From assembly GCA_029237775.1 (NCBI GenBank), contig JAQZBR010000004.1:186001-250000 (forward strand): DNA of 64,000 nt. The letters are read 5' to 3'. A program made the translations under genes and the position numbers. This document shows, in pieces, positions 1 to 64,000 of this stretch. The first letter of the stretch is position 1. Each line of letters begins with the position of its first letter. Below the pieces are notes generated by a model, which saw only the letters and a program-made list of their open reading frames with translations, was not told the DNA's origin and searched no databases. This DNA is from Bacteroidota bacterium (GTDB lineage: Bacteria; Bacteroidota; Bacteroidia; 2-12-FULL-35-15).

Positions 1-24
1 CTGTAATTTGCTTTACCAAAAATA

Positions 25-58
25 AAAATCCCGGCTTCAGCAAAGTGAAACCGGGATT
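25..58 (-). terminator. Rho-independent terminator of the outer-membrane barrel gene
   Basis: An 8-bp perfect stem (AATCCCGG at 27-34 with CCGGGATT at 51-58) has an inner partly paired loop. On the minus strand it is followed by a T-rich run. It lies about 20 bases beyond the stop codon of the minus-strand gene that ends at 80. Confidence 0.7.
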
Positions 59-79
59 AATTTTACTAACCATTGAGTG

Positions 80-946
80 TTAGAATAGAACACCCACAGT
101 TAAGCCAATACTGTTTGCTTTCAGGCTTTGCTTTAATTTTGCACCGTATCCAGGTCCGCCCTGAGTAAATTTAGTCAGGTATTCAGATTCGCCTTTTACT
201 GCATTTGTGAACCCCAGAAGGTAGTTTGCACCAATCACAAGCGATGTACTTCCCGACAAATTCCACTCAACCCCTAAACCCATATTCAAAGCCTCATTGA
301 ATAGATTAACATCTTTTTTTATGTCTGCTTTTGTGATTGTTTCAGGAGTACCCCAGCCATTCACCGAAGTAGCTGCCGGCTTTTGAACTTCGTCAGTAGC
401 TTTTGCAGCAACTCTGAATGAAGAATTGATCCCGAACATACCAAAGTATGTTAACGCACCGATTTCTTTAGTGCGCAGTTTAAGTGTCAAAGGAAGAGTA
501 ACATAGGTAACACTATATTTTCTCTCATTTACCAGACAAGGTGTATAACGGTTATATCCTGCGAGTGATGCTGTGTCTGTATAAGCATCGTAAGCCGGTT
601 GAAACTCTGCGATCTCTTCATTTTCCTTATCATAGAAATAAGCTACATAGCTTGAAGAAGGATTTCCGGAAAGATCATTCTTATATTTTACTTTACCTCC
701 ACTGGTATTGATCATAAGCCCTGTAGCAAACACAGCTACGTTTGTGAGCCTGAACTCTATTGCAAGTCCACCGCCAAACTTAATGGAAGCTCCATTCTTT
801 TCAGTGATCTTCTCACCTGATTTATACCAGTTTACGGAAGGTGAAACCATTAATCCAAATCTAACATTTTTTGAAAGTGCGTCATCCTGTGCAAAAGCAG
901 ATGAAGCGGCAATTACCATAGCTGTTAATGTAAGTATCTTCTTCAT
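80..946 (-). CDS. Outer-membrane beta-barrel protein (PorT-like fold)
   Basis: Predicted 288-residue exported outer-membrane barrel protein. I place the start at the ATG at 946, because it begins directly with a classic signal peptide (MKKILTLTAMVIAASSAFAQ). The longer frame to 994 would put 16 charged residues ahead of it. The mature chain has alternating hydrophobic strands with Gly and aromatic residues, such as GLMVSPSVNWY and GLGVEWNLSGS. It ends in a strand finishing with F (GLTVGVLF), as outer-membrane barrels do. This resembles the 'outer membrane beta-barrel' domain common in Bacteroidota. The substrate or partner is unknown. It is divergent from gldB, sharing a 77-bp upstream region. 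Confidence 0.75.
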   Translation of the reverse strand: MKKILTLTAMVIAASSAFAQDDALSKNVRFGLMVSPSVNWYKSGEKITEKNGASIKFGGGLAIEFRLTNVAVFATGLMINTSGGKVKYKNDLSGNPSSSYVAYFYDKENEEIAEFQPAYDAYTDTASLAGYNRYTPCLVNERKYSVTYVTLPLTLKLRTKEIGALTYFGMFGINSSFRVAAKATDEVQKPAATSVNGWGTPETITKADIKKDVNLFNEALNMGLGVEWNLSGSTSLVIGANYLLGFTNAVKGESEYLTKFTQGGPGYGAKLKQSLKANSIGLTVGVLF

Positions 947-1023
947 TTTTTTTATATATTTTTGTGGTTCAACAATTATATAATCACTCCTCAATTGTTT
1001 ACAATATTAAGTAATTATTTGAT

Positions 1024-2040
1024 ATGAAAAACTTTAATTTCTGCGTGTTAATAGGGATAATCACAGGATTTTTATCCTCATGCGGAAGCAATCCTTTGGA
1101 CGTGGATGTGAGTGAAGTGGATATCCCGAAGGTTTCCATTAAAAGGCTTGAGAAAGATCTTTTCACGATGGACACATCAAAAATTTCGGTTGTTACAGAC
1201 GATCTCCAATCAAAATACGGTAGTTTCTATCCTGTTTTTTTCAGCAGGATCATCAACAATGGTGAAGTTCGCGATTCAGGTTATGCGGTGAGGCTGAAAC
1301 AATTCATTTATGACCGCGACATGCGCGAAACATTTGAAAGTGTTATGAAAGCATATCCCAATACAGACACACTGGAAAATGATCTGACGGACATGTTCCG
1401 TCATTTTAAATATTATTTTCCGGAGAAAAAGGCACCTGTTATTTCCACAATGATCTCAGGCTACAACCAATGGGTGGTACCTGTGGATACCACCATCGGT
1501 ATTGGGCTGGAGATGTATCTTGGCAGCAAAAATAAATTTTATCAGATGCTTGCATTACCACGTTACAAAACCATGTTCATGAATAAAGAGAACATTGTAC
1601 CGGATGTGACCAGGGAATTTTTAATCAGCCAATTCCCTTATAACATGGACAAGAGCGATTTCCTGAGCGAGATCGTTTATGTTGGAAAGATCATGTATCT
1701 GATGGATGCAATGCTACCCAATGTTGAGGACACTATCAAGATCCATTATTCAGATTCACAAATGCAATATTGTAAACAGAATGAATTTAACATCTGGAGC
1801 TATTTTGCCGCACAAAAATTACTTTACACCACCGATCAGGCCGAGATAATGAAATTTACTGCTGACGGGCCTTTCACCTCAGCACTAAGTAAAGAGTCGG
1901 CTCCGAGGATCGGCTACTGGACAGGCTGGCAGATCATCAGACAATACATGAAGAATAATCCGGATATGACTGTGCAACAGCTCATAAACGAAACAGACGC
2001 TCAGAAGATCCTTATAAAATCAAAGTATAAACCGAAGTGA
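1024..2040 (+). CDS. gldB: Gliding motility lipoprotein GldB
   Basis: A 338-residue lipoprotein of the GldB family, required for gliding in Flavobacterium johnsoniae, where its exact role is unresolved. The N-terminus carries a lipoprotein signal with lipobox LSSC (Cys20). The segment just after (VSIKRLEKDLF, then a long helical region with YPVFF and the MISGYNQW motif) matches the family layout, as does the overall length. It is followed 71 bp downstream by gldC, the same pairing as in F. johnsoniae. The protein is probably anchored in the cell envelope. In non-gliding Bacteroidota the gene is often kept, so it does not prove motility here. Confidence 0.9.
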   Translation: MKNFNFCVLIGIITGFLSSCGSNPLDVDVSEVDIPKVSIKRLEKDLFTMDTSKISVVTDDLQSKYGSFYPVFFSRIINNGEVRDSGYAVRLKQFIYDRDMRETFESVMKAYPNTDTLENDLTDMFRHFKYYFPEKKAPVISTMISGYNQWVVPVDTTIGIGLEMYLGSKNKFYQMLALPRYKTMFMNKENIVPDVTREFLISQFPYNMDKSDFLSEIVYVGKIMYLMDAMLPNVEDTIKIHYSDSQMQYCKQNEFNIWSYFAAQKLLYTTDQAEIMKFTADGPFTSALSKESAPRIGYWTGWQIIRQYMKNNPDMTVQQLINETDAQKILIKSKYKPK

Positions 2041-2053
2041 TGGTTTGCTGATT

Positions 2054-2082
2054 GGGAGATTTGGGATTTGGGATTTAGGATT
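2054..2082. repeat. 7-bp G-rich tandem repeat between gldB and gldC
   Basis: Four consecutive 7-bp units (GGGAGAT, TTGGGAT, TTGGGAT, TTAGGAT) start 14 bp after the gldB stop. It is a low-complexity spacer with no coding potential. The function is unknown. Confidence 0.7.
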
Positions 2083-2111
2083 AACAATTTTACAATTTGA
2101 AATAAAAAAAC

Positions 2112-2444
2112 ATGAAACAATCAGAAATTAAATTTACAGTTACGCTTGACGAAAATAATTTACCGGAAAAGATCGACTGGATGGCTTCGGACGGAGAGGA
2201 ACAGAGCGCCAGCAAAGCAGTGATGATCGCATTATGGGATGCAAACGAAAATAACACATTACGCATTGACCTTTGGACAAAAGACATGATGGTGGATGAG
2301 ATGAAACAATTTTATCATCAATGCCTTCTGTCAATGGCAGACACCTTTGAAAGAGCTACAGGAGAGACTGAATCTGCCAAAGAGATGAGAACTTACGCTC
2401 AGCACTTTGCAGAGAAATTAAAGTTGATAGAAAAGAAAAATTAG
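2112..2444 (+). CDS. gldC: Gliding motility protein GldC
   Basis: A 110-residue soluble protein of the GldC family, with no signal peptide, so cytoplasmic. It starts with a beta-hairpin (SEIKFTVTLDENNLPEKIDW) and continues with the conserved core EQSASKAVMIALWD, then a C-terminal helical half. In F. johnsoniae GldC is needed for efficient gliding and lies next to gldB, exactly as here. The biochemical role is unknown. The 3' end stops 2 bp short of the convergent engB gene. Confidence 0.88.
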   Translation: MKQSEIKFTVTLDENNLPEKIDWMASDGEEQSASKAVMIALWDANENNTLRIDLWTKDMMVDEMKQFYHQCLLSMADTFERATGETESAKEMRTYAQHFAEKLKLIEKKN

Positions 2445-2446
2445 AT

Positions 2447-3052
2447 TCAGAGTGGCTTGAAGAGCTGATTGGTTTCGCTTATAAAATCAAGAAGCTCTTT
2501 ACGCCCTTCTTTCATTTCCGCGGAAGTGTAAAAACATGGTGGCAGCTCATCCCAGCTTTTCCCCATCTCCTCTTTATAGTTACGAATATTTGTGGCTGTC
2601 TTTAATTTGGATAGCTTATCCATTTTTGTGAATACCATCACAAATGGGATATTGTTCTCGCCCAGCCAATCCATGAATTCCAGATCCACCCGCTGCGGGC
2701 TCAAACGAGAATCCACAAGAACAAACAAGCACATCAGGTTTTCTCTTTCAAGAATATATTTACGGATAAACTTTTCCCATTGCTCTCTTTTATCCTTCGA
2801 CACCTGCGCGTAACCGTAACCCGGCAAATCCACCAGATACCAGTTCTCATTGATCAGGAAATGATTTATCAGTTGCGTTTTCCCCGGCTTTCCGGAGGTT
2901 TTGGCCATGTCCCTGCGTTCTACAAGCATGTTGATCAGAGAAGATTTCCCAACGTTCGAACGGCCTATAAAAGCATATTCCGGCAATTTAGGCGCAGGAC
3001 ATTTTGCAATATCCGTATTACTGATCACAAAGTTTGCGGAACGTATTTCCAT
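2447..3052 (-). CDS. engB: Ribosome biogenesis GTPase EngB (YihA/YsxC)
   Basis: A TrmE-Era-EngA-EngB-family GTPase that acts in assembly of the large ribosomal subunit. I use the ATG at 3052 ([11 protein letters not shown]), typical for the family, which gives 201 residues. A start at 3079 would only add nine atypical residues. The G motifs are all present in order: G1 [10 protein letters not shown]3 DLPGYGYA, G4 TKMDK and G5 TSAEM. It is convergent with gldC. An engB (yihA) gene beside gldB/gldC is also known in flavobacteria, so the neighbourhood is conserved. Confidence 0.95.
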
Positions 3053-3103
3053 CTTCCAAAGGTAATGTTCTTTATACAAACATCACTTATTAAAAAAACG
3101 AAA

Positions 3104-3128
3104 GCGCAGAAACCGAAAGTTCCTGCGC
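3104..3128 (-). terminator. Hairpin terminator downstream of the 3151-4842 gene
   Basis: GCGCAG (3104-3109) pairs with CTGCGC (3123-3128). In the minus-strand sense it is followed by TTTCG and a run of seven T. It is 23 bp beyond the stop of the T9SS cargo gene and ahead of engB. Confidence 0.5.
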
Positions 3129-3150
3129 CTTAATATTATACTTGTGACTT

Positions 3151-4842
3151 TTAATTTACGACTATTATCTTGTTATCTGTTCCTCTTTTAGTAGTAGCGA
3201 CCATCATATACACGCCTGGAGAAAGTTGGCCGGAGAGGCTTATCAGATAAACATTTTCGCCACTTTCCATTGAATGTGCATTTGAATATTCTTCCCTTCC
3301 CAGGGCGTCATATATTACCACTGATACTTCTTCTTCTGCAAGCATCCCGGTTAATGAGATCGAAATTTTATCGCCCTGTGAAGGATTAGGAAATACATTC
3401 ATAGAAAACGGCTTATCTGAGAGAATGGGAGTGATCACGTTTACTTGTTTATACGAATCATCCAGATCATGTGCGGAGTTTACGTAGGTTGTCGAGTCAA
3501 TGTTTATATGCTGAGAGATTAAATGAGTCGGAGGGTTGTAATAACAGCGGGTAAAGGTATTCTCGCCCGAATATAAATCAAAATAAACGTCAACAGCCTG
3601 GAATTCTGCGCCAAACGAAAGAAAATTGATTGGTTGCTGAACTGTAAAACCGGCTGTATCCGCAACTGCAAATATTGACAAAGCAGAACATGAAGTATGA
3701 CCAAGGGGAGAAGTTCTTGCCAGATATAGATCCTGTGAGCCTGAACCAAAGCTAAAAGTGTAACCTGTTAAAACTAAATCACCATTAATACATGAAGTTA
3801 CATCCGTTATCACATCATTATTTTGACCCCCTACAGACGAATACCATTTAATATTTCCTGTGCTGTCTATACATACGAGTGAACCATTAATCTGATCTCC
3901 TGTAACTTCAGATTCTCCGCCTATAATATATTCGTTGGCGGTTATACTCATTATAGAATACCCAATATCACGTCCTCCCCCATCAAATACATAGGAAAAT
4001 TGAATATTACCTTGACTATTAACGTTCAATATAAACATGTTTTCGTTCCCCTGATCGAAGGCCCCACCAGTTATTACAATTCCCCCGGTTGCAGTCATGC
4101 TGCTGGCTGTTGCATATTCACTTTCAGTCCCGCCATATTCTTTCACCCAAAGAGGACCCCCTAAACTATCTGTTCTGATAACAGAGATATTTGTACTTTG
4201 TGTTATTGACTCCTTTTCAGGAATTGTGCCTACCAGAAAGAAGCCTCCATCTTGTGTTACTTTAGCTCCACTCATGTAATCATCTCCGGATCCACCATAC
4301 GTTCGTGACCAAACAATATCACCTGAAGATGTTAAACATAGTAAATACATATCTTCTCCTCCGGCACCAAAGCTTTTGGTAATACCAGACACAATATATC
4401 CAGAGGCTGTTAATTCAATTGAAACACCTTCATCCAGGTCATACCCGCCATAAGTCCTGCTCCACATTGTATTTCCTGCCTGGTCAGTTTTGATTACATA
4501 TATATCCTTATCTCCATTAGCTGAAAAACTATTTGATGATCCTACAATTACAAAGCCGTTATCGTTCGTTTCTCTAACAGAAGCCGCAAGATCAATTCCT
4601 TCGGCACCATAAAACTTACACCACACCGTATCTCCATTAAGAGTAGTTTTTATCAAGCTTATATCATTATTTGTGAATCCGTACATAATGTTTCCGGCTA
4701 CGACAATTTGGCTATCAGTTGTTCTGATAACTGACGATCCTGATGCATTACCGTTTTTATTAAAAGACTTTTCAAATAAATTTTGGGATTCCGCGTGATG
4801 TAAGCTCACACTCATTAGAATTAATAGTAAAAAAGTTCTCAT
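3151..4842 (-). CDS. T9SS cargo protein with beta-propeller-like repeats and C-terminal sorting domain
   Basis: A 563-residue exported protein. It has an N-terminal signal peptide (LLLILMSVSLHHAESQ). Six or seven repeats of about 45-50 residues follow, each with a core like GGFVIVG, then a charged step, then VWSRTYGG. These resemble the SBBP/delta-60-type repeats of bacterial propeller proteins. The last ~80 residues form a type A T9SS sorting domain: MNVFPNPSQGD, then VVIYDALGREEYS, and a final strand PGVYMMVATTK. It should be secreted across the outer membrane and anchored or released there. Its ligand or role is unknown. It is monocistronic by spacing, with 119 bp upstream. Confidence 0.8.
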   Translation of the reverse strand: MRTFLLLILMSVSLHHAESQNLFEKSFNKNGNASGSSVIRTTDSQIVVAGNIMYGFTNNDISLIKTTLNGDTVWCKFYGAEGIDLAASVRETNDNGFVIVGSSNSFSANGDKDIYVIKTDQAGNTMWSRTYGGYDLDEGVSIELTASGYIVSGITKSFGAGGEDMYLLCLTSSGDIVWSRTYGGSGDDYMSGAKVTQDGGFFLVGTIPEKESITQSTNISVIRTDSLGGPLWVKEYGGTESEYATASSMTATGGIVITGGAFDQGNENMFILNVNSQGNIQFSYVFDGGGRDIGYSIMSITANEYIIGGESEVTGDQINGSLVCIDSTGNIKWYSSVGGQNNDVITDVTSCINGDLVLTGYTFSFGSGSQDLYLARTSPLGHTSCSALSIFAVADTAGFTVQQPINFLSFGAEFQAVDVYFDLYSGENTFTRCYYNPPTHLISQHINIDSTTYVNSAHDLDDSYKQVNVITPILSDKPFSMNVFPNPSQGDKISISLTGMLAEEEVSVVIYDALGREEYSNAHSMESGENVYLISLSGQLSPGVYMMVATTKRGTDNKIIVVN

Positions 4843-4961
4843 ATCATGTTTTTTGATTACATGACAAAGGAATAGAGAATTGAACGTTCTAGTTAACCAA
4901 TCCGTGGTTTAACTTCTCAGATGTAAGAATTAACGCTTTTTTGTTTGGGAGTATTCTCTCG

Positions 4962-5885
4962 CTACTTTTTATAAGTAGCAACATGCCTCTCCTTTTTGGT
5001 ATCGTAGATGTCTGCAATGGTCACAAGGATCCCGGTTTCCTCCACTTCTCCGAAATGAGAATTAAGCGAGGTTCCGAAAGTTCTCATTGTTGCAGAAAGA
5101 TTCATATATGCATTTACAAGCGGAGGAATATGTTCACCGAGTTCACGAACCTGCTGCCCAAGGATGCGGTGAGCTTCTTTATAAGAAAGTCCCTTTATTG
5201 AATTCAGGAATTCTGAAACATCAGTCTTCAGCTGAAGTGGTTCAATAGGTGTTACAAGATGATCAGGATCAGGGAAGAAATAATTCATGAATGCAAGGAT
5301 CATATCACGCGCATGAACATTAAAATCGGTGTACATCGTGACTTTTCCAAAGAAATGTTTCATGTCCGGATTGTCAATCACAATAGCACCGAGGCCGTCC
5401 CATAAATTATCGAGAGAAAACAAACCTTTACGGTTATCAACCGAAGGCTGAAATTTTGGTTGGACAAACGACCGTCCTAACTCGATTGTAGAAGGGACAT
5501 ACTCATTCATAAATTTCTCAGAGAAATGGAAAAGCTCTGTAGTGGCAACATGGACAATTCCGTTAACAAGTGGAGCATCCTTCAGTTTAATAAAACGATA
5601 ACCACCTACAATTTCTTTTTCAAGGGGATTCCAGACAATCAATTGTTTGTAAGGAGCGTCTGCAGTATCGAATTCATCAATATCTATCTCATGTCCGGTT
5701 CCTCCACCCGCAGTCCGGAACGTAAGCTCACGCAATCTTCCCACCTCACGCATCACATTCGGGGAATCATGATGTGTGATAATGTAAATCATATTATCGC
5801 CATTATTAGTTTCACGAACAAAGCGTTCGGAAGTAAGTTCCGCTTCTAATATATTTCTGTCAACCGGTTCTATAATGGTTTGCAT
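4962..5885 (-). CDS. GNAT-type N-acyltransferase, GlsB/OlsB-like
   Basis: A 307-residue cytoplasmic N-acyltransferase of the 'hemolysin-like' GNAT family that includes OlsB (ornithine lipid) and GlsB (glycine lipid). The hallmark block is TIELGRSFVQPKFQP near the middle, preceded by VGGYRFI and the acidic stretch HEIDIDEFD. This enzyme class moves a 3-hydroxyacyl group from acyl-ACP to the amino group of an amino acid. The next gene (15 bp away, same strand) is a lysophospholipid-type O-acyltransferase, as in glsB-glsA of Bacteroides. The pair therefore probably builds a glycine, serine-glycine or ornithine aminolipid. The amino-acid substrate cannot be told from sequence alone. Confidence 0.8.
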   Translation of the reverse strand: MQTIIEPVDRNILEAELTSERFVRETNNGDNMIYIITHHDSPNVMREVGRLRELTFRTAGGGTGHEIDIDEFDTADAPYKQLIVWNPLEKEIVGGYRFIKLKDAPLVNGIVHVATTELFHFSEKFMNEYVPSTIELGRSFVQPKFQPSVDNRKGLFSLDNLWDGLGAIVIDNPDMKHFFGKVTMYTDFNVHARDMILAFMNYFFPDPDHLVTPIEPLQLKTDVSEFLNSIKGLSYKEAHRILGQQVRELGEHIPPLVNAYMNLSATMRTFGTSLNSHFGEVEETGILVTIADIYDTKKERHVATYKK

Positions 5886-5900
5886 AATGCAATTTTGTAC

Positions 5901-6794
5901 TTAGTTATTTTTGGAAGACACAGTTGGCAGCATTTTGCTTTTATCTCCCGATTTCAGCGCGTAAACATGCTGCTTTACTTTTTCTGACCAGTATTCAGCA
6001 GGCATATCTTTGGTAAATGTTTCCCAGGAAATTGGCTCACCAAAAATAAAGGTAATTGTTTTTCCCTTCTGTTTATACATTTCGTCAACAAGGTAGAACA
6101 TTTCGAGATTTGCTTTTATTCCCAGTTTTTTTCTCCAATACGCCAGGTTATAAAAAAAAGAGGAATTGTTTCCATCAATATATACAGGAACAACATTCTT
6201 TTTATACTGAATTGATTTGGCTATAAAACTCTTTCTCCACATCAGGTCCTGGATGCCTATACCGTCTTGTCTGCGCGATACAAGTCCGGCCGGAAATATC
6301 AGTAAACAATTTGAGGATGCATACACCTCTTCAAAGCGCTGAGTATAATCAGAAGAATTTCTGCCATGTTTATTAACGGGAACGAAAATAGGATCAAAAT
6401 TTTTAAGCGCCATTAAGAGATCGTTAACAAAAAAACGAATATCCTTTCTGAAATGGCCAACCACCTTCATAAACGCAATTCCGTCAAGTCCGCCTAAAGG
6501 GTGATTTGCCGCCATGATCACTCCGCCTTCTTTTGGAATATTCTCCTCTCCTATCACCTTTGTATTCGCACCAAACTCCTCCATAGCAGCCTTCACTATT
6601 TCGTAATCATGCTTATCTTTATACCTGAATACGGCATCGTTAAGATCATCCTCATGAATTGTTTTTTTGATATACCGAAGGAGGAATCCTGGAAGGAATT
6701 TAAGAAGTTTTGGATTTTTGGAAGCTATCGCTTTCTCAATATCGATGAACTTTGCTTCCGGTTTTGAACTATTTTTCTGATCGTGAATCGTCAT
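5901..6794 (-). CDS. Lysophospholipid acyltransferase family protein, GlsA-like
   Basis: A 297-residue membrane-associated O-acyltransferase of the PlsC/LPLAT superfamily. The acyltransferase motif is NHPLGGLDG (His98, Asp104). Here five residues separate His and Asp, not the usual four of HX4D. The second block is VPVNKHGRNS, the third LLIFPAGLVSRR (the FPEG-type motif) and the fourth VPVYIDGNNS. It lies upstream of and co-directional with the GlsB-like gene, only 15 bp apart, so the two are almost certainly co-transcribed. By analogy with GlsA it would add the second fatty acid to the hydroxyl of the N-acyl amino acid made by the neighbour. Confidence 0.8.
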   Translation of the reverse strand: MTIHDQKNSSKPEAKFIDIEKAIASKNPKLLKFLPGFLLRYIKKTIHEDDLNDAVFRYKDKHDYEIVKAAMEEFGANTKVIGEENIPKEGGVIMAANHPLGGLDGIAFMKVVGHFRKDIRFFVNDLLMALKNFDPIFVPVNKHGRNSSDYTQRFEEVYASSNCLLIFPAGLVSRRQDGIGIQDLMWRKSFIAKSIQYKKNVVPVYIDGNNSSFFYNLAYWRKKLGIKANLEMFYLVDEMYKQKGKTITFIFGEPISWETFTKDMPAEYWSEKVKQHVYALKSGDKSKMLPTVSSKNN

Positions 6795-6849
6795 ATCAAG
6801 GCATTGTCGAACTACAATGGCTGCAAAGTTATAAGTTTTATGGTGCGTT

Positions 6850-7536
6850 TCAATTTTTTATAAAAGGCAAAACTGCTTTCTGATATTTATCTTTTTTTAT
6901 CCATTGAATCAGATTCAGGGAAGTTTCAAACGGCCCGTCCACTACAGCTAAATTTATCAGCCATGCCGGAATGCTCCCACCTGGGTTAACCAATAGCTGG
7001 TATACCACCTCCACAGTTCCGTCCTTCTGTGGCGTTAAGGTCCAAGACGCACGAAATTCCGTTATTCGTACGTGGTCTTTCACCTTTGGGATATAATTCG
7101 GGATACAGCTCGAAACCAGACTTACAGCTCCGGATAAAGGGTCCTGGCTAAGTTTTATATTCACCACGAAGTCGCGGCTGTCGACAGGCCAAGGAGCAAC
7201 TATGTTCTGATAATGAATGGTTTCTAGTTCCGAGATTCGTTTAATAGTCGTTGATACCCCGCAGCGATATACCCATTTCGGGTAACTTTCGTAGTCTGAC
7301 AGCAAAGCAACCAGGCTGCTTAAAGAAGTTTTTAGATACAGGATCGACTTCAACTCTTTGTAAGAAGAATTTTCTGCATCACGGGCATAAACGGAGATTC
7401 CAGACTCTGACTTTTTAAGTGTCCAGGTATCCGCGTTTTGGGCATATGTATTCCATGAAAAGAAACAGAGCACCGCGATAGGCAGCGCTGTTTTAGCATA
7501 TCGATTAATAGAAATTGAAAACATTATGCTTGCCAT
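6850..7536 (-). CDS. Exported START-domain protein
   Basis: About 228 residues with an N-terminal signal segment (KTALPIAVLCFFSWNTYAQ) followed by a START/SRPBCC lipid-binding fold. Visible marks are WTLKKSESGISVYAR at the start, LLSDYESYPKWVYRC, the WPVDSRDFVV strand and a C-terminal amphipathic helix. The start is uncertain: a TTG at 7548 and ATGs at 7536 and 7524 are all in frame, and I choose 7536. The fold binds hydrophobic ligands, and the signal peptide puts it in the periplasm. It is 55 bp downstream of the divergent-facing acyltransferase unit's start and reads the same way, so a link to lipid handling is possible but unproven. Confidence 0.75.
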   Translation of the reverse strand: MASIMFSISINRYAKTALPIAVLCFFSWNTYAQNADTWTLKKSESGISVYARDAENSSYKELKSILYLKTSLSSLVALLSDYESYPKWVYRCGVSTTIKRISELETIHYQNIVAPWPVDSRDFVVNIKLSQDPLSGAVSLVSSCIPNYIPKVKDHVRITEFRASWTLTPQKDGTVEVVYQLLVNPGGSIPAWLINLAVVDGPFETSLNLIQWIKKDKYQKAVLPFIKN

Positions 7537-7616
7537 TAATAAGGTCAAACTATTCGTAAATAATTCATTTATTGAAAATTAATCTCGACAATTTAAGAAA
7601 ATAAGCAGTATAAAAC

Positions 7617-7647
7617 TTGCTTATTAGATACTTGATGTGTATTTTAG
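7617..7647 (+). promoter_or_regulatory. Candidate Bacteroidota-type promoter for the 7698-9453 pair
   Basis: TTG at 7617-7619 and TATTTTAG at 7640-7647 are separated by 20 bp. This fits the TTG/N19-21/TAnnTTTG pattern except for the last bases. It lies 50 bp ahead of the ATG at 7698. Confidence 0.35.
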
Positions 7648-7697
7648 CTAATAATTTTCAAATAATCAGATATCACTTCCTTATTTATTTTACAGAA

Positions 7698-7988
7698 ATG
7701 AATAAACTTTCAGATAAAATCAGAGCCCTTTTAACAGTATTATGTATCTGCTTCTTCGGTAGTCTCCATGCTCAAAACGGAATCACAATAACTCCTCTTA
7801 AGAGTGTGGTATCGGACACTTTATCCTCCCCAGTCCCGAACTCTAACCATTCGGTTGTTCGTGGAGGTCCTGATCAAAGTCCGCTAACTCCAGAGGAACA
7901 AGGATATACCAGATATTTAATTGGTGAAACTGTTATCTACAGGAAAACTGTAGGGAATTTAACTTTAGAATATACTCCAAAAAACTAA
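7698..7988 (+). CDS. Small exported protein of unknown function
   Basis: A 96-residue protein starting at the ATG at 7698. The in-frame TTG at 7617 would add a leader with no merit. The signal peptide (LLTVLCICFFGSLHAQ) leaves a mature part of about 70 residues rich in Ser, Pro and Thr. It contains a polar linker (LSSPVPNSNHSVVRGGPDQS) and a C-terminal beta-rich end (LIGETVIYRKTVGNLTLEY). I do not recognise a family. It ends 4 bp before a T9SS cargo gene on the same strand, so the two are very likely co-transcribed and perhaps act together at the cell surface. Confidence 0.65.
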   Translation: MNKLSDKIRALLTVLCICFFGSLHAQNGITITPLKSVVSDTLSSPVPNSNHSVVRGGPDQSPLTPEEQGYTRYLIGETVIYRKTVGNLTLEYTPKN

Positions 7989-7992
7989 TTCG

Positions 7993-9453
7993 ATGTTGAA
8001 AAGAACTTTACTCCTTGTTTTGGTGTCTATATTTGCCCTTCGTGTTAATTCACAGTGTACAACGAGTATTAGTGCGGGCACACCAACCAGCACTTCAACT
8101 TGCTATGATTTTGACGCAGCAAGTCAGGTGAGCGCTTCATCACCGTGCACCGGCAGCGGATTTGGTGGTGCCGGCCAGCGGAGGGTTATCAGCTTTTGCA
8201 CCAATGCTTCCAACACGTGTGTTACATTTGCTCTAACGGGCCTTAATTCTGGGGGAGGAACCTCAATAGCGCTTTATACGGGATGTTCCGGAACAACACT
8301 TTCCGGGTATGTTACTGGTTCTGCTAACTGCTATTCGAGTGCCACTACGGCAAATTGGTCAACCGCAGGTTTGGGCCTGACAGCAAGTACGTGTTATTAT
8401 CTGAGTGTTTGGACTGCTAATGCACCGGCTTCAACCTCAACTCTTTGTACACAAACTCTGTTAGCTCCAAATGATTATTGTACAGGAGCTTCAGCAATCA
8501 GTACTGTCTCCCAGAGCTTTAATAATTATTGCATGACTGCAGGGAGTAACGGCTCCTATACGGAGCCCCCGGCAAGCCAGTTCGATGCCGGGTCGTTAGA
8601 AAATAATGCATGGTACACCTTTACAACACTTTCAACATGCACTTATCCGTGTACTGTTACTATTAGCATTACCGGAATTAGTTGTTCCGGGGGAGGAAGT
8701 GGTTTCCAAATAGGATTCTGGTCTGGATCATGTACTTCATTAACCAACTTAGGCAATACTTCCGGATCAGGTGGTACTGTGACCGCTACTATTACTAATT
8801 TAAGTCCGAACCAGTCCGTTTACGTTGGTATCGATGGCAATGCCGGGGCGTTTTGTTCGTTTAGCTTAAGCGCCACAAATGTCATCCCTCTTCCTATTGA
8901 ATTAATCAAGTTTGACGCTTTATCAAAAGATGATATCGCTGAAATTTTCTGGATTACCGCTTCTGAAACAAATAACGATTATTTCACAGTTGATAAATCT
9001 CACGATGCGGTGAACTGGGAGACTGTGGGAATTTATAAATCCAAATCACCTTCAGGCAATAGTACTTCTTCTTTGAATTATTCTGTATCAGACGATAAAC
9101 CTTATCCAGGAACCAGTTATTACAGACTTAAACAAACTGATTTTAACGGGGATTACGAATACTCTGATTTAGTTACCTTAATTAGATCTGAAGATAACGA
9201 CATTATCAATGTAAGGCCTAACCCAACACAGAATTCAGCAGAAATATCTTATAAGTGTGCCGTTGATGGAACCGCGTTTGTTAATGTATACGATTATAAC
9301 GGGAAACTTATTATTTCAAAAAACATTGAATGTGTTAAAGGTACTAACTTGTCTGAGATCCAATTTAATGATCAGCCTAACGGGATGTATTTTGTTACTA
9401 TCTCTACTAATAACAAATTATATAAAACTAAAATTCTGAAAACCTCTTTATAA
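7993..9453 (+). CDS. T9SS cargo protein with Cys/Ser/Thr-rich repeats and type A sorting domain
   Basis: A 486-residue exported protein with signal peptide (LLVLVSIFALRVNSQ). Two Cys- and Thr-rich beta domains of about 130-140 residues follow, with patterns such as CVTFALTGL, SIALYTGC and CYYLSVW, resembling pre-peptidase-type sandwiches. Next comes the linker LPIELIKFDALSKDD. A fibronectin-like module then shows FWITASETNNDYFTV, and SYYRLKQTDFNGDYEYSD. The T9SS sorting domain comes last (NVRPNPTQNSAEISY, then NGMYFVTISTN). The IELIKFDA linker with this module is very common ahead of Bacteroidota sorting domains. It is probably a surface adhesin or binding protein; the ligand is unknown. Confidence 0.8.
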   Translation: MLKRTLLLVLVSIFALRVNSQCTTSISAGTPTSTSTCYDFDAASQVSASSPCTGSGFGGAGQRRVISFCTNASNTCVTFALTGLNSGGGTSIALYTGCSGTTLSGYVTGSANCYSSATTANWSTAGLGLTASTCYYLSVWTANAPASTSTLCTQTLLAPNDYCTGASAISTVSQSFNNYCMTAGSNGSYTEPPASQFDAGSLENNAWYTFTTLSTCTYPCTVTISITGISCSGGGSGFQIGFWSGSCTSLTNLGNTSGSGGTVTATITNLSPNQSVYVGIDGNAGAFCSFSLSATNVIPLPIELIKFDALSKDDIAEIFWITASETNNDYFTVDKSHDAVNWETVGIYKSKSPSGNSTSSLNYSVSDDKPYPGTSYYRLKQTDFNGDYEYSDLVTLIRSEDNDIINVRPNPTQNSAEISYKCAVDGTAFVNVYDYNGKLIISKNIECVKGTNLSEIQFNDQPNGMYFVTISTNNKLYKTKILKTSL

Positions 9454-9490
9454 GAGCTTAATAGTATTATTTGTCAGGACAAAATGATCC

Positions 9491-9513
9491 TTAAAAATAA
9501 CAGTTATTTTTAA
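9491..9513. terminator. AT-rich hairpin between convergent genes
   Basis: TTAAAAATAA (9491-9500) and TTATTTTTAA (9504-9513) form a perfect 10-bp inverted repeat. It lies in the 63-bp gap between the T9SS gene ending at 9453 and hemH ending at 9517. Its position suits a bidirectional terminator, but the AT-only stem is weak. Confidence 0.45.
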
Positions 9514-9516
9514 CCG

Positions 9517-10536
9517 TTACTGTACCCCTTTGAGCACCATCTTTTTCAACGCCTCTATCCACACATCAGAATCATTCAGACTTTCGACCAACTGAACCTT
9601 CTCGCCACCATTTTCGTGAAAGATCTCCTGATACTCTGTTCCTATTTCGTAAATTGTTTCGAGGCAGTCAGCGACAAATGCAGGTGAAAAAACAAGTATC
9701 TTTTTTATTCCTTGTTTTGCTTTATCCGCCACAACCTTATCGCTGTAAGGCTTGATCCACTTATCGTTCAAGCGTGACTGGAATGTTGTCTCGTATTTCC
9801 CTTCCGGAAGATTCAGTCTTTTTACAAGCTGACGTGTTGTTTCAAAACAATTTGCACGGTAACAATATTGATTTTTTTCGGTGATCATATCACAGCAGGA
9901 CCCAAGCTTACAGGTATTGTCCCCATAATGAGCAGAACCTTTCATTATGTGTCTTTCAGGCAAACCGTGATAACTGAATATAAAATAATCGTAAGCATTC
10001 AGATCATATTTCTTAGCACGGTCAACACAAGCGTCAATAAAATCCGGATTATCATAGAACTTAGAGATCACCTCAACAGACGGTGTAACTTCCCACCCTT
10101 TTAAGATCCGCATTGCTTCCTCTACTGACGAGCCGGTACTTGAAGATGCATACTGAGGATAAAGAGGGATGATAATAATCTTACTTACCTGTTTCTTTCT
10201 TAACTGATCCAAAGCACTTTCCAAAGAAGGACTCTGATAGCGCATTCCGAGCTCCACCACATAATCATTTCCTAAGGCCTGTTGCAGCTTGTTCTGTACT
10301 TTAACGCTGTTGGTTAAAAGCGGAGAGCCTTCCGGTGTCCAGATCTTTTCATAAAGCTTTGCAGATTTTGAAGAACGAAAGGGAACAATTATCCCGTTAA
10401 CAAGAATAAATCTTCCAACCGGGCTGATATCTATCACCCGCGGATCGTTAAGGAATTGTGTAAGGTATTTACGGACATCCGATGTTTTTGGACTATCCGG
10501 TGTTCCGAGGTTAATTAATAGTATTCCAGTTTTCAT
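9517..10536 (-). CDS. hemH: Ferrochelatase
   Basis: A 339-residue enzyme that inserts Fe(II) into protoporphyrin IX (or coproporphyrin III) in the last steps of haem synthesis, in the cytoplasm or at the inner membrane. Family marks are LLINLGTPDSP at the start, MRYQSPS near 98, LYPQYASSSTGS near 125, the catalytic SYHGLPERH (His190) and FVADCLETIYEI with the conserved Glu near 293. An insert between the His motif and the C-terminal half holds five Cys at 209, 214, 215, 225 and 230. This resembles the internal-segment [2Fe-2S] ferrochelatases described in some other bacteria. It follows lpdA at 73 bp on the same strand. Confidence 0.95.
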   Translation of the reverse strand: MKTGILLINLGTPDSPKTSDVRKYLTQFLNDPRVIDISPVGRFILVNGIIVPFRSSKSAKLYEKIWTPEGSPLLTNSVKVQNKLQQALGNDYVVELGMRYQSPSLESALDQLRKKQVSKIIIIPLYPQYASSSTGSSVEEAMRILKGWEVTPSVEVISKFYDNPDFIDACVDRAKKYDLNAYDYFIFSYHGLPERHIMKGSAHYGDNTCKLGSCCDMITEKNQYCYRANCFETTRQLVKRLNLPEGKYETTFQSRLNDKWIKPYSDKVVADKAKQGIKKILVFSPAFVADCLETIYEIGTEYQEIFHENGGEKVQLVESLNDSDVWIEALKKMVLKGVQ

Positions 10537-10545
10537 TTATGAAGT

Positions 10546-10577
10546 AGAAATGGAGAATTAAAGAAATGGAGAATTAA
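10546..10577. repeat. Perfect 16-bp tandem duplication upstream of hemH
   Basis: AGAAATGGAGAATTAA occurs twice head to tail (10546-10561 and 10562-10577), followed by a partly inverted AATTCTCTAAATCTCTATTTC. It fills most of the 73-bp gap between lpdA and hemH. Confidence 0.75.
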
Positions 10578-10609
10578 ATTCTCTAAATCTCTATTTCAAC
10601 AATTTTTAA

Positions 10610-12013
10610 TTATATATGCAATGCACGCTTTCCTGTTGCATCCAAACAGGCCTCTTTCATCGATTCAGTGAATGTAGGATGAGCGTGGCTCATGCGTGAA
10701 ATATCTTCTGCGCTTGCACGGTATTCCATTGCAACCACTGCTTCCGCGATCATGTCTGCTGCGCGTGGCCCAATCATGTGAACACCTAAGATCTCATCAG
10801 TTGCATCATCAGTCAGAACTTTTACAAAACCATCTGTGTCCATTGATGCTCTTGCCCTTCCACTTGCTTTAAATGGAAAGCTTCCTGACTTATATTTTTT
10901 CCCCTGCTCTTTTAATTGCTCTTCTGTAAAACCAACGGCAGCTACTTCAGGCCATGTATATACAACTCCGGGGATCAGATTATAATTGATGTGCGGTTTC
11001 TGTCCTGCCATTGACTCGGCAACAAATACTCCTTCTTCTTCCGCCTTGTGTGCAAGCATTGCCCCTTTCACCACATCCCCGATCGCATAGATCCCAGCCA
11101 CGTTTGTTTGCAGATGATCATCTGTCTCCACCTTTCCTCGATTGTCAACTTTAACGCCTGCTTTATCCAGGCCTAAATTTTCTGTATAAGGTTTTCTGCC
11201 AACGGATACCAAGCAATAATCTCCCTTCAATTCGATTTTTTCACCTTTTGAATTATCAGCAGTAACGATCACTTCTTTTCCTTTTGTAACAGCGCCTGTT
11301 ACTTTATGATTAAAGTAAAATTCGAAGCCTTGCTTCTTTAATACTTTTTGCAATTCCTTTCCAAGCGCTCCATCCATGGTGCTGATGATGCCACCGGTAA
11401 ATTCCACCACAGAGATCTTTGCACCCAAGCGTGCATATACTGAACCTAATTCAAGCCCTATCACTCCTCCACCGATGATCACCATGTGCTTAGGCACTTC
11501 GGTAAGCTCCAGCGCTTCAGTTGAAGTGATAACACGCTTTTTATCTATTTCGATGCCCGGTAATGAGGAAGGTTTCGAGCCGGTAGCTATGATCGTTTTC
11601 GCAGATTCTATCTGAATTTTCTTCCCATCTGCTGAAGCTATCTCGATCGTATTTTTATTTACAAAAGATCCATGTCCCGTAAAGACCGTGATCTTATTTT
11701 TTTTCATTAAAAAGGTAATTCCGTCACATGTTTGTTTCACCACATCACCCTTACGCTTGATCATCTGCTTAAGGTTAACCTTAATATCTTTCACATCAAT
11801 ACCGTGTTCAGCAAAAGTATGTGTTGCATTATGGAAATGCTCCGAAGAATCAAGCAATGCTTTTGATGGGATACATCCTACATTCAGACAAGTGCCTCCT
11901 AAAGTATTGTAACGCTCAATGATCGCTGTTTTCATACCTAATTGTGCGCAGCGGATCGCTGCAACATATCCTCCGGGTCCGGAACCGATAACTGTAACAT
12001 CAAATTTTTCCAT
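10610..12013 (-). CDS. lpdA: Dihydrolipoyl dehydrogenase
   Basis: A 467-residue flavoprotein (E3) that reoxidises dihydrolipoamide in 2-oxoacid dehydrogenase and glycine cleavage complexes, using FAD and NAD+. The FAD-binding motif GSGPGG is at 10-15. The redox disulfide CLNVGC is at Cys42 and Cys47. The second dinucleotide site is VIGGGVIGLELGSVYARLG near 180-200, the FAD-binding AIGDVVKGAMLAHKAEEEG near 315, and the C-terminal dimer-interface base is SHAHPTFTES near 445. Length and motifs are all normal. It is 124 bp from lnt and reads towards hemH. A candidate -7 element (TAATTTTG on the minus strand, 12058-12065) lies 45 bp upstream. Confidence 0.96.
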   Translation of the reverse strand: MEKFDVTVIGSGPGGYVAAIRCAQLGMKTAIIERYNTLGGTCLNVGCIPSKALLDSSEHFHNATHTFAEHGIDVKDIKVNLKQMIKRKGDVVKQTCDGITFLMKKNKITVFTGHGSFVNKNTIEIASADGKKIQIESAKTIIATGSKPSSLPGIEIDKKRVITSTEALELTEVPKHMVIIGGGVIGLELGSVYARLGAKISVVEFTGGIISTMDGALGKELQKVLKKQGFEFYFNHKVTGAVTKGKEVIVTADNSKGEKIELKGDYCLVSVGRKPYTENLGLDKAGVKVDNRGKVETDDHLQTNVAGIYAIGDVVKGAMLAHKAEEEGVFVAESMAGQKPHINYNLIPGVVYTWPEVAAVGFTEEQLKEQGKKYKSGSFPFKASGRARASMDTDGFVKVLTDDATDEILGVHMIGPRAADMIAEAVVAMEYRASAEDISRMSHAHPTFTESMKEACLDATGKRALHI

Positions 12014-12137
12014 AATTGTTAGATTTAACCGAGTTGTGAGAATAACTCAATAGCGCACAAAATTACTATTTTTTGGCAATTCAGGAATTAAGATTCCTTT
12101 TATAATAAAGCAATCGAAATGCAAGATTGTTTAAAAG

Positions 12138-13739
12138 TTAATAACGAACTTTTCTGAGACGAAGTATGGTTGCGTATAGCAGCATAGCAATGCTTAGGCA
12201 CAATGCTGCCCTGGCGATATAATCACCAAAACGGGTGTAAAATGTCCACTCGTTATTCAACTGAATCTCTTGTGAAATAACTGCAGGTTCCCAATATGCA
12301 GTTGGTTGGTGAATTTCACCAGAAGGGCTTATAAAACACGAAACACCGGTATTTGCGGAACGAGCGATCCACCGTCTCGTTTCAATAGCACGCAACCTTC
12401 CGTATTTCAAATGCTGCTTATACCCCGGAGTATCACCCCACCAGCCGTCATTGGTAATAATTGAAATAAAGTTGGCCCCGTTTCTTACATACTCACTTAC
12501 GTATTCACCATAAACACTTTCATAACATACCACGGGAGCCGTCTTCATCAACTGATCGTCAGAAACGAACACACTGCGTTCTTCCTGAATTCCAAGTCCG
12601 CCCGTTGTTCCGCCCAGATCAATTGCTACACTCTCCAGATGTTTAAAGATGAAGGGAAATGGCATTTGCTCAACCCCAGGAACAAGCTTTGATTTATGAT
12701 ACACCTGGATGGGCCTTTTATTATCGACCTGCAATGCGGTATTATATGAATCGTAATAGCCTTCCTCCTGCGTGAACTTTCTCGCGGTAACGGAAAGCTC
12801 TTCACCCGGCTCATAAACCTTTCCGGTAGAAGCACCGATCACAATCTTTAACTTAGGATAATCCTTCAGAAACATTCTCAACATCTGAATACTTCCGCTT
12901 TGCTCAAGCTGGCTTTCCCAGATATTTTCCGTGAGGGCTGTCTCAGGAAATAAAACATAATCTGTATTCTGATCCACTTTGCTAGCCGCAAGTTCAAGCA
13001 TCTTCTGCAGCTGCTCTTCGAAAGGCGCATCGAATTTTTCATTGTAAGGATCTATATTCGGCTGAACCGCGACAACCGATATTCCGCCTTTGGAATATTT
13101 ATCTGCAAATTTTCCGACAGCAAATGATAAAAGAACAGGGATAACTATAAAAGCAGAAATGATCAAAGCGTTCCTTACACGAGCCGATCTTGTTCTGTTT
13201 TTGTAAGCTTTGATCGCTTCATAGATCAACACATTCACAATCAATATCCATAAGCTTCCGCCAAACACTCCTGTATATTCGTACCACTGAATGATCGATG
13301 GTGCATCGGCAAAAGCGTTACCTAAAGTCAGCCATGACCAACTCAGCTCCCAGTTAGAATGGATGAATTCAAAAGAAAGCCAGAAACAAATAAATAAAAC
13401 ATAACCCCAGTTAGCCCCAATCCTGTTTTTTATGCGGTGAAAAAGGATAAAGGGAATGCTCATCAGTAAAGCGTTACAGAAGATGGCCAGAGCAGCTCCT
13501 CCGAATGAAGCATTTTTAACCCACCATGTAGTGAGTATATTCCAGAGAAAAAATGCGAGGTAAGCGCACACAAATAAAAAGCGTGGTTTTAACTTTTCGT
13601 TCAGGTAGAATTCGTTCTCTACTGCAAGAAGTGGTATAAAAGCGACAAACAAAAAAGGAAATACACCATTCGGAAACCAGCCTACAGCCAATAACAGGCC
13701 ACTAAGTAAGGAGAGTAAAACGAGCTGATGTTTTTTCAT
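12138..13739 (-). CDS. lnt: Apolipoprotein N-acyltransferase
   Basis: A 533-residue inner-membrane enzyme that adds the third acyl chain to the N-terminal Cys of lipoproteins. The N-terminal ~200 residues hold about six to seven membrane helices (first LLSLLSGLLLAVGWFP). They are followed by a periplasmic nitrilase (carbon-nitrogen hydrolase) domain and a last helix near the end. The catalytic triad is visible: Glu266 in FPETALTE, Lys351 in SKLVPGVEQMPF and Cys405 in VVCYESVYGEYV. It fits the many lipoproteins expected here, such as GldB and MsrB. It is 21 bp after the small secreted protein gene 13761-14387 on the same strand, so it could be the last gene of that operon. Confidence 0.93.
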   Translation of the reverse strand: MKKHQLVLLSLLSGLLLAVGWFPNGVFPFLFVAFIPLLAVENEFYLNEKLKPRFLFVCAYLAFFLWNILTTWWVKNASFGGAALAIFCNALLMSIPFILFHRIKNRIGANWGYVLFICFWLSFEFIHSNWELSWSWLTLGNAFADAPSIIQWYEYTGVFGGSLWILIVNVLIYEAIKAYKNRTRSARVRNALIISAFIVIPVLLSFAVGKFADKYSKGGISVVAVQPNIDPYNEKFDAPFEEQLQKMLELAASKVDQNTDYVLFPETALTENIWESQLEQSGSIQMLRMFLKDYPKLKIVIGASTGKVYEPGEELSVTARKFTQEEGYYDSYNTALQVDNKRPIQVYHKSKLVPGVEQMPFPFIFKHLESVAIDLGGTTGGLGIQEERSVFVSDDQLMKTAPVVCYESVYGEYVSEYVRNGANFISIITNDGWWGDTPGYKQHLKYGRLRAIETRRWIARSANTGVSCFISPSGEIHQPTAYWEPAVISQEIQLNNEWTFYTRFGDYIARAALCLSIAMLLYATILRLRKVRY

Positions 13740-13760
13740 TCAGGGTATAAAGATAAAAAT

Positions 13761-14387
13761 TTAGTTCTGATCTGAACTTATAAGACATTTGGGAATATTC
13801 CACTTTCCTCCCCATACGTTTGTGTCGATAAAAGTGCCATCACAGTATAAATAATTTCCTCCTTTATCTTTTTTTATAATGGAAAGCTTCCCTGTCTTCA
13901 GTGATTCCAAAACAATGTTTTGAATATCTTTCTTTTCTCCAAAGCGTTTTTTTTCACCCACTAGATCAGCTCCCACTTTATTATTCATCAGATCCATTTC
14001 GCAACTTACTGAATCCGGAAGAATAGAATCTTCAAGCTTATGCTTTTTGAAAGTCCGGTAATTTCCTTTTTCATGAGCCTTTCCAAGCTTTAATGACTTA
14101 TGTTTACCGATTGAATTTGTCAGAGTCGCCATCCAGTACGCATGCCTGAACGCATCCAGCTTCCCGCCATTCATATCTGTTCCGATTGTACCCGTGTTTT
14201 TTACTGAGTCCACATCCGAAAGGACCATGCTTGTTTTTTTCATCGCTTTTTTCGCGACAAAAGGATGAAATATTACCCAACATTTTTCAGAAAAAGAAAC
14301 TGATTTGAATTTTTGAAGGGAAGATTGGGAATAGGAAAATGTAGAATAAAAAAAAGCAATGATCATAAATGAAACGGTCCTTATCAT
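13761..14387 (-). CDS. Exported protein resembling the DUF6973 domain
   Basis: A 208-residue protein with a signal peptide (MIIAFFYSTFSYSQ). The core has the motif NGGKLDAFRHAYWMA (near 95), then LGKAHEKGNYRTF, CEMDLMNNKVGADLV and a C-terminal YLYCDG strand. The DAFRHAYWNA-like motif with later His and Asn residues recalls the DUF6973 family, which is found in many secreted and phage-associated proteins. The assignment is from memory of the motif and is uncertain. Its start overlaps the stop of the C25 peptidase gene by 4 bp (ATGA), which indicates translational coupling and a role tied to that peptidase. Confidence 0.6.
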   Translation of the reverse strand: MIRTVSFMIIAFFYSTFSYSQSSLQKFKSVSFSEKCWVIFHPFVAKKAMKKTSMVLSDVDSVKNTGTIGTDMNGGKLDAFRHAYWMATLTNSIGKHKSLKLGKAHEKGNYRTFKKHKLEDSILPDSVSCEMDLMNNKVGADLVGEKKRFGEKKDIQNIVLESLKTGKLSIIKKDKGGNYLYCDGTFIDTNVWGGKWNIPKCLISSDQN

Positions 14388-17300
14388 CTCATTAAATACA
14401 TTTTACCCCAACCTTTTTTGAAATACTGGTCGGCAGCAGTTTCTCTCTTTTCAATCAGGCTACCATTAATTTTTGTTACCACATGATAAAGGTAAACTCC
14501 ATTTGCGAGCTGGTCTCCAAATTCATCTTTGCCATCCCACGAGAATTCCGATATGTTCCTTCCGATATGAATTGAACCGATTTCACTCTCGTAGATCTCA
14601 CGCACGATCTTTCCTGTGATTGTCATGATCTGAATCTTAAATCCGGTTGGGACTTCAGAACCCGTAAGTGTAAACACAAATCGCGTAGATGTGGAAAAAG
14701 GATTGGGATAATTCATTACCTCGGTAATGGTTGACCGGTTTATCACTTCAAAATTTATTTTATAATCAATCGCGCCCGACTGGTTATCTGATTTATCTTT
14801 TGCCTGAACGAGCAACTGATAAGTCCCATCCTCAAAAAGTACAGGAGAATAATTAATGCGACAGCTGTTATCAGGTAAAATCGCAGGAATAAAACTCATA
14901 GTTTCTCCGAAATAAACCCGTTGTGCAAGAGATGAAGAGGGCGCTTTAATGAAAACTTTAAAATCATTCGTATCATTCAAGGCCAGGAAGCGATTCTCAT
15001 CTTTTAACTGGATGACAATATTGGGCTTTGCAGAAACGATATCGTTATTCAGAATATGAACCCCGTCAAAGGTTACGTCCAGCAAGGGATTTACATGATC
15101 CGTATTAATTGAAAAGGGGACGCGTAATATATTATTGAAATGATACTGTTCAAGTTGCGAGCGTGATTGTCCTACCGGGTTGACCTCCATCCAAAGTGCA
15201 TTCATTCCCTGAAATCCGGTAGTATTAACTGATATCGTATCAATAATAACTTCCGAAGGCAAAAAAGGTTTTTTCTTCAGCTTTGAAGGCAACGGATGCT
15301 GAACCCGGGCATCATCCTCTATCCAGTATGTAACTAATAAACTGTCCTGTGTAAATGCATATTCACTTATGTTCTGGATCGGAACACGAATAATAAGATT
15401 ATCACCTTCCTGTATTGTTTCATTGCTGAAATTGAAACCTGCTACTGGATTGATTGCCGCTTCAGGAACGGGTGCAAAGAATACCTGCCACTTATCCAAT
15501 TGCGGTGCTGTATGAAGCACATCATCACGCATGAAAGCCATCAGCTTTATTTTAGGGAACAATGTAGCATTCACGTAAGAACCTAAATTCGCTATATTAA
15601 GCTGCGTTTCATTGAAGCTTGCAAGCACTGAATCCTGTCCGTTTAATTGTATCCCGATCAGTTTGATTTCGATACTGTCAGCATGTCCGGGACCGTCTGT
15701 TGAATGCCAGTTCCAGGAAAGCGAATCCCAGCTGAATGCAGGCCCTATCTCCGGTGAAGCGATGTAACCTTCATTCCAGTTGGTTGTAATAGTTGTGTCC
15801 AAAACAATTACGGAATCAGGAGAAGATGCGAGAATTTCTTTCGCAGTTCCTGGATTCGGGGATACTCCTTTTTTCCCCCACAAAATATATGGACGACCGG
15901 CAGGTAAAGTATTAAGATCGGAAGCGCCAAGTGTTTCAAATGCATTTATTAAACCTGCAGGATAGGTTCCGAATTTTGGACCCATCTGCGAATATGCAAG
16001 CACATAATAACCTGCAGGAATGTTATTATTAATAAAATTTTCCATCCGCGTTAAACCTGCAGTAGTGTCATCAGGAAATTCAAATGCAAGCTCTGGTGAG
16101 TGACCGACCGGATATCCGGTAGTGCTTCCATAAGTTCCACCAGGATAAACTCCCGTTGGATAATTATTTACAGGTTCCCCGCTCACGGGATCAATGATCG
16201 CGAAAGTGAATCCTGAATGATTCGGAACCAGCCAGCTGGAAAGATATTTGGTATCTCCATTGATCTTATACACCACATCATAATAATTAATGGCTGTCGG
16301 AGGAATTCCATCTTTGCAGAAAATATTCTTTACATCATTAATGAAATCAAACTTCCTTGCCGGCCGGTTATATTTCACGTATTGATAACCATCGTTCTTA
16401 AACTGAAAAAAGTGTGCTTGCTCCCAGCCTCTCTTCGACTGAATATATTGGAAAGAACTTTCCTTCCAGGTGAAACCGTTTGAAGGACTTGTAGAATCGG
16501 GACTCACCCGCCAGTAATAAACTTTTGAATGTGTCAGATTTATTGGAGGATGCCATTTAACAACCCCACCTCCGGAATTTACTATTGTAGTGAGTATAGG
16601 ACTGCTAAACGAATCAGATGTATCAAGCTGAAAGACATAATTGGTTGTTGGTGCCAACGGATTGGCAGTTGATGCCTTGAGTGTAACTGTATCTTTCGGA
16701 ATAATAGCGAATTCATAAGGATAAACAGGAATAATGGATCCTCCGTTTATGAGCAGGTCCACAAGCGTAGTAGAGTTATTATTCTCGTTAAGCTCATCTA
16801 CTTCCAGGTTTCTGTCCACCGTAACCTTTATCTTGTTAAGGCCAACAGCGTTAACATAGTCAAATGGAATTTTTATTGTAATCGTATCGCGAAATTTTGG
16901 TGCCGGACTTCTGTTTAGGTATACGACCGTGTCTCCATCAGGATAAATCCTTGTTACTTCTGTAAATATCGATTGGTTTGTTGCCATTCCGAGGTTTCTA
17001 CGGACGATGTTAACTGTTATAGAATCTCCTTCTACAAAATAAACATCGTTATTGGTGATCTCGTAATCAGGTTTGTCAAACGAATGGATCTTTAAACCCG
17101 GATCACCCTGCAGGTTCATTTCGTAGCAGGTGTTACGCGCTATCGAATCGCCTTGGCTTAAAGCCAGTGGCTGTATTGCAAGTATGGTTTGCTGGATCTG
17201 TTTCCCAACAGGCTTATTGTAATTCTTTCTGGCAAGCTGTGCATAGAACTCGGCTGAAAAATAATTCAAGGCATACGGAACACCCAAACCAACTGAACCG

Positions 17301-19396
17301 AGGTAACCAATCACACCATTTCCATCAAGAAAAATATATTCTTCGCTTGAGCTGATCCCCGCTGAATGAAAATCACCTGCATAACATGAGTTAGCGAGAA
17401 GGAAAGGATATCGTCCCGGCTTAGGGTGATAGGTGCTCCAATCATCGATGCTCTGATCAAACCCTGTTCCTGATGCATGTCCGAAAAAGGTCATTAAGGA
17501 TACGCCATTATCAATAAGGTTTCTTAATGTATCTGAAGAATTTATAGTGATAGGCGCAGATGAATTCTTGAAAAACTCTTTGATTACATTCCCACCGAAT
17601 TTCACATCTTCAATGGTATCCTTATATGCGTTCAAATAATTTCTGAAAGTACTTTGTTCTCCTGTGTTTGAACCTCCTCCGAAATGCAATACATACTTCA
17701 TCCATTCTTCAGGTGTAGTTAATCCTTCGTATTCGACCATTTTGTCCAGATACATTTTAACTTGTGCATCTGTCCGTGCGGATAAACGGCCTGTAGGAAT
17801 TGCAGGGCTTAAATTTGTTCCGTTCAGCCCTGAAGTAAGCAGATTATCGCTTGAAGGATAACCATAAGACGGAACGAAACATGAAATATAGCCTACAGCA
17901 TTCTGCCTGATCGAATTCAGATGAATTGATTTACCCAGTAAAAACAAATCCCGGGGTGGAGCAAGCGGATGCTGATCCAGCATAAAATCAGCAAAGCCAC
18001 GGATAGCAAGCGGACTTTTAACAATTCCGTATGCAAACTGATCATACAGCTCATCAATATCTGCGAGTACAACATTATGAGAGCCACCAGGTAAGGATGA
18101 ACGATAAGTTTTATAATCTGTTGCTGACGATATCAATGCTTTGTTGCTAATAATGATATAAGCTGAATCAGCCGGAATAGCTGTGTAATCCGTGAACTGA
18201 GCGCTTGGGCTAACCGGGATTATTGAAGTTATATTTGTGATATTCCCCTCCGAAGTGATAAAGCATTTTTTTTCCGACCCGTCCGGACTATCTGTCACGA
18301 GTGCTTTGTATGTTGCACCGGAAACAACTTTTACTCTCTTACCATTTGTGAGATCATATAACCGAACTACACCCGAAGGATTGAAATTGCTCAGATTTAA
18401 ATACGATTTAGCACTAAGTGTGTTGTCCTGCAGATAGAACAAAAACGAGCTTTGATTTTCAAGATTCGGAAGATGAGGGTACTTCAGATAAATATAAGCA
18501 ACAGCAGTTCGGTTCGAATTAAAAGTCGGATCTGCAACACTTGTAAAAACAAAAGGGGTTGTGGTGCTACCCAGAAGTGCGGGTGAAATACCTTTCGCAA
18601 ACATTGCAGGAGCGTAGCCCCAGAAATTGGTATCCGCCAATTGATTGTTTGTTCCAAACTGTATTTTTAAATGGTGGTCTGTTGGAAGTGAAACATCTTT
18701 GGAAGCGCCCACTGCCACAGTTCTGATGATCGCATTCGGACCGGCAGTATATGCAAAAGAAGTATTGACCATATTGTAGGTCTTGCTTTGCCCGAGATTG
18801 ATCACACCATCAAACCAGCCTTCTGCTTTTGTGTAACGAGAATCTGTTCCACCAGAATTATTAGTCTCACCGATATAATATTCACTGTGAAAATCATGAA
18901 TTTCTTCTTTAAAGAAATAATTTACCGGTGTACCATAAGCTGCGAACAGCGTATCATTCTCCGAATCCATCCTGCTGCCATTGGTGGAATTGTCCCAGGT
19001 GAGGTAATAAACAGCCGTATCATTAACAAGACTATAATAAGGATTGGGAAGAAATGCCGTGTTTCTGTAAAGAAGAGAATCCAGCGCTCCATCATTTTTC
19101 TCTGCATAGAACTCGATGAAGTCTCCTGCACCAAAAACATTATCGCTTTCCCCTTCCACATAAATATTTTGCTGCTTTCCTTTATTGAAGATCTGAAAAT
19201 GATGAGGATCAACAGTGCTCAGATCAATTCCGGCAGCAGCGAGCGTGGCAGGACCAATGCGATAAATTCCGTTTTGAGCGATCTTGATTTTATAATAAGA
19301 CTGAGAATAGGAGATCCATTCGTTACCATAAGGCTGTGACCTTACACTAACAAAAACAAGCAATAAAGTACATATCGCGAGTAAGCGTCTAATCAT
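14384..19396 (-). CDS. Large C25-family (gingipain/PorU-type) cysteine peptidase
   Basis: A 1670-residue exported protein with signal peptide (LLLVFVSVRSQ). The N-terminal ~430 residues are beta-rich, including the WISYSQSYYKIKIAQNGIYR block. The C25 catalytic domain spans about 440-790, with catalytic His640 (FFGHASGTGFD) and Cys671 (LLANSCYAGDF); the 31-residue gap matches the gingipain layout. A CARDB-like domain follows (VDELNENNNSTTLVDLLI), then further Ig-like modules. The C-terminus is a FlgD-like fold (NYPNPFSTSTRF, WDGKDEFGDQLANGVYLYHV). PorU, the T9SS sortase, belongs to this family, but it is usually nearer 1100-1300 residues with a different end. This is better read as a PorU-like paralogue. 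The PorV/PorQ-like gene lies 21 bp upstream. Confidence 0.8.
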   Translation of the reverse strand: MIRRLLAICTLLLVFVSVRSQPYGNEWISYSQSYYKIKIAQNGIYRIGPATLAAAGIDLSTVDPHHFQIFNKGKQQNIYVEGESDNVFGAGDFIEFYAEKNDGALDSLLYRNTAFLPNPYYSLVNDTAVYYLTWDNSTNGSRMDSENDTLFAAYGTPVNYFFKEEIHDFHSEYYIGETNNSGGTDSRYTKAEGWFDGVINLGQSKTYNMVNTSFAYTAGPNAIIRTVAVGASKDVSLPTDHHLKIQFGTNNQLADTNFWGYAPAMFAKGISPALLGSTTTPFVFTSVADPTFNSNRTAVAYIYLKYPHLPNLENQSSFLFYLQDNTLSAKSYLNLSNFNPSGVVRLYDLTNGKRVKVVSGATYKALVTDSPDGSEKKCFITSEGNITNITSIIPVSPSAQFTDYTAIPADSAYIIISNKALISSATDYKTYRSSLPGGSHNVVLADIDELYDQFAYGIVKSPLAIRGFADFMLDQHPLAPPRDLFLLGKSIHLNSIRQNAVGYISCFVPSYGYPSSDNLLTSGLNGTNLSPAIPTGRLSARTDAQVKMYLDKMVEYEGLTTPEEWMKYVLHFGGGSNTGEQSTFRNYLNAYKDTIEDVKFGGNVIKEFFKNSSAPITINSSDTLRNLIDNGVSLMTFFGHASGTGFDQSIDDWSTYHPKPGRYPFLLANSCYAGDFHSAGISSSEEYIFLDGNGVIGYLGSVGLGVPYALNYFSAEFYAQLARKNYNKPVGKQIQQTILAIQPLALSQGDSIARNTCYEMNLQGDPGLKIHSFDKPDYEITNNDVYFVEGDSITVNIVRRNLGMATNQSIFTEVTRIYPDGDTVVYLNRSPAPKFRDTITIKIPFDYVNAVGLNKIKVTVDRNLEVDELNENNNSTTLVDLLINGGSIIPVYPYEFAIIPKDTVTLKASTANPLAPTTNYVFQLDTSDSFSSPILTTIVNSGGGVVKWHPPINLTHSKVYYWRVSPDSTSPSNGFTWKESSFQYIQSKRGWEQAHFFQFKNDGYQYVKYNRPARKFDFINDVKNIFCKDGIPPTAINYYDVVYKINGDTKYLSSWLVPNHSGFTFAIIDPVSGEPVNNYPTGVYPGGTYGSTTGYPVGHSPELAFEFPDDTTAGLTRMENFINNNIPAGYYVLAYSQMGPKFGTYPAGLINAFETLGASDLNTLPAGRPYILWGKKGVSPNPGTAKEILASSPDSVIVLDTTITTNWNEGYIASPEIGPAFSWDSLSWNWHSTDGPGHADSIEIKLIGIQLNGQDSVLASFNETQLNIANLGSYVNATLFPKIKLMAFMRDDVLHTAPQLDKWQVFFAPVPEAAINPVAGFNFSNETIQEGDNLIIRVPIQNISEYAFTQDSLLVTYWIEDDARVQHPLPSKLKKKPFLPSEVIIDTISVNTTGFQGMNALWMEVNPVGQSRSQLEQYHFNNILRVPFSINTDHVNPLLDVTFDGVHILNNDIVSAKPNIVIQLKDENRFLALNDTNDFKVFIKAPSSSLAQRVYFGETMSFIPAILPDNSCRINYSPVLFEDGTYQLLVQAKDKSDNQSGAIDYKINFEVINRSTITEVMNYPNPFSTSTRFVFTLTGSEVPTGFKIQIMTITGKIVREIYESEIGSIHIGRNISEFSWDGKDEFGDQLANGVYLYHVVTKINGSLIEKRETAADQYFKKGWGKMYLMR

Positions 19397-19417
19397 TAAT
19401 GGTAAATAATCTGTTCT

Positions 19418-20500
19418 CTATGATTTTGGTTTTTTCTTATTGATATCAATTTTCAATGAAAAAACATTTGAGTATAATGCTACAGACTGATCGCCAATAT
19501 CTGTCAGAGCATAGTCAATGTAAACCGATTTTATACGAACTCCCACCCCTATATTAGGTTGCATTGTTTTAATTCTTTTTCCTTCAGGATCTGTGTATGA
19601 CTGGATATTCCCAAGCCCGGCACGCAGGTAGATCATATCCATATATCCTGCTTCGAGACCGATATGCGGATCCATGCTGATCGCTTTGCTTTTTATCAGA
19701 ACGTTTCTTTTTCCATCAAAAGTATTATCGAGATCAAGCTCGGCCATCAGTGAAACTTTCTTTCCAAACTCGAATCGCCTTGCTGCCCCCAGAAGAAGCT
19801 TAGGCAAAGTAATTTCAACCCCGTTTTCAGGGATCTCATTTCCTGTTTGAATAAATACTGCTTTTGTTTCGTCCGACAGATTGTAACTCCATGCATTGAA
19901 AGTGGAAGTTACATCGCGCGCCATTGCTGCGAATTTCCACTTCTTATAGTCATACTGAGCACCTGCGTCAAGTCCAAAACCCCAGGCACCGGCAAAATCT
20001 CCTACTTTTCTTCGGATGATCTTTGCGCTCCCCCCAACATGAAGTCCGGAGATTTTTAAGTCTTTAGCATAAGAAACGAGAAAGCCCCAATCGACAGCCG
20101 AAAAGGTTGTGATCCGGTCATAATCCACGTTTCCATTAGCATCAATAAGTTCAGTAGTATTAGGAATATCATCCACGCCAAAGCGGATCAGGCTGACACC
20201 AAGCACACTTGCGCTGTCAAGGCGGGTTGCGAAAGCACCGTAGTCATATTTAGCGATCCCTGCAAAGTATTCACTGTGCATTAAAGCGATCTGCCGTTGG
20301 TTACCAATACCATGCAATCCGGCAGGATTCCAATAGCCTGCGGTAACATCATTTACAGAAGTGATATAAGCATTGGACATCCCTAAAGCCCGGGCGCCTA
20401 CACCAATATTTAGAAATTCATTACTGTATTTCGGAGCCTGAGCATTTGCTGCTGCGATTATGGCGGATCCTAAAAAAGCGAACAGGTGTCTTTTCTTCAT
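19418..20500 (-). CDS. PorV/PorQ family outer-membrane protein
   Basis: A 360-residue protein with signal peptide (LFAFLGSAIIAAANAQ). It then shows the family entry motif FLNIGVGARALGMSNAYI and VTAGYWNPAGLHGI. A beta-barrel follows with strands such as WGFLVSYAKDLKISGLHVG and the last strand LYSNVFSLKIDI. PorV and PorQ are FadL-like barrels of the T9SS attachment complex; PorV shuttles cargo from the translocon to PorU. Canonical PorV has a different entry sequence, so this is a family member and not clearly PorV itself. It is the first gene of the unit with the C25 peptidase. A candidate promoter lies just upstream. Confidence 0.82.
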   Translation of the reverse strand: MKKRHLFAFLGSAIIAAANAQAPKYSNEFLNIGVGARALGMSNAYITSVNDVTAGYWNPAGLHGIGNQRQIALMHSEYFAGIAKYDYGAFATRLDSASVLGVSLIRFGVDDIPNTTELIDANGNVDYDRITTFSAVDWGFLVSYAKDLKISGLHVGGSAKIIRRKVGDFAGAWGFGLDAGAQYDYKKWKFAAMARDVTSTFNAWSYNLSDETKAVFIQTGNEIPENGVEITLPKLLLGAARRFEFGKKVSLMAELDLDNTFDGKRNVLIKSKAISMDPHIGLEAGYMDMIYLRAGLGNIQSYTDPEGKRIKTMQPNIGVGVRIKSVYIDYALTDIGDQSVALYSNVFSLKIDINKKKPKS

Positions 20501-20509
20501 AATAAGATA

Positions 20510-20540
20510 TAAAAATACAGATTTAAATTTTCATATACAA
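20510..20540 (-). promoter_or_regulatory. Candidate promoter of the PorV-like/C25 peptidase unit
   Basis: On the minus strand a TTG (20540-20538) is separated by 20 bp from TATTTTTA (20517-20510), close to the Bacteroidota -33/-7 pattern. It lies 10 bp ahead of the start codon. Confidence 0.35.
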
Positions 20541-20585
20541 GCCCGGTAATAACGGTGTTTACCCTGCATTATTGCCTTCTTTCGC

Positions 20586-20593
20586 TATATTTG
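20586..20593 (+). promoter_or_regulatory. Candidate -7 element (TATATTTG) of the 20609 gene
   Basis: A perfect TAnnTTTG match lies 15 bp ahead of the ATG at 20609, which would give a very short leader. No convincing TTG is at the right distance, so it is only half supported. Confidence 0.35.
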
Positions 20594-20608
20594 TAAAAAC
20601 CCCCTCAG

Positions 20609-21205
20609 ATGGCCCAGTCAGGTTTTATTTATAAGAATATACAGATCTACCGTCTGTGTATGAACCTGCTTTACAAGGGTAGATATCAGGAAAGGTTCGA
20701 AGTTATTTCCAGGCTGATAAAAGGTACGAAGGTAACTGAGTTGTGCTTTGGAGATACTATCATCGCCAGGTACTGCAGGAAAAATAACATTTCCTGGAAA
20801 GGGTATGATACAAATGATGCATTTGTCAATGAAGCCAAAGCTCAAAATTATAATGCGGAGATGTCAGACATCAATGATATCGAAAGTTTTGAAAAAGCTG
20901 ATACTTGTATCATGAGCGGCTCACTTTATCATTTCCACAATAGCCTTGAAGAAATTATAAAAAAGATGCTTGATTGTGCGCCACACGTAATCATCTCAGA
21001 GCCAATTCTCAATTTATCTGCATCCAGGGGAATAATTGGTAAATTAGCCAAAGGAGCTGCAAATGTAAATGGAGGGGAACATGGTTTCAGGTTCACAGAA
21101 GAATCCTTCTTAAGGGAAGTGATCAAAGCGAGTAAAAAACTTAATTTCACGTTTAAGGTCAGCGAGTACCACAGTAAAGATATTATTATTGAGATCAGTA
21201 AATGA
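20609..21205 (+). CDS. Class I SAM-dependent methyltransferase-like protein
   Basis: A 198-residue cytoplasmic protein. The region VTELCFGDTIIARYCRKNN followed by WKGYDTNDAFVNEAK looks like motif I (E.C.GD) and the acidic residue that binds SAM ribose. MSGSLYHFHNSLEEII corresponds to the post-motif region of Rossmann methyltransferases. The usual GxGxG is degenerate (CFGDT). It heads a tight set with a GT2 glycosyltransferase (4-bp ATGA overlap) and a polytopic membrane protein, so it probably modifies a lipid-linked sugar or its carrier. The substrate is unknown. Confidence 0.7.
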   Translation: MAQSGFIYKNIQIYRLCMNLLYKGRYQERFEVISRLIKGTKVTELCFGDTIIARYCRKNNISWKGYDTNDAFVNEAKAQNYNAEMSDINDIESFEKADTCIMSGSLYHFHNSLEEIIKKMLDCAPHVIISEPILNLSASRGIIGKLAKGAANVNGGEHGFRFTEESFLREVIKASKKLNFTFKVSEYHSKDIIIEISK

Positions 21206-22140
21206 ATCCGGAAATAAGCATAGTAATTCCAGTGTACAACAGTGAGAACATTTTGTTCCCTCTGACAGATGCTATTTCAGAAGCGTTAAAGCACAAGGTT
21301 AATTATGAAGTCATTTTAGTGAATGACGGAAGTAAAGACAACAGCTGGCAAAAAATAAAAGAGCTGACTCAGAACCACAAGAACATTACCGGAGTTAAGC
21401 TGATGAAGAACAGTGGCCAGGACAACGCTTTGCTGGCAGGCCTCAGACTTTCAAAAGGAAATTATACAGTAATAATGGATGATGACTTTCAACATCAGCC
21501 CTCAGATATTATTACCCTTTATAATGAATGCATGAAAGGATATGATGTATGTTATGCTCACTTCAGTGAAAAGAAACAGAGCCTCCTTAAAAATACCGGA
21601 AGTGATATTAATGGCCGCATGGCTCAGGTACTGATAAAAAAGCCGAAAGAGATCTACCTTTCACCGTTCAAAATAATTAACAAGCCTACAATAAATGAGA
21701 TCATGAAATTCGCAGGGCCGTATCCTTATATTGATGGCATCATATTGAGCATCACTTCTAACATCACTCAAATCGACATTCAACACATGTCGCGGCACAA
21801 TGGAAAAAGCAACTATACTATGTCCAGGTCATTTTCCGTTTTCATGAAGCATTTTACGGGCTTTTCATTGCTTCCACTCCGAATTGCAACCATTGCCGGC
21901 TGCATTGCTACATTTATCGGAGTATGCCTGCTCATTAAATATTTATACGATTATTTCGTAACAAAAAACTTTGTGGAAGGCTGGACCACCGTTGTGGTTC
22001 TTATCATTCTTTTCAGCGGACTCATTCTCATCACGCTTGGCATTGTCGGTGAATATATAGGACGTATGTATCTCGCAGTAAACAACAAACCACAATACAG
22101 CATTTCGGAAATTGTTAAGCAGGATGAGAACGCAAAATAA
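21202..22140 (+). CDS. Family 2 glycosyltransferase, DPM/GtrB type with two C-terminal membrane helices
   Basis: A 312-residue protein whose N-terminal GT-A domain begins EISIVIPVYNSE. It has the nucleotide-binding VNDGSKDNSW, the NSGQDNALLAGL block and the metal-binding DDDFQHQPSD. Two membrane helices lie near 225-250 and 265-290 (VVVLIILFSGLILITLGIVGEYIGR). This layout fits polyprenyl-phosphate glycosyltransferases such as ArnC, GtrB and DPM synthase, which load a sugar from NDP or UDP onto undecaprenyl phosphate at the inner membrane. It overlaps both neighbours (4 bp upstream, 17 bp downstream), so all three are translationally coupled. The next gene looks like the membrane enzyme that would use the lipid-linked sugar. 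Confidence 0.87.
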   Translation: MNPEISIVIPVYNSENILFPLTDAISEALKHKVNYEVILVNDGSKDNSWQKIKELTQNHKNITGVKLMKNSGQDNALLAGLRLSKGNYTVIMDDDFQHQPSDIITLYNECMKGYDVCYAHFSEKKQSLLKNTGSDINGRMAQVLIKKPKEIYLSPFKIINKPTINEIMKFAGPYPYIDGIILSITSNITQIDIQHMSRHNGKSNYTMSRSFSVFMKHFTGFSLLPLRIATIAGCIATFIGVCLLIKYLYDYFVTKNFVEGWTTVVVLIILFSGLILITLGIVGEYIGRMYLAVNNKPQYSISEIVKQDENAK

Positions 22141-23515
22141 AATCCTTCTTCTTGTTTCACTTATCTATCTTGCGCTCACTTTCATCAGCATAAACGTCCC
22201 TTTTTTCTGGGATGGAACATTCTTCTCCTTCGTTGCAGTTCAATTTTATGAGAAAGGCTTCAATGGCTTTATCGCCCATATTGACGGAGACACCGGTGGG
22301 TTCCCATTATACTCAACATATCTGGCACTGACATGGAAATTGCTGGGTAAATCCCTTTTAGTTTCACATATCGCCATGCTACCTTTTATGATCGGGATCG
22401 CAAAAGAGTATCTGAAACTTGCTTCCAAATATCTTTCAGGTAATACGCTTCTTTTTTCCTCGCTACTACTCCTGCTCGAGCCGGTGCTGCTCACCCAAAG
22501 TATTCTAATGGGATACGACCTTATAATGGTTTACTTTTTCCTTTTATCACTGAATCATCTCCAGCAAAAAAAAGATTATCAATTTGCGATCGCGCTTACT
22601 TTATTGAGCATGTGCAGCGTGCGCGGAATAATTTTATCCTGTTCCCTTCTGACAATAGACTTAGCGCTAAGCCAATTTAACATTAAACTTTTAAGAAAGT
22701 ACTTACCTGCTATCAGCATCCTCCTTATCTGGAGCGGTTATCACTTTTCTTCCACCGGATGGTTACTCTTCTCCCCTTTGCGGGATAGCAACCACGAAGC
22801 TTTACTCCCGCCCGGAATGATGATCAGACAATTGTTATTCATAATATGGAAGCTGAATGATTTGGGCCATGTATTTCTCTGGCTCTTTCTGATCATCATG
22901 ATTATATCATTCAGAAAGCATTTTACTGTTCAAATGAAGGAGTTATTGATCATTTGTTTCACGCCCCTGATTGCAAGCATTCTCTTCATGGCTCCATTGG
23001 CTAACCCTGTCGGACACAAGTATTTTATCGTAATTTTTCTTTTATTAAACATTCCCGTTTGTTATTTGCTTCAACGGCTAAGATCGTCCGTACGGAATTT
23101 TTTCTGCCTGCTATTTACTATTGCAATGCTCAGTGGAAACTTTTGGCTTTACCCTGAGCGCTTCGGCAACGGTTGGGACTCATCTCTCAAGGTCTTCCCA
23201 TATTTCAAACTTAAAGCTGAAATTGATCAATACGTTACCGAACACAAAATAGCTCCTCATACCGTAGGAACTCAATTTCCTTTAATAAGTGATGACAAAT
23301 ATTCAAAGCTTAGCGGATCTTCCTTTGCATATACCAATGTCTGGGCCGGCCCCTTGGATCATTACGAATATTTCCTTCAAAGCAACGTGATTAACACCGA
23401 TATTCCAGAGCAGATAGAAAAGGTTAAACAAGAATGGATCCCGGTTAAGAAATTAAAAAAAGGCCAGGTGTGTCTTACGTTGTATAAGAATCCTCAGTTT
23501 TCTCCGGCCCCATAA
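22124..23515 (+). CDS. Polytopic membrane protein, GT-C glycosyltransferase-like
   Basis: 463 residues from the ATG at 22124; the TTG at 22112 is a poorer start. About ten membrane helices are visible, beginning LLLVSLIYLALTFISINVPF. The first periplasmic loop carries FFWDGTFFSFVA with an acidic residue, where GT-C enzymes (ArnT/PMT type) carry their catalytic Asp. A C-terminal soluble tail of about 90 residues follows. It is coupled to the GT2 gene, a pairing seen for lipid-linked sugar transfer systems. No closer family is recognised. Its 3' end overlaps the convergent 23475-24938 gene by 41 bp. Confidence 0.68.
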   Translation: MRTQNKILLLVSLIYLALTFISINVPFFWDGTFFSFVAVQFYEKGFNGFIAHIDGDTGGFPLYSTYLALTWKLLGKSLLVSHIAMLPFMIGIAKEYLKLASKYLSGNTLLFSSLLLLLEPVLLTQSILMGYDLIMVYFFLLSLNHLQQKKDYQFAIALTLLSMCSVRGIILSCSLLTIDLALSQFNIKLLRKYLPAISILLIWSGYHFSSTGWLLFSPLRDSNHEALLPPGMMIRQLLFIIWKLNDLGHVFLWLFLIIMIISFRKHFTVQMKELLIICFTPLIASILFMAPLANPVGHKYFIVIFLLLNIPVCYLLQRLRSSVRNFFCLLFTIAMLSGNFWLYPERFGNGWDSSLKVFPYFKLKAEIDQYVTEHKIAPHTVGTQFPLISDDKYSKLSGSSFAYTNVWAGPLDHYEYFLQSNVINTDIPEQIEKVKQEWIPVKKLKKGQVCLTLYKNPQFSPAP

Positions 23516-24938
23516 TTCTCTTTTTTAATTTATTGAAATCGATCATCAGAACGACTGCAGTCACAAAGAACAGCAAGCCGGGAGTCCTGTAGCGCAGCAA
23601 GCTTCCAATTGCAGGAGTAGTCAGTCCGACAATCACAAGCACAAAAAAGGAAAAGCCGAGGCAAAATAAAACAACTTCCATCTTTGCAAGCACGGCTTTA
23701 TCAAAGAAGAAAATGGAGAGCAGAATAATCAAAATGATCCACAGATTTTCCACCGCAGCAAGCAAATGAAACCACGACTTAACCTCAAAGAGTGTCGGGT
23801 GAATGACAGAACTGAAAAATGCCATGGGAATATTTTTTAAAAACGCCAGCGAGTACGGATCAATCTTTTTCATTTGAATCACCGAATGTGCAGGAGTTAC
23901 ATAATAGAGCATTCTAAAAACAGTCGTTTCATCAGAATTCGTCACAAAAGTCGTATCCGACATATTTTCCAGGGGCCATGATATAAAAGAGCTTCCTGAT
24001 TTTATGACAAAAAGGCTATCCCCCAAAGGAGTCAGTATGCTGTTTCTTTGATCAAAAGCCACACAAATAAATCGTTTATCATCCTGAAGAAACACACCGC
24101 CTTTTGCTTCACTGATCGCCTTGGTACGCTTGTCACTTAGTCTTTGGAGAATATCATAATCAGGATTAATCGTGCCTGCTAGTGATATCACTCCAATAAA
24201 CAAAATGACTCCTGTAAGGTAAATGAGAACAATATTCCTTCCTGCCATCTTTAAAATAAAAATATTCATAAGAAGAAAGGGAGCTAATGCCAGCAAAACA
24301 TATAAACCAATAAAAGCCACTGCAATTAAAAGTATCACAATAGACAGGATCTCCTTTTTACTAAAATCTTTCCTCAAACCAAAATCTGTGGTGTATAACA
24401 TCAGCCCTGTCAGACCAATCAGAATTGACTCCTTCAATGGCGCAGATCCCCAGAATATAACATCAGGTATAAAGAAAATTGCAACCATAAGAACAAATCT
24501 CTTTTCAGGAAAGTGCTTCAAGAAGGCCTTGAGCAAAGCCACGAGTCCTATAAAGGAGAAGAAGACAAAGAAAACAGCATGAACATAAAAATTTCCAAAG
24601 GAAAAAACATGTAAAAATGCATTACAGATAATAATTGCTTTAGAACCCGGAATGATTGAATTATCGAAGCTTCCATGCCAGGCACCCGAAAAGTTAAGGT
24701 TGCCTTTGCCGAACATCTTATTGATCAAAACACTGCTGTCAGAAAAATAAGTGAAGAAATCTCCAGCACCCGAATAATGGTATGAGTAGATGAGCCAGAC
24801 AGCTGCAGCCGCTATTAATTTGATTGCGAATAAGCCTGCCAGAAGTGTTCTTGAAACCGAAGCTATATTAAAGAACTTCAGCTTTAAGATCATAAAAATA
24901 AAAACGATGAGATAGCCTAAAGGCAGCAGAAATTGCAT
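23475..24938 (-). CDS. Polytopic membrane protein, possibly Wzy/EpsG-like
   Basis: A 487-residue protein with about ten to eleven membrane helices. Conserved-looking loop motifs are YHYSGAGDFFTYFSD near 50-65 and FIPDVIFWGSAPLKESIL near 155-172. The latter resembles the FW.SG..K motif of EpsG/Wzy-type polymerases and related proteins. A large soluble loop lies near 265-350. The last residues are basic. The neighbouring glycosyltransferase genes suggest a glycan-polymerising or transfer role, but this is inference. It is transcribed towards the GT2 cluster and overlaps its last gene tail to tail. Confidence 0.6.
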   Translation of the reverse strand: MQFLLPLGYLIVFIFMILKLKFFNIASVSRTLLAGLFAIKLIAAAAVWLIYSYHYSGAGDFFTYFSDSSVLINKMFGKGNLNFSGAWHGSFDNSIIPGSKAIIICNAFLHVFSFGNFYVHAVFFVFFSFIGLVALLKAFLKHFPEKRFVLMVAIFFIPDVIFWGSAPLKESILIGLTGLMLYTTDFGLRKDFSKKEILSIVILLIAVAFIGLYVLLALAPFLLMNIFILKMAGRNIVLIYLTGVILFIGVISLAGTINPDYDILQRLSDKRTKAISEAKGGVFLQDDKRFICVAFDQRNSILTPLGDSLFVIKSGSSFISWPLENMSDTTFVTNSDETTVFRMLYYVTPAHSVIQMKKIDPYSLAFLKNIPMAFFSSVIHPTLFEVKSWFHLLAAVENLWIILIILLSIFFFDKAVLAKMEVVLFCLGFSFFVLVIVGLTTPAIGSLLRYRTPGLLFFVTAVVLMIDFNKLKKRIMGPEKTEDSYTT

Positions 24939-25030
24939 GAGTTAAAGATAAGGTTTTGTTTGGAGTTCAATTGTAAGCTGAATTCTATTGGTGAACGCCA
25001 ATTCAGCAAAAAAGATGTAATTTCGTCCAG

Positions 25031-25837
25031 ATGAAAAAACATATTCCAAATGCAATCACCTGCGGCAATTTATTTTGTGGTTGTCTTGCCATAGTCAGCG
25101 CTTTTGAAGGGAATCTGATATGGAGTGCTTATCTGGTTGGAATTGCAGCCGTACTTGATTTCTTTGATGGTTTTGTTGCCCGGCTTTTACATGTTGGAGG
25201 CGAATTGGGTAAACAACTTGATTCACTCGCGGACATGGTAACTTTTGGTGTTGTGCCGGGGGTAGTCATGTTCCAATTGCTGAGATTGTCAGAGTTATTC
25301 AATAACATTCATGATGTGAAGGAAGAAGACTACCTTTCCTTCGCAGCTTTTATTATTACCATCTTTTCAGCATTGCGGCTTGCTAAATTCAATATCGATA
25401 CACGACAAACAAATTCTTTTATCGGGGTTCCAACACCAGCAAACGCTATATTGATTTGTTCGCTACCGCTGATATTGTATCATAATTTTGATTTTAAAGC
25501 TGTTGGAGGAAACTTTACTTTTCTTGATTCTGAAATGCTCATTATGGATTCCTTCAGCGAAAATAAGACGGTCTCTTTTATTCTCAACAAAGGCTTTTTA
25601 CTGGGGCTTACAGGCGTTATGTCATATCTGCTGATCGCTGAGCTTCCTCTCTTTGCACTAAAGTTTAAAAATTTCGGCTGGCCGGATAACAAGCTTCGCT
25701 ACACCTTTTTAATAATTTCGGTTATTTTGTTAATACTATTTCAGTTCATTGCAATCCCTTTTATTATATTTTTGTACATCATTTTATCTGTGGTAAATAA
25801 TACAATGGATAAACGCAACCAGATCACTAAAAATTAA
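25031..25837 (+). CDS. pssA: CDP-diacylglycerol-serine O-phosphatidyltransferase
   Basis: A 268-residue integral membrane enzyme making phosphatidylserine, the precursor of phosphatidylethanolamine. The CDP-alcohol phosphatidyltransferase signature is complete: Asp43, Asp46-Gly47, Ala50-Arg51, Gly60, Asp64 and Asp68 in DFFDGFVARLL...GKQLDSLADM. About seven membrane helices follow. The N-terminus (MKKHIPNAITCGNLFCGCLA) is typical of the Gram-positive-type PssA found in Bacteroidota. purS begins 3 bp after its stop, so the two are co-transcribed despite unrelated pathways. Confidence 0.93.
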   Translation: MKKHIPNAITCGNLFCGCLAIVSAFEGNLIWSAYLVGIAAVLDFFDGFVARLLHVGGELGKQLDSLADMVTFGVVPGVVMFQLLRLSELFNNIHDVKEEDYLSFAAFIITIFSALRLAKFNIDTRQTNSFIGVPTPANAILICSLPLILYHNFDFKAVGGNFTFLDSEMLIMDSFSENKTVSFILNKGFLLGLTGVMSYLLIAELPLFALKFKNFGWPDNKLRYTFLIISVILLILFQFIAIPFIIFLYIILSVVNNTMDKRNQITKN

Positions 25838-25840
25838 AAA

Positions 25841-26092
25841 ATGAAATTCAGAGCAGAAATTGATGTGATGCCATTAAAAGCATTACTTGACCCACAAGGG
25901 AAAGCAGTAACAGGAAGCATGAAAAACCTTGGTTTACCGGAGATACAAAATGTACGTATCGGTAAACACATCACTCTTGAAATTGAAGCAGATTCAAAAG
26001 ATTCGGCAAAAACTAAAGTAGATGAAGCCTGCAAAAAGCTGCTTGCAAATCAGATCATGGAATCCTACGAATTTGAGTTGTTCGAAAACTAA
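25841..26092 (+). CDS. purS: Phosphoribosylformylglycinamidine synthase subunit PurS
   Basis: An 83-residue small subunit of the PurLQS formylglycinamidine ribonucleotide synthase (purine synthesis). It starts FRAEIDVMPLKALLDPQGKA, has the family block VRIGKHITLEIEA, and ends NQIMESYEFELFE. Length and motifs are standard. PurL and PurQ are not in the window, so the subunit is encoded apart from its partners. It shares a transcript with pssA and is closed by a strong hairpin terminator. Confidence 0.92.
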   Translation: MKFRAEIDVMPLKALLDPQGKAVTGSMKNLGLPEIQNVRIGKHITLEIEADSKDSAKTKVDEACKKLLANQIMESYEFELFEN

Positions 26093-26110
26093 GTACAATA
26101 AATAAAAAAG

Positions 26111-26142
26111 AAATGCCCGTTCTTTCAGAAGAACGGGCATTT
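26111..26142. terminator. Bidirectional hairpin terminator between purS and the 26163 gene
   Basis: A perfect 13-bp stem (AAATGCCCGTTCT at 26111-26123 and its complement at 26130-26142) has a short loop. It is A-rich on one side and T-rich on the other, midway between two convergent genes. Confidence 0.85.
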
Positions 26143-26162
26143 TCATTATATATATACGGAAA

Positions 26163-26606
26163 TTAATCATCCGTAGGTTCAGGCGCCTTTTCAAATCCGG
26201 CCTTTTTCGCCCTGATCTTTTTAATGAACAAAACATTTATAAGCTCATCTTCCTTAGTTACAATGGTGCTTGACATACCATTAGTAATTGTGGACGGGAT
26301 CTTGTCGTATTTAGATTTCTTTTTCACCATTTCATAAGACCCATCTTCCATTTTAAGAAACATGGAGATCACTTTGCCCTCTTTTACCTCGCATTTACCG
26401 TTATAACATTCTGCGTCACCACCATTACGAAAAGTGATGATTACATCCGTATAAATTCCATCAGCAACGTCATCGGCTCCCCTGGACTCAAATTTCTGAG
26501 CCCATTTTAAATAACAGTTACTTTCATCCTCTGCCTTTTTGCTTGTCTGTGCATTAACTGCTGAAATACCTATAATAAAGCTTAATAAAGTAAAAATTCT
26601 TTTCAT
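26163..26606 (-). CDS. Small exported protein of unknown function
   Basis: 147 residues from the ATG at 26606, which starts a clear signal peptide (MKRIFTLLSFIIGISAVNAQ). The longer frame to 26699 adds residues that do not fit a leader. The mature part is charged and beta-rich, with two Cys close together in DAECYNGKCEVKEGK and a first Cys in ESNCYLKWAQKFESRG. It ends KKAGFEKAPEPTDD. I recognise no family. It is convergent with purS and divergent from gmhA, with 175 bp between starts. Confidence 0.6.
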   Translation of the reverse strand: MKRIFTLLSFIIGISAVNAQTSKKAEDESNCYLKWAQKFESRGADDVADGIYTDVIITFRNGGDAECYNGKCEVKEGKVISMFLKMEDGSYEMVKKKSKYDKIPSTITNGMSSTIVTKEDELINVLFIKKIRAKKAGFEKAPEPTDD

Positions 26607-26743
26607 GTTCCATCGATTATTTGAATGCAAATTAAGAAATTTCCACCTAATATTTAAATATTTACAGCCTTTTTTATCAGCACTGGTGCTTAAAAGCACA
26701 GCTCATGCTTGCAAACGGGCTTAGGTTTATTGATTATTCACGC

Positions 26744-26776
26744 TTGCTGAATATTTTTTTTTAATTCGTACATTCG
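26744..26776 (+). promoter_or_regulatory. Candidate promoter of gmhA
   Basis: TTG (26744-26746) and TACATTCG (26769-26776) are separated by 22 bp, 5 bp ahead of the gmhA ATG. It is one base off the TAnnTTTG consensus, and the leader would be nearly absent. Confidence 0.3.
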
Positions 26777-26781
26777 CTTCA

Positions 26782-27351
26782 ATGAAAAAACTGATCACAC
26801 AAAACTTTAAAGAAGCGCAGGATCTACTTTCCACCTTCGTTAACAATGATAAAAATTTTGAGTCTATCGAAAGTGCAGCTTTATTGATGATCGCGGCTAT
26901 TAAAAACGGAGGGAAAATCATCTCCTGCGGTAACGGAGGCTCAATGTGTGATGCCATGCATTTCGCAGAAGAGCTGAGCGGAAGATTCCGTGAGGATCGT
27001 AAAGCGTTGCCGGCCTTGTCGATTTCAGACCCTTCCCATATTTCATGTGTGGCAAATGATTACGGTTTCGATAAAATATTTTCACGTTACATTGAAGGAT
27101 TAGGCAATAAAGAAGATGTTCTGCTTGCTATCAGCACGAGCGGCAACTCGGCAAATGTCCTGAATGCGGTGGCCGCTGCAAAGTCTAAAGGGATGAAGGT
27201 TGTAGGACTCACCGGAAGGGACGGAGGAAAAATGGCTTCTTTATGTGATGTAGAAATACGGGTACCTTATTCCAACTACGCTGATCGTGTGCAGGAGATC
27301 CACATAAAAGTGATACACTCACTTATTGCCGCCATTGAAAGCGCAGTATAA
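26782..27351 (+). CDS. gmhA: D-sedoheptulose-7-phosphate isomerase
   Basis: A 189-residue SIS-domain isomerase converting sedoheptulose 7-phosphate to D-glycero-manno-heptose 7-phosphate, the first step of ADP-heptose synthesis for lipopolysaccharide core or surface glycans. It is closely similar to the E. coli enzyme along its length: [51 protein letters not shown] and a C-terminal [14 protein letters not shown] carrying the active-site Glu and His. None of the later heptose genes (hldE, gmhB, hldD) is in the window. It is followed by a strong terminator. Confidence 0.95.
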
Positions 27352-27382
27352 AAGAAGGCTTCCCAATCCGGGAAGCCTTCTT
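27352..27382. terminator. Bidirectional terminator between gmhA and the Omp28-type gene
   Basis: A perfect 13-bp stem (AAGAAGGCTTCCC, 27352-27364) pairs with its complement (27370-27382) across a 5-base loop. T-runs follow on both strands, between two convergent genes. Confidence 0.88.
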
Positions 27383-27402
27383 TTTATGAATATGGGATTA
27401 TT

Positions 27403-29439
27403 TTATTCTTTGATCAGCTTAAGAATAGTCGGTTGATTATTCACGTTCACTTTTACAAAGTAGATACCTTTTGCAAACTCCTGAGTATCGACAGGCAGGT
27501 TATAAGCACCGCTCATTTTACCATATGATTTGGATGCAACCAGCTGCCCGTTTGCTGAATAAACTTCCATACTTACTTCTGAGTCATTCTGCAAGCTCAA
27601 AGAAACATTTGTAAAGCTATTAGCAGGATTCGGCATTAAGCGGATCATATCCGGAGCTGAAGCAATTGTGTTTACATCAACTGACAATCCAGGCAACCAA
27701 CCGTTCGCTACAGCTTCACTGATTGTCGCTGTTCCTGCGTTATTGATCTTTCCTGATGGCTCGATCATCATTCCTACGATATGGATCTGAGAAGCATCCC
27801 AGGCCGCAGGTAGTGTATAGGAGAAATTATGCGTAAAGGTCTGACCAACCAATGCACTAGCACCGAATGCATAAGGCATACCTGCGAAGCTTGGGCTTAA
27901 AGCACGTGCAACATGGCTGTAGTTCATTTGTGCAGCAGGAACAGGATTTGGAAGGGATTCGAAACCACCCATAACTCCTGAGCCACCACCCGAATAAGCA
28001 TTCACCTGATTGTAAGCGCTTGTAGTTCCGGTTACGCTGTCCTCAGTGATCACACAAGCAACTTTATAATTTCCTGTAATATTTGCAGCCATCGTTGTTG
28101 TGATAGACACTTTTAACTGGCGTGTAGTGGAGTTATAAGTTGCTCCGTTAACTATAGTTCCTTCCGGTGCAAGAACAATTCTGTCAAGGAAATCCTCTTC
28201 AATTTGACTAGGATCAATTTCCAATCCTCTGTCAACCAAAGCCGAAGGATAACCACCGATCAATTGTCCCATTGCTGCATCATAAGCAGTTACAACCATC
28301 GGATCGGAATTATGCACAGCAATACCTGCATAATAATCGCCATATTTTTCTGTCATAAGGTCCATATAAACAGCACCACGCGGACACCACTGGCACCATG
28401 TGCCGGTACCTTCTTCAGCCACAACAACCTTTCCGGCAGCTGCCTGCACGGGAGTAATTGTAGTTGTTATTGTATTGTCAGTTCCGTCACCGTCAGCTCC
28501 ACCATTGTTAACATTACTGATCGTAGCCGTGAATACATTCGGCCCAGCGACCAATGTGAAAGGGGCAGGAAAATTAACAGTATATGTTCCAAGAGAAGGG
28601 ATACTAACACCGGTAACATTTTGGACAACAGGAGTACCGCCATTCTGATCAAGTGTCATGTCAAATGAAGTGATAGTGGTTGTTCCGAGGTTACGCATTT
28701 TGACAGACGCCATACGTTGCTGCCCAACCAATCCGTTTGTTACAGAAATAAGATTATTTGCACCGTTAACAGAAGGTAATGTGTAAGGCCCTACATTATA
28801 AGATACGTCATCCACCCAGAAGCTCGCAGCATTATCTGCCGGGAAAATATCAATCGCAAATACCTGGTTATTGGCATTTGACCACGTTCCTGCAGAAGTT
28901 CCATTAATAGAGAGACCCCACGTGTTGGTATTCAAATTTGCATCAATCTTTAATTCGAACCAGCTCCCGACCGGATAAGTTGAGGCAAGGACAGTTGTTC
29001 CACTGTTCTGAATAATTATATTACCTGCATTATCCATCCAGCAATCCAGAACATACATTCCCCCCATTGTTGTGGTTCCCTGAAAATTGAAATAAGCTGT
29101 TTTCCCCGAAGGAACCTTAAACCAGGAAGTAAAATTAAATTGACCTGTTGTTAATGGAGATGTACCGAAAGGAAGGATCACATCATCCGGCCCACCGGTT
29201 GTTGCGGTTGAAACAAAATAAATTGATTTTGAACCTCCGGTAGTGTGGTTATCTGACGAAACCACAGGGACATCTTCTGTGCCGCCACCTGTAGTGGATG
29301 ACCATGTCCTCCAGTTTGGTGACTGCATCCCCAGCAAAGGAGTTGTCAGTGTATAACTTTCAAAGTTATCGGTAAAGGTTTGAGCATTTGTTGCAAGAAC
29401 AGAACAAACACATGCAATTAAAAGTGTAGCTTTTTTCAT
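27403..29439 (-). CDS. T9SS cargo protein with Omp28-type thioredoxin-like domain
   Basis: A 678-residue exported protein with signal peptide (LLIACVCSVLATNAQ). Residues about 20-215 form a jelly-roll/concanavalin-like module (TDNFESYTL, SIYFVST, WFELKIDANLN). A CARDB-like Ig domain follows. The Omp28-like part near 335-600 starts VVVAEEGTGTWCQWCPRG with a thioredoxin-type CxxC (Cys349, Cys352) and GGYPSALVDRG. A T9SS type A sorting domain ends the chain (LMPNPANSFTNVSLSL, GIYFVKVNVNN). Omp28 relatives are surface proteins of Bacteroidota. The CxxC suggests disulfide chemistry, though activity is unproven. It lies 248 bp downstream of the SprB-repeat gene on the same strand. Confidence 0.82.
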   Translation of the reverse strand: MKKATLLIACVCSVLATNAQTFTDNFESYTLTTPLLGMQSPNWRTWSSTTGGGTEDVPVVSSDNHTTGGSKSIYFVSTATTGGPDDVILPFGTSPLTTGQFNFTSWFKVPSGKTAYFNFQGTTTMGGMYVLDCWMDNAGNIIIQNSGTTVLASTYPVGSWFELKIDANLNTNTWGLSINGTSAGTWSNANNQVFAIDIFPADNAASFWVDDVSYNVGPYTLPSVNGANNLISVTNGLVGQQRMASVKMRNLGTTTITSFDMTLDQNGGTPVVQNVTGVSIPSLGTYTVNFPAPFTLVAGPNVFTATISNVNNGGADGDGTDNTITTTITPVQAAAGKVVVAEEGTGTWCQWCPRGAVYMDLMTEKYGDYYAGIAVHNSDPMVVTAYDAAMGQLIGGYPSALVDRGLEIDPSQIEEDFLDRIVLAPEGTIVNGATYNSTTRQLKVSITTTMAANITGNYKVACVITEDSVTGTTSAYNQVNAYSGGGSGVMGGFESLPNPVPAAQMNYSHVARALSPSFAGMPYAFGASALVGQTFTHNFSYTLPAAWDASQIHIVGMMIEPSGKINNAGTATISEAVANGWLPGLSVDVNTIASAPDMIRLMPNPANSFTNVSLSLQNDSEVSMEVYSANGQLVASKSYGKMSGAYNLPVDTQEFAKGIYFVKVNVNNQPTILKLIKE

Positions 29440-29643
29440 TTGTATGGGTATAAATTAATTTAAAGGAAAGCTAATGTACCGAAAAAAGCCTGAAAAGAGA
29501 AGTACAAAAGGAGATTATTCTTATTGAGAAAATATCCTTAATAAGTTAGAATAAAATAAAAACATCTTGTTTAATCCGACAATCGCCAGATGTCTAAACG
29601 AGAAACTTAAGAACTAAACTCATTTAAAGGGTTAAATAAAAAA

Positions 29644-29666
29644 GCCCCCCGCAATAAACGGAGGGC
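29644..29666 (-). terminator. Terminator of the SprB-repeat adhesin gene
   Basis: On the minus strand GCCCTCCG pairs with CGGGGGGC (one G-T wobble) around a 7-base loop and is followed by TTTTTT. It is 22 bp past the stop at 29688. Confidence 0.8.
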
Positions 29667-29687
29667 CGAAAACTATATTCTGTATTA

Positions 29688-32600
29688 TTATTGTGTAACC
29701 ACTATCTTCTGGTTGATCACCTTTTGATTACTCACTCCTGTGATGAAATAAATTCCATTGGTTAAACCATCGATATTGATGCTGAAGTTATTGTCGGCAT
29801 TCAACTCCATTGTTCTTACATTTTGTCCTAATTCATTTGCGATCCGGTAAGTTCCTTTGAAACTAGCTTTGATTGTAAACACTCCGCTGTTAGGATTAGG
29901 AGAGATGCTGATCGGGCTATTGTTAACGGATGTAGCGATCCCGTTTCCAACGATTGCAACGCAGGCAGAAGTATCAGAGCAGACTCCGTCTGTAATTACC
30001 ACAGCGTAGCTCCCGTCAATTAAAGCAGTAAAGCTTTGGTTAATTTCATTGGCAATTGCTGTGTTTGTATTGCAGTCGATCCATTGATAGGTAACGGCTC
30101 CTGTATTGTTTGCAGTGATTGTTAATACGTTAACAGAAGTTGTAACGTCTATCGCGTTCGGCTCAGAAATAGTTACAGAACCGGTAGCCTCACAACCTGC
30201 AGCATCAGCTACAGTATAACTGTATACACCTGCAATAAGTAAATTTAAATCTTCAGTGGTTGCGTTATTGTCCCACAGGTAAGTATAAGAGCCTGCACCG
30301 CCCGTTACTGAAATATCTATTGACCCGTCAGTCGCTCCGTTACATGTTGCATTCAGAGAAGAAGAAGTTACAGTAGGGGCACCTGTATCGGACACATTAG
30401 CAATAGCGGTTGAAGAACAACTGTTGGCATCTGTTACTGTAACAGTGTATGAACCTGCGGATAGTCCCGTCTCTGTTGCAGCGGTACCGTTGGTTGACCA
30501 AAGGTAAGCTAATGCACCTGTTCCTCCAGATGCAAATACAGTAGCAGTTCCTGTAGTATTGCCACAATTAGAATTGGTAGTAGTTGTAGATGCTGTGACA
30601 GCAGATGGCTCTGTAACCACAACTGTTGTTGTTGAAGCACAACCATTATCATCTGTAACAGTATAGTTGTAAGTCCCCGCATTAACTGTAAATGTTCCGA
30701 TTCCTGAATAAGGAGCAGTTCCATCCATTGCATTGACTGTTACATCTGCAGTAGCACCATTACAAAGAATTGTTGTAGCTGAAGACATCGCCATCAAAGC
30801 ACTCGGTTCTGTTACGGTAATACTAGTTGAAGTGGAACAACCGTTAGCATCGCTTACAGGATATGTGTATGTCCCCGCAGATACGCTGAATGTGTTTGTA
30901 CCTGTATAGGCGCCAGTTCCTCCTGTTGCAGTCACTGTAATATCAGCTATACCACCGTTACAAAGAATAGTCGTAGAGGTTGATGAGGCAATCAATACTA
31001 AAGGCTCGATAATAGTAATACTAGTAGGAGATGTACATCCGTTTGCATCAGTAACAGTATAATTATAGGTTCCTGCAGGCATAGTAAAAGTTCCGGTTCC
31101 TGAATAAGCAAGAGTTCCACCTGTTGCACTTACAGTGATGTCAGCAGTTCCTCCGTTACATAGAATTGTTGTAGCAGAAGATGAAGCAGATAATGCAGAA
31201 GGCTCAGTAACAGTAATGCTTGTTGAAGCAGTACATCCGTTTGCATCTGTAACGGTATAGCTATGTGTTCCAGCTGTTACCGAAAACGATCCTGCCCCAG
31301 TATAAGGTATAGTTCCACCTGTTCCTGTTGCAGTTACGATTGTAGTTCCACCATTACATAGAATTCCAGGCGCACTTGATCCGGCAGTTAATACAGCTGG
31401 TTCTGTGATAGTAAATGATCGGGTGGTAGAACAGCCGTTCAGATCAGTTATAGTCACAGTATAGTTCCCTGCGGCCAGCCCTGTTGCAGTTGCAGCAGTT
31501 CCACCAGCAGGTGCCCATGAATAAGTGAATCCACCGGCTCCACCTGTTGCATTTACTGTTGCTGTTCCGTTTGCTCCTCCATTACATGAAATATTTATTT
31601 GTGAAGTTGTAGCTGTAATGACTGAGTTTTGAGTTATGCTAAATGATTGAGTATCGAGACACCCGTTTGCATCCGTAACAGTTACAGTCCAGGTACCTGC
31701 AGTTAAGCCTGTCACGGAATTGCTTCCATCGCCCGCAGGAGTTCCAGGAGTCCAGTTATATGTTAAGGCATTTGTCCCACCACTAGCAGAAACAGAAGCC
31801 GATCCAGTAGAACCACCGTTACAAGCAACATCTGTTTGAGATAAAGGCGTTACAACAATCGCAGGTGCTTCAGTTACAGAAGCTGTAACAGTTCCTGTAC
31901 AACCTTTGTTATCAGTTATGACAACGGTGTAAGTTCCTGCAGTCAAACCTGTACGGTCTTCGGTGGTCGGTCCTGAAGGCAACCAGTTAAAAGTATATGG
32001 GCCGGTTCCACCAGAAGGAGTTAAGTTAATAGCACCGTTAGATCCTCCGAAGCAAGTCACGTTGGTTACTACAGTTGTTCCTGAAACAGGACTTGTTGGT
32101 TGAGTTACAGAAGCTGTTGCTGTTGCTGTGCAGGCGTTGTTATCTGTAATGACCACGGTGTAGGTTCCTGCAGTCAAACCTGTACGGTCTTCTGTGGTCG
32201 GGCCTGAAGGCAACCAGTTAAAAGTATATGGGCCGGTTCCACCATTTGGCGTTAAGTTGACAGCGCCATTAGAGCCTCCAAAACAAGCTACATTTGTTAC
32301 AACGGTAGTTCCTGAAACCGGAGATGTTGGTTGAGTAACTGACCTGGTAACAGTTCCGGTACATCCGTTTGCATCTGTAATAACAACTGTGTAAGTTCCT
32401 GCAACAAGTCCGGTACGGTCTTCTGTAGTAGGGCCGGATGGCAACCAGCTAAAAGTGTATGGCCCTGTCCCTCCATTTGGTGTTAAATTGATAGCACCGT
32501 TCGATCCACCGAAACAAGCAACATTCGTTACAACAGTTGTTCCTGATACAGGCCCTGTAGGCTGAGTAACAGAAACTGTTACTGTTGCTGTGCAGCCGTT

Positions 32601-33668
32601 GTTATCAGTAATGACAACGGTGTAAGTTCCTGCAACAAGGCCTGTACGGTCTTCTGTGGTAGGGCCTGAAGGTAACCAGTTAAAAGTATATGGCCCGGTT
32701 CCTCCTGAAGGTGTTAAGTTAATAGCACCGTTAGATCCTCCGAAGCAAGTGACGTTTGTTACTACAGTGGTGCCTGCAACAGGTGCTGTTGGCTGAGTTA
32801 CAGACGCTGTAACAGTTCCTGTACAAGCGTTGTTATCAATTATGACAACAGAATAAGTTGCTGCAACAAGTCCTGTACGGTCTTCTGTGGTCGGGCCTGA
32901 AGGCAACCAGTTAAAAGTATATGGGCCGGTTCCTCCTGAAGGTGTTAAGTTGATAGCACCGTTCGTTCCACCGAAACAAGCAACATTCGTTACAACAGTA
33001 GTTCCAGAAACAGGATCAGGCTGAGCTACAACGGCAGTAACCGTATCGTTACAACCATTAACATCCGTGATCAAAACGCTAAACGTTCCCGCAGTTAGAC
33101 TAGTCAGATCCTCTGTTGTTGGGCCTGAAGGTAGCCAGCTGTATGTATATGGAGCTACTCCGCCACTTGGAGTTAAGTCGATAGCTCCATCAGAACCACC
33201 GAAGCAAACTACATCGGTAATCACGGTAGTTCCCAAAACAGGAGATGTTCCGGAACCTGCAGTATTCATAGTCATGGTAACAGTCGCAAGCGAACCGGAA
33301 TTGTTGCAAGAATATTGTGAAAGCAGAATTCTGACATAACCGCAGGAAGACGCTGTAAAGGAAAGATTACTTTGTAGGCCGCAAGCATCATCATTATAAG
33401 CATAATAAGTTCCTGTCGCATCATCGTATACTGTTAATTGAGTATCGTAAGCACTGCTGCCGCAAGTGGAAACGTTGTAATTCGCACCTGCAGAAACAAA
33501 TGCCAGCATATACTGCCCTGCCCCATACGTTTGAGAAGTTGAGGATCCAACAGAAGGAGGCGTCAGCAAACCCGCTACCAGGCTGCCATTATTCGGACAT
33601 TGAGAAAATAGATTATTTCCAATAAATAAATGAACTGCAAGCAGAGCTGCAAGAATCGTGTGTTTCAT
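29688..33668 (-). CDS. Large SprB-repeat adhesin with T9SS sorting domain
   Basis: A 1326-residue exported surface protein. After the signal peptide (LAALLAVHLFIGNNLFSQ) comes a pre-peptidase-like beta domain with Cys residues (to about 130). About fourteen SprB-type modules of 60-77 residues follow, each with a CFGGSNG or CNGG start, a TPSGGTGPYTFNW-like strand and GTYTVVITDNNGC. The first six are nearly identical, the later ones diverged. An Ig-like end (VTYQWIDCNTN) and a type A sorting domain (ISPNPNSGVFTI, GIYFITGVSN) follow. In F. johnsoniae the far longer SprB is the gliding adhesin. This shorter protein is probably a related filamentous adhesin. A candidate -7 element (TACTTTTG) lies at 33701-33694. 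Confidence 0.87.
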   Translation of the reverse strand: MKHTILAALLAVHLFIGNNLFSQCPNNGSLVAGLLTPPSVGSSTSQTYGAGQYMLAFVSAGANYNVSTCGSSAYDTQLTVYDDATGTYYAYNDDACGLQSNLSFTASSCGYVRILLSQYSCNNSGSLATVTMTMNTAGSGTSPVLGTTVITDVVCFGGSDGAIDLTPSGGVAPYTYSWLPSGPTTEDLTSLTAGTFSVLITDVNGCNDTVTAVVAQPDPVSGTTVVTNVACFGGTNGAINLTPSGGTGPYTFNWLPSGPTTEDRTGLVAATYSVVIIDNNACTGTVTASVTQPTAPVAGTTVVTNVTCFGGSNGAINLTPSGGTGPYTFNWLPSGPTTEDRTGLVAGTYTVVITDNNGCTATVTVSVTQPTGPVSGTTVVTNVACFGGSNGAINLTPNGGTGPYTFSWLPSGPTTEDRTGLVAGTYTVVITDANGCTGTVTRSVTQPTSPVSGTTVVTNVACFGGSNGAVNLTPNGGTGPYTFNWLPSGPTTEDRTGLTAGTYTVVITDNNACTATATASVTQPTSPVSGTTVVTNVTCFGGSNGAINLTPSGGTGPYTFNWLPSGPTTEDRTGLTAGTYTVVITDNKGCTGTVTASVTEAPAIVVTPLSQTDVACNGGSTGSASVSASGGTNALTYNWTPGTPAGDGSNSVTGLTAGTWTVTVTDANGCLDTQSFSITQNSVITATTSQINISCNGGANGTATVNATGGAGGFTYSWAPAGGTAATATGLAAGNYTVTITDLNGCSTTRSFTITEPAVLTAGSSAPGILCNGGTTIVTATGTGGTIPYTGAGSFSVTAGTHSYTVTDANGCTASTSITVTEPSALSASSSATTILCNGGTADITVSATGGTLAYSGTGTFTMPAGTYNYTVTDANGCTSPTSITIIEPLVLIASSTSTTILCNGGIADITVTATGGTGAYTGTNTFSVSAGTYTYPVSDANGCSTSTSITVTEPSALMAMSSATTILCNGATADVTVNAMDGTAPYSGIGTFTVNAGTYNYTVTDDNGCASTTTVVVTEPSAVTASTTTTNSNCGNTTGTATVFASGGTGALAYLWSTNGTAATETGLSAGSYTVTVTDANSCSSTAIANVSDTGAPTVTSSSLNATCNGATDGSIDISVTGGAGSYTYLWDNNATTEDLNLLIAGVYSYTVADAAGCEATGSVTISEPNAIDVTTSVNVLTITANNTGAVTYQWIDCNTNTAIANEINQSFTALIDGSYAVVITDGVCSDTSACVAIVGNGIATSVNNSPISISPNPNSGVFTIKASFKGTYRIANELGQNVRTMELNADNNFSINIDGLTNGIYFITGVSNQKVINQKIVVTQ
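31860..33240. repeat. 231-bp tandem repeats within the SprB-type gene
   Basis: The marker GTTCCTGC (or close variant) recurs at 31933, 32164, 32395, 32626 and 32857, each exactly 231 bp apart, then at 33085 after 228 bp. Each unit encodes one 77-residue module with the shared LPSGPTTEDRTGL core. Sequence identity between units is high at the DNA level, including synonymous positions. Confidence 0.9.
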
Positions 33669-33825
33669 AAAAAGGTTTTGATTTCTGAGGGGCCAAAAGT
33701 AGTTATATTTTTATGATACGCTATTAATACGGAGGTTATTAATCGGAGGACTTTGAGAAGAATTTCATTATATGTCCAACTTTTGTACATTTGCCGCTCT
33801 ACTCCAAAACGTTTAATTATGATCT

Positions 33826-35364
33826 ATGCTAATAAAAACTTTTGGAAGTGCTGTTTTCGGCATCAACGCAACAACTGTTACTGTTGAAACGAATATAAAT
33901 CCCGGTGTTAATTTCCTCCTTGTCGGTTTACCCGATAGCGCTGTAAAGGAAAGCCAGCAACGCATTGATGCGGCTTTAAAAAACAACGGCTATAAAATTC
34001 CGGGCAAAAGTATTGTTATCAATATGGCACCTGCCGATATCCGGAAAGAAGGCTCTGCATATGATCTTACCCTAGCAATTGGCATCCTGGCTGCTTCTGA
34101 ACAAATCAATTCAAATAAGGTAGCTGATTACGTGATCATGGGAGAGCTTTCCCTGGACGGAGGACTTCAACCAATAAAAGGAGTCCTGCCAATTGCAATT
34201 AAGGCACGCGAGGAAAAATTTAAAGGAATAATTCTTCCGAAACAAAATGTAAGGGAGGCTGCAATTGTAAGCGGACTGGACGTTTACGGAGTTGAAAACA
34301 TAAAAGAGGTCATCGACTTTTTCAACGATAAATCAACTCTTGAGCCAACTGTCATTAATACTGACGATGATTTTTTCTCAAAGCTAAATGAGACAGAATT
34401 TGATTTTGGAGATGTGCGCGGGCAGGAAAACATCAAACGTGCTTTAGAAATAGCTGCAGCAGGCGGACATAACGTGATTCTTATCGGGCCTCCGGGTGCC
34501 GGCAAAACGATGCTTGCAAAGCGACTGCCTACAATACTTCCGCCAATGAGCTTGCACGAAGCATTGGAAACCACGAAGATTCACAGCGTTGCCGGTAAAA
34601 TGGGAAAGAACACCGGACTAGTTTCTATACGTCCTTTCAGAAGCCCTCATCATTCAATAAGTGACATTGCTCTCGTGGGAGGCGGCAGCGTGCCTCAGCC
34701 GGGAGAGATCTCTCTTTCACATAATGGCGTTTTATTTCTTGATGAATTACCTGAATTTAAAAGAACAGTGCTTGAAGTAATGCGTCAGCCTCTTGAAGAT
34801 CGTATCGTGACAATTTCACGCGCACGATTCTCAGTTGAATACCCTGCGAGCTTTATGCTTGTAGCTTCTATGAACCCTTGCCCTTGCGGCTTTTACAACC
34901 ATCCTGAAAAGGATTGCGTTTGTCCTCCGGGTGTAGTTCAAAAGTATCTTAACAAAATTTCAGGGCCTTTACTGGATCGAATCGATATACATGTTGAAGT
35001 CACACCTGTTTCCTATAGCGAGCTCGCGGCAGAAAGGACTTCTGAAAAAAGTAATTCTGTCAGAGAACGTGTGATCAAAGCAAGAGAGATCCAGAGTAAA
35101 CGATATGAAAATACGGAAGGGGTTCATTGCAATGCACAGATTGGTTCAAAGCAGCTTCGCGAAGTTTGCAAAATAGATGAAGCAGGCAATCAATTACTAA
35201 AAACTGCGATGGAACGGTTGGGTTTGTCAGCACGAGCATACGATAGAATTTTAAAAGTTGCGCGAACTGTTGCCGATCTTGATAACAGCAAGAACATTGA
35301 AACAAATCACCTGGCTGAAGCAATTCAATACAGGAGCCTCGACAGAGACGGTTGGGCAGGATAA
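33826..35364 (+). CDS. YifB/ComM family Mg-chelatase-like AAA+ ATPase
   Basis: A 512-residue cytoplasmic AAA+ protein. The N-terminal ~170 residues are the ChlI/Lon-like domain (NPGVNFLLVGLPDSAVKES). The ATPase core has Walker A IGPPGAGKT near 222-229 and Walker B VLFLDELPEF. A Cys cluster NPCPCGFYNHPEKDCVCPP is followed by GPLLDRIDIHVEV, with a C-terminal lid (GLSARAYDRILKVARTVADL). The relative ComM is a helicase that promotes branch migration during natural transformation. The function in Bacteroidota is less studied. A TACATTTG sits at 33786-33793, 32 bp ahead of the start, as a possible -7 element. Confidence 0.92.
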   Translation: MLIKTFGSAVFGINATTVTVETNINPGVNFLLVGLPDSAVKESQQRIDAALKNNGYKIPGKSIVINMAPADIRKEGSAYDLTLAIGILAASEQINSNKVADYVIMGELSLDGGLQPIKGVLPIAIKAREEKFKGIILPKQNVREAAIVSGLDVYGVENIKEVIDFFNDKSTLEPTVINTDDDFFSKLNETEFDFGDVRGQENIKRALEIAAAGGHNVILIGPPGAGKTMLAKRLPTILPPMSLHEALETTKIHSVAGKMGKNTGLVSIRPFRSPHHSISDIALVGGGSVPQPGEISLSHNGVLFLDELPEFKRTVLEVMRQPLEDRIVTISRARFSVEYPASFMLVASMNPCPCGFYNHPEKDCVCPPGVVQKYLNKISGPLLDRIDIHVEVTPVSYSELAAERTSEKSNSVRERVIKAREIQSKRYENTEGVHCNAQIGSKQLREVCKIDEAGNQLLKTAMERLGLSARAYDRILKVARTVADLDNSKNIETNHLAEAIQYRSLDRDGWAG

Positions 35365-35429
35365 AACATGAGCAATAAAAAATCAGATTTATTTTATTAA
35401 ATTTGAAGGAACCCTTCAAGATTTTTAAA

Positions 35430-37049
35430 ATGAAAAGATCTTCGCTTATACTTTTAATTTTCCTCGTACTACTTCCTTTTGTTAGTTATTCTCAAAACCC
35501 TAAAGAGAAACTAAGTCCCGGAGAATATTTTAACATTAACGATTACAACCGGGCACTGGCAGGCTATCTTGAACTCTGGCCAAAAGACCAGAGCAACCTC
35601 ACGATTAACAGGAATATTGCGATCTGCTATCTGAACGTTAATGAGGATAAATCAAAAGCTCTTCCCTATCTTCATTATCTTCTCCGCCAAGGACAAAATG
35701 ATGAGGAAATTATTTTTATGTTGGGCCAGGGCTACATGTATGCTTACAAGTTTGATGAAGCCTTAAAATATTTTAAACAGTTCCGGAGTAAAACCGCGGC
35801 CAAGAATTATGAAATGGCTGACCTGTATATTTCTTATTGCAACAATGGAAAAGTATTGGTTGAAAAGCCATTGAATGTTACGTTTGAAAATCTTGGAAGA
35901 GATGTGAATTCAAAGTATCCCGATTATTATCCATATGTGATTAGCAATGAAGGAGTCCTGTATTATACATCCAGAAGAGAAACCAATACCGGAAACATCA
36001 GCAGCTGGGAAGGATATTATACTTCGGATATTTATTGTTCTAAAGTGGTAAATGGCGCATTTACAAAATCGCGCAATTTGGGAACAATGGTTAACACTCC
36101 CGAGGATGAACAATGCGTGTATGTTACGCCTGACGGAAAGAGCATGATAATCTATCAGGACAACGCTAAAAACGGGATTTCCGGAGATCTATTTTTGTCT
36201 TCGCTCGGAAAAAGCAAAACGTTTCCGAAACCGACAAGCTTTAATTCTCCTTTGAACACAGCTGATCTGGAACTTGAAGGATGCATCACGACTGATCTGA
36301 AAACTATGATTATTTCTTCCGACAGAAAAGGGGGTTTGGGACAGACGGACCTATATATGTTGAAGAAGCTTCCAAATGGTGAATGGGCAACACCTGTTAA
36401 CCTCGGCTCAAATATAAATACAAAATACAGGGAAGCGTTTCCAGTTTATGACGAGATAAGCCATACACTTTATTATGCATCAGAAGGTCCACAGAGTATG
36501 GGTGGCTTTGATATTTTCAAATCCGTTTACGACTCATTGAGTAAAAGCTTTGGAGCAGCCGTGAATATGGGTTATCCTATCAACACTCCGGAAGACAATA
36601 TGGAATTCACACTTGCCGGTAATCATCGTGACGGATATATTTCAGGCGTGAGGCCGGAAGGTTATGGGGACCTGGATATTTACAAAGTGACTTTCAATGA
36701 AGTTGAAGTTAAACAAACGGTGTTAAAAGGAACAATCATGACTGAAGATTCTGTTAGGAATCTTACAGCCACAGTCACGCTCTATGACGCTGCAACAAAC
36801 AATGAAGTTGGCTCAAAAGATATTGATGGACAAGCAAAATACCTTTTTCTCTTAAAGCCTGGCAAGTACGTGATTAAAGTGACTGCCGACAATCTACAGG
36901 ATTATCATGAGACGATCACAATTTTCGATAAATCGGATTATGTGTTTGAAAAAGAAAAAAACATAATTATGCTAAGGCCCGGCTCCACGGTAAATAAAAT
37001 GGATCCTAAAAAGAACAAGCCAAAAACCGTTAAAGCATCTGCTAAATAG
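35430..37049 (+). CDS. TPR and PD40-propeller envelope protein (PorE-like, without OmpA domain)
   Basis: 539 residues from the ATG at 35430; the TTG at 35403 would add nine residues ahead of a clean signal peptide (LILLIFLVLLPFVSYSQ). Order of domains: tetratricopeptide repeats at about 30-130 (INRNIAICYLNVNEDKSKAL, MLGQGYMYAYKFDEAL); PD40/WD40-like propeller blades at about 150-420 (VLYYTSRRE, MIISSDRKGGLGQTDLY, YYASEGPQSMGGFDIF); then a carboxypeptidase-regulatory-like beta domain (KGTIMTEDSV to DYVFEKEKN). T9SS protein PorE has TPR, propeller, regulatory-like and OmpA peptidoglycan-binding domains in this order. Here the OmpA part is missing and the chain ends in a Lys-rich tail. The function is inferred only from architecture. 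Confidence 0.78.
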   Translation: MKRSSLILLIFLVLLPFVSYSQNPKEKLSPGEYFNINDYNRALAGYLELWPKDQSNLTINRNIAICYLNVNEDKSKALPYLHYLLRQGQNDEEIIFMLGQGYMYAYKFDEALKYFKQFRSKTAAKNYEMADLYISYCNNGKVLVEKPLNVTFENLGRDVNSKYPDYYPYVISNEGVLYYTSRRETNTGNISSWEGYYTSDIYCSKVVNGAFTKSRNLGTMVNTPEDEQCVYVTPDGKSMIIYQDNAKNGISGDLFLSSLGKSKTFPKPTSFNSPLNTADLELEGCITTDLKTMIISSDRKGGLGQTDLYMLKKLPNGEWATPVNLGSNINTKYREAFPVYDEISHTLYYASEGPQSMGGFDIFKSVYDSLSKSFGAAVNMGYPINTPEDNMEFTLAGNHRDGYISGVRPEGYGDLDIYKVTFNEVEVKQTVLKGTIMTEDSVRNLTATVTLYDAATNNEVGSKDIDGQAKYLFLLKPGKYVIKVTADNLQDYHETITIFDKSDYVFEKEKNIIMLRPGSTVNKMDPKKNKPKTVKASAK

Positions 37050-37129
37050 CTGTTAACTTTTGTTAACAGAAAGGTTCAATCCATTTCGGTTTGTTTTACG
37101 AATATCTATCAAAGGAATCTTAATTTATC

Positions 37130-37621
37130 ATGAAAAATATATTCTTACTTATTATTAGTTTCGGCCTGATCTCCTGCAATGGGATCAGCCAGGATAATTC
37201 AACAACCATAAAAAAACCTGAGACCACAATGATAGATAAAATTGAAAAATCGGATGATGAATGGAAAAAAGTTTTGAGCCCTGAACAATACGAGGTATTA
37301 CGTGAAAAGGGAACAGAAATGCCTTATAGCGGAAAGTACTACCTGCACAAGGAAAAAGGCATCTATGTTTGTGCGGCCTGCGGTTCGGAATTATTCCGGT
37401 CTGATACAAAGTTTGATGCAGGATGCGGCTGGCCAAGTTTCTCTGATGTTGTAGATTCAACAAAAGTAGTTTATACAAAAGATAAGAGTCATGGAATGAT
37501 CCGTACAGAGATCACCTGCGCTAAATGCGGTGGACACCTCGGACACGTATTTGATGATGGCCCAGCTCTCAGCGGCTTGCGATATTGCATTAATTCGGTG
37601 TCGCTTGAATTTAAAAAATAG
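37130..37621 (+). CDS. msrB: Peptide-methionine (R)-S-oxide reductase, lipoprotein form
   Basis: A 163-residue MsrB that reduces methionine-R-sulfoxide in proteins. The N-terminus is a lipoprotein signal with lipobox LISC (Cys16), so the enzyme should be anchored in the envelope and repair exported proteins. Zinc ligands CAAC (Cys81, Cys84) and CAKC (Cys130, Cys133) are present. The catalytic Cys153 sits in [11 protein letters not shown], a likely resolving Cys99 in DAGCGWPSF, and the substrate block is [12 protein letters not shown]. No MsrA domain is fused. It is 80 bp after the propeller protein gene and closed by a terminator. Confidence 0.93.
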
Positions 37622-37680
37622 AATTCTTCATCGGGTTGCTCCCCACTTTTCATATTTAATTGAATCATTACAAAATTAAG

Positions 37681-37703
37681 GCCTTGATTTTCAGGGCTTT
37701 TTT
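37681..37703 (+). terminator. Terminator after msrB
   Basis: GCCTTGA (37681-37687) pairs with TCAGGGC (37691-37697, one G-T wobble) around TTT. A run of T follows, before the YceI promoter. Confidence 0.7.
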
Positions 37704-37732
37704 ATTGTAATCGTAAAATAAATCCAAGAACT

Positions 37733-37764
37733 GTTGGTACATTATATGTATATACATATATTTG
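37733..37764 (+). promoter_or_regulatory. Promoter with palindromic operator candidate upstream of the YceI gene
   Basis: TTG at 37734-37736 and a perfect -7 TATATTTG at 37757-37764 have 20 bp between them. A perfect 18-bp palindrome (TATATGTATATACATATA, 37743-37760) fills the spacer and overlaps the -7 element, where a repressor could act. Confidence 0.55.
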
Positions 37765-37791
37765 CATTGTAAATTAAAACTTAAATCAATT

Positions 37792-38397
37792 ATGGTAAAA
37801 AAAATCACTATGAGCTTTATTGCAGCAGCTGCAGTAACAGCTTTAGCCTTCACACCTGTTAAGAAAGGCAGCACAACTTATAATGTTGATACAAAAGCTA
37901 CAAATGCGACATGGCTTGCAAAGAAAGTAACCGGCCAGCACGATGGCGCGATCAATGTTTCCAAAGGAAATATCCTATCGGATGGTAAAAATATAACCGG
38001 AGGAACAGTTGAGTTTGATATGAATTCAATCACTGTAAAGGATTTAACGGATCCGGAATGGAATTCAAAACTTGTAGGGCATTTAAAAAATGACGATTTC
38101 TTTTCAGTGACAAAAAACCCCACTGCAACTTTTGAACTTACAAAGGCGGTTCAGAAAGATGGAAACAATTATGATGTTACGGGAAAGCTTACAATTAAAG
38201 GTATCACTAACGAGATCACTTTTCCTGCAATGATAAAAATGGATAACAAAACATTGGTAACGGTTGCAAAGATCATGGTTAACCGCACCAAATATGATAT
38301 CAAATATGGCTCAGCTTCCTTTTTTGAAGGAATTGGAGATAAGGCGATCAATGATGAATTTGAACTGAACGTAAATCTTGTTGCAACCGCAAAATAA
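37792..38397 (+). CDS. YceI family periplasmic protein
   Basis: 201 residues starting at the ATG at 37792; the TTG at 37762 falls inside the promoter. A signal peptide (MSFIAAAAVTALAF) precedes the lipocalin-like YceI fold. Marks are STTYNVDTKATNATWLAKKVTGQHDGAI, GGTVEFDMNSITV, the D..EWNSKLVGHLKNDDFF block, TATFELTKAV, GKLTIKGITNEITFP and a C-terminal strand. YceI proteins bind isoprenoid or other lipophilic ligands in the periplasm and are often stress-induced. It is a single gene with its own promoter and terminator. Confidence 0.9.
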   Translation: MVKKITMSFIAAAAVTALAFTPVKKGSTTYNVDTKATNATWLAKKVTGQHDGAINVSKGNILSDGKNITGGTVEFDMNSITVKDLTDPEWNSKLVGHLKNDDFFSVTKNPTATFELTKAVQKDGNNYDVTGKLTIKGITNEITFPAMIKMDNKTLVTVAKIMVNRTKYDIKYGSASFFEGIGDKAINDEFELNVNLVATAK

Positions 38398-38423
38398 TAT
38401 TTGTTGCAATGTTTGTTTGTGAG

Positions 38424-38458
38424 GCGCCATTGGAAATCCCGATGGCGCTTTTTTTTTA
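38424..38458 (+). terminator. Terminator after the YceI gene
   Basis: GCGCCAT (38424-38430) pairs with ATGGCGC (38442-38448), followed by nine T and then ATA. It is 27 bp beyond the stop. Confidence 0.85.
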
Positions 38459-38482
38459 TATAATTTATAAATTTGGGTTATA

Positions 38483-39058
38483 ATGAATGTACCTGTATTT
38501 TTCAAGAAAGGATCTGATTTCAGAAAATGGCTTGACAAAAACCATTTAAAGAAAACAGAATTGCTTGTTGGATTTTATAAAATAGGCTCCGGTAAACCCA
38601 GCATGACATGGTCGGAGTCGGTTGATGAAGCACTTTGTTATGGCTGGATAGATGGGATCAGAAGATCCATTGATAAAGAAAGTTATTGTATTCGTTTTAC
38701 TCCAAGAAAACCTAAAAGTATATGGAGCGCTGTTAATATTAATAAAATGGCGATACTTGAAAAAGCAGGTTTACTTAAACCTGCGGGCATCGCGGCCTTT
38801 GAAAAACGAGAAGAGAGCCGTTCTAAGGTTTACGCATATGAAAAAGCCCCTGCCGTTCTTGATCCTGAATTTGAAAAGCAATTCCGTAAAAATAAAAAGG
38901 CTTTTGCTTATTTTAATAGCCTTTCCCCTTCGATACAAAGGGTTTCCGTTCATTGGGTAATGAGCGCAAAACAGGAAAAAACGAGGAAATCGAGGATGGA
39001 AGCCCTCATTCGCGACAGTGAAGCAGGAAGAAAGATCAAGCCGCTGAGCTATAATTAA
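38483..39058 (+). CDS. YdeI/OmpD-associated family protein
   Basis: A 191-residue cytoplasmic protein of the YdeI family (bacteriocin-protection or stress-related in name, with poorly known biochemistry). Recognisable blocks are ELLVGFYKIGSGKPSMTWSE, the strongly conserved VDEALCYGWIDGIRRSID, FTPRKPKSIWSAVN and the C-terminal helix AKQEKTRKSRMEALI. No signal peptide is present. It stands between the YceI terminator and the alpha/beta hydrolase gene (91 bp). Confidence 0.85.
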   Translation: MNVPVFFKKGSDFRKWLDKNHLKKTELLVGFYKIGSGKPSMTWSESVDEALCYGWIDGIRRSIDKESYCIRFTPRKPKSIWSAVNINKMAILEKAGLLKPAGIAAFEKREESRSKVYAYEKAPAVLDPEFEKQFRKNKKAFAYFNSLSPSIQRVSVHWVMSAKQEKTRKSRMEALIRDSEAGRKIKPLSYN

Positions 39059-39149
39059 TATCCATTCAACTTACCCTTTCGTCTGAACAGCCTTAAAAAT
39101 AGCCAGAGACAAGGATTATAGGCATACGTGGCATATCTTTTTTCACAGT

Positions 39150-40130
39150 ATGAAAAACGGTTTAAAGAAAGTCATGAAACCCACGATCAAAATGCTCATC
39201 CTGCTTATTGCAGCCAGTGTAGTTTACAGTTTGGAAAGCTTTACAAGCGATCCGATCCTGGCGAAGCAGGATTCTTCCATGTTCAAAACGCGGGAAGGAG
39301 AAACAGCGTATCTCGAGTCATATAACAGAGCGTTGAGTTTATGGCAGGTGAAATTTGAAGAGGTTGATCTGAAAACCGAATTTGGAAAAGCACATGTTAT
39401 CATCAGCGGGCCGGAAAGAGGCAGCCCGCTGGTGTTATTGCATGGCATGAATGCAAGTTCTACAATGTGGTATCCTAATATTCAGGCATTGTCAAAAACT
39501 CACCGGGTTTACGCAATTGACTTTATAAAAGAGCCGGGAAAATCAGTGTTACAAAAAGACATTAAAAACAAGGAAGAACTTATTAAGTGGTATTCACAGG
39601 TATTTGATAAACTGAATCTAAAGCACTTCAGTATCATTGGTGTGTCCCGGGGCGGATGGATAGCAACGCAATTAGCTTTACATTCAGATAAAATTGATAA
39701 ACTGATCCTGATCAGCCCTGCTCAAACCCTTACGCAGGTAAAACCCAAAAAGAGAGTGCTGAAAAATTTTTTCTATACGCTGGCTCCGCAAAAGAAACAG
39801 TTACGAAGTAATTTACAAACACTTACAGCAGACGTGGATGCAATAGCACCCGAGTGGATCAATCAGTATTATACATGCATTAGCGAAATGAAGCCGGATC
39901 TTGAAATGTTGAAAATGGATGTATACTCTGATACAGAGTTAAGCTCACTTTCAATGCCTGTACTAGTGATCATTGGCGATGATGATATTATCAATCCGCC
40001 AAAAAGCGTTGAAAGAGCTAAAAAGATGATTCCCAAGGTGAAAACGGAAATACTGAAAGACTGCGGCCATTTTGTAACAATGGATCAAAAAGAGAAATCG
40101 AATACTCTGATAACAGAGTTCCTGAAATAG
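39150..40130 (+). CDS. Alpha/beta hydrolase, membrane-anchored or exported
   Basis: A 326-residue protein of the alpha/beta-hydrolase fold. An N-terminal hydrophobic segment (IKMLILLIAASVVYSL) anchors or exports it. The oxyanion-hole motif VLLHGMNASSTMWYPN is followed by the nucleophile elbow GVSRGG (Ser166), the acid in VLVIIGDDDIINPP and the His in KDCGHFVTMDQ, so the catalytic triad is complete. The substrate is unknown; esterase or lipase-like activity is likely. It is convergent with the TPR gene at 2 bp distance. Confidence 0.83.
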   Translation: MKNGLKKVMKPTIKMLILLIAASVVYSLESFTSDPILAKQDSSMFKTREGETAYLESYNRALSLWQVKFEEVDLKTEFGKAHVIISGPERGSPLVLLHGMNASSTMWYPNIQALSKTHRVYAIDFIKEPGKSVLQKDIKNKEELIKWYSQVFDKLNLKHFSIIGVSRGGWIATQLALHSDKIDKLILISPAQTLTQVKPKKRVLKNFFYTLAPQKKQLRSNLQTLTADVDAIAPEWINQYYTCISEMKPDLEMLKMDVYSDTELSSLSMPVLVIIGDDDIINPPKSVERAKKMIPKVKTEILKDCGHFVTMDQKEKSNTLITEFLK

Positions 40131-40132
40131 TC

Positions 40133-40915
40133 TTATTGTTTTTTTAGTTTGGCGCTCTCTGCCATTGCCCAGGCAAGGTTATTCTTCGATAGCTGATCTT
40201 CCGGAGCATATTCTACCGCCTTCTTAAAAACAGCCACTGCATCGTCCACCTGGTTTTTCATCATAAAAGCAGTTCCAATATTGTTTAAAGCCACTATGCT
40301 CTTAGGATCATATTTAAAGATCTGATTCCAGGCTTCAATGCTTTTATCGTAATCACCGAGTTTCAAATACGCAAGCCCGTAGTTTGTATAGAACTGTGCG
40401 TCACGGGACGCTTCAGGGGTTTCGGATTGCTTTTCCAAAAAAGCTATAACGTTCTTTTTTTCACTGTTGGCCCAGTTAAGATTATTCTTTGCCAACTGAA
40501 AACTAGAGTCGATTTCCAAAGCTCTGGTACAGGCTTCAATGCCTTTGTTGTATTGTTGAAGCATGGTGTATGCCACCCCGAGATTATTATAAGCAATAGC
40601 GCTCTTAGGATTAAGCTCGATCGCTTTCATTAAAGGATCAACACTTTTTCCCGGCATATTACTGTTTACATATGCATTTGAAAGTCCGATATAATTATCA
40701 AATGTCGGATTGGATTTAACAGCATTTTCAAAGGCTGCAATATCGATTGGTGGCGCTGCCGCATTCTGTGTTTTTTGATCCACTGCCCCGTCCGGTGATT
40801 TTGAAAACTTAACTAAAAGAAAAACTATCGGAAGCAATAATAAAATACTTATAACGGCAATTTTTATATTCCGGCTCTTGTTCATTTGTTCAGGTTGCGA
40901 CTGATCATTATCCAT
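40133..40915 (-). CDS. Membrane-anchored TPR protein
   Basis: 260 residues with one N-terminal membrane segment (IKIAVISILLLLPIVFLLV) and about four tetratricopeptide repeats facing the periplasm. Examples are SAIAYNNLGVAYTMLQQYNKGIE, AQFYTNYGLAYLKLGDYDKSI and SIVALNNIGTAFMMKNQVDDA. Its repeats share unusual wording (LAKNNLNWA) with the C-terminal repeats of the divergent gene 41055-43124. It is likely a scaffold or partner for that membrane enzyme. No catalytic domain is seen. Confidence 0.8.
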   Translation of the reverse strand: MDNDQSQPEQMNKSRNIKIAVISILLLLPIVFLLVKFSKSPDGAVDQKTQNAAAPPIDIAAFENAVKSNPTFDNYIGLSNAYVNSNMPGKSVDPLMKAIELNPKSAIAYNNLGVAYTMLQQYNKGIEACTRALEIDSSFQLAKNNLNWANSEKKNVIAFLEKQSETPEASRDAQFYTNYGLAYLKLGDYDKSIEAWNQIFKYDPKSIVALNNIGTAFMMKNQVDDAVAVFKKAVEYAPEDQLSKNNLAWAMAESAKLKKQ

Positions 40916-41054
40916 AGTCTTTCTTGTTGATATAAATTAATATTGATTAGCTGAAATGATTACGTGTATTGTCTGTGCAGCTGTTTCAAATATAAAACGA
41001 AATTTCCATCCTATCCTATTTTTTTTGCTATTTTTACATGAACGACACACAAAT

Positions 41055-43124
41055 ATGCTCAAGCAATTATTCGATGGGGTACCTAAAAGGAAGTCTTTGT
41101 TTTTCCTTATTTTCCTTATTGTTTGTGTCACATTCACCTACTCCAACCATTTCAACAATGCCTTTCATTTCGATGATTCGCATACCATTGTAAATAATAT
41201 TTTCATTCAGGACATTAAGAACATTCCCTTATTTTTTAAAGACGGGTCCACTTTTAGCTCGCTTCCTTCCAACCAGTCATACAGGCCTGTTGTTAGCACA
41301 TCCCTGGCACTTGATTACCATTTGGGGAATGGATATGATCTTTTTTATTTCCACCTGTCGTCATTTATTCTGTTCCTATTGCAGGGCATTCTTATGTTCT
41401 TTCTGATTTTCAAAATATTTGATCTTTCGTACAGGAACGACTGGAACTTTTACATTGCAGCTGCCGCCACGTCCTGGTATATGTTACATCCTGCTAACGC
41501 AGAGACCATCAATTACATTATTGCACGATCTGATCTGCAATCAACCTTTTTTGTAGTGCTTGCATTTGTTTTATATATTTTCTCGCCCTTCTGCAGGCGG
41601 ACATTTCTCTATCTCATTCCGGTAGGAATCGGTGCTTTAGCTAAGCCAACCGCAGTAATGTTCGCACCCATGCTGTTTTTTTATATCCTTCTGTTCGAAG
41701 AGAAGATCAGTCTGTATGACTTCTTTAAGCGAACGTATTTCAAGAGGATTATTTCGGTGATTAAATCCTCGATACCCTCCTTTCTCTTTTGTGCGTTCAT
41801 GTACCTCCTGGTAGACCATTTCACTCCCGAAAACTGGCAATCGGGTGGATCATCGGTTTTCAACTATCTGATCTCGCAACCTTTTGTGATCTTTCATTAT
41901 TTCAGCACTTTTTTCCTGCCTTTTGGTCTAAGCGCAGATACTGATTGGGAAGTCCTTACCACTATCTGGAACATCCGTTTTTTTATTGGAATGGCTTTTA
42001 TCGCGATAATGATTTTGATCGCTTTCATGTTTTCAAAAGACGTAAGATTACGTCCTGTTTCTTTTGGCATCGTATGGTTTTTCCTTGCACTCGTGCCTTC
42101 ATCGAGCGTTATTCCCTTTGCAGAAATCCTGAATGATCACCGTATCTTTTTTCCTTATGTAGGGTTGGTAATCAGCGTAAGCTGGGTGATTGGCTTACTC
42201 TTATTAAAATACAGCAAACATTACTCAAACCAGCTCCGTAATTATAATTTCTGGGTAGTTACTTCCATGTTAATTTTATTATCAGCTTATGCTTATGGGG
42301 TGCATGAGCGAAATAAAGTCTGGAGAACTGAAGAAACACTCTGGCAAGATGTAACTGTAAAAAGTCCGAAAAATGGCCGTGGACTTATGAATTATGGCCT
42401 TTCCCTGATGGGTCGTGGTGATTATGTAAATGCAGAAAAATATTTTGCGGAAGCGTTACACATGTGGCCTTATTACTATTCGCTGCATATCAACATGGGT
42501 GTATTAAAAAATGCAACCGGTGATAAAGCCACTGCCGAAAATTATTTCAAAAGCGCGGTGCAGAATGGCCCTAATTATCCTGACTCCTGGTTCTTCTATG
42601 GAAACTTCCTCTGCAACCAGCTAAGATATTCCGATGCGATTCCGATGCTTGAAAAAGCCATAATGCTTTCACCTGCGCATATAGGTGCACACTCATCTCT
42701 TATGAAGGCATACAATGAAACTGCAGATTGGGATAAGCTGAATACGCTGGCACAGGAAACACTTCAGATAACTCCCGGTAACCAGGAAGCGCTTAATTAT
42801 CTGAATGCATCTGTGACAAGAAAAGACCGGATCCAGGTAATGGAAGAAGACGCACGCAATACTCCATCAGCTGAAAGGTACCTTAACCTTAGTTTGACTT
42901 ATTATCAGAAAGGCGAATACCGAAAGTGTATCGAAGCCTGTGAAAACGCTATCAGATTAAACCCTGAATATGCTGATGCTTACAGTAATATGTGCGCATC
43001 TTACAATCAGTTAAAGGAATGGGATAAAGCAATTGAGTGCTGTAGCAAAGCTTTAAAGATCGCACCTGATCATTCACTGGCAAAAGGCAATTTGAATTGG
43101 GCGCAAAAACAACATAAGGATTAA
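41055..43124 (+). CDS. TMTC-like polytopic membrane protein with C-terminal TPR repeats
   Basis: 689 residues from the ATG at 41055; the frame extends to 40956 but that part is poor. The N-terminal ~430 residues have about ten to eleven membrane helices. An early loop motif (NAFHFDDSHTIVNN) carries the double acidic pair of GT-C enzymes. NQSYRPVVSTSLALDYHLG matches the YRP...LD block of TMTC/DUF1736-type O-mannosyltransferase relatives. The rest is at least six TPRs (AEKYFAEALHMWPYYYSLH, AYSNMCASYNQLKEWDKAI). It is probably a glycosyltransferase acting on exported proteins with lipid-linked sugar donors, by analogy. The gene heads the surface-glycan region. Confidence 0.75.
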   Translation: MLKQLFDGVPKRKSLFFLIFLIVCVTFTYSNHFNNAFHFDDSHTIVNNIFIQDIKNIPLFFKDGSTFSSLPSNQSYRPVVSTSLALDYHLGNGYDLFYFHLSSFILFLLQGILMFFLIFKIFDLSYRNDWNFYIAAAATSWYMLHPANAETINYIIARSDLQSTFFVVLAFVLYIFSPFCRRTFLYLIPVGIGALAKPTAVMFAPMLFFYILLFEEKISLYDFFKRTYFKRIISVIKSSIPSFLFCAFMYLLVDHFTPENWQSGGSSVFNYLISQPFVIFHYFSTFFLPFGLSADTDWEVLTTIWNIRFFIGMAFIAIMILIAFMFSKDVRLRPVSFGIVWFFLALVPSSSVIPFAEILNDHRIFFPYVGLVISVSWVIGLLLLKYSKHYSNQLRNYNFWVVTSMLILLSAYAYGVHERNKVWRTEETLWQDVTVKSPKNGRGLMNYGLSLMGRGDYVNAEKYFAEALHMWPYYYSLHINMGVLKNATGDKATAENYFKSAVQNGPNYPDSWFFYGNFLCNQLRYSDAIPMLEKAIMLSPAHIGAHSSLMKAYNETADWDKLNTLAQETLQITPGNQEALNYLNASVTRKDRIQVMEEDARNTPSAERYLNLSLTYYQKGEYRKCIEACENAIRLNPEYADAYSNMCASYNQLKEWDKAIECCSKALKIAPDHSLAKGNLNWAQKQHKD

Positions 43125-43151
43125 GCTGAATCAATTTTAGTATACTTAAAA

Positions 43152-43835
43152 ATGATCGTCATCACAGGAATTACAGGTGGAATAGGGAATTATCTTTTCA
43201 ATGCGCTCCTTGAGAAAGGTGAAACAGTCATCGGGACTTACCATCTGGCTAAGCCGTCAGGGGAGCAATATAAGGACTGTCATTCTCTCGACATTTCAGA
43301 TAACGCGCAGGTTGAAGCATTTGTCAAGAAGATCGGCAACAGTTTAAAAGACATTACGCTAATCAACTGTGCAGGCATTACCTATAATACATTTGCACAT
43401 AAATCAGATCCCGATGAATGGGCGAAAGTTATAAATGTAAATCTGACAGGAACATTTTTTCTTATAAGGGCGGTGCTTCCTTTGATGCGTGAACAAAACT
43501 TCGGAAGGATCATTAATCTGTCTTCGATTGTTGCGTCAACCGGTGTGATCGGAACCAGCGCATATGCGGCTTCAAAGGCCGGACTCAACGGGATGGTGAA
43601 AAGCATTGCTCTCGAAAACGCAAAGCGGTCCATAACCATCAACAATATAAATCTCGGTTATTTTAAGGTGGGAATGATCGATTCCGTGCCTAAAGAGCAG
43701 CAGGAAAAGATAAAAGAAAAAATTGCGGTCAACGAATTCGGTGATCCCGATAATCTTTTGAAAACGATTCAATACATCAGGGAAACACCATATTTAACAG
43801 GCAGCTCAATTGATCTCAATGGTGGATTTAATTGA
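43152..43835 (+). CDS. Short-chain dehydrogenase/reductase
   Basis: A 227-residue classical SDR. The cofactor motif GITGGIGNYLF is at the start, INCAG follows, then the active-site Ser in NLSSIVAS and the Tyr-Lys pair in SAYAASKAGL. The C-terminal LTGSSIDLNGGFN resembles FabG-type reductases. It lies between the TMTC-like gene (27 bp) and the ketoisomerase gene (31 bp), all on one strand. It may act on a sugar or acyl intermediate of this pathway rather than in fatty-acid synthesis. The substrate is not deducible. Confidence 0.87.
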   Translation: MIVITGITGGIGNYLFNALLEKGETVIGTYHLAKPSGEQYKDCHSLDISDNAQVEAFVKKIGNSLKDITLINCAGITYNTFAHKSDPDEWAKVINVNLTGTFFLIRAVLPLMREQNFGRIINLSSIVASTGVIGTSAYAASKAGLNGMVKSIALENAKRSITINNINLGYFKVGMIDSVPKEQQEKIKEKIAVNEFGDPDNLLKTIQYIRETPYLTGSSIDLNGGFN

Positions 43836-43866
43836 AGATTTATTTTAATTGAAGCAGAATATCTAC

Positions 43867-44268
43867 ATGGATAAAGAAAAACCTTGTTTAATTAATTTCA
43901 AGTCAATTGGTCAGTGGGAAATTGGTTACATTTCTGTTGCAGATGAAGGAAGCATGCCCTTCCCGGTGAAAAGGGTTTTCTGGAGCTATTATACTCCGCA
44001 TCATATAACCAGAGGGCGTCATGCGCATTATAAGCTTGAACAGGTACTTGTGGCGGTTAGCGGAATCATTAAAGTGAAGACCGAATCACGAACAGGAACT
44101 AAAGAAGAATTTATTCTCGATTCACCTAGCAAAGGCTTGTATTTACCGCCACCATACTGGCATGTAATGGAATTTTCACATAACGCGGTTCTGATGTGCC
44201 TCGCATCCACACCATACAATGAAAGTGATTATATCAGAGATTACAACGATTTTATAACGAATAAATAA
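43867..44268 (+). CDS. FdtA/QdtA-type dTDP-4-keto-6-deoxyglucose 3,4-ketoisomerase
   Basis: 133 residues from the ATG at 43867 (an in-frame TTG lies at 43849). A single cupin domain has the characteristic HHITRGRHAHYKLEQVLVAV block. His52 and His54 correspond to the catalytic His pair of FdtA and QdtA, and the C-terminal half carries LYLPPPYWHVMEFS. These enzymes turn dTDP-4-keto-6-deoxy-D-glucose into the 3-keto isomer. The configuration at C4 separates FdtA (galacto) from QdtA (gluco) and cannot be told by eye. The aminotransferase follows 12 bp on, supporting the pathway call. Confidence 0.88.
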   Translation: MDKEKPCLINFKSIGQWEIGYISVADEGSMPFPVKRVFWSYYTPHHITRGRHAHYKLEQVLVAVSGIIKVKTESRTGTKEEFILDSPSKGLYLPPPYWHVMEFSHNAVLMCLASTPYNESDYIRDYNDFITNK

Positions 44269-44280
44269 GCAAAAATTTCA

Positions 44281-45390
44281 ATGAATAATATTCCTTTTCT
44301 TGACCTCAGTCTAATGAACATGCCGCTGAAAGAACAGCTGCGCGAAGCATTCGACCGGGTCTTAGATTCGAATTGGTTCATACTGGGAGAGAATATTAAA
44401 AAATTCGAGCAAGAGTACGCTGCATATTGTCAGACGCAGCTTTGTTTAACTGTGGCAAACGGCCTGGACGCCCTTATTTTGAGTCTTAAGGCTTTAAACG
44501 TAGGTCCCGGAGATGAAGTGATCGTTCCTTCTAATACATATATCGCAAGCTGGCTCGCAGTTTCCTATGTTGGCGCTGTTCCTGTTCCGGTTGAACCTGA
44601 TATTAAAACGTACAACATTGATCCGGAACTGATCGAAGGAAAAATCAGCTCCAAAACCAAAGCGATCATGCCCGTTCACTTATACGGACAAGCATGTGAG
44701 ATGAACAGCATCATGATGATCGCGCAAAAACATGGTTTATTTGTTGTTGAAGACAACGCGCAGTCGCAAGGTGCTTATTACAAAGGGAAAATAACGGGGA
44801 GCTTCGGCCATGCAAATGCCACAAGCTTTTACCCGGGAAAAAACATTGGTGCTTTAGGGGATGCCGGAGCAATTACGACCAATGATCCGGATATTGCTAG
44901 AAGAATAACTTCGCTTCGTAATTATGGCTCTCAAAAAAAATATTACAATGAAGTGATGGGAGTTAATTCCCGTATGGATGAATTACAAGCTGCATTTCTC
45001 TCAGTAAAACTTAAATACATTGATGATTGGAATAAAAAAAGAAATGTTATTGCAAATCAATACTTAAATGGCTTACAAAATATTCCGGGCCTTATACTTC
45101 CGTTCATTCACAATGAAGCAACATCATCATATCACTTATTTGTTGTGCGTACGCAAAAAAGAAATGAACTTCAGAATTATCTGACCGAAAACGGGATCGG
45201 AACAGTGATTCATTATCCCGTTCCCCCGCACTTGCAGGAAGCATACGCGGAGCTGGGATATAAAAAAGGAGATTTCCCCTTGGCTGAAGAAATTGCAAAT
45301 ACCTGCATCAGCTTACCCATATATCCCGGATTAAAAGAAGAGCATGTACAGTTTATTATAAATAAAATTCAACGATTTTACCATGCCTAA
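44281..45390 (+). CDS. DegT/DnrJ/EryC1/StrS sugar aminotransferase (FdtB/QdtB-like)
   Basis: A 369-residue PLP-dependent aminotransferase of the sugar-nucleotide family. Motifs in order: [10 protein letters not shown] at the start, [55 protein letters not shown] and [16 protein letters not shown] with the PLP Lys187. [17 protein letters not shown] comes near the end. Following the FdtA-like ketoisomerase, it would aminate the 3-keto sugar at C3. The dTDP-glucose enzymes (RmlA/RmlB) are not in the window. The downstream GT2 gene overlaps its 3' end by 8 bp. Confidence 0.92.
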
Positions 45391-46312
45391 GATCTCTTTT
45401 ATTATCCCCTGTTACTTCAACGAGCAAAACATTCCCGTTACATCAGCTGAGCTCATCGACAATGAAAAGAACTTTGCTGCAGATGTTACATTCGAATATA
45501 TTTTTGTTGATGATGGATCGAAAGACAATACCTACAATGAGCTGGTGAAATTTCATAGTGCGTATCCACATAAAGTAAAGATCATCAAACTAGCCGGGAA
45601 TGTTGGTTCTTACAATGCAATTTTAGCGGGAATGAATTATTCAACCGGAGACTGCAATGTTATAATAGCTGCGGATCTTCAGGACCCTCTTGACCTTGTG
45701 CCTAAGATGTATGACTACTGGAGCAAAGGTGTTAAGTTCGTTATTGCCAACAGAAAAGACAGGGAAGAATCATTCGGACAAAAAATATTTTCAAACACCT
45801 ATCATTATTTAATGAGAAAGTTTGCGCTGGACAATATTCCTCCCGGAGGATTTGATTTTGTTCTCTTCGATAAGCAATTATGCAAACAGGTTGTAGATAT
45901 AAATGAAAGTAATACAAACACCATCTATCTTCTTTCATGGCTCAATTATGACTTTGTGAGCATTCCTTACATCAGGAAGAAAAGAGAGATCGGAAAATCA
46001 CGCTGGACATTAAAAAAGAAGGTAAAGCTCTTCGTTGATTCCTTTGTTTCATTTTCTTATGCACCCATTCGCCTGATATCACTGATCGGAATTCTTCTTG
46101 GACTCTCTGCGTTCGCTTATGGTATAGCGATAATCATAGCAAAATTCACAGGTAACATTCCGGTTTCAGGCTGGTCAAGTATGATGGTTGTTGTTCTCTT
46201 CGTTTCTGCCTTCCAGATGACTGCTTTGGGAATCATAGGTGAGTATGTCTGGCGTACAAACGACTCAGCCAGAAAACGCCCAAATTTTATTATCGACAAA
46301 ACCGTACTTTAA
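45383..46312 (+). CDS. Family 2 glycosyltransferase, DPM/GtrB type
   Basis: A 309-residue protein with an N-terminal GT-A fold ([19 protein letters not shown]), [24 protein letters not shown], the metal-binding ADLQDP and the acceptor-side [15 protein letters not shown]. Two C-terminal membrane helices follow (near 235-258 and 268-292), ending in [16 protein letters not shown]. It should transfer a sugar from a nucleotide donor onto undecaprenyl phosphate. It sits inside the deoxyamino-sugar set between the aminotransferase and the acetyltransferase, so that sugar is the likely cargo. It resembles the 21202-22140 enzyme. Confidence 0.9.
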
Positions 46313-46327
46313 TTCAACCTGTAATTC

Positions 46328-46807
46328 ATGCAAAACACAGAAAAGCCCGCAGTATTTATTCATCCTTTATCGGATGTGCAAAGCAAAAACATCGGGAATG
46401 AAACGCGTATCTGGCAATTTGCGATAGTTTTGGGCGGAGCTGTGATCGGAAAAAATTGCAATATCAACAGCCATACTTTTATTGAAAATGATGTGATTAT
46501 CGGGGACAGCGTTACCATCAAATGCGGAGTTTATCTTTGGGACGGGATAAGGGTAGAAGATAATGTCTTCATCGGACCGAACGCAACCTTTACGAATGAT
46601 AAGTTTCCCAGATCAAAAAAATATCCTGAGAAATTTCAAAACATAACGATCAAAAAAGGTGCATCCATAGGTGCTAACGCGACCATACTCGGGAATGTAA
46701 TAATAGGCGAAGATTCTATGATCGGGGCAGGAAGCCTTGTTACTAAAGACATCCCTTCAGGAGAATTATGGATGGGAAGTCCGGCACGGTTTATACGTAA
46801 GCTTTGA
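46328..46807 (+). CDS. Left-handed beta-helix N-acyltransferase (FdtC/QdtC-like)
   Basis: A 159-residue hexapeptide-repeat acyltransferase. Repeats run from [17 protein letters not shown] through [19 protein letters not shown] and VFIGPNATF. They are followed by the [15 protein letters not shown] loop typical of sugar-nucleotide N-acetyltransferases, then more repeats ([16 protein letters not shown]) and a capping helix. With the ketoisomerase and aminotransferase it completes a route to a dTDP-3-acetamido-3,6-dideoxyhexose, with acetyl-CoA as the likely donor. The TGA stop overlaps the TTG start of the next gene. Confidence 0.88.
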
Positions 46808-48327
46808 TACCAAATAGATACAGCGTGGGAATTATTAAGCAAAAACACAGACTGATACTTGTTCTGATATTAATACTCCTCTTAATTAAGGGGTACTATT
46901 CTGAAAAGATTCCGGTTAATGATGGATTGGGATGGGATGGATTTGGTTATGGAAATTTAATCAGAAATGCAGAGACATTTTTAAGTGACCGTTCCATCGA
47001 TAAATATCTTTTTCAAAGAATTGGAATTCCATTATTTCTTCATTACGTCTTCAATCTTTTAAACATCGGTTTTCTTAACTCAAATTTCATAGCGGCATTT
47101 GAAATATTAAATCTGGTATGCATCCTCACAGCAATCCTGTATTTTTTTAAGATCTCCAATAAACTTAAATTATCTGTTAACACCGAGATAATTGGTTTCT
47201 CTTCTCTTTTCTTCTGTTTTCCTGTTATAAAACTCTGCGGCTTTTATCCGGTTTTGTTAGACATTCCAGCGTTCACAATTGGATTAATGCTTGTTTACTA
47301 TTATTTACAAAACAATGTTGTACTGTATTTTCTGTTAATTTTTATTGGCTCTTTCATTTTCCCGACTTTCATAGTTATGAGCCTTTTGTTCTTATTTAAG
47401 AAGGCCCCCGTTGAACATCAGAATTCGGTAACACCTGGGGCTCCTTCACAAAGGAACTGGACTTCAGGATCAGAAAATATTATTCATCCGGTATTATATT
47501 TCTTTTTCCCTCTCTTATTTCTGATCATGTTCTATTTTCTCTACTACAAAGGATCATGGGATATAATAGTAGAGAATATAAAAACTGAAGCGATAGGTAC
47601 TGTAGTTATCTGGTATTCGCTCTTTATTGCACTTGGGTATATTCTCTATCTTACCTATTTTAAGAAATCGTACTTTAATCTAAAAACGATTCTTACTGCA
47701 TTAAATCCTTTGGGAATTACAATTGCATTTTTGGTCTATGTGAACATTCAATTGCTAAGTTCTTACTACACATCAGATGCAGCGAGTCCACTCACATTGA
47801 AAATGTATCTGACGAACGTTGTCAGCCAGGCCGTACAAAATCCCGCTGCATTCCTTGTTGCCCACGTCTTCTATTTTGGCCTCGTTTTTTTACTATTATT
47901 CTTTTTGCTCCGCGATCTTAAAAAAGAGATAATGACCTATGGGTTTGGAATGATCGCGTTTTTCACCGCTGTGATTTTTTTCAGTGTTGGCAGTGAATCC
48001 AGACAATTAATAAATTATTATCCATTTCTGGTGGTATTGATTTTAGGAGCTCTAAATAAGCAATGGGATATTTCCCTTCCCTTTTCAATTATCTATTCTG
48101 CGGTATGTGTTTGCCTATCTCATTTCTGGTACACGATCAATTTGCCGGAAGATCCTTCTGCGTATGAATCCTTTAATCCATTCCTATCGCCAATGCAGCG
48201 GTACTTTATGTTCCAGGGCCCTTGGGTTAATGATACAATCTACCTAATTCACCTCGGCATCTGTCTGGTATTGCTGGCATTGCTCCTCTTTTCCTTTAAA
48301 ACAGCTAAACTGATAAGCAGAAAATGA
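46804..48327 (+). CDS. Polytopic membrane protein, paralogue of the 48347-49834 product
   Basis: About 507 residues if the TTG at 46804 is the start (4-bp TTGA overlap with the acyltransferase stop); a GTG seven codons on is an alternative. About eleven membrane helices are visible. The first outside loop has [15 protein letters not shown], then [26 protein letters not shown] and a later [12 protein letters not shown]. The same blocks occur in the same order in the convergent gene 19 bp downstream. The early acidic loop is compatible with a GT-C-type glycosyltransferase, but I recognise no family. Confidence 0.68.
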
Positions 48328-48346
48328 ACCGCTTTTCAAAATTGAA

Positions 48347-49834
48347 TCAGGAAATATTAGTTTCCTTTAGCTTTTTCCGACCTCCATATCTGTAAATGGT
48401 AAACAAGACAATCAAACAAACAATCATTGCTATTCCATTTATATAATATGCTTTTTCACTCATCCATGGGCCGATATTCATATAAAATCTCTGATTAGGA
48501 AAATCGATACTTCCATTTGCATCTACAATCATTCCGAGATCATAATTCATTTCATAGTCGATCAGCAGCCAGATCTTTGATGCCAGGACGCACAAGAGGG
48601 CCGCAACAGCATAAAATCCTTTTGAAAGCACTTTGTTATTCAATGAATAAATTAACAACACGACTGCCCATGGAAACAAGTTAATGAGCATTCTGCTTTC
48701 AGGCATAACACCAAATAAATACAGGTTCAGCGCGAAGGCCCCTGTTAAACCCCAACCACACTGAGTGACGGTTTCCATAAACCGTTTCCAGAATATGATC
48801 AAAAGACAAAAAAAGACTCCAAAAAAAGAAAAATGAGAAACGATTGTCAGAAACGGACGCACTAAAGAATGAACGATTGGATTTTCGAGCATTGCAGAAG
48901 TCTTGTAGATCCCGGTCGCAGGAGGATCAATAATGTAAATAACTCCCTGGACCAATATAAATACTCCAACTCCGGTTACAAGTCTTTTTACATTCAATGG
49001 ATTTAAGAACGACTTTACATTGAATAGCTCAGCATTGAAGAACAATTTCGCAAAACTCAGGTAAATGAGCAGTACACAGAAAGCGCTTATATATAAAAGG
49101 TTCCTGTTAATCTTCGGTACAAGATCGAGATGAGTATCAGATCCATTTAATATTATAACGTATACAAATGCGGAAATAAAAAAAGCCGCAGATAAAATGT
49201 AAAATATGATTTTACCTTTTAACTGAAGAGGAACTAATTCCATTTTCGTATAAGGAAAAGCAAGGAGTATCAAACCCTGATAATATGCCATCGGCCATGT
49301 AAATGCAAGTAAAATAGTTGCTACGATCAGACCCGGAATACTTCCTGTCAAATAATAGTACAAAAGAATAATACTTAAAGATAAAGCAACGGTATCGGTC
49401 ATTACAGGGAAATAGAAAGCCCATTTCAGCACCGGAAAGCTCACAAACAAAATCACGAATCCTAACAGTTGATTTTTAAACCGAATATGCAGAAGCCGAA
49501 ATATCTTCTTTAAATAAAAAGCTGAAACAACTATGCAGATGAGATTCAGAATTTCAAACCCATAAAAAATATTTACAGGTGATAAATCCAGAGTAAGGAG
49601 CTTTAAACCATAACGAATCAGTAAGGAAGGAAAGATCCTGTGGATATAATATGAATCAAAAAAATAACACTGATTGAATTCAGTCACTAGTTTTTGAAAA
49701 ACAAAACCGTCTGTTCCGAAACCATCATTTGCCGGATAGGTTTCACCAAATAAAATATAAAAGAATCCGTAATTAAATAATATTACCGGGAAGAACCAGG
49801 TGTTATCAATAAGTTGCCGTAGCTGCTGCTTCAT
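48347..49834 (-). CDS. Polytopic membrane protein, paralogue of the 46804-48327 product
   Basis: A 495-residue protein with about eleven membrane helices. It shares with its convergent neighbour PANDGFGTDGFVFQKL, YYIHRIFPSLLIRY, FEILNLICIVVSAFYLKKI, the later PESRMLINLFPWAVVLLIY and a C-terminal MNIGPWMSEKAYYI (against [14 protein letters not shown]). Length and topology also match. It is divergently arranged with the acyltransferase-3 gene. The function is unknown; surface-glycan assembly is the contextual guess. Confidence 0.68.
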   Translation of the reverse strand: MKQQLRQLIDNTWFFPVILFNYGFFYILFGETYPANDGFGTDGFVFQKLVTEFNQCYFFDSYYIHRIFPSLLIRYGLKLLTLDLSPVNIFYGFEILNLICIVVSAFYLKKIFRLLHIRFKNQLLGFVILFVSFPVLKWAFYFPVMTDTVALSLSIILLYYYLTGSIPGLIVATILLAFTWPMAYYQGLILLAFPYTKMELVPLQLKGKIIFYILSAAFFISAFVYVIILNGSDTHLDLVPKINRNLLYISAFCVLLIYLSFAKLFFNAELFNVKSFLNPLNVKRLVTGVGVFILVQGVIYIIDPPATGIYKTSAMLENPIVHSLVRPFLTIVSHFSFFGVFFCLLIIFWKRFMETVTQCGWGLTGAFALNLYLFGVMPESRMLINLFPWAVVLLIYSLNNKVLSKGFYAVAALLCVLASKIWLLIDYEMNYDLGMIVDANGSIDFPNQRFYMNIGPWMSEKAYYINGIAMIVCLIVLFTIYRYGGRKKLKETNIS

Positions 49835-49924
49835 GTGATAGTAACAAATATAGCACTATTTCCATTTTTCAACAGTGAAAAAAGCCTCAACAAATTATAT
49901 GTTCTATATTTACATTCAGAACTT

Positions 49925-51028
49925 ATGCAGCGCTTATCAGTCATAAATGGTCTCCGCGGTTACGCTATTTTAGGTGTGATCTACTTTCACCTGATCGGGG
50001 TTATGTTTAATCAACCAGGGTGGTTAAACATTCAGGTTGGAGACTTCGTGATTATGCCACTCACTTATTTAAGTAACGGCTGGGTGGGTGTAAATCTATT
50101 CTTTATCCTTTCAGGTTTTGTCCTTTATCTTCCCTATGCAACTGGCTCCCGGGACTTCAAAACGAGGTCCGACATTTTCACTTTCTTTAAACACCGGGCA
50201 GCGAGGCTTTTTCCTTTATATTTTATAGCCCTGATCATTTCCATAATTTTTATTCTTCATCAAACTAATATCAATGATTGGGAATTCTGGAAGCAGACGC
50301 TGCTGATGTTTACATTTACATTTAACTTTAGTAAAGAAACTTTTATTCCTCCACACAATTATGTTTTATGGTCGCTGGGGATAGAAGTTCTGTTTTCCCT
50401 GGTCTTTCCTTTTCTGGTCTTCTTTATAAAAAGTAAAGGCATGAAAAACTTTGCAATTGTTGTTTTTCTGTTAAGCTTTCTTGTCAGAGTGATCTCCCAT
50501 TTTTTCCCGGAGTACCAGGTTGCCCCTCATCTAAGCATGATCAAAGATAGCATAGCCGGGCGACTGGACGACTTTGCTGCCGGAATGATCATTGGTCACC
50601 TTTGGACCATTAAATGGAAACAAAGCTGGTTCGAAACAAACTCTGAATTTTTATTCTTTTCCTCCTTGCTCATCATTACAGTCGGATTTTATTTTTCCGA
50701 CTATGTGTTTTTAAAATACGTTCCTCTCTGGACAGAACCTTTTATTAACACTGTATTTCAAATTGGTTTTGGCGCAATGACATTCGCTCTGCTTTACATG
50801 AGAGCAAACTTTTTACGAAACCTCTTTACCAATAAATTTGTACAGCTGAGTGGAATGATGTGCTATAGCCTTTACCTGTGGCATGGAAATATGCGGTGGT
50901 TCTTTATAATGGATTATTCAATGCTGAGGATCTGCACTTATCTCTTCTTTTTGTTCCTTATGTCATTCCTAACCTATCGTTATATTGAATTCGGGAATAA
51001 GAAGTTGGGTGATATCCTGCCAGATTGA
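49925..51028 (+). CDS. Acyltransferase 3 family membrane protein
   Basis: 367 residues from the ATG at 49925; an in-frame GTG at 49835 would run into the promoter of the divergent gene. About ten membrane helices fit the acyltransferase-3 (OafA/NodX-like) family. The N-terminus has LSVINGLRGYAILGVIYFHLIG with the conserved catalytic His. It is followed by WVGVNLFFILSGFVLY and the HRAARLFPLYF motif. Such proteins O-acetylate or otherwise acylate sugars of surface polysaccharides at the inner membrane. Its place among glycan genes agrees. Confidence 0.87.
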   Translation: MQRLSVINGLRGYAILGVIYFHLIGVMFNQPGWLNIQVGDFVIMPLTYLSNGWVGVNLFFILSGFVLYLPYATGSRDFKTRSDIFTFFKHRAARLFPLYFIALIISIIFILHQTNINDWEFWKQTLLMFTFTFNFSKETFIPPHNYVLWSLGIEVLFSLVFPFLVFFIKSKGMKNFAIVVFLLSFLVRVISHFFPEYQVAPHLSMIKDSIAGRLDDFAAGMIIGHLWTIKWKQSWFETNSEFLFFSSLLIITVGFYFSDYVFLKYVPLWTEPFINTVFQIGFGAMTFALLYMRANFLRNLFTNKFVQLSGMMCYSLYLWHGNMRWFFIMDYSMLRICTYLFFLFLMSFLTYRYIEFGNKKLGDILPD

Positions 51029-51035
51029 TTGTGTG

Positions 51036-51374
51036 TTATTTATTTTCTAGCTTTTCTTTCATAAGTGCAATTTCCTGCGCCAGCTGTTTATTTTGCGAAT
51101 GAAGTTTTGAAACCACCACCGATAGATGAAGCAAATAGATAAAGACAGCGAAAATAGCCCCTGTAAAAACCAGATTTGGCGCTTCATATACACCAACAAT
51201 TCGGGCCATGATCTCAAGTCCGTTTCTCCAAAAAGAAAACACGATCAATACGATCGTACATGCGATCCAGATAATTGAATACTCTTCACGCAACTTCCCC
51301 TTTACTATCAGCCGTACAATATAAAGCAGGAATAACAAGCTTATCGCTATTGCTATGATTTGAATTTTTGCCAT
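51036..51374 (-). CDS. DUF2304 family membrane protein
   Basis: A 112-residue protein with three membrane helices (IIAIAISLLFLLYIVRLIV, the EEYSIIWIACTIVLIVFSF segment and VFTGAIFAVFIYLLHL). A C-terminal coiled coil (SQNKQLAQEIALMKEKLE) follows. The REEYSIIW block and the layout are those of DUF2304. Genes of this family commonly follow a DPM-type glycosyltransferase, as here, where the GT2 gene ends 8 bp upstream. It may be a membrane partner of that enzyme. Confidence 0.82.
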   Translation of the reverse strand: MAKIQIIAIAISLLFLLYIVRLIVKGKLREEYSIIWIACTIVLIVFSFWRNGLEIMARIVGVYEAPNLVFTGAIFAVFIYLLHLSVVVSKLHSQNKQLAQEIALMKEKLENK

Positions 51375-51381
51375 TAGTGAT

Positions 51382-52095
51382 TTATCGTTTAAATTTTATT
51401 CTGATGAATGTATATAAAATAGCAAGTGTCACTTTAAACATATAATAAACAGAAGAAGTTCTCCCGATTGATGAAACCCCACCTTGTCGCTCTTTCATAA
51501 CAACCGGAACTTCAATGATCTTAAATTTTTTTAATGAAAATAAAATGATTGCTTCGGGTTCCGGATATTCATCGGGATAATATTCACTAACTGTTTCCAG
51601 CACTTGTTTGTTGATCAGTCTGAATCCGGATGTGCTATCGTAAATAGTGAGTCCTGTCAGCACCCTTATTAATCCTTTAAAATAATTGATCCCCGTCCTT
51701 CGCAAGAATGATGACTGAAAACCTTCATTCGTTATAAAACGAGAGCCGATCACCACATCAGCATTTTGATTCAGAGCTGTTTTTATAAGTTTTGGAATTT
51801 CAACCGCAGGATGCTGGCCGTCACCATCAGCCTGAATGGCAAAGTCGTAACCGTTTTCAAAAGCATATTTAAATCCGGTTTGTACCGCTCCTCCGATTCC
51901 CAGATTAACCGGGAGATTTAACGCGATGCATTTTGATCCTGAAATAATTTCCGCGGTTGAATCTTTTGAACAATCATTTACAACGATCACATCAAGATGC
52001 AAGGAACTTTGTGCTGCAACAGCATTTATCTCACTTATCACGTTCGCTATAGCCTTCTCTTCATTATATGCAGGAACTATGATCGCTGTTTTCAT
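51382..52095 (-). CDS. Family 2 glycosyltransferase, DPM1-like
   Basis: 237 residues from the ATG at 52095. A GT-A domain starts TAIIVPAYNEEKAI. It then has VVNDCSKDSTAEI, NLGIGGAVQTGFKYA, the donor/metal site QADGDGQHP, VIGSRF and a late RQGGVSSIGRTSS. A short hydrophobic C-terminus (MFKVTLAILYTFIRIKF) can sit on the membrane. It resembles dolichyl/polyprenyl-phosphate sugar synthases of the DPM1 group. It is co-transcribed with DUF2304 and lies 59 bp downstream of the kdsD-like gene. Confidence 0.88.
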   Translation of the reverse strand: MKTAIIVPAYNEEKAIANVISEINAVAAQSSLHLDVIVVNDCSKDSTAEIISGSKCIALNLPVNLGIGGAVQTGFKYAFENGYDFAIQADGDGQHPAVEIPKLIKTALNQNADVVIGSRFITNEGFQSSFLRRTGINYFKGLIRVLTGLTIYDSTSGFRLINKQVLETVSEYYPDEYPEPEAIILFSLKKFKIIEVPVVMKERQGGVSSIGRTSSVYYMFKVTLAILYTFIRIKFKR

Positions 52096-52154
52096 TGTAT
52101 TTTCACTGCAAAAGCGCAAAGAGCTAAGAGTTTTTCACGTATTCGTTATCAGTA

Positions 52155-53123
52155 CTATATTATTCCTTCCTTCAACAGGTCATGTAAGTGTACGAAACCA
52201 TGGTATTTTCCCTGATCGGTTACAATCAGTTGAGTGATATTATATTTTTCCAGAAGCTCCATCGCAGACACTGCTAATTCAGCTGCATCAATCTGCTTAG
52301 GGGTTTTGTTCATTATATCGGCAGCTTTAAGCTCAGCGATTGATTCCGTTTTTTCGAGCATTCTTCTGAGATCACCGTCAGTAATAACTCCAACCAGCTC
52401 ATTATCTTTAACAACTGCGGCAGCCCCGAGCCTTTTAGAAGAGATCTCAAGTATCACTGATTTAATGGGATCTTCAGGTTTAACCTGAGGCTTTTGATTC
52501 TGTCCGGAAATATCACCGACTTTCAGATACAGTTTTTTCCCAAGTGCTCCACCGGGATGATATTTAGCAAAGTCTTTGCTTGAAAACCCCTTGTAGTCGA
52601 GAAGACAAACAGCGAGAGCATCACCTAGTGCCATCTGAGCAGTTGTGCTGGATGTTGGTGCAAGATTATTCGGACAAGCTTCTTTTTCAACACTGCAGTT
52701 CAGAATATGGTCCGCTTCTTTTGCCAGGTATGATTCGACATTTCCAACAAGAGCAATAAGCTTATTTCCCCCATGCTTTAATAAAGGAACAAGAACTTTT
52801 ATCTCCGGTGTATTTCCGCTTTTTGAAATACATATAACAACATCATCCAACTGTATAGTTCCGAGGTCTCCATGAATCGCATCCGCAGCATGCATAAAAA
52901 TTGCCGGGGTGCCTGTTGAGTTCATTGTTGCAACTATCTTTTGAGCGATGATCGCGCTCTTCCCGATGCCGGTTATCACAACACGCCCCTTCGAATTTCC
53001 GATCAGCTCTACACATGCTGAAAAGTCTGAATCAATGAAATTCTGCAGGTTTCGGACGGCATCAGCCTCGATATTCAGGGTTGTTTTTGCCAGCTGAATT
53101 ATTTTATCGATGGAATTATTCAC
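52155..53123 (-). CDS. kdsD: KpsF/GutQ-type arabinose-5-phosphate isomerase
   Basis: A 322-residue enzyme interconverting ribulose 5-phosphate and arabinose 5-phosphate, the first step to Kdo. The SIS domain at about 40-175 has VVITGIGKSAIIAQKIVATM, HAADAIHGDLG and the CISKSGNTPEI sugar-phosphate site. Two CBS domains follow (VKPEDPIKSVILEIS and GVITDGDLRRML, then a second repeat ending QLIVTDQGKYHGFVHLHDLL). The family also has gut-operon members, but the Kdo role is most likely beside other surface-sugar genes. Confidence 0.9.
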   Translation of the reverse strand: MNNSIDKIIQLAKTTLNIEADAVRNLQNFIDSDFSACVELIGNSKGRVVITGIGKSAIIAQKIVATMNSTGTPAIFMHAADAIHGDLGTIQLDDVVICISKSGNTPEIKVLVPLLKHGGNKLIALVGNVESYLAKEADHILNCSVEKEACPNNLAPTSSTTAQMALGDALAVCLLDYKGFSSKDFAKYHPGGALGKKLYLKVGDISGQNQKPQVKPEDPIKSVILEISSKRLGAAAVVKDNELVGVITDGDLRRMLEKTESIAELKAADIMNKTPKQIDAAELAVSAMELLEKYNITQLIVTDQGKYHGFVHLHDLLKEGII

Positions 53124-53302
53124 TTCGTAGATTATTTGATTTAAAGTGGAGAAATGTTTGACTTTGTAACATATTTTTATTATATATTTACACTACATAT
53201 CAAGAACTCCTTTTGTATTTAACGGTATAAATTTAGTTTTTTTTACACGCAAACCCACAAACGAATTACTAATTTAAAAACATACAGAACCAATTGAAAA
53301 CA

Positions 53303-55513
53303 ATGCTCGAGGTAGAAACATCGCTTCACGAATGCTTACAAAAATTTTTCGGATTCGATAGCTTTAAGGGACAACAGGAAGCGATCATTACAAGTTTATT
53401 AGATGGGAAGGACACATTTGTTATTATGCCTACCGGTGGCGGCAAATCTTTATGCTACCAATTACCTGCCTTAGTCAGTGAAGGAACAGCGATCATTATT
53501 TCTCCATTGATCGCATTGATGAAGAACCAGGTAGATGCATTACGCAATTTCGGAAACGAGGATGGTATAGCACACTTTTTAAATTCATCATTAACGAAAG
53601 CGGAAATCGCAACAGTTAAACAGGATATCAAAGCAGGTAAAACAAAATTATTATATGTTGCACCTGAAAGCTTAACGAAGGAAGATAACATTGCTTTCTT
53701 CAATGAGATCAAAATTTCCTTTTTCGCAATAGATGAAGCGCATTGCATTTCTGAATGGGGCCACGATTTCAGACCCGAGTACAGAAGGCTTCGTCCCATT
53801 ATTGAACAAATAGGCAAAGTACCTATCATCGCACTTACCGCAACAGCAACTCCCAAAGTGCAGCAGGACATCCAGAAAAATCTTGGTATGACTGCAGCCG
53901 ATCTCTATAAATCTTCTTTCAACCGTTCCAATCTTTATTATGAGATCCGTCCAAAACAAAATGTCGTTAAGGAAGTGATCAAATATATTAAGGGACAACA
54001 GGGAAAATCAGGTATCATTTATTGCTTATCAAGAAAGAAGGTTGAAGAACTTGCTGAAACGCTTCGTGTAAATGGTGTAAAAGCTTTGCCTTATCATGCA
54101 GGACTTGAAGCGAAAGAGCGTGCAAAAACACAGGATGCATTCCTGATGGAAGATATCGATGTGATTGTTGCTACAATTGCTTTCGGAATGGGAATCGACA
54201 AGCCGGATGTTCGTTTCGTGATTCACCACGATATTCCAAAGTCGCTGGAAGGATACTATCAGGAAACTGGCCGTGCAGGAAGAGATGGCGGAGAAGGAAA
54301 CTGCATTACTTTTTATTCTTACGATGATATCGTAAAGCTTGAAAAATTCATGAAAGGCAAACCTGTTGCAGAACAGGAAATAGGAAAGCAACTTTTACTT
54401 GAAACAGTTTCCTACGCTGAAACATCAAGCTGCCGCAGAAAATTCTTGCTTCATTATTTTGGTGAAGAGTATGATGAATCAGGATGCGGAGGAATGTGTG
54501 ACAACTGCCGTAATCCGAAACAAAAATTTGAAGGAATGGATGATATCGCTCTTGCGATAGAAGCTATTCTTGATGTGAAAGAAAAATTCAAAACAAAAGA
54601 TGTGATCAATGTATTGCTTGGAAATGTTACATCAACTACCAAGTCTTACAAGCATAATGAGCTTGAGTGTTTCGGCAAAGGTGCAGAGAACGACAAAACA
54701 GAGAAATACTGGAATGCTGTTATCCGACAGGCCTTAGTTACGGGCTTATTATCAAAAGATATTGAAAATTACGGTTTGCTGAAAGTTACTTCTGAAGGAA
54801 AGAAATTTCTGGAAGACCCTTACAGTGTAATGGTAACAAAAGATCATGATTATGAAGGAACGGAAAGTGAAGACGATGAGGACGGCCCTTCAGGTAGCGG
54901 AAACAAAGGAGGTTCAGGAGCTGATGAGATCTTATTCTCTGCTCTGAAAGATCTCTTGAAACAAACTGCAAATAAATTGAAGCTTCCTCCATACGTTATT
55001 TTCCAGGAAGTGTCTCTTGAGGAGATGGCAATCCAGTATCCGATAAAAATGGAAGAGCTGGTTAATATCACCGGAGTCGGACAGGGGAAAGCGCAGAAGT
55101 TCGGAAAACCTTTCCTTGATCTCATTTCTAAATATGTTGAAGAGAATGAGATCGAAAGGCCACTTGACATGGTTGTTAAATCGATCATCAACAAATCCGG
55201 ATTAAAGGTTTATGTGATCCAGAACATTGATCGTAAATTGCCTTTGGAAGATATTGCAAGCTCAAAAGGTTTAAGCCTCACGGATCTGATCACAGAGATC
55301 GAAAGCATTGTTCATTCCGGAACAAAAGTAAATATCACTTATTATATTAATGATATACTGGATGAAGATAAGCAGGAAGAAGCAATGGAATACTTTAAAG
55401 AATCTGATTCCGACTCGGTGGCAGTTGCTCTTAAAGAGTTAGGGGAAGATGAGTATACGGAAGAAGAAATTCGCCTGATGAGAATAAAATTTATGAGCGA
55501 GTTTGGTAACTAA
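53303..55513 (+). CDS. recQ: ATP-dependent DNA helicase RecQ
   Basis: 736 residues from the ATG at 53303; the TTG three codons earlier is ignored. The superfamily 2 helicase core has Walker A PTGGGKS near 44-49, the DEAH box at 144-147 (IDEAHCISEWGHDFRPEYR) and motif VI YYQETGRAGRDG. The RQC zinc site uses Cys377, 395, 399 and 402. Then come the winged-helix part, a linker of Glu, Asp, Gly and Ser near 510-540 and an HRDC domain (ILFSALKDLLKQTANKLKLPP). A further C-terminal helix-turn-helix region of about 130 residues ends the chain, as in many Bacteroidota RecQ proteins. It acts in recombination and replication-fork repair. Confidence 0.95.
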   Translation: MLEVETSLHECLQKFFGFDSFKGQQEAIITSLLDGKDTFVIMPTGGGKSLCYQLPALVSEGTAIIISPLIALMKNQVDALRNFGNEDGIAHFLNSSLTKAEIATVKQDIKAGKTKLLYVAPESLTKEDNIAFFNEIKISFFAIDEAHCISEWGHDFRPEYRRLRPIIEQIGKVPIIALTATATPKVQQDIQKNLGMTAADLYKSSFNRSNLYYEIRPKQNVVKEVIKYIKGQQGKSGIIYCLSRKKVEELAETLRVNGVKALPYHAGLEAKERAKTQDAFLMEDIDVIVATIAFGMGIDKPDVRFVIHHDIPKSLEGYYQETGRAGRDGGEGNCITFYSYDDIVKLEKFMKGKPVAEQEIGKQLLLETVSYAETSSCRRKFLLHYFGEEYDESGCGGMCDNCRNPKQKFEGMDDIALAIEAILDVKEKFKTKDVINVLLGNVTSTTKSYKHNELECFGKGAENDKTEKYWNAVIRQALVTGLLSKDIENYGLLKVTSEGKKFLEDPYSVMVTKDHDYEGTESEDDEDGPSGSGNKGGSGADEILFSALKDLLKQTANKLKLPPYVIFQEVSLEEMAIQYPIKMEELVNITGVGQGKAQKFGKPFLDLISKYVEENEIERPLDMVVKSIINKSGLKVYVIQNIDRKLPLEDIASSKGLSLTDLITEIESIVHSGTKVNITYYINDILDEDKQEEAMEYFKESDSDSVAVALKELGEDEYTEEEIRLMRIKFMSEFGN

Positions 55514-55533
55514 AACAACTTTGGTAATTTATT

Positions 55534-55563
55534 AAAGCCTTTCAGAAATGAAAGGCTTTTTTG
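55534..55563 (+). terminator. Terminator after recQ
   Basis: An 11-bp perfect stem (AAAGCCTTTCA, 55534-55544; TGAAAGGCTTT, 55549-55559) with a GAAA loop is followed by T residues. It abuts the next promoter. Confidence 0.88.
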
Positions 55564-55593
55564 TTGCCTTTCTCACTGATTATCATATATTTG
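55564..55593 (+). promoter_or_regulatory. Bacteroidota-type promoter of the 55613 T9SS gene
   Basis: TTG at 55564-55566, a 19-bp spacer and a perfect TATATTTG at 55586-55593 match the -33/-7 consensus of Bacteroidota. The ATG is 19 bp downstream. It starts directly after the recQ terminator. Confidence 0.6.
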
Positions 55594-55612
55594 ATATACT
55601 AAACTCACAGTC

Positions 55613-56935
55613 ATGAAAAAATCATACATCCTGCTTTTTACTTTCCTGATAACAATCTCGTTAACGAAAGCTCAGAATACTTGTTCTACTCCGTTTCCAA
55701 TCAGCAGTGATGCATCTTACACATTTACACTATCAACCAACACAGTCAATAATGATAGTAGTAATTATTATGGATGCATGCCGACTCACAACAATGTAAC
55801 ATGGATTTATTTCCAGGTTTGTCAGGCAGGCTCAGTTAACCTTATCGCTGGTGGGTCTTCGAGTTCAATTGATGTTGATTATATTATATATGGTCCTCTG
55901 TCCTCTTCCACACAATGTGGTTTAGACTCAACCCTTGTAGCTGATTGTGGTATTATGAACAACTCGGGGAATATCATGTTCAACGTTTCCTCTGTAGGGT
56001 CATACTACAAAATGATGATCGCGAACTTTGCGAACACTCCGGGTGGTATTACTATTTATCATTCCGCTTCTGTAACTGCAGCCATCTTTGACACTACGTG
56101 CGCCTGCACCCTACCTCCGGCAGCCCAACCGATTTGCCAAGTGACAACCGATCCTGCAATTAACCGCAATATTGTAAGCTGGGAAAAGGACCCTGCATAT
56201 CTTTACGATTACACAATCCAAAAGGAGACTACGACAATGGGTATTTATTCCACCCTGGCTACGGTAGCAAACGGGGATTCTTCCGTCTACGAAGATGTTC
56301 TTTCAAATCCAATGATCCAGTCCTTCAAATACAGGATTCTTACAACAGATAGTTGTGCCCAGTTTACTTCGGGACCGCCACATACTACAATACATCTTTT
56401 AACATCTTTATCTCCGGGCGCAGGTTATCCACAGTTAATATGGAACCCATATGCCGGATTCAGTTATGGAACGTATTTTATTTACCGCGGAGCTACGCCT
56501 ACCACCTTAAGTTTATATGATTCGATATCTTCTTCTTTTACAAGTTATACTGATGTAAACCCGGCTTCAGGGCTCATGTATTATTCGGTGGGCGTGTTTC
56601 CACCAAGTCCCTGCCAACCATCGCGAACATCATCAATGATTGCACTTTCAAATACGGCAAGTGTAATAGCAATTGGAATTGCAGAGTCTGAACCCATGGG
56701 CTTTACATTATCACCTAATCCCGCTAGGGATGTTATAACCCTAAACTTTGCAATCATGCAAAAAGAGGCACTGGTTGAAATTATTGATATCAGCGGAAGA
56801 AGTGTTTTACAGGAAAAACACTTCAATTCAACTTCAGTTATTCTTAACATTAATAATATTTCTAATGGATATTATTTATTAAAAATGACTAACAAGGATG
56901 GTGTTTCCCAAAACAGAATTATTGTCAATAAATAG
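55613..56935 (+). CDS. T9SS cargo protein with type A sorting domain
   Basis: A 440-residue exported protein with signal peptide (LLFTFLITISLTKAQ). The first module (about 25-170) is a Cys-containing beta-sandwich (NNVTWIYFQVCQAGSVNLI, VDYIIYGPLSSSTQCG) resembling domains of Bacteroidota surface proteins. It is followed by two fibronectin-type III-like modules (NIVSWEKDPAYLYDYTI; PQLIWNPYAGFSYGTYFIY). The sorting domain runs FTLSPNPARDVITLNF, EIIDISGRSVLQEK, SNGYYLLKMTNKD. The ligand is unknown. A promoter and a terminator flank it, so it is a single-gene unit. Confidence 0.82.
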   Translation: MKKSYILLFTFLITISLTKAQNTCSTPFPISSDASYTFTLSTNTVNNDSSNYYGCMPTHNNVTWIYFQVCQAGSVNLIAGGSSSSIDVDYIIYGPLSSSTQCGLDSTLVADCGIMNNSGNIMFNVSSVGSYYKMMIANFANTPGGITIYHSASVTAAIFDTTCACTLPPAAQPICQVTTDPAINRNIVSWEKDPAYLYDYTIQKETTTMGIYSTLATVANGDSSVYEDVLSNPMIQSFKYRILTTDSCAQFTSGPPHTTIHLLTSLSPGAGYPQLIWNPYAGFSYGTYFIYRGATPTTLSLYDSISSSFTSYTDVNPASGLMYYSVGVFPPSPCQPSRTSSMIALSNTASVIAIGIAESEPMGFTLSPNPARDVITLNFAIMQKEALVEIIDISGRSVLQEKHFNSTSVILNINNISNGYYLLKMTNKDGVSQNRIIVNK

Positions 56936-56954
56936 ATAATCTTAATTTTTTGAG

Positions 56955-56987
56955 GGCCGCGGGTCATGAAAATGACCAGCGGCCTTT
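56955..56987 (+). terminator. Terminator after the 55613 T9SS gene
   Basis: GGCCGC...GGTCAT pairs with ATGACC...GCGGCC (outer arms at 56955-56960 and 56979-56984) with one unpaired base on each side and a short A-rich loop. TTTGTTT follows. Confidence 0.78.
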
Positions 56988-57073
56988 GTTTCACAGAAAT
57001 CTCTCCGGATGGAAAAAAGTATGCTTCTTGAATAAGAATGCTTATTTTTAAACCAAATCAATGAACCGTATTT

Positions 57074-58345
57074 ATGGCTGAAAAGAAAAAGTCGACCGCA
57101 AGCAGAAAAATGAAACCCGAAAGCTTAATGATGAGCTTTGGGTATAAACCAGAATTATCAGAAGGTGCGGTTAAATGTCCGATATTTCAAACATCTACGT
57201 TTGTTTTTAAAACAGCAGAAGAGGGTAAATCTTTTTTTGAAGTCGCTTACGGGAAACGTGCCTTACGCCCGAAAGAAGTAACAGGCCTTATATACAGCCG
57301 GATCAATAACCCGGATCTCGAAATTCTGGAGAACCGTTTATGCCTTTGGGATGAAGCTGAAGACGGAGCTGTGTTTGAAAGCGGAATGGCAGCAATCAGC
57401 ACTACCGTGCTTGAGCTTTTGAAACCGGGGGATCTGCTTTTGCACAGTGAGCCTATTTATGGCGGAACAGATCATTTTTTCAAACACATCCTTTTAAAAT
57501 TCGGAATACACAGCATTGGCTTTTTGCCAACAGATACGAAAGAGGATGTAATTAAAAGATTAAAGAATACAGGCAAATCAGACCGACTAGCTATGATCTT
57601 CATTGAAAGTCCGGCTAATCCTACCAACGATCTGATCGATATGAAAATGTGCGTTGAGATCGCAAAACAATTTTCTACAAAAGATAAAAAGGTACTTACT
57701 GCGATTGATAACACATTCCTTGGACCAGTTTTTTCTCATCCCATCAAACTTGGGTTTGATCTTGTTTTATACTCTGCAACAAAATATATTGGAGGACACA
57801 GTGATGTGATCGCAGGGGCTTGCGTTGGTTCCAAAGAACTGATGAAAAGGATAAAATCGTTTCGCAGCATAATGGGTACAATGGCAGGGCCCTGGACCGG
57901 ATGGTTGTTGCTTCGCAGTCTTGAAACCTTAAAGATGCGAATGACCCTTCAGGCTCAGAATGCAGAAAAAATTGCTGTTTGGCTGAACAAGCATCCAAAA
58001 GTTGAAAAGGTCTATTACCCGGGCTTGATAAAAAAGACTGACAGACAATATGCAATCTACAAACGGCAGTGCTTATCTCCCGGAGCAATGATCAGCTTTG
58101 ATGTTAAAGGTGGAGAAAAGCAGGCTTTCAAAGTATTAAATTCATTAAAGCTGATCAAGCTTGCCGTAAGCCTTGGCAGCACTGAATCACTGGCCGAGCA
58201 TCCGTATTCTATGACCCATGCCCCTGTTAATGATGAACTGAAAGTTAAGATGAACCTTACTGAAAAAATGGTTCGTTTATCGGTTGGAGTTGAAAATTAT
58301 GAAGATATCATTTTCGATATCGATCAGGCATTATCAAAGATCTAG
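57074..58345 (+). CDS. Cystathionine gamma-synthase family PLP enzyme
   Basis: A 423-residue Cys/Met-metabolism PLP enzyme. It has a short Lys/Ser-rich N-terminal extension, then the family blocks IFQTSTFVFKTAEEG, LIYSRINNPDLEILENRL, FESGMAAISTT and AIDNTFLGPVFSHPIKLG. YSATKYIGGHSD carries the PLP-binding Lys237, and VSLGSTESLAEHPYSMTH is near the C-terminus. Family members include cystathionine gamma-synthase, gamma-lyase and methionine gamma-lyase, and sequence alone does not settle which. The next gene starts inside its 3' end (47-bp overlap). Confidence 0.88.
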   Translation: MAEKKKSTASRKMKPESLMMSFGYKPELSEGAVKCPIFQTSTFVFKTAEEGKSFFEVAYGKRALRPKEVTGLIYSRINNPDLEILENRLCLWDEAEDGAVFESGMAAISTTVLELLKPGDLLLHSEPIYGGTDHFFKHILLKFGIHSIGFLPTDTKEDVIKRLKNTGKSDRLAMIFIESPANPTNDLIDMKMCVEIAKQFSTKDKKVLTAIDNTFLGPVFSHPIKLGFDLVLYSATKYIGGHSDVIAGACVGSKELMKRIKSFRSIMGTMAGPWTGWLLLRSLETLKMRMTLQAQNAEKIAVWLNKHPKVEKVYYPGLIKKTDRQYAIYKRQCLSPGAMISFDVKGGEKQAFKVLNSLKLIKLAVSLGSTESLAEHPYSMTHAPVNDELKVKMNLTEKMVRLSVGVENYEDIIFDIDQALSKI

Positions 58346-59789
58346 TCAGCAAGTGGCGAAGCGTTTTTCTTTACTGATCTGCATTATTATAAGCGGCTTA
58401 CTTTTAACGTACACTGTTACAAGAGCTATTCACCTTTCATTCACACACGATGAAAGTTACAGCTATTTATACGCTTCACTCGATTCCTTCATGCAGATCA
58501 TCTCAAACAGAACCACAGAGATCTCTGCCAACAATCATATTCTGAATACGCTTTTCATGAAGTTGTTCGACAACGTGTTCGGAAGTTCTGAAATTTCATT
58601 GCGCCTCCAAAGTGTCATGGCACATATTGTTTATCTCATTTTCACTTTCCTTATAACACGGCAATTCCGGTCAAACCTCGTACAAATTTCAGGTTTTATC
58701 ATCCTTAATATTAATCCTTACCTGCTCGACTTTTTCTCCCTTGCACGCGGATATGCTTTGTCAATAGCATTTATGATGGTGAGCCTGTATTATTTTATTG
58801 AGTACATAAAAGAGGAGAAGAATAAACGACTCACAATTTCGTTTATCGCGGCTGTTCTTGCAACACTCTCCAATTTTTCGCTACTTAACTATTTTGCTTC
58901 ATTAATTTTAATTCACCAGGCTGTTCTGTATTTCAAATACCGGGACATGCGGACAAACCTGAAAAAAAGTAAGGCAGTAATAGCAATCGTCTTGTTGATG
59001 GTGCTGATCTGTTATGAACCATTGAGGAAGCTTATTAAATATGGCCGTTTTGACTTTGGCGGCACAACCGGAATCTGGTCCGATACAGTTACTTCTGAGA
59101 TCAATATGTTTCTGTATCAAAGAGTAAACTCCCCCGTAATATTTAAAATCATTGCCGCGATAGTGATCATTACGGTGATCAGTACCGGAATAATTTTAAT
59201 TAGAAAACTTTCAAAAAAAACATTAGTTTTTCCGGACAAAACAGGCTTGTTGATTTTTTCCTTGTTAATGCTAATACTTCTCTCAAATACTGTTCAGCAT
59301 TATCTTCTCGGGAGTCCATACATTGCTGAAAGATTTGCTTTGTTCATTACGCCTTTGTTCTTTTTACTTTTCGCTTATTTTTTTGATGCACTCGCTTCAG
59401 GCGGAAAGGCATTGAGACTTATCTCCATCAGTTCTCTTCCGGTTGTAACTCTTGCGATGTGCTACCATCTGCTTTCCTGTTTAAATACCAGTTATGCACT
59501 TAACTGGAATTATGATGCATCTACCAAGCAAATGATTTCTGATTTGAAAAAAGAAAAAGAGTTAATAGGAATAAAAAAGATAGATCTTGGAATTACATGG
59601 TGGTTCGAACCCAGCATTAATTTCTATCGTGTTACAAACCACCTTGATTGGCTGAACAAAGTGAAACGCGAAGGTCCAAAGGGAGAACATGATTATTATT
59701 ACATCTCGATTGAAGAACAATCTCTTGTTCCCAAAGAAAGAGTAATTATTAAAACATATCAGGGCTCCGCAAGCCGTTTACTGAAATAA
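58299..59789 (+). CDS. Polytopic membrane protein, GT-C glycosyltransferase-like
   Basis: About 496 residues from the ATG at 58299; a TTG at 58284 is also in frame. About eleven membrane helices are visible, starting LLICIIISGLLLTYTVTRAI. The first periplasmic loop has SFTHDESYSYLYA, matching the position and DE pair of PMT/ArnT-type GT-C enzymes. FFSLARGYALSIAFMMVSLY is near 150-170. A soluble C-terminal domain of about 95 residues contains ITWWFEPSINFYR. It probably transfers a lipid-linked sugar; donor and acceptor are unknown. It overlaps the PLP-enzyme gene although the functions seem unrelated. Confidence 0.72.
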   Translation: MKISFSISIRHYQRSSQQVAKRFSLLICIIISGLLLTYTVTRAIHLSFTHDESYSYLYASLDSFMQIISNRTTEISANNHILNTLFMKLFDNVFGSSEISLRLQSVMAHIVYLIFTFLITRQFRSNLVQISGFIILNINPYLLDFFSLARGYALSIAFMMVSLYYFIEYIKEEKNKRLTISFIAAVLATLSNFSLLNYFASLILIHQAVLYFKYRDMRTNLKKSKAVIAIVLLMVLICYEPLRKLIKYGRFDFGGTTGIWSDTVTSEINMFLYQRVNSPVIFKIIAAIVIITVISTGIILIRKLSKKTLVFPDKTGLLIFSLLMLILLSNTVQHYLLGSPYIAERFALFITPLFFLLFAYFFDALASGGKALRLISISSLPVVTLAMCYHLLSCLNTSYALNWNYDASTKQMISDLKKEKELIGIKKIDLGITWWFEPSINFYRVTNHLDWLNKVKREGPKGEHDYYYISIEEQSLVPKERVIIKTYQGSASRLLK

Positions 59790-59794
59790 TTCCT

Positions 59795-60040
59795 TTAGAA
59801 AAGTTGCGCAAGACTGATGTCATCAGCATAAAGCGGCAAACGCGATTCATCCAAAAGCTTAATGGAGATAATTTCCTTTTTATTGCTGTTATAGAAAACC
59901 TCTACATAATAGGAATCTTCTACCAGATATAATAAAAGGCAGTAGTTTTTAACCTTAATACTGCTAACAAATTCGCCTTTCCAGGTAATATCTACCTGTT
60001 CGTCCATAGTAAGAACCTCGAACTTTTCTTGTTTTTTCAT
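59795..60040 (-). CDS. Small cytoplasmic protein of unknown function
   Basis: An 81-residue acidic protein with no signal peptide. It looks like a compact beta-sheet: VDITWKGEFVSSIKVKNYCLLLYLVEDS, YYVEVFYNSNKKEI, then LLDESRLPLYADDISLAQLF. I know no family for it. Support comes from good codon use, a free-standing frame with little overlap, and a perfect TATATTTG (-7 type) on the minus strand at 60116-60109, giving a leader of about 70 nt. Confidence 0.55.
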   Translation of the reverse strand: MKKQEKFEVLTMDEQVDITWKGEFVSSIKVKNYCLLLYLVEDSYYVEVFYNSNKKEIISIKLLDESRLPLYADDISLAQLF

Positions 60041-60310
60041 TGCAATGAGATTTGGAGTCTGCAGTGATTCTCTGTGTAAAATCAGCTGCTAAATGCTTTG
60101 TGTATTAACAAATATAACAGCAAATAAGTTTAATTAAAAATCGACTTATTCACCAGTTTTCAACACCAAAACCAAATGATATGCCAGCAATAGCAGGCTT
60201 TTAACAGCTTTCCTTAAAAACGCCCTGAATGGCACAATCGTGCAGACTGACATCAATTTTAATTCGACACAAACTTGAAACTTCAATGAAGAAAGTAATT
60301 AGAAGCCTGA
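60041..60310. other. 270-bp intergenic region
   Basis: No frame of note lies here. It contains the TATATTTG at 60109-60116 (minus strand) that may serve the 81-residue gene. It also holds the 3' flank of the amidohydrolase unit, where I see no convincing hairpin terminator. Confidence 0.5.
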
Positions 60311-61501
60311 TTAACGATTAAGCTCGTTTATGGTTATCCAGGCCAGGAGGCCTGCACCGATTTCAAGTGATTTTTCATCAATATCAAATGTTGATGTATG
60401 CACTCCGCTGGTTATTCCTTTAGCTTTATTTGCAGTTCCGAGACGGTAAAAGCATGCAGGAACCTTTTGTGAAAAGAATGCGAAATCTTCCGCTGTCATT
60501 CTCATGGGCAGCTCCTCCACATTCTCAGCTCCTAAATATTTAACAGCTGCATCCTTGGCGGTATTTGTAGTTTGTTCGTGATTCACTAAAAAAGGATATC
60601 CATGTTCGACCTTAAGTTCACACGATCCGCCCATTGCAACAGCGATTTCTGCCGCGATTTTCTTCATTTTTGAATGAGCTTCAGCCCTCCATTCCTCGTT
60701 CATAGTCCGGAAGGTCCCTTCTATTTTCACCTCATCAGGAATCACGTTAGTGGCGCCATTGCCTGTGATCTTTCCAAATGCAAGCACTGTCGGGGCTTTT
60801 TGAGTGCCCTTCATGAACACACCGTCTAGTTCTGTTAGTATTGCTGATGCGATCAGAAGCGGATTGACATAATCATTTACCATTGCAGCGTGTCCGCCTT
60901 TACCTTTGACTGTCATGTACAACTCATCGGTGCTGGCCATATACATGCCCGGCCGGAACCCAACTTTTCCTGTTTCCATGCTCGGAAAAACATGCTGTCC
61001 GAAGATCGTCTGCGGTGCAGGATTTTCGAGAACACCTTCTTTGATCATTAGTGAAGCGCCTCCGGGTAGTTTTTCTTCTCCGGGCTGAAAGATCAACTTA
61101 ACTGTCCCTTCGAATTTACCTTTCAGTTCGTTTAGAATTTTAGCAGCTCCCAAAAGTGAAGCACAGTGTGCGTCATGGCCGCAGGCATGCATTAGTCCCA
61201 CATTCCTGGATATATATTCACAGGAATTGGTTTCTGTGATCGGCAATGCATCCATATCTGCACGCAACGCGATTACTTTGCGTGAAGGTTTTTTACCTTC
61301 GATAAGAGCTACGATCCCGGTTTTTACAACCCCTTGCTTAAAAGGAATATCATACTCCCTTAAACGCGCTGCAATGAAGTCGGATGTTTTATACTCTTCA
61401 AATGAAATTTCAGGATTTTCGTGCAAATGTCTTCTGATGGAAATTATTTCCGGAAGGTAGGAGGCAGACAGTTGTTTGATCTCGGATATCAGATTCTCCA
61501 T
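60311..61501 (-). CDS. M20 family amidohydrolase (N-acyl-amino-acid or hippurate hydrolase type)
   Basis: A 396-residue metal-dependent amidohydrolase. Family marks are RRHLHENPEISFEEY at the start, ALRADMDALPITE, the metal-binding MHACGHDAHCASLLGAA, KLIFQPGEEKLPGGASLMI, the dimerisation insert with GKGGHAAMVNDYVNPL and EELPMRMTAEDFAFF. The final His of GVHTSTFDIDE completes the site. No signal peptide is present. Its ATG overlaps the stop of the TSUP transporter gene by one base, so the two are coupled. Substrates in this family are N-acylated amino acids, and a link to aminolipid turnover is only speculation. Confidence 0.9.
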   Translation of the reverse strand: MENLISEIKQLSASYLPEIISIRRHLHENPEISFEEYKTSDFIAARLREYDIPFKQGVVKTGIVALIEGKKPSRKVIALRADMDALPITETNSCEYISRNVGLMHACGHDAHCASLLGAAKILNELKGKFEGTVKLIFQPGEEKLPGGASLMIKEGVLENPAPQTIFGQHVFPSMETGKVGFRPGMYMASTDELYMTVKGKGGHAAMVNDYVNPLLIASAILTELDGVFMKGTQKAPTVLAFGKITGNGATNVIPDEVKIEGTFRTMNEEWRAEAHSKMKKIAAEIAVAMGGSCELKVEHGYPFLVNHEQTTNTAKDAAVKYLGAENVEELPMRMTAEDFAFFSQKVPACFYRLGTANKAKGITSGVHTSTFDIDEKSLEIGAGLLAWITINELNR

Positions 61502-61863
61502 TATTTGCCCAGGATCATTTTAAAAGCAATTAACAAAAGGAAAACACCAAAGATCTTTTTAATAGTGTTCTGATCCAGAGAAATAGCAACCTTTGAGCCT
61601 ATGAAACCACCGATGATAAACGTGCTTGCTATAAGAAGTGTTGATTTGAGGTCTACATATCCGGCCTTATAATAATTAAGTACCGCAAATATCCCGACAG
61701 GCAACAGCAATACTGCAAGAGAAGTCCCCTGAGCCTCATGTTGACTTACGCCCATAAAAAAGATAAGTGCAGGAACTATTATTATTCCGCCACCTACACC
61801 TACAAGGCCGCTAAGTATACCAGCCGCAAGCCCGACACAAAGTAAGATCAATACTGTTGTCAT
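61501..61863 (-). CDS. Half-size TSUP (TauE/SafE, DUF81) membrane transporter
   Basis: 120 residues from the ATG at 61863; the frame extends to a TTG at 61884 without added merit. Four membrane helices form a single DUF81 repeat: LCVGLAAGILSGLVGVGGGIIIV with the conserved GVGGG, then QHEAQGTSLAVLLLPVG, LLIASTFIIGGFIGSKVA and FGVFLLLIAFKMIL. Full TSUP proteins have two such repeats (about 250 residues). This one probably works as a homodimer. The family exports sulfite, sulfoacetate or related organic anions; the substrate here is unknown. It sits between the TolB/Omp85-like gene and the amidohydrolase. Confidence 0.85.
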   Translation of the reverse strand: MTTVLILLCVGLAAGILSGLVGVGGGIIIVPALIFFMGVSQHEAQGTSLAVLLLPVGIFAVLNYYKAGYVDLKSTLLIASTFIIGGFIGSKVAISLDQNTIKKIFGVFLLLIAFKMILGK

Positions 61864-61895
61864 ATTTAAAGTTTTCTTTTCCAAAAAAATATTGA

Positions 61896-64000
61896 TTAAA
61901 AATCAAGACTTAACGACAAATGCCAGATCGGTTTCATAACAATTCCATCCTGTACTCCCCATGCCCTGTCGAGGCGGATAAAGTACCCGAACAGCCTGCT
62001 TCTGATCCCCCATCCATATCCTGCAACGAGCGGATCATGCTGAGTCTTTAATGTGATCACCAATGGATCCTGATAGATCACTTCCGAGTTCAGTGAATTT
62101 TTATCCGAGTAGGGATTTGGCCCGGTCCACGCAGTTCCTACATCACCAAAAGCAATGATCTGAAAATTCTGAATGAAGTCGGCACGGATAGGACGCTTGT
62201 ATAAATAACGGAAGATCGGAAAACGGATCTCACTGTTCCATACAGCAAAGCTGTTTCCATTACGCACATTCTGATAAAACCCGCGCATATTGGTCGCAAG
62301 GGTCTGATAAGCATAGTTCTGGTCGGTGGCGATATTTGTGGTGTTGTCAAATTTGGCTCCGAACCAATTATCCACTCCGCCCATGTAATAGATCAGCTTT
62401 TGTTTCCCGAAAGAAGTGCTGGTGGCAATTCTGTTTGCCCAGATAAGATCACGGTGGATCTTTTTATAATATCTCCAATCCATTCCTAATACAAAAAAGT
62501 CTGTGTCTTCTTTATCGATCTGACGATAGTACTCTGCAAACAATTTCCCTCTTAAGCCATTATAAAGATTCAATCCGCGTTTGATCGTGTTGTCATAAAC
62601 GTACTCAAGCTTTGCAGAACCCCAGTTTTCATACTGATTGCGCTGCTGCAGATTTACGCTGTCAGTTGCAAGGAAGACCGTACGGTCATTCCTGTATGCG
62701 ATCGAACCTCTAAGACTTGCCACTTCACTGAAGGGATATTTAAGAATATACCTTGCATCGTGAGAATGAACTTTTACCAGGGAACCTCCACCACTGGAAT
62801 TCAATAACCCCTGACGGTGAATAACGATCTGCCTGTCAAGATTTCTCATCCTGTCTTCATAACTCAGAAAAAATTCATTGCTGTTAAAATCGCCAGAGAA
62901 TCTCATTCCACCTGTGATGCGATAATCTTCAAAAAGATCACTCATTCCAATTTTAAAGAATGCATTTAAGCCGGGATTCAGATAGATCGGGCTGCCACCA
63001 CCGGTGAATTTCTGATATGAATTGTTCAGGAAAGAATTGTCAAGCTGGGAAACAACATAATCAACGGAATAGTTTGTATTGTAATTTCTTTGTTTACCGA
63101 GAACAAACTCATCGGTTTTAATTACGCTTGTTGAATCCATGTTAGCAACTTTAACTTCCTTTTGCGGTTGCTCTTTAGGAGTTTTAGGCTTCTCGTTCTG
63201 GAAGCTGTAATTATTTATGTCTACTTCATTGGAATCTTTTTTCTCTGCAATATTAATGATCACTTTTACATCATCAGCTTGCGGAGAATTATTGATCGCG
63301 TTATTTTTTGTTTCCTGTTCAACCTGTTCTTTTTTCTCGATCCTGTCGCGATAATCACGGTATGAAGTATTCTTCAGATCAAGAGATGTTAATGATGCCG
63401 CGGGCACGATTGGCTCTACATACATTTTGTACTTACCGTTCTCAAAAATGATCTGGGTTAATTTGTTAGCCTTAACATTCACATCCTGTTGAAGAATGCT
63501 TCGCTGGTAATTCGTTACCGGAAAAGAAGTTGCGACCGTTCTGTAATGCGCTGCTGTGTCAACAAACGAGATCACACTGTCGAAACGTGTAATGTAACGA
63601 TTACGGATTCCGTTAAGATCGCTCAGATAAGAAATATGCGTACTGTCATAATCCGCAGGATACATCTCATCAATACCAGGAGTATTTGTGATCCTTTTTA
63701 ACACCGGTGATTTACTCACATTATCAAAGACAAAAAGATCTTTATGAGGATTTCCATCCGGGCGTTTCTTTTTTGTATCGAAAAATAAAGTATCCTGCGG
63801 CCGGTTGGAAGCAAAAACGATCTCTTTTGAACCGTGAACGAAACGCGGGTGAAGATCGTCATATATATCTTTGGTTATCTGATCGTATCCATTTGACGCT
63901 GCAGTGAAAATGAAAAGATCCGTCTGGCCTTTCTGAACGGCAGACATGACAAACTTTTTACCGTCATCATTATATGAGTAATCCAGGATCTTTTCGAAAC
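61896..64000 (-). CDS. TolB-like propeller plus Omp85-type outer-membrane barrel protein (5' end cut by window)
   Basis: At least 700 residues. The frame stays open to the window edge, so the Met at 63947 is internal and the N-terminus is missing. The visible N-terminal part has PD40 propeller blades (DLHPRFVHGSKEIVFASNRPQ, DEMYPADYDSTHISYLSDL). A charged linker of about 100 residues (near 205-275, with EKKEQVEQETKNN) follows. The C-terminal ~400 residues form a beta-barrel. Its motif NMRGFYQNVRNGNSFAVWNSE, then IRFPI, matches the RGF element of Omp85/BamA proteins, and the last strand ends in F (LSLSLDF). It should sit in the outer membrane with the propeller in the periplasm. Cargo and function are unknown. 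Confidence 0.8.
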   Translation of the reverse strand, partial: FEKILDYSYNDDGKKFVMSAVQKGQTDLFIFTAASNGYDQITKDIYDDLHPRFVHGSKEIVFASNRPQDTLFFDTKKKRPDGNPHKDLFVFDNVSKSPVLKRITNTPGIDEMYPADYDSTHISYLSDLNGIRNRYITRFDSVISFVDTAAHYRTVATSFPVTNYQRSILQQDVNVKANKLTQIIFENGKYKMYVEPIVPAASLTSLDLKNTSYRDYRDRIEKKEQVEQETKNNAINNSPQADDVKVIINIAEKKDSNEVDINNYSFQNEKPKTPKEQPQKEVKVANMDSTSVIKTDEFVLGKQRNYNTNYSVDYVVSQLDNSFLNNSYQKFTGGGSPIYLNPGLNAFFKIGMSDLFEDYRITGGMRFSGDFNSNEFFLSYEDRMRNLDRQIVIHRQGLLNSSGGGSLVKVHSHDARYILKYPFSEVASLRGSIAYRNDRTVFLATDSVNLQQRNQYENWGSAKLEYVYDNTIKRGLNLYNGLRGKLFAEYYRQIDKEDTDFFVLGMDWRYYKKIHRDLIWANRIATSTSFGKQKLIYYMGGVDNWFGAKFDNTTNIATDQNYAYQTLATNMRGFYQNVRNGNSFAVWNSEIRFPIFRYLYKRPIRADFIQNFQIIAFGDVGTAWTGPNPYSDKNSLNSEVIYQDPLVITLKTQHDPLVAGYGWGIRSRLFGYFIRLDRAWGVQDGIVMKPIWHLSLSLDF

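What the first reader, a model, noticed from the sequence alone, without database searches (positions are those of the whole stretch)
13761..20500. A second T9SS-like attachment unit: PorV/PorQ-like barrel, giant C25 peptidase and a coupled small secreted protein
The three genes run 19418-20500, 14384-19396 and 13761-14387 on one strand with 21-bp spacing and a 4-bp ATGA overlap. The peptidase has an intact His640/Cys671 pair but is 1670 residues long, with several Ig-like modules and a FlgD-like end unlike canonical PorU. The barrel is of the PorV/PorQ family but lacks the usual PorV entry sequence. Known PorV hands cargo to PorU for anchoring. A dedicated shuttle, sortase-like peptidase and small exported partner (DUF6973-like) could be a specialised surface-attachment or processing system. 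That the small protein is a substrate or inhibitor is inference.
Basis: partly seen in the sequence, partly recalled or inferred. Interest (0 to 1): 0.65.

Follow-up and report, generated by a model that had tools for sequence, protein, structure and literature searches.

The report
Second bacterial surface sortase–shuttle pair
Besides its standard machinery for fixing exported proteins to the cell surface, this bacterium carries a second, distinct sortase-like enzyme with an outer-membrane partner; the small exported gene behind them looks like a lipid-head-group enzyme related to a bacterial toxin and to animal Wnt proteins rather than a dedicated partner.

Summary
The three genes, their spacing and the His640/Cys671 pair are as described. 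The genome also has canonical PorU (two tandem copies, the second lacking both catalytic residues), PorV and PorQ, so this is a second unit. NCBIfam already names the peptidase and barrel as putative PorU2 and PorV2; I found no paper on them. PorU2 is a separate, widespread C25 clade with an unbroken His/Cys pair and an added FAM3/ILEI-like domain not found in five PorU-type proteins scanned. PorV2 lies directly upstream in 27 of 27 testable genus loci and 19 of 33 loci of other families, but also exists without PorU2. The small gene is not a conserved partner: in the loci examined it follows PorU2 only in this genus, with about two losses there, and elsewhere sits by unrelated genes. Its model (pLDDT 93) and invariant His/Glu/Asp match a T6SS effector (BteO) and the lipocone/Wnt fold, so it is probably an exported lipid-head-group enzyme. 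Best reading: a second T9SS attachment module with a loosely linked lipocone neighbour. Sortase activity is inferred.

The parts
19418..20500 (-). PorV2: outer-membrane barrel of the PorV/PorQ family (360 aa)
   Evidence: NF052325 PorVQ2 521 bits, cut-off 325; PorV model 31 (cut-off 250), PorQ model 65 (cut-off 220); 75-89% identical in 16 relatives
14384..19396 (-). PorU2: C25 sortase-like protein (1670 aa)
   Evidence: NF052324 781 bits, cut-off 450; PorU model 192 bits, cut-off 420; tree
17090..18160 (-). C25 catalytic domain of PorU2 (residues 413-769) with His640 and Cys671
   Evidence: PF01364 176 bits; residue counts
15866..16057 (-). FAM3/ILEI-like domain of PorU2 (core match, residues 1114-1177); no match in 5 PorU-type proteins scanned
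   Evidence: PF15711 21.0 bits, below cut-off 27; 10 of 28 relatives match at E<=0.01, best 3.2e-7; profile hits FAM3C, FAM3A, FAM3B and POMGnT1 chains; 5 PorU-type proteins without it at E<=0.1
14387..14728 (-). C-terminal FlgD-like domain of PorU2, CTD-like (residues about 1557-1670)
   Evidence: FlgD_ig 20.2 bits and TIGR04183 19.9 bits, both under cut-off; FlgD_ig at E<=0.01 in 28 of 28 relatives
13761..14387 (-). DUF6973 protein, 208 aa: signal-like N-terminus (read by eye), then a predicted lipocone (Min-Wnt-like) domain; His82, Glu106, Asp132
   Evidence: PF22322 65.3 bits; model pLDDT 93.2; BteO and Wnt matches; residues invariant in 42 of 42
12138..13739 (-). Lnt, apolipoprotein N-acyltransferase, next gene after DUF6973
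   Evidence: PF20154 78 bits, PF00795 81 bits; next after DUF6973 in 14 of the 17 genus loci where the ORF caller found DUF6973
21202..22140 (+). GT2 glycosyltransferase, divergent upstream neighbour (context only)
   Evidence: PF00535 89 bits; same family in 19 of 28 genus loci (read off)

Best explanation
The locus encodes a second T9SS attachment module, paralogous to PorV-PorU and kept beside it. PorU2 is exported by Sec, crosses the outer membrane through the T9SS using its FlgD-like C-terminal domain, and is held at the surface by the PorV2 barrel. Its His640-Cys671 C25 domain cleaves the sorting domain of a subset of T9SS cargo and passes the cargo to a surface glycan, which its extra FAM3/ILEI-like domain may help to recognise, a job that the separate PorZ protein does for PorU in Porphyromonas. 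The DUF6973 protein is not a stable component: it is a predicted exported lipocone (Min-Wnt-like) enzyme acting on phosphate-linked lipid head groups, placed in the same run of genes in this genus and as closely tied to lnt as to porU2. Shown: separate clade, intact dyad, PorV2 adjacency, canonical PorU/PorV elsewhere, conserved lipocone-type residues and fold match. Inferred: co-transcription, export, PorV2-PorU2 binding, sortase activity, cargo choice, glycan binding, lipocone chemistry.
For: PorU2 and PorV2 models met, PorU/PorV/PorQ models not met. Canonical PorU, PorV and PorQ in the same genome. Clade separation; His and Cys in 83 of 83 PorU2 and PorU2-like domains. A profile of 28 relatives matches the solved PorU 6za2 over positions 35-764, E 5.1e-53, far better than gingipain R at 9.9e-17. 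PorV2 directly upstream in 27 of 27 genus loci and 19 of 33 other loci (read off; the script says 17 because it looks at the first PorU2 ORF only). Of 33 PorU2-over-cut-off genomes 25 have PorV2 over cut-off, against 43 of the other 362. Large T9SS secretome: 150 type A matches with the list full, 47 type B over cut-off. Some divergent relatives lie among glycosyltransferases: GT1 8 and GT2 5 of 41 neighbours; GT1 9, WecG 7, GT9 3 of 48. Lipocone reading: and PMC12419801 (sections 6, 7, 9 and passages).
Against: No experiment on any PorU2 or PorV2 was found. PorV2 over cut-off occurs in 43 sampled genomes without PorU2 over cut-off, so it is not dedicated to it. 14 of 33 non-genus PorU2 loci have no PorV2 next to them. 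The NCBIfam cut-off and the tree do not agree fully: L210 (G079, 456 bits, over cut-off) falls on the PorU side, and the tree is rooted at its midpoint only. Glycan-gene neighbours are not a feature of the core PorU2 families: GT2 in 4 of 86 neighbours (first 25 families shown). The FAM3 match in the window protein is below cut-off, and the model of residues 878-1670 is poor (pLDDT 61, pTM 0.36). No substrate set was identified. C25 members include ordinary proteases.
Confidence: 0.5

Rival explanations
1. PorU2 is a gingipain-like surface protease (maturase or nutritional) held on PorV2, not a sortase.
For: C25 includes gingipains, and the profile also matches gingipain R, E 9.9e-17. Residues before the catalytic Cys differ: A/M then T in most PorUs, N or L then G or S in most PorU2s.
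Against: The match to PorU is far stronger and covers the N-terminal half as well (E 5.1e-53); NCBIfam calls it a putative sortase.
Confidence: 0.28
2. DUF6973 works with Lnt or envelope lipids generally and is linked to PorU2 only by position: a periplasmic lipid-head-group enzyme of housekeeping kind.
For: Lnt is next after DUF6973 in 14 of 17 genus loci; in L243 DUF6973 and Lnt stay together with no PorU2 in the fetched stretch, although that genome has PorU2 on another contig. Relatives in Flavobacteriaceae and Bacteroidales sit by other genes. Lipocone enzymes are predicted to act on phospholipid or polyprenol head groups (PMC12419801).
Against: Two loci (L160, L163) keep PorU2-DUF6973 without Lnt next door. 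The nearest solved relative is a T6SS effector, not a housekeeping enzyme.
Confidence: 0.55
3. DUF6973 is an antibacterial toxin domain exported as a diffusible effector.
For: Sequence and fold match to the Bacteroides fragilis T6SS effector BteO (E 7e-08; Z 15.0); standalone secreted Min-Wnts are predicted toxins in PMC12419801 (passage).
Against: Kept at one place for long in the genus, with about two losses; no other domain was matched in its 208 residues. No immunity gene was recognised, but none was searched for.
Confidence: 0.2
4. The first reader's dedicated trio, with the small protein as substrate or inhibitor of PorU2.
For: 4-bp overlap in the window and next-gene position in 11 of 25 testable genus loci.
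Against: Invariant His/Glu/Asp pattern of an enzyme, no sorting domain matched, and no adjacency found outside the genus.
Confidence: 0.06

Closest known systems
NCBIfam NF052324 / NF052325, 'putative PorU2 / PorV2'
   Same: The window proteins pass both cut-offs; the pair is the conserved unit.
   Different: The names are predictions of a model library. In the open-licence paper library 0 papers hold 'PorU2' and none of those listed for PorV2, PorU-like, PorU homologs and similar terms is relevant.
PorU-PorV of the T9SS attachment complex
   Same: C25 His/Cys pair, N-terminal half alignable to PorU 6za2, FlgD-like end, barrel of the PorV/PorQ family.
   Different: Separate clade; 1670 against about 1300 residues; FAM3/ILEI-like domain; fails the PorU and PorV models.
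BteO, Bacteroides fragilis T6SS effector (PDB 9uu0)
   Same: DUF6973 shares fold (Z 15.0 over 151 residues, 20% identity) and the His, AHE and NNxxG blocks.
   Different: The window protein is a single domain with a signal-like start and no further domain matched.
Lipocone superfamily, SAW clade (Min-Wnt) (PMC12419801; sections 6, 7, 9 and passages seen)
   Same: Helical core with His (H2), Glu (H3), Asp (H4) and NxxG in H4.
   Different: The Arg of sNxxGR is replaced by I, V, A or L in 42 of 42. The paper's main text does not name DUF6973; its supplements were not seen.

Membership tests
PorU2 (NF052324) | Whole-protein score over 450 bits | tested here: met
   780.9 bits
PorU2 (NF052324) | Catalytic His and Cys | tested here: met
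   His640, Cys671
Canonical PorU (NF033707) | Score over 420 bits | tested here: not met
   192.4 bits; the genome's own PorUs score 1345 and 1259
PorV2 (NF052325) | Score over 325 bits | tested here: met
   521.2 bits
Canonical PorV (NF033710) or PorQ (NF033711) | Score over 250 or 220 bits | tested here: not met
   31.1 and 64.9 bits
T9SS sortase | Transpeptidation of cargo to a surface glycolipid | not testable with these tools
   Needs biochemistry
T9SS type A sorting domain (PorU2's own export) | TIGR04183 over 23 bits | tested here: inconclusive
   19.9 bits for PorU2 (under cut-off); of the genome's two PorUs one scores 23.8 and the other is not listed at E<=0.001
FAM3/ILEI domain | PF15711 over cut-off 27 | tested here: inconclusive
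   21.0 bits in the window protein; 10 of 28 relatives match, best E 3.2e-7; FAM3C 4.6e-4 by profile
DUF6973 (PF22322) | Score over 27 bits | tested here: met
   65.3 bits
Lipocone superfamily | Conserved His (H2), Glu (H3), Asp (H4) | tested here: met
   His82, Glu106, Asp132 in successive helices of the model, 42 of 42; distances in the model were not measured
Lipocone superfamily | Lipocone fold | tested here: inconclusive
   Wnt Z 10.9-12.1, SAA 5.7-6.7; the tool warns that helical models often reach such Z by chance
SAW clade / Min-Wnt | sNxxGR motif in H4 and a fifth helix | tested here: inconclusive
   NNxxG kept but Arg absent; a further helix at model residues 132-144; its packing was not measured
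Dedicated three-gene system | Small gene conserved beside PorU2 | tested here: not met
   0 of 33 and 0 of 20 loci outside the genus

The most novel reading that the evidence does not exclude
In this lineage the locus is a self-contained anchoring route: divergent GT2/methyltransferase/membrane genes build a lipid-linked sugar, the exported lipocone enzyme swaps or releases its phosphate-linked lipid head group in the periplasm, and PorU2, reading the glycan with its FAM3-like domain, joins T9SS cargo to it on PorV2. It would be a second sortase pathway with its own acceptor chemistry and a Wnt-related enzyme in protein anchoring.
Probability: 0.1. Interest if true: 0.8.

Novelty: new variant of a known kind. 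Interest (0 to 1): 0.5.

Why it matters
If PorU2-PorV2 is a working second sortase module, many environmental Bacteroidota would sort T9SS cargo between two attachment routes, and one could ask which sorting domains go where. The FAM3/ILEI-like domain in a bacterial sortase-like protein, the tandem PorU with a dead copy, and an exported relative of a T6SS effector with a Wnt-like fold kept as an apparently housekeeping gene are each testable. I found no paper on PorU2 or DUF6973 by name; the dead PorU copy and the FAM3 domain were not searched for in the literature.

Tried and rejected
Substrate or inhibitor role of the small protein: set aside because of its invariant enzyme-like residues and lack of conservation. 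A statistical link of DUF6973 to PorU2 in the genus (20 of 28 PorU2+ against 1 of 8 PorU2- genomes, Fisher p 0.005) was discounted, because the tree needs only two or three changes (presence there is scored by genome, not by adjacency). Link of PorU2 to glycan gene clusters: seen in two sets of divergent relatives, not in the core families; no background rate was measured beyond that contrast, and 10 of the 20 weaker loci fall outside the PorU2 clade. Structure of PorU2 residues 878-1670: low confidence; its Foldseek list is mostly generic beta-sandwich proteins, with PorU 6za2 at ranks 26-27, and was not used. No PDB match to PorU2 alone or to the genus alignment at the limits used; only the diverse profile gave matches, and one of its 28 rows, L210, lies outside the PorU2 clade. 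The PorV2 profile matches solved PorV only weakly (E 0.018). A scan of viral contigs gave no relative of the small protein. Papers on BteO: none relevant among the 8 listed (listing only); two searches for B. fragilis effectors gave no identification (listings). The single 'PorV2' text hit in PMC10994853 is a citation number after PorV (passage). No complex prediction was available.

Rows dropped: the 90-row tree kept 10 of 28 genus rows; the A5 profile took 28 of 45 long relatives; A8 took 86 of 91 listed neighbours, leaving out the four of L196 (broken PorU2) and one cut ORF of L197; A2 took 41 of the 49 length-filtered DUF6973 relatives plus the window. Three genus loci (L129, L152, L173) could not be tested for the downstream gene. 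The simple ORF caller missed DUF6973 in L162, where the family search finds it; it counts as absent in the 17 of 25. The script looks at the first PorU2 ORF of each locus, so it misses the PorV2 next to other PorU2 ORFs in L196 and L197 (17 by script, 19 by reading).
Full report
Observation. The three ORFs, the 21-bp gap and the ATGA overlap are as stated. The 1670-residue protein has His640 and Cys671. NCBIfam assigns it to PorU_rel_Nterm, 'putative type IX secretion system sortase PorU2' (780.9 bits, cut-off 450) and the barrel to PorVQ2, 'putative PorV2' (521.2 bits, cut-off 325), while the canonical PorU, PorV and PorQ models stay below their cut-offs. The small protein is DUF6973 (65.3 bits, cut-off 27).

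Canonical machinery is elsewhere. The unnamed 4.08-Mb genome has three C25 matches. Two are tandem canonical PorUs on contig C5 (1345 and 1259 bits), followed by PorV (496 bits) and preceded on the other strand by gldJ and a PorP-family gene; PorQ is on C11 (367 bits). Both PorUs end in the FlgD-like domain, so that end does not set PorU2 apart. The second PorU copy has Tyr for the catalytic His and Ala for the Cys; a relative (G401) has the same tandem with only the Cys lost.

PorU2 is its own clade. In a tree of 90 C25 domains (quick search, no bootstrap, midpoint root) PorU2 of the genus and of other families, with ten weaker relatives, forms one side of a branch with SH-aLRT 99; eleven other rows of the weaker set fall with PorU instead, among them L210, which is just over the NCBIfam cut-off. 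The His and the Cys are each kept in 83 of 83 domains labelled PorU2 or PorU2-like, against 24 and 23 of 25 on the PorU side. PorU2 over cut-off occurs in 33 of 395 phylum genomes and 28 of 36 genus genomes. A profile of 28 relatives (27 of them in the clade) matches solved PorU (6za2) at E 5.1e-53 and gingipain R at 9.9e-17, and a later stretch matches FAM3C (4.6e-4), FAM3A, FAM3B and POMGnT1 (0.013). Pfam ILEI is found in 10 of 28 of these at E<=0.01, below cut-off in the window protein, and in 0 of 5 PorU-type proteins, two of them canonical by model. That POMGnT1's stem domain binds sugars is recalled, not from a call. In Porphyromonas PorZ binds A-LPS and brings it to PorU (PMC8545088, passages), which suggests by analogy a glycan-reading role for the extra domain.

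The pair. PorV2 is directly upstream of PorU2 in 27 of 27 testable genus loci and 0 of 20 weaker loci, and in 19 of 33 loci of other families (read off; 17 by the script). Of the 33 PorU2 genomes 25 have PorV2 over cut-off; so do 43 of the other 362. The association is real, but PorV2 also occurs without PorU2, mainly in two sampled families (f5, f4). In Flavobacterium johnsoniae type A sorting domains depend on the PorV shuttle and type B ones on PorP/SprF shuttles (PMC12618676, passages), so a second PorV-type shuttle fits known logic. The genome is rich in cargo (150 type A matches with the list full; 47 type B over cut-off).

The small gene. In the genus DUF6973 occurs in 21 of 36 genomes, 20 of them with PorU2, and is the next or second gene in 17 of 25 testable loci, with Lnt after it in 14 of 17. 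A PorU2 tree shows one clade of seven and one further genome without it, that is about two losses. Outside the genus no locus examined has it beside PorU2. A scan of named genomes gave 57 loci, including Aureibaculum, Wenyingzhuangia, Lutimonas and Bacteroidales; those outside the PorU2 loci have neighbours such as an aminopeptidase P, a TPM-domain protein, a VPS10-like protein or an M28 peptidase. Of six such genomes checked, the 3 named Flavobacteriaceae have no PorU2 over cut-off, whereas the other 3 have one, not in the stretch fetched around the small gene.

What the small protein is. A model from 42 sequences is confident (pLDDT 93.2, pTM 0.89). The best solved match by sequence profile (E 7e-08), Foldseek (E 6.1e-03) and VIA (Z 15.0) is BteO, a Bacteroides fragilis T6SS effector; next come Wnt proteins (Z 10.9-12.1) and serum amyloid A (Z 5.7-6.7). 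Wnt and serum amyloid A are the animal members of the lipocone SAW clade of PMC12419801, and the superfamily's inferred active site is His, Glu and Asp on helices 2, 3 and 4. The window protein has His82, Glu106 and Asp132 in three successive helices, invariant in 42 of 42, and NNxxG without the Arg of sNxxGR. The Wnt Z values alone would not be proof, as the tool warns for helical models; the residue pattern and BteO carry the argument. The main text of that paper does not mention DUF6973, and no paper of the held library does.

Context. Divergently transcribed from porV2 lie a weak methyltransferase match, a GT2 glycosyltransferase and a protein without Pfam match; the first two families recur in 18 and 19 of 28 genus loci (read off). 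Divergent PorU2-like genes elsewhere in the phylum sit among glycosyltransferases, the core PorU2 families do not. This keeps open, without proving, the idea of an anchor glycan made next door.

Verdict. A genuine second PorU/PorV-like pair, already given putative names by NCBIfam, with a plausible but untested role as a second attachment module; the third gene is a lineage-specific neighbour best read as an exported lipocone enzyme.

Noticed in passing
L005:7515-15391 (G000:C5): Tandem porU genes; the second has catalytic His to Tyr and Cys to Ala, a predicted pseudo-sortase. G401 (L302) has the same tandem with the Cys lost.
   Followed up: partly
29688-33668: 1326-aa protein with ten SprB repeats and a T9SS sorting domain.
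   Followed up: no
27403-29439: 678-aa protein with an Omp28 domain and a T9SS sorting domain.
   Followed up: no
L211, L220, L222, L225-L229: C25 relatives outside the PorU2 clade; L211, L220 and L225-L229 and/or their kin lie beside WecG/TagA-type and other glycosyltransferases, and L229 holds two C25 genes in tandem.
   Followed up: partly
G000:C6:31839-32813 (L009): A further PorV/PorQ-family protein (143 bits) below the cut-offs of the PorV, PorQ and PorV2 models.
   Followed up: no
L164:11983-12610: DUF6973 gene split into two overlapping frames in G401: broken gene or assembly error.
   Followed up: no
L196 (G115): PorU2 interrupted by stop codons while the PorV2 beside it is open.
   Followed up: no
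sampled families f5 and f4: PorV2 over cut-off without PorU2 in many genomes: a barrel of unknown job there.
   Followed up: no
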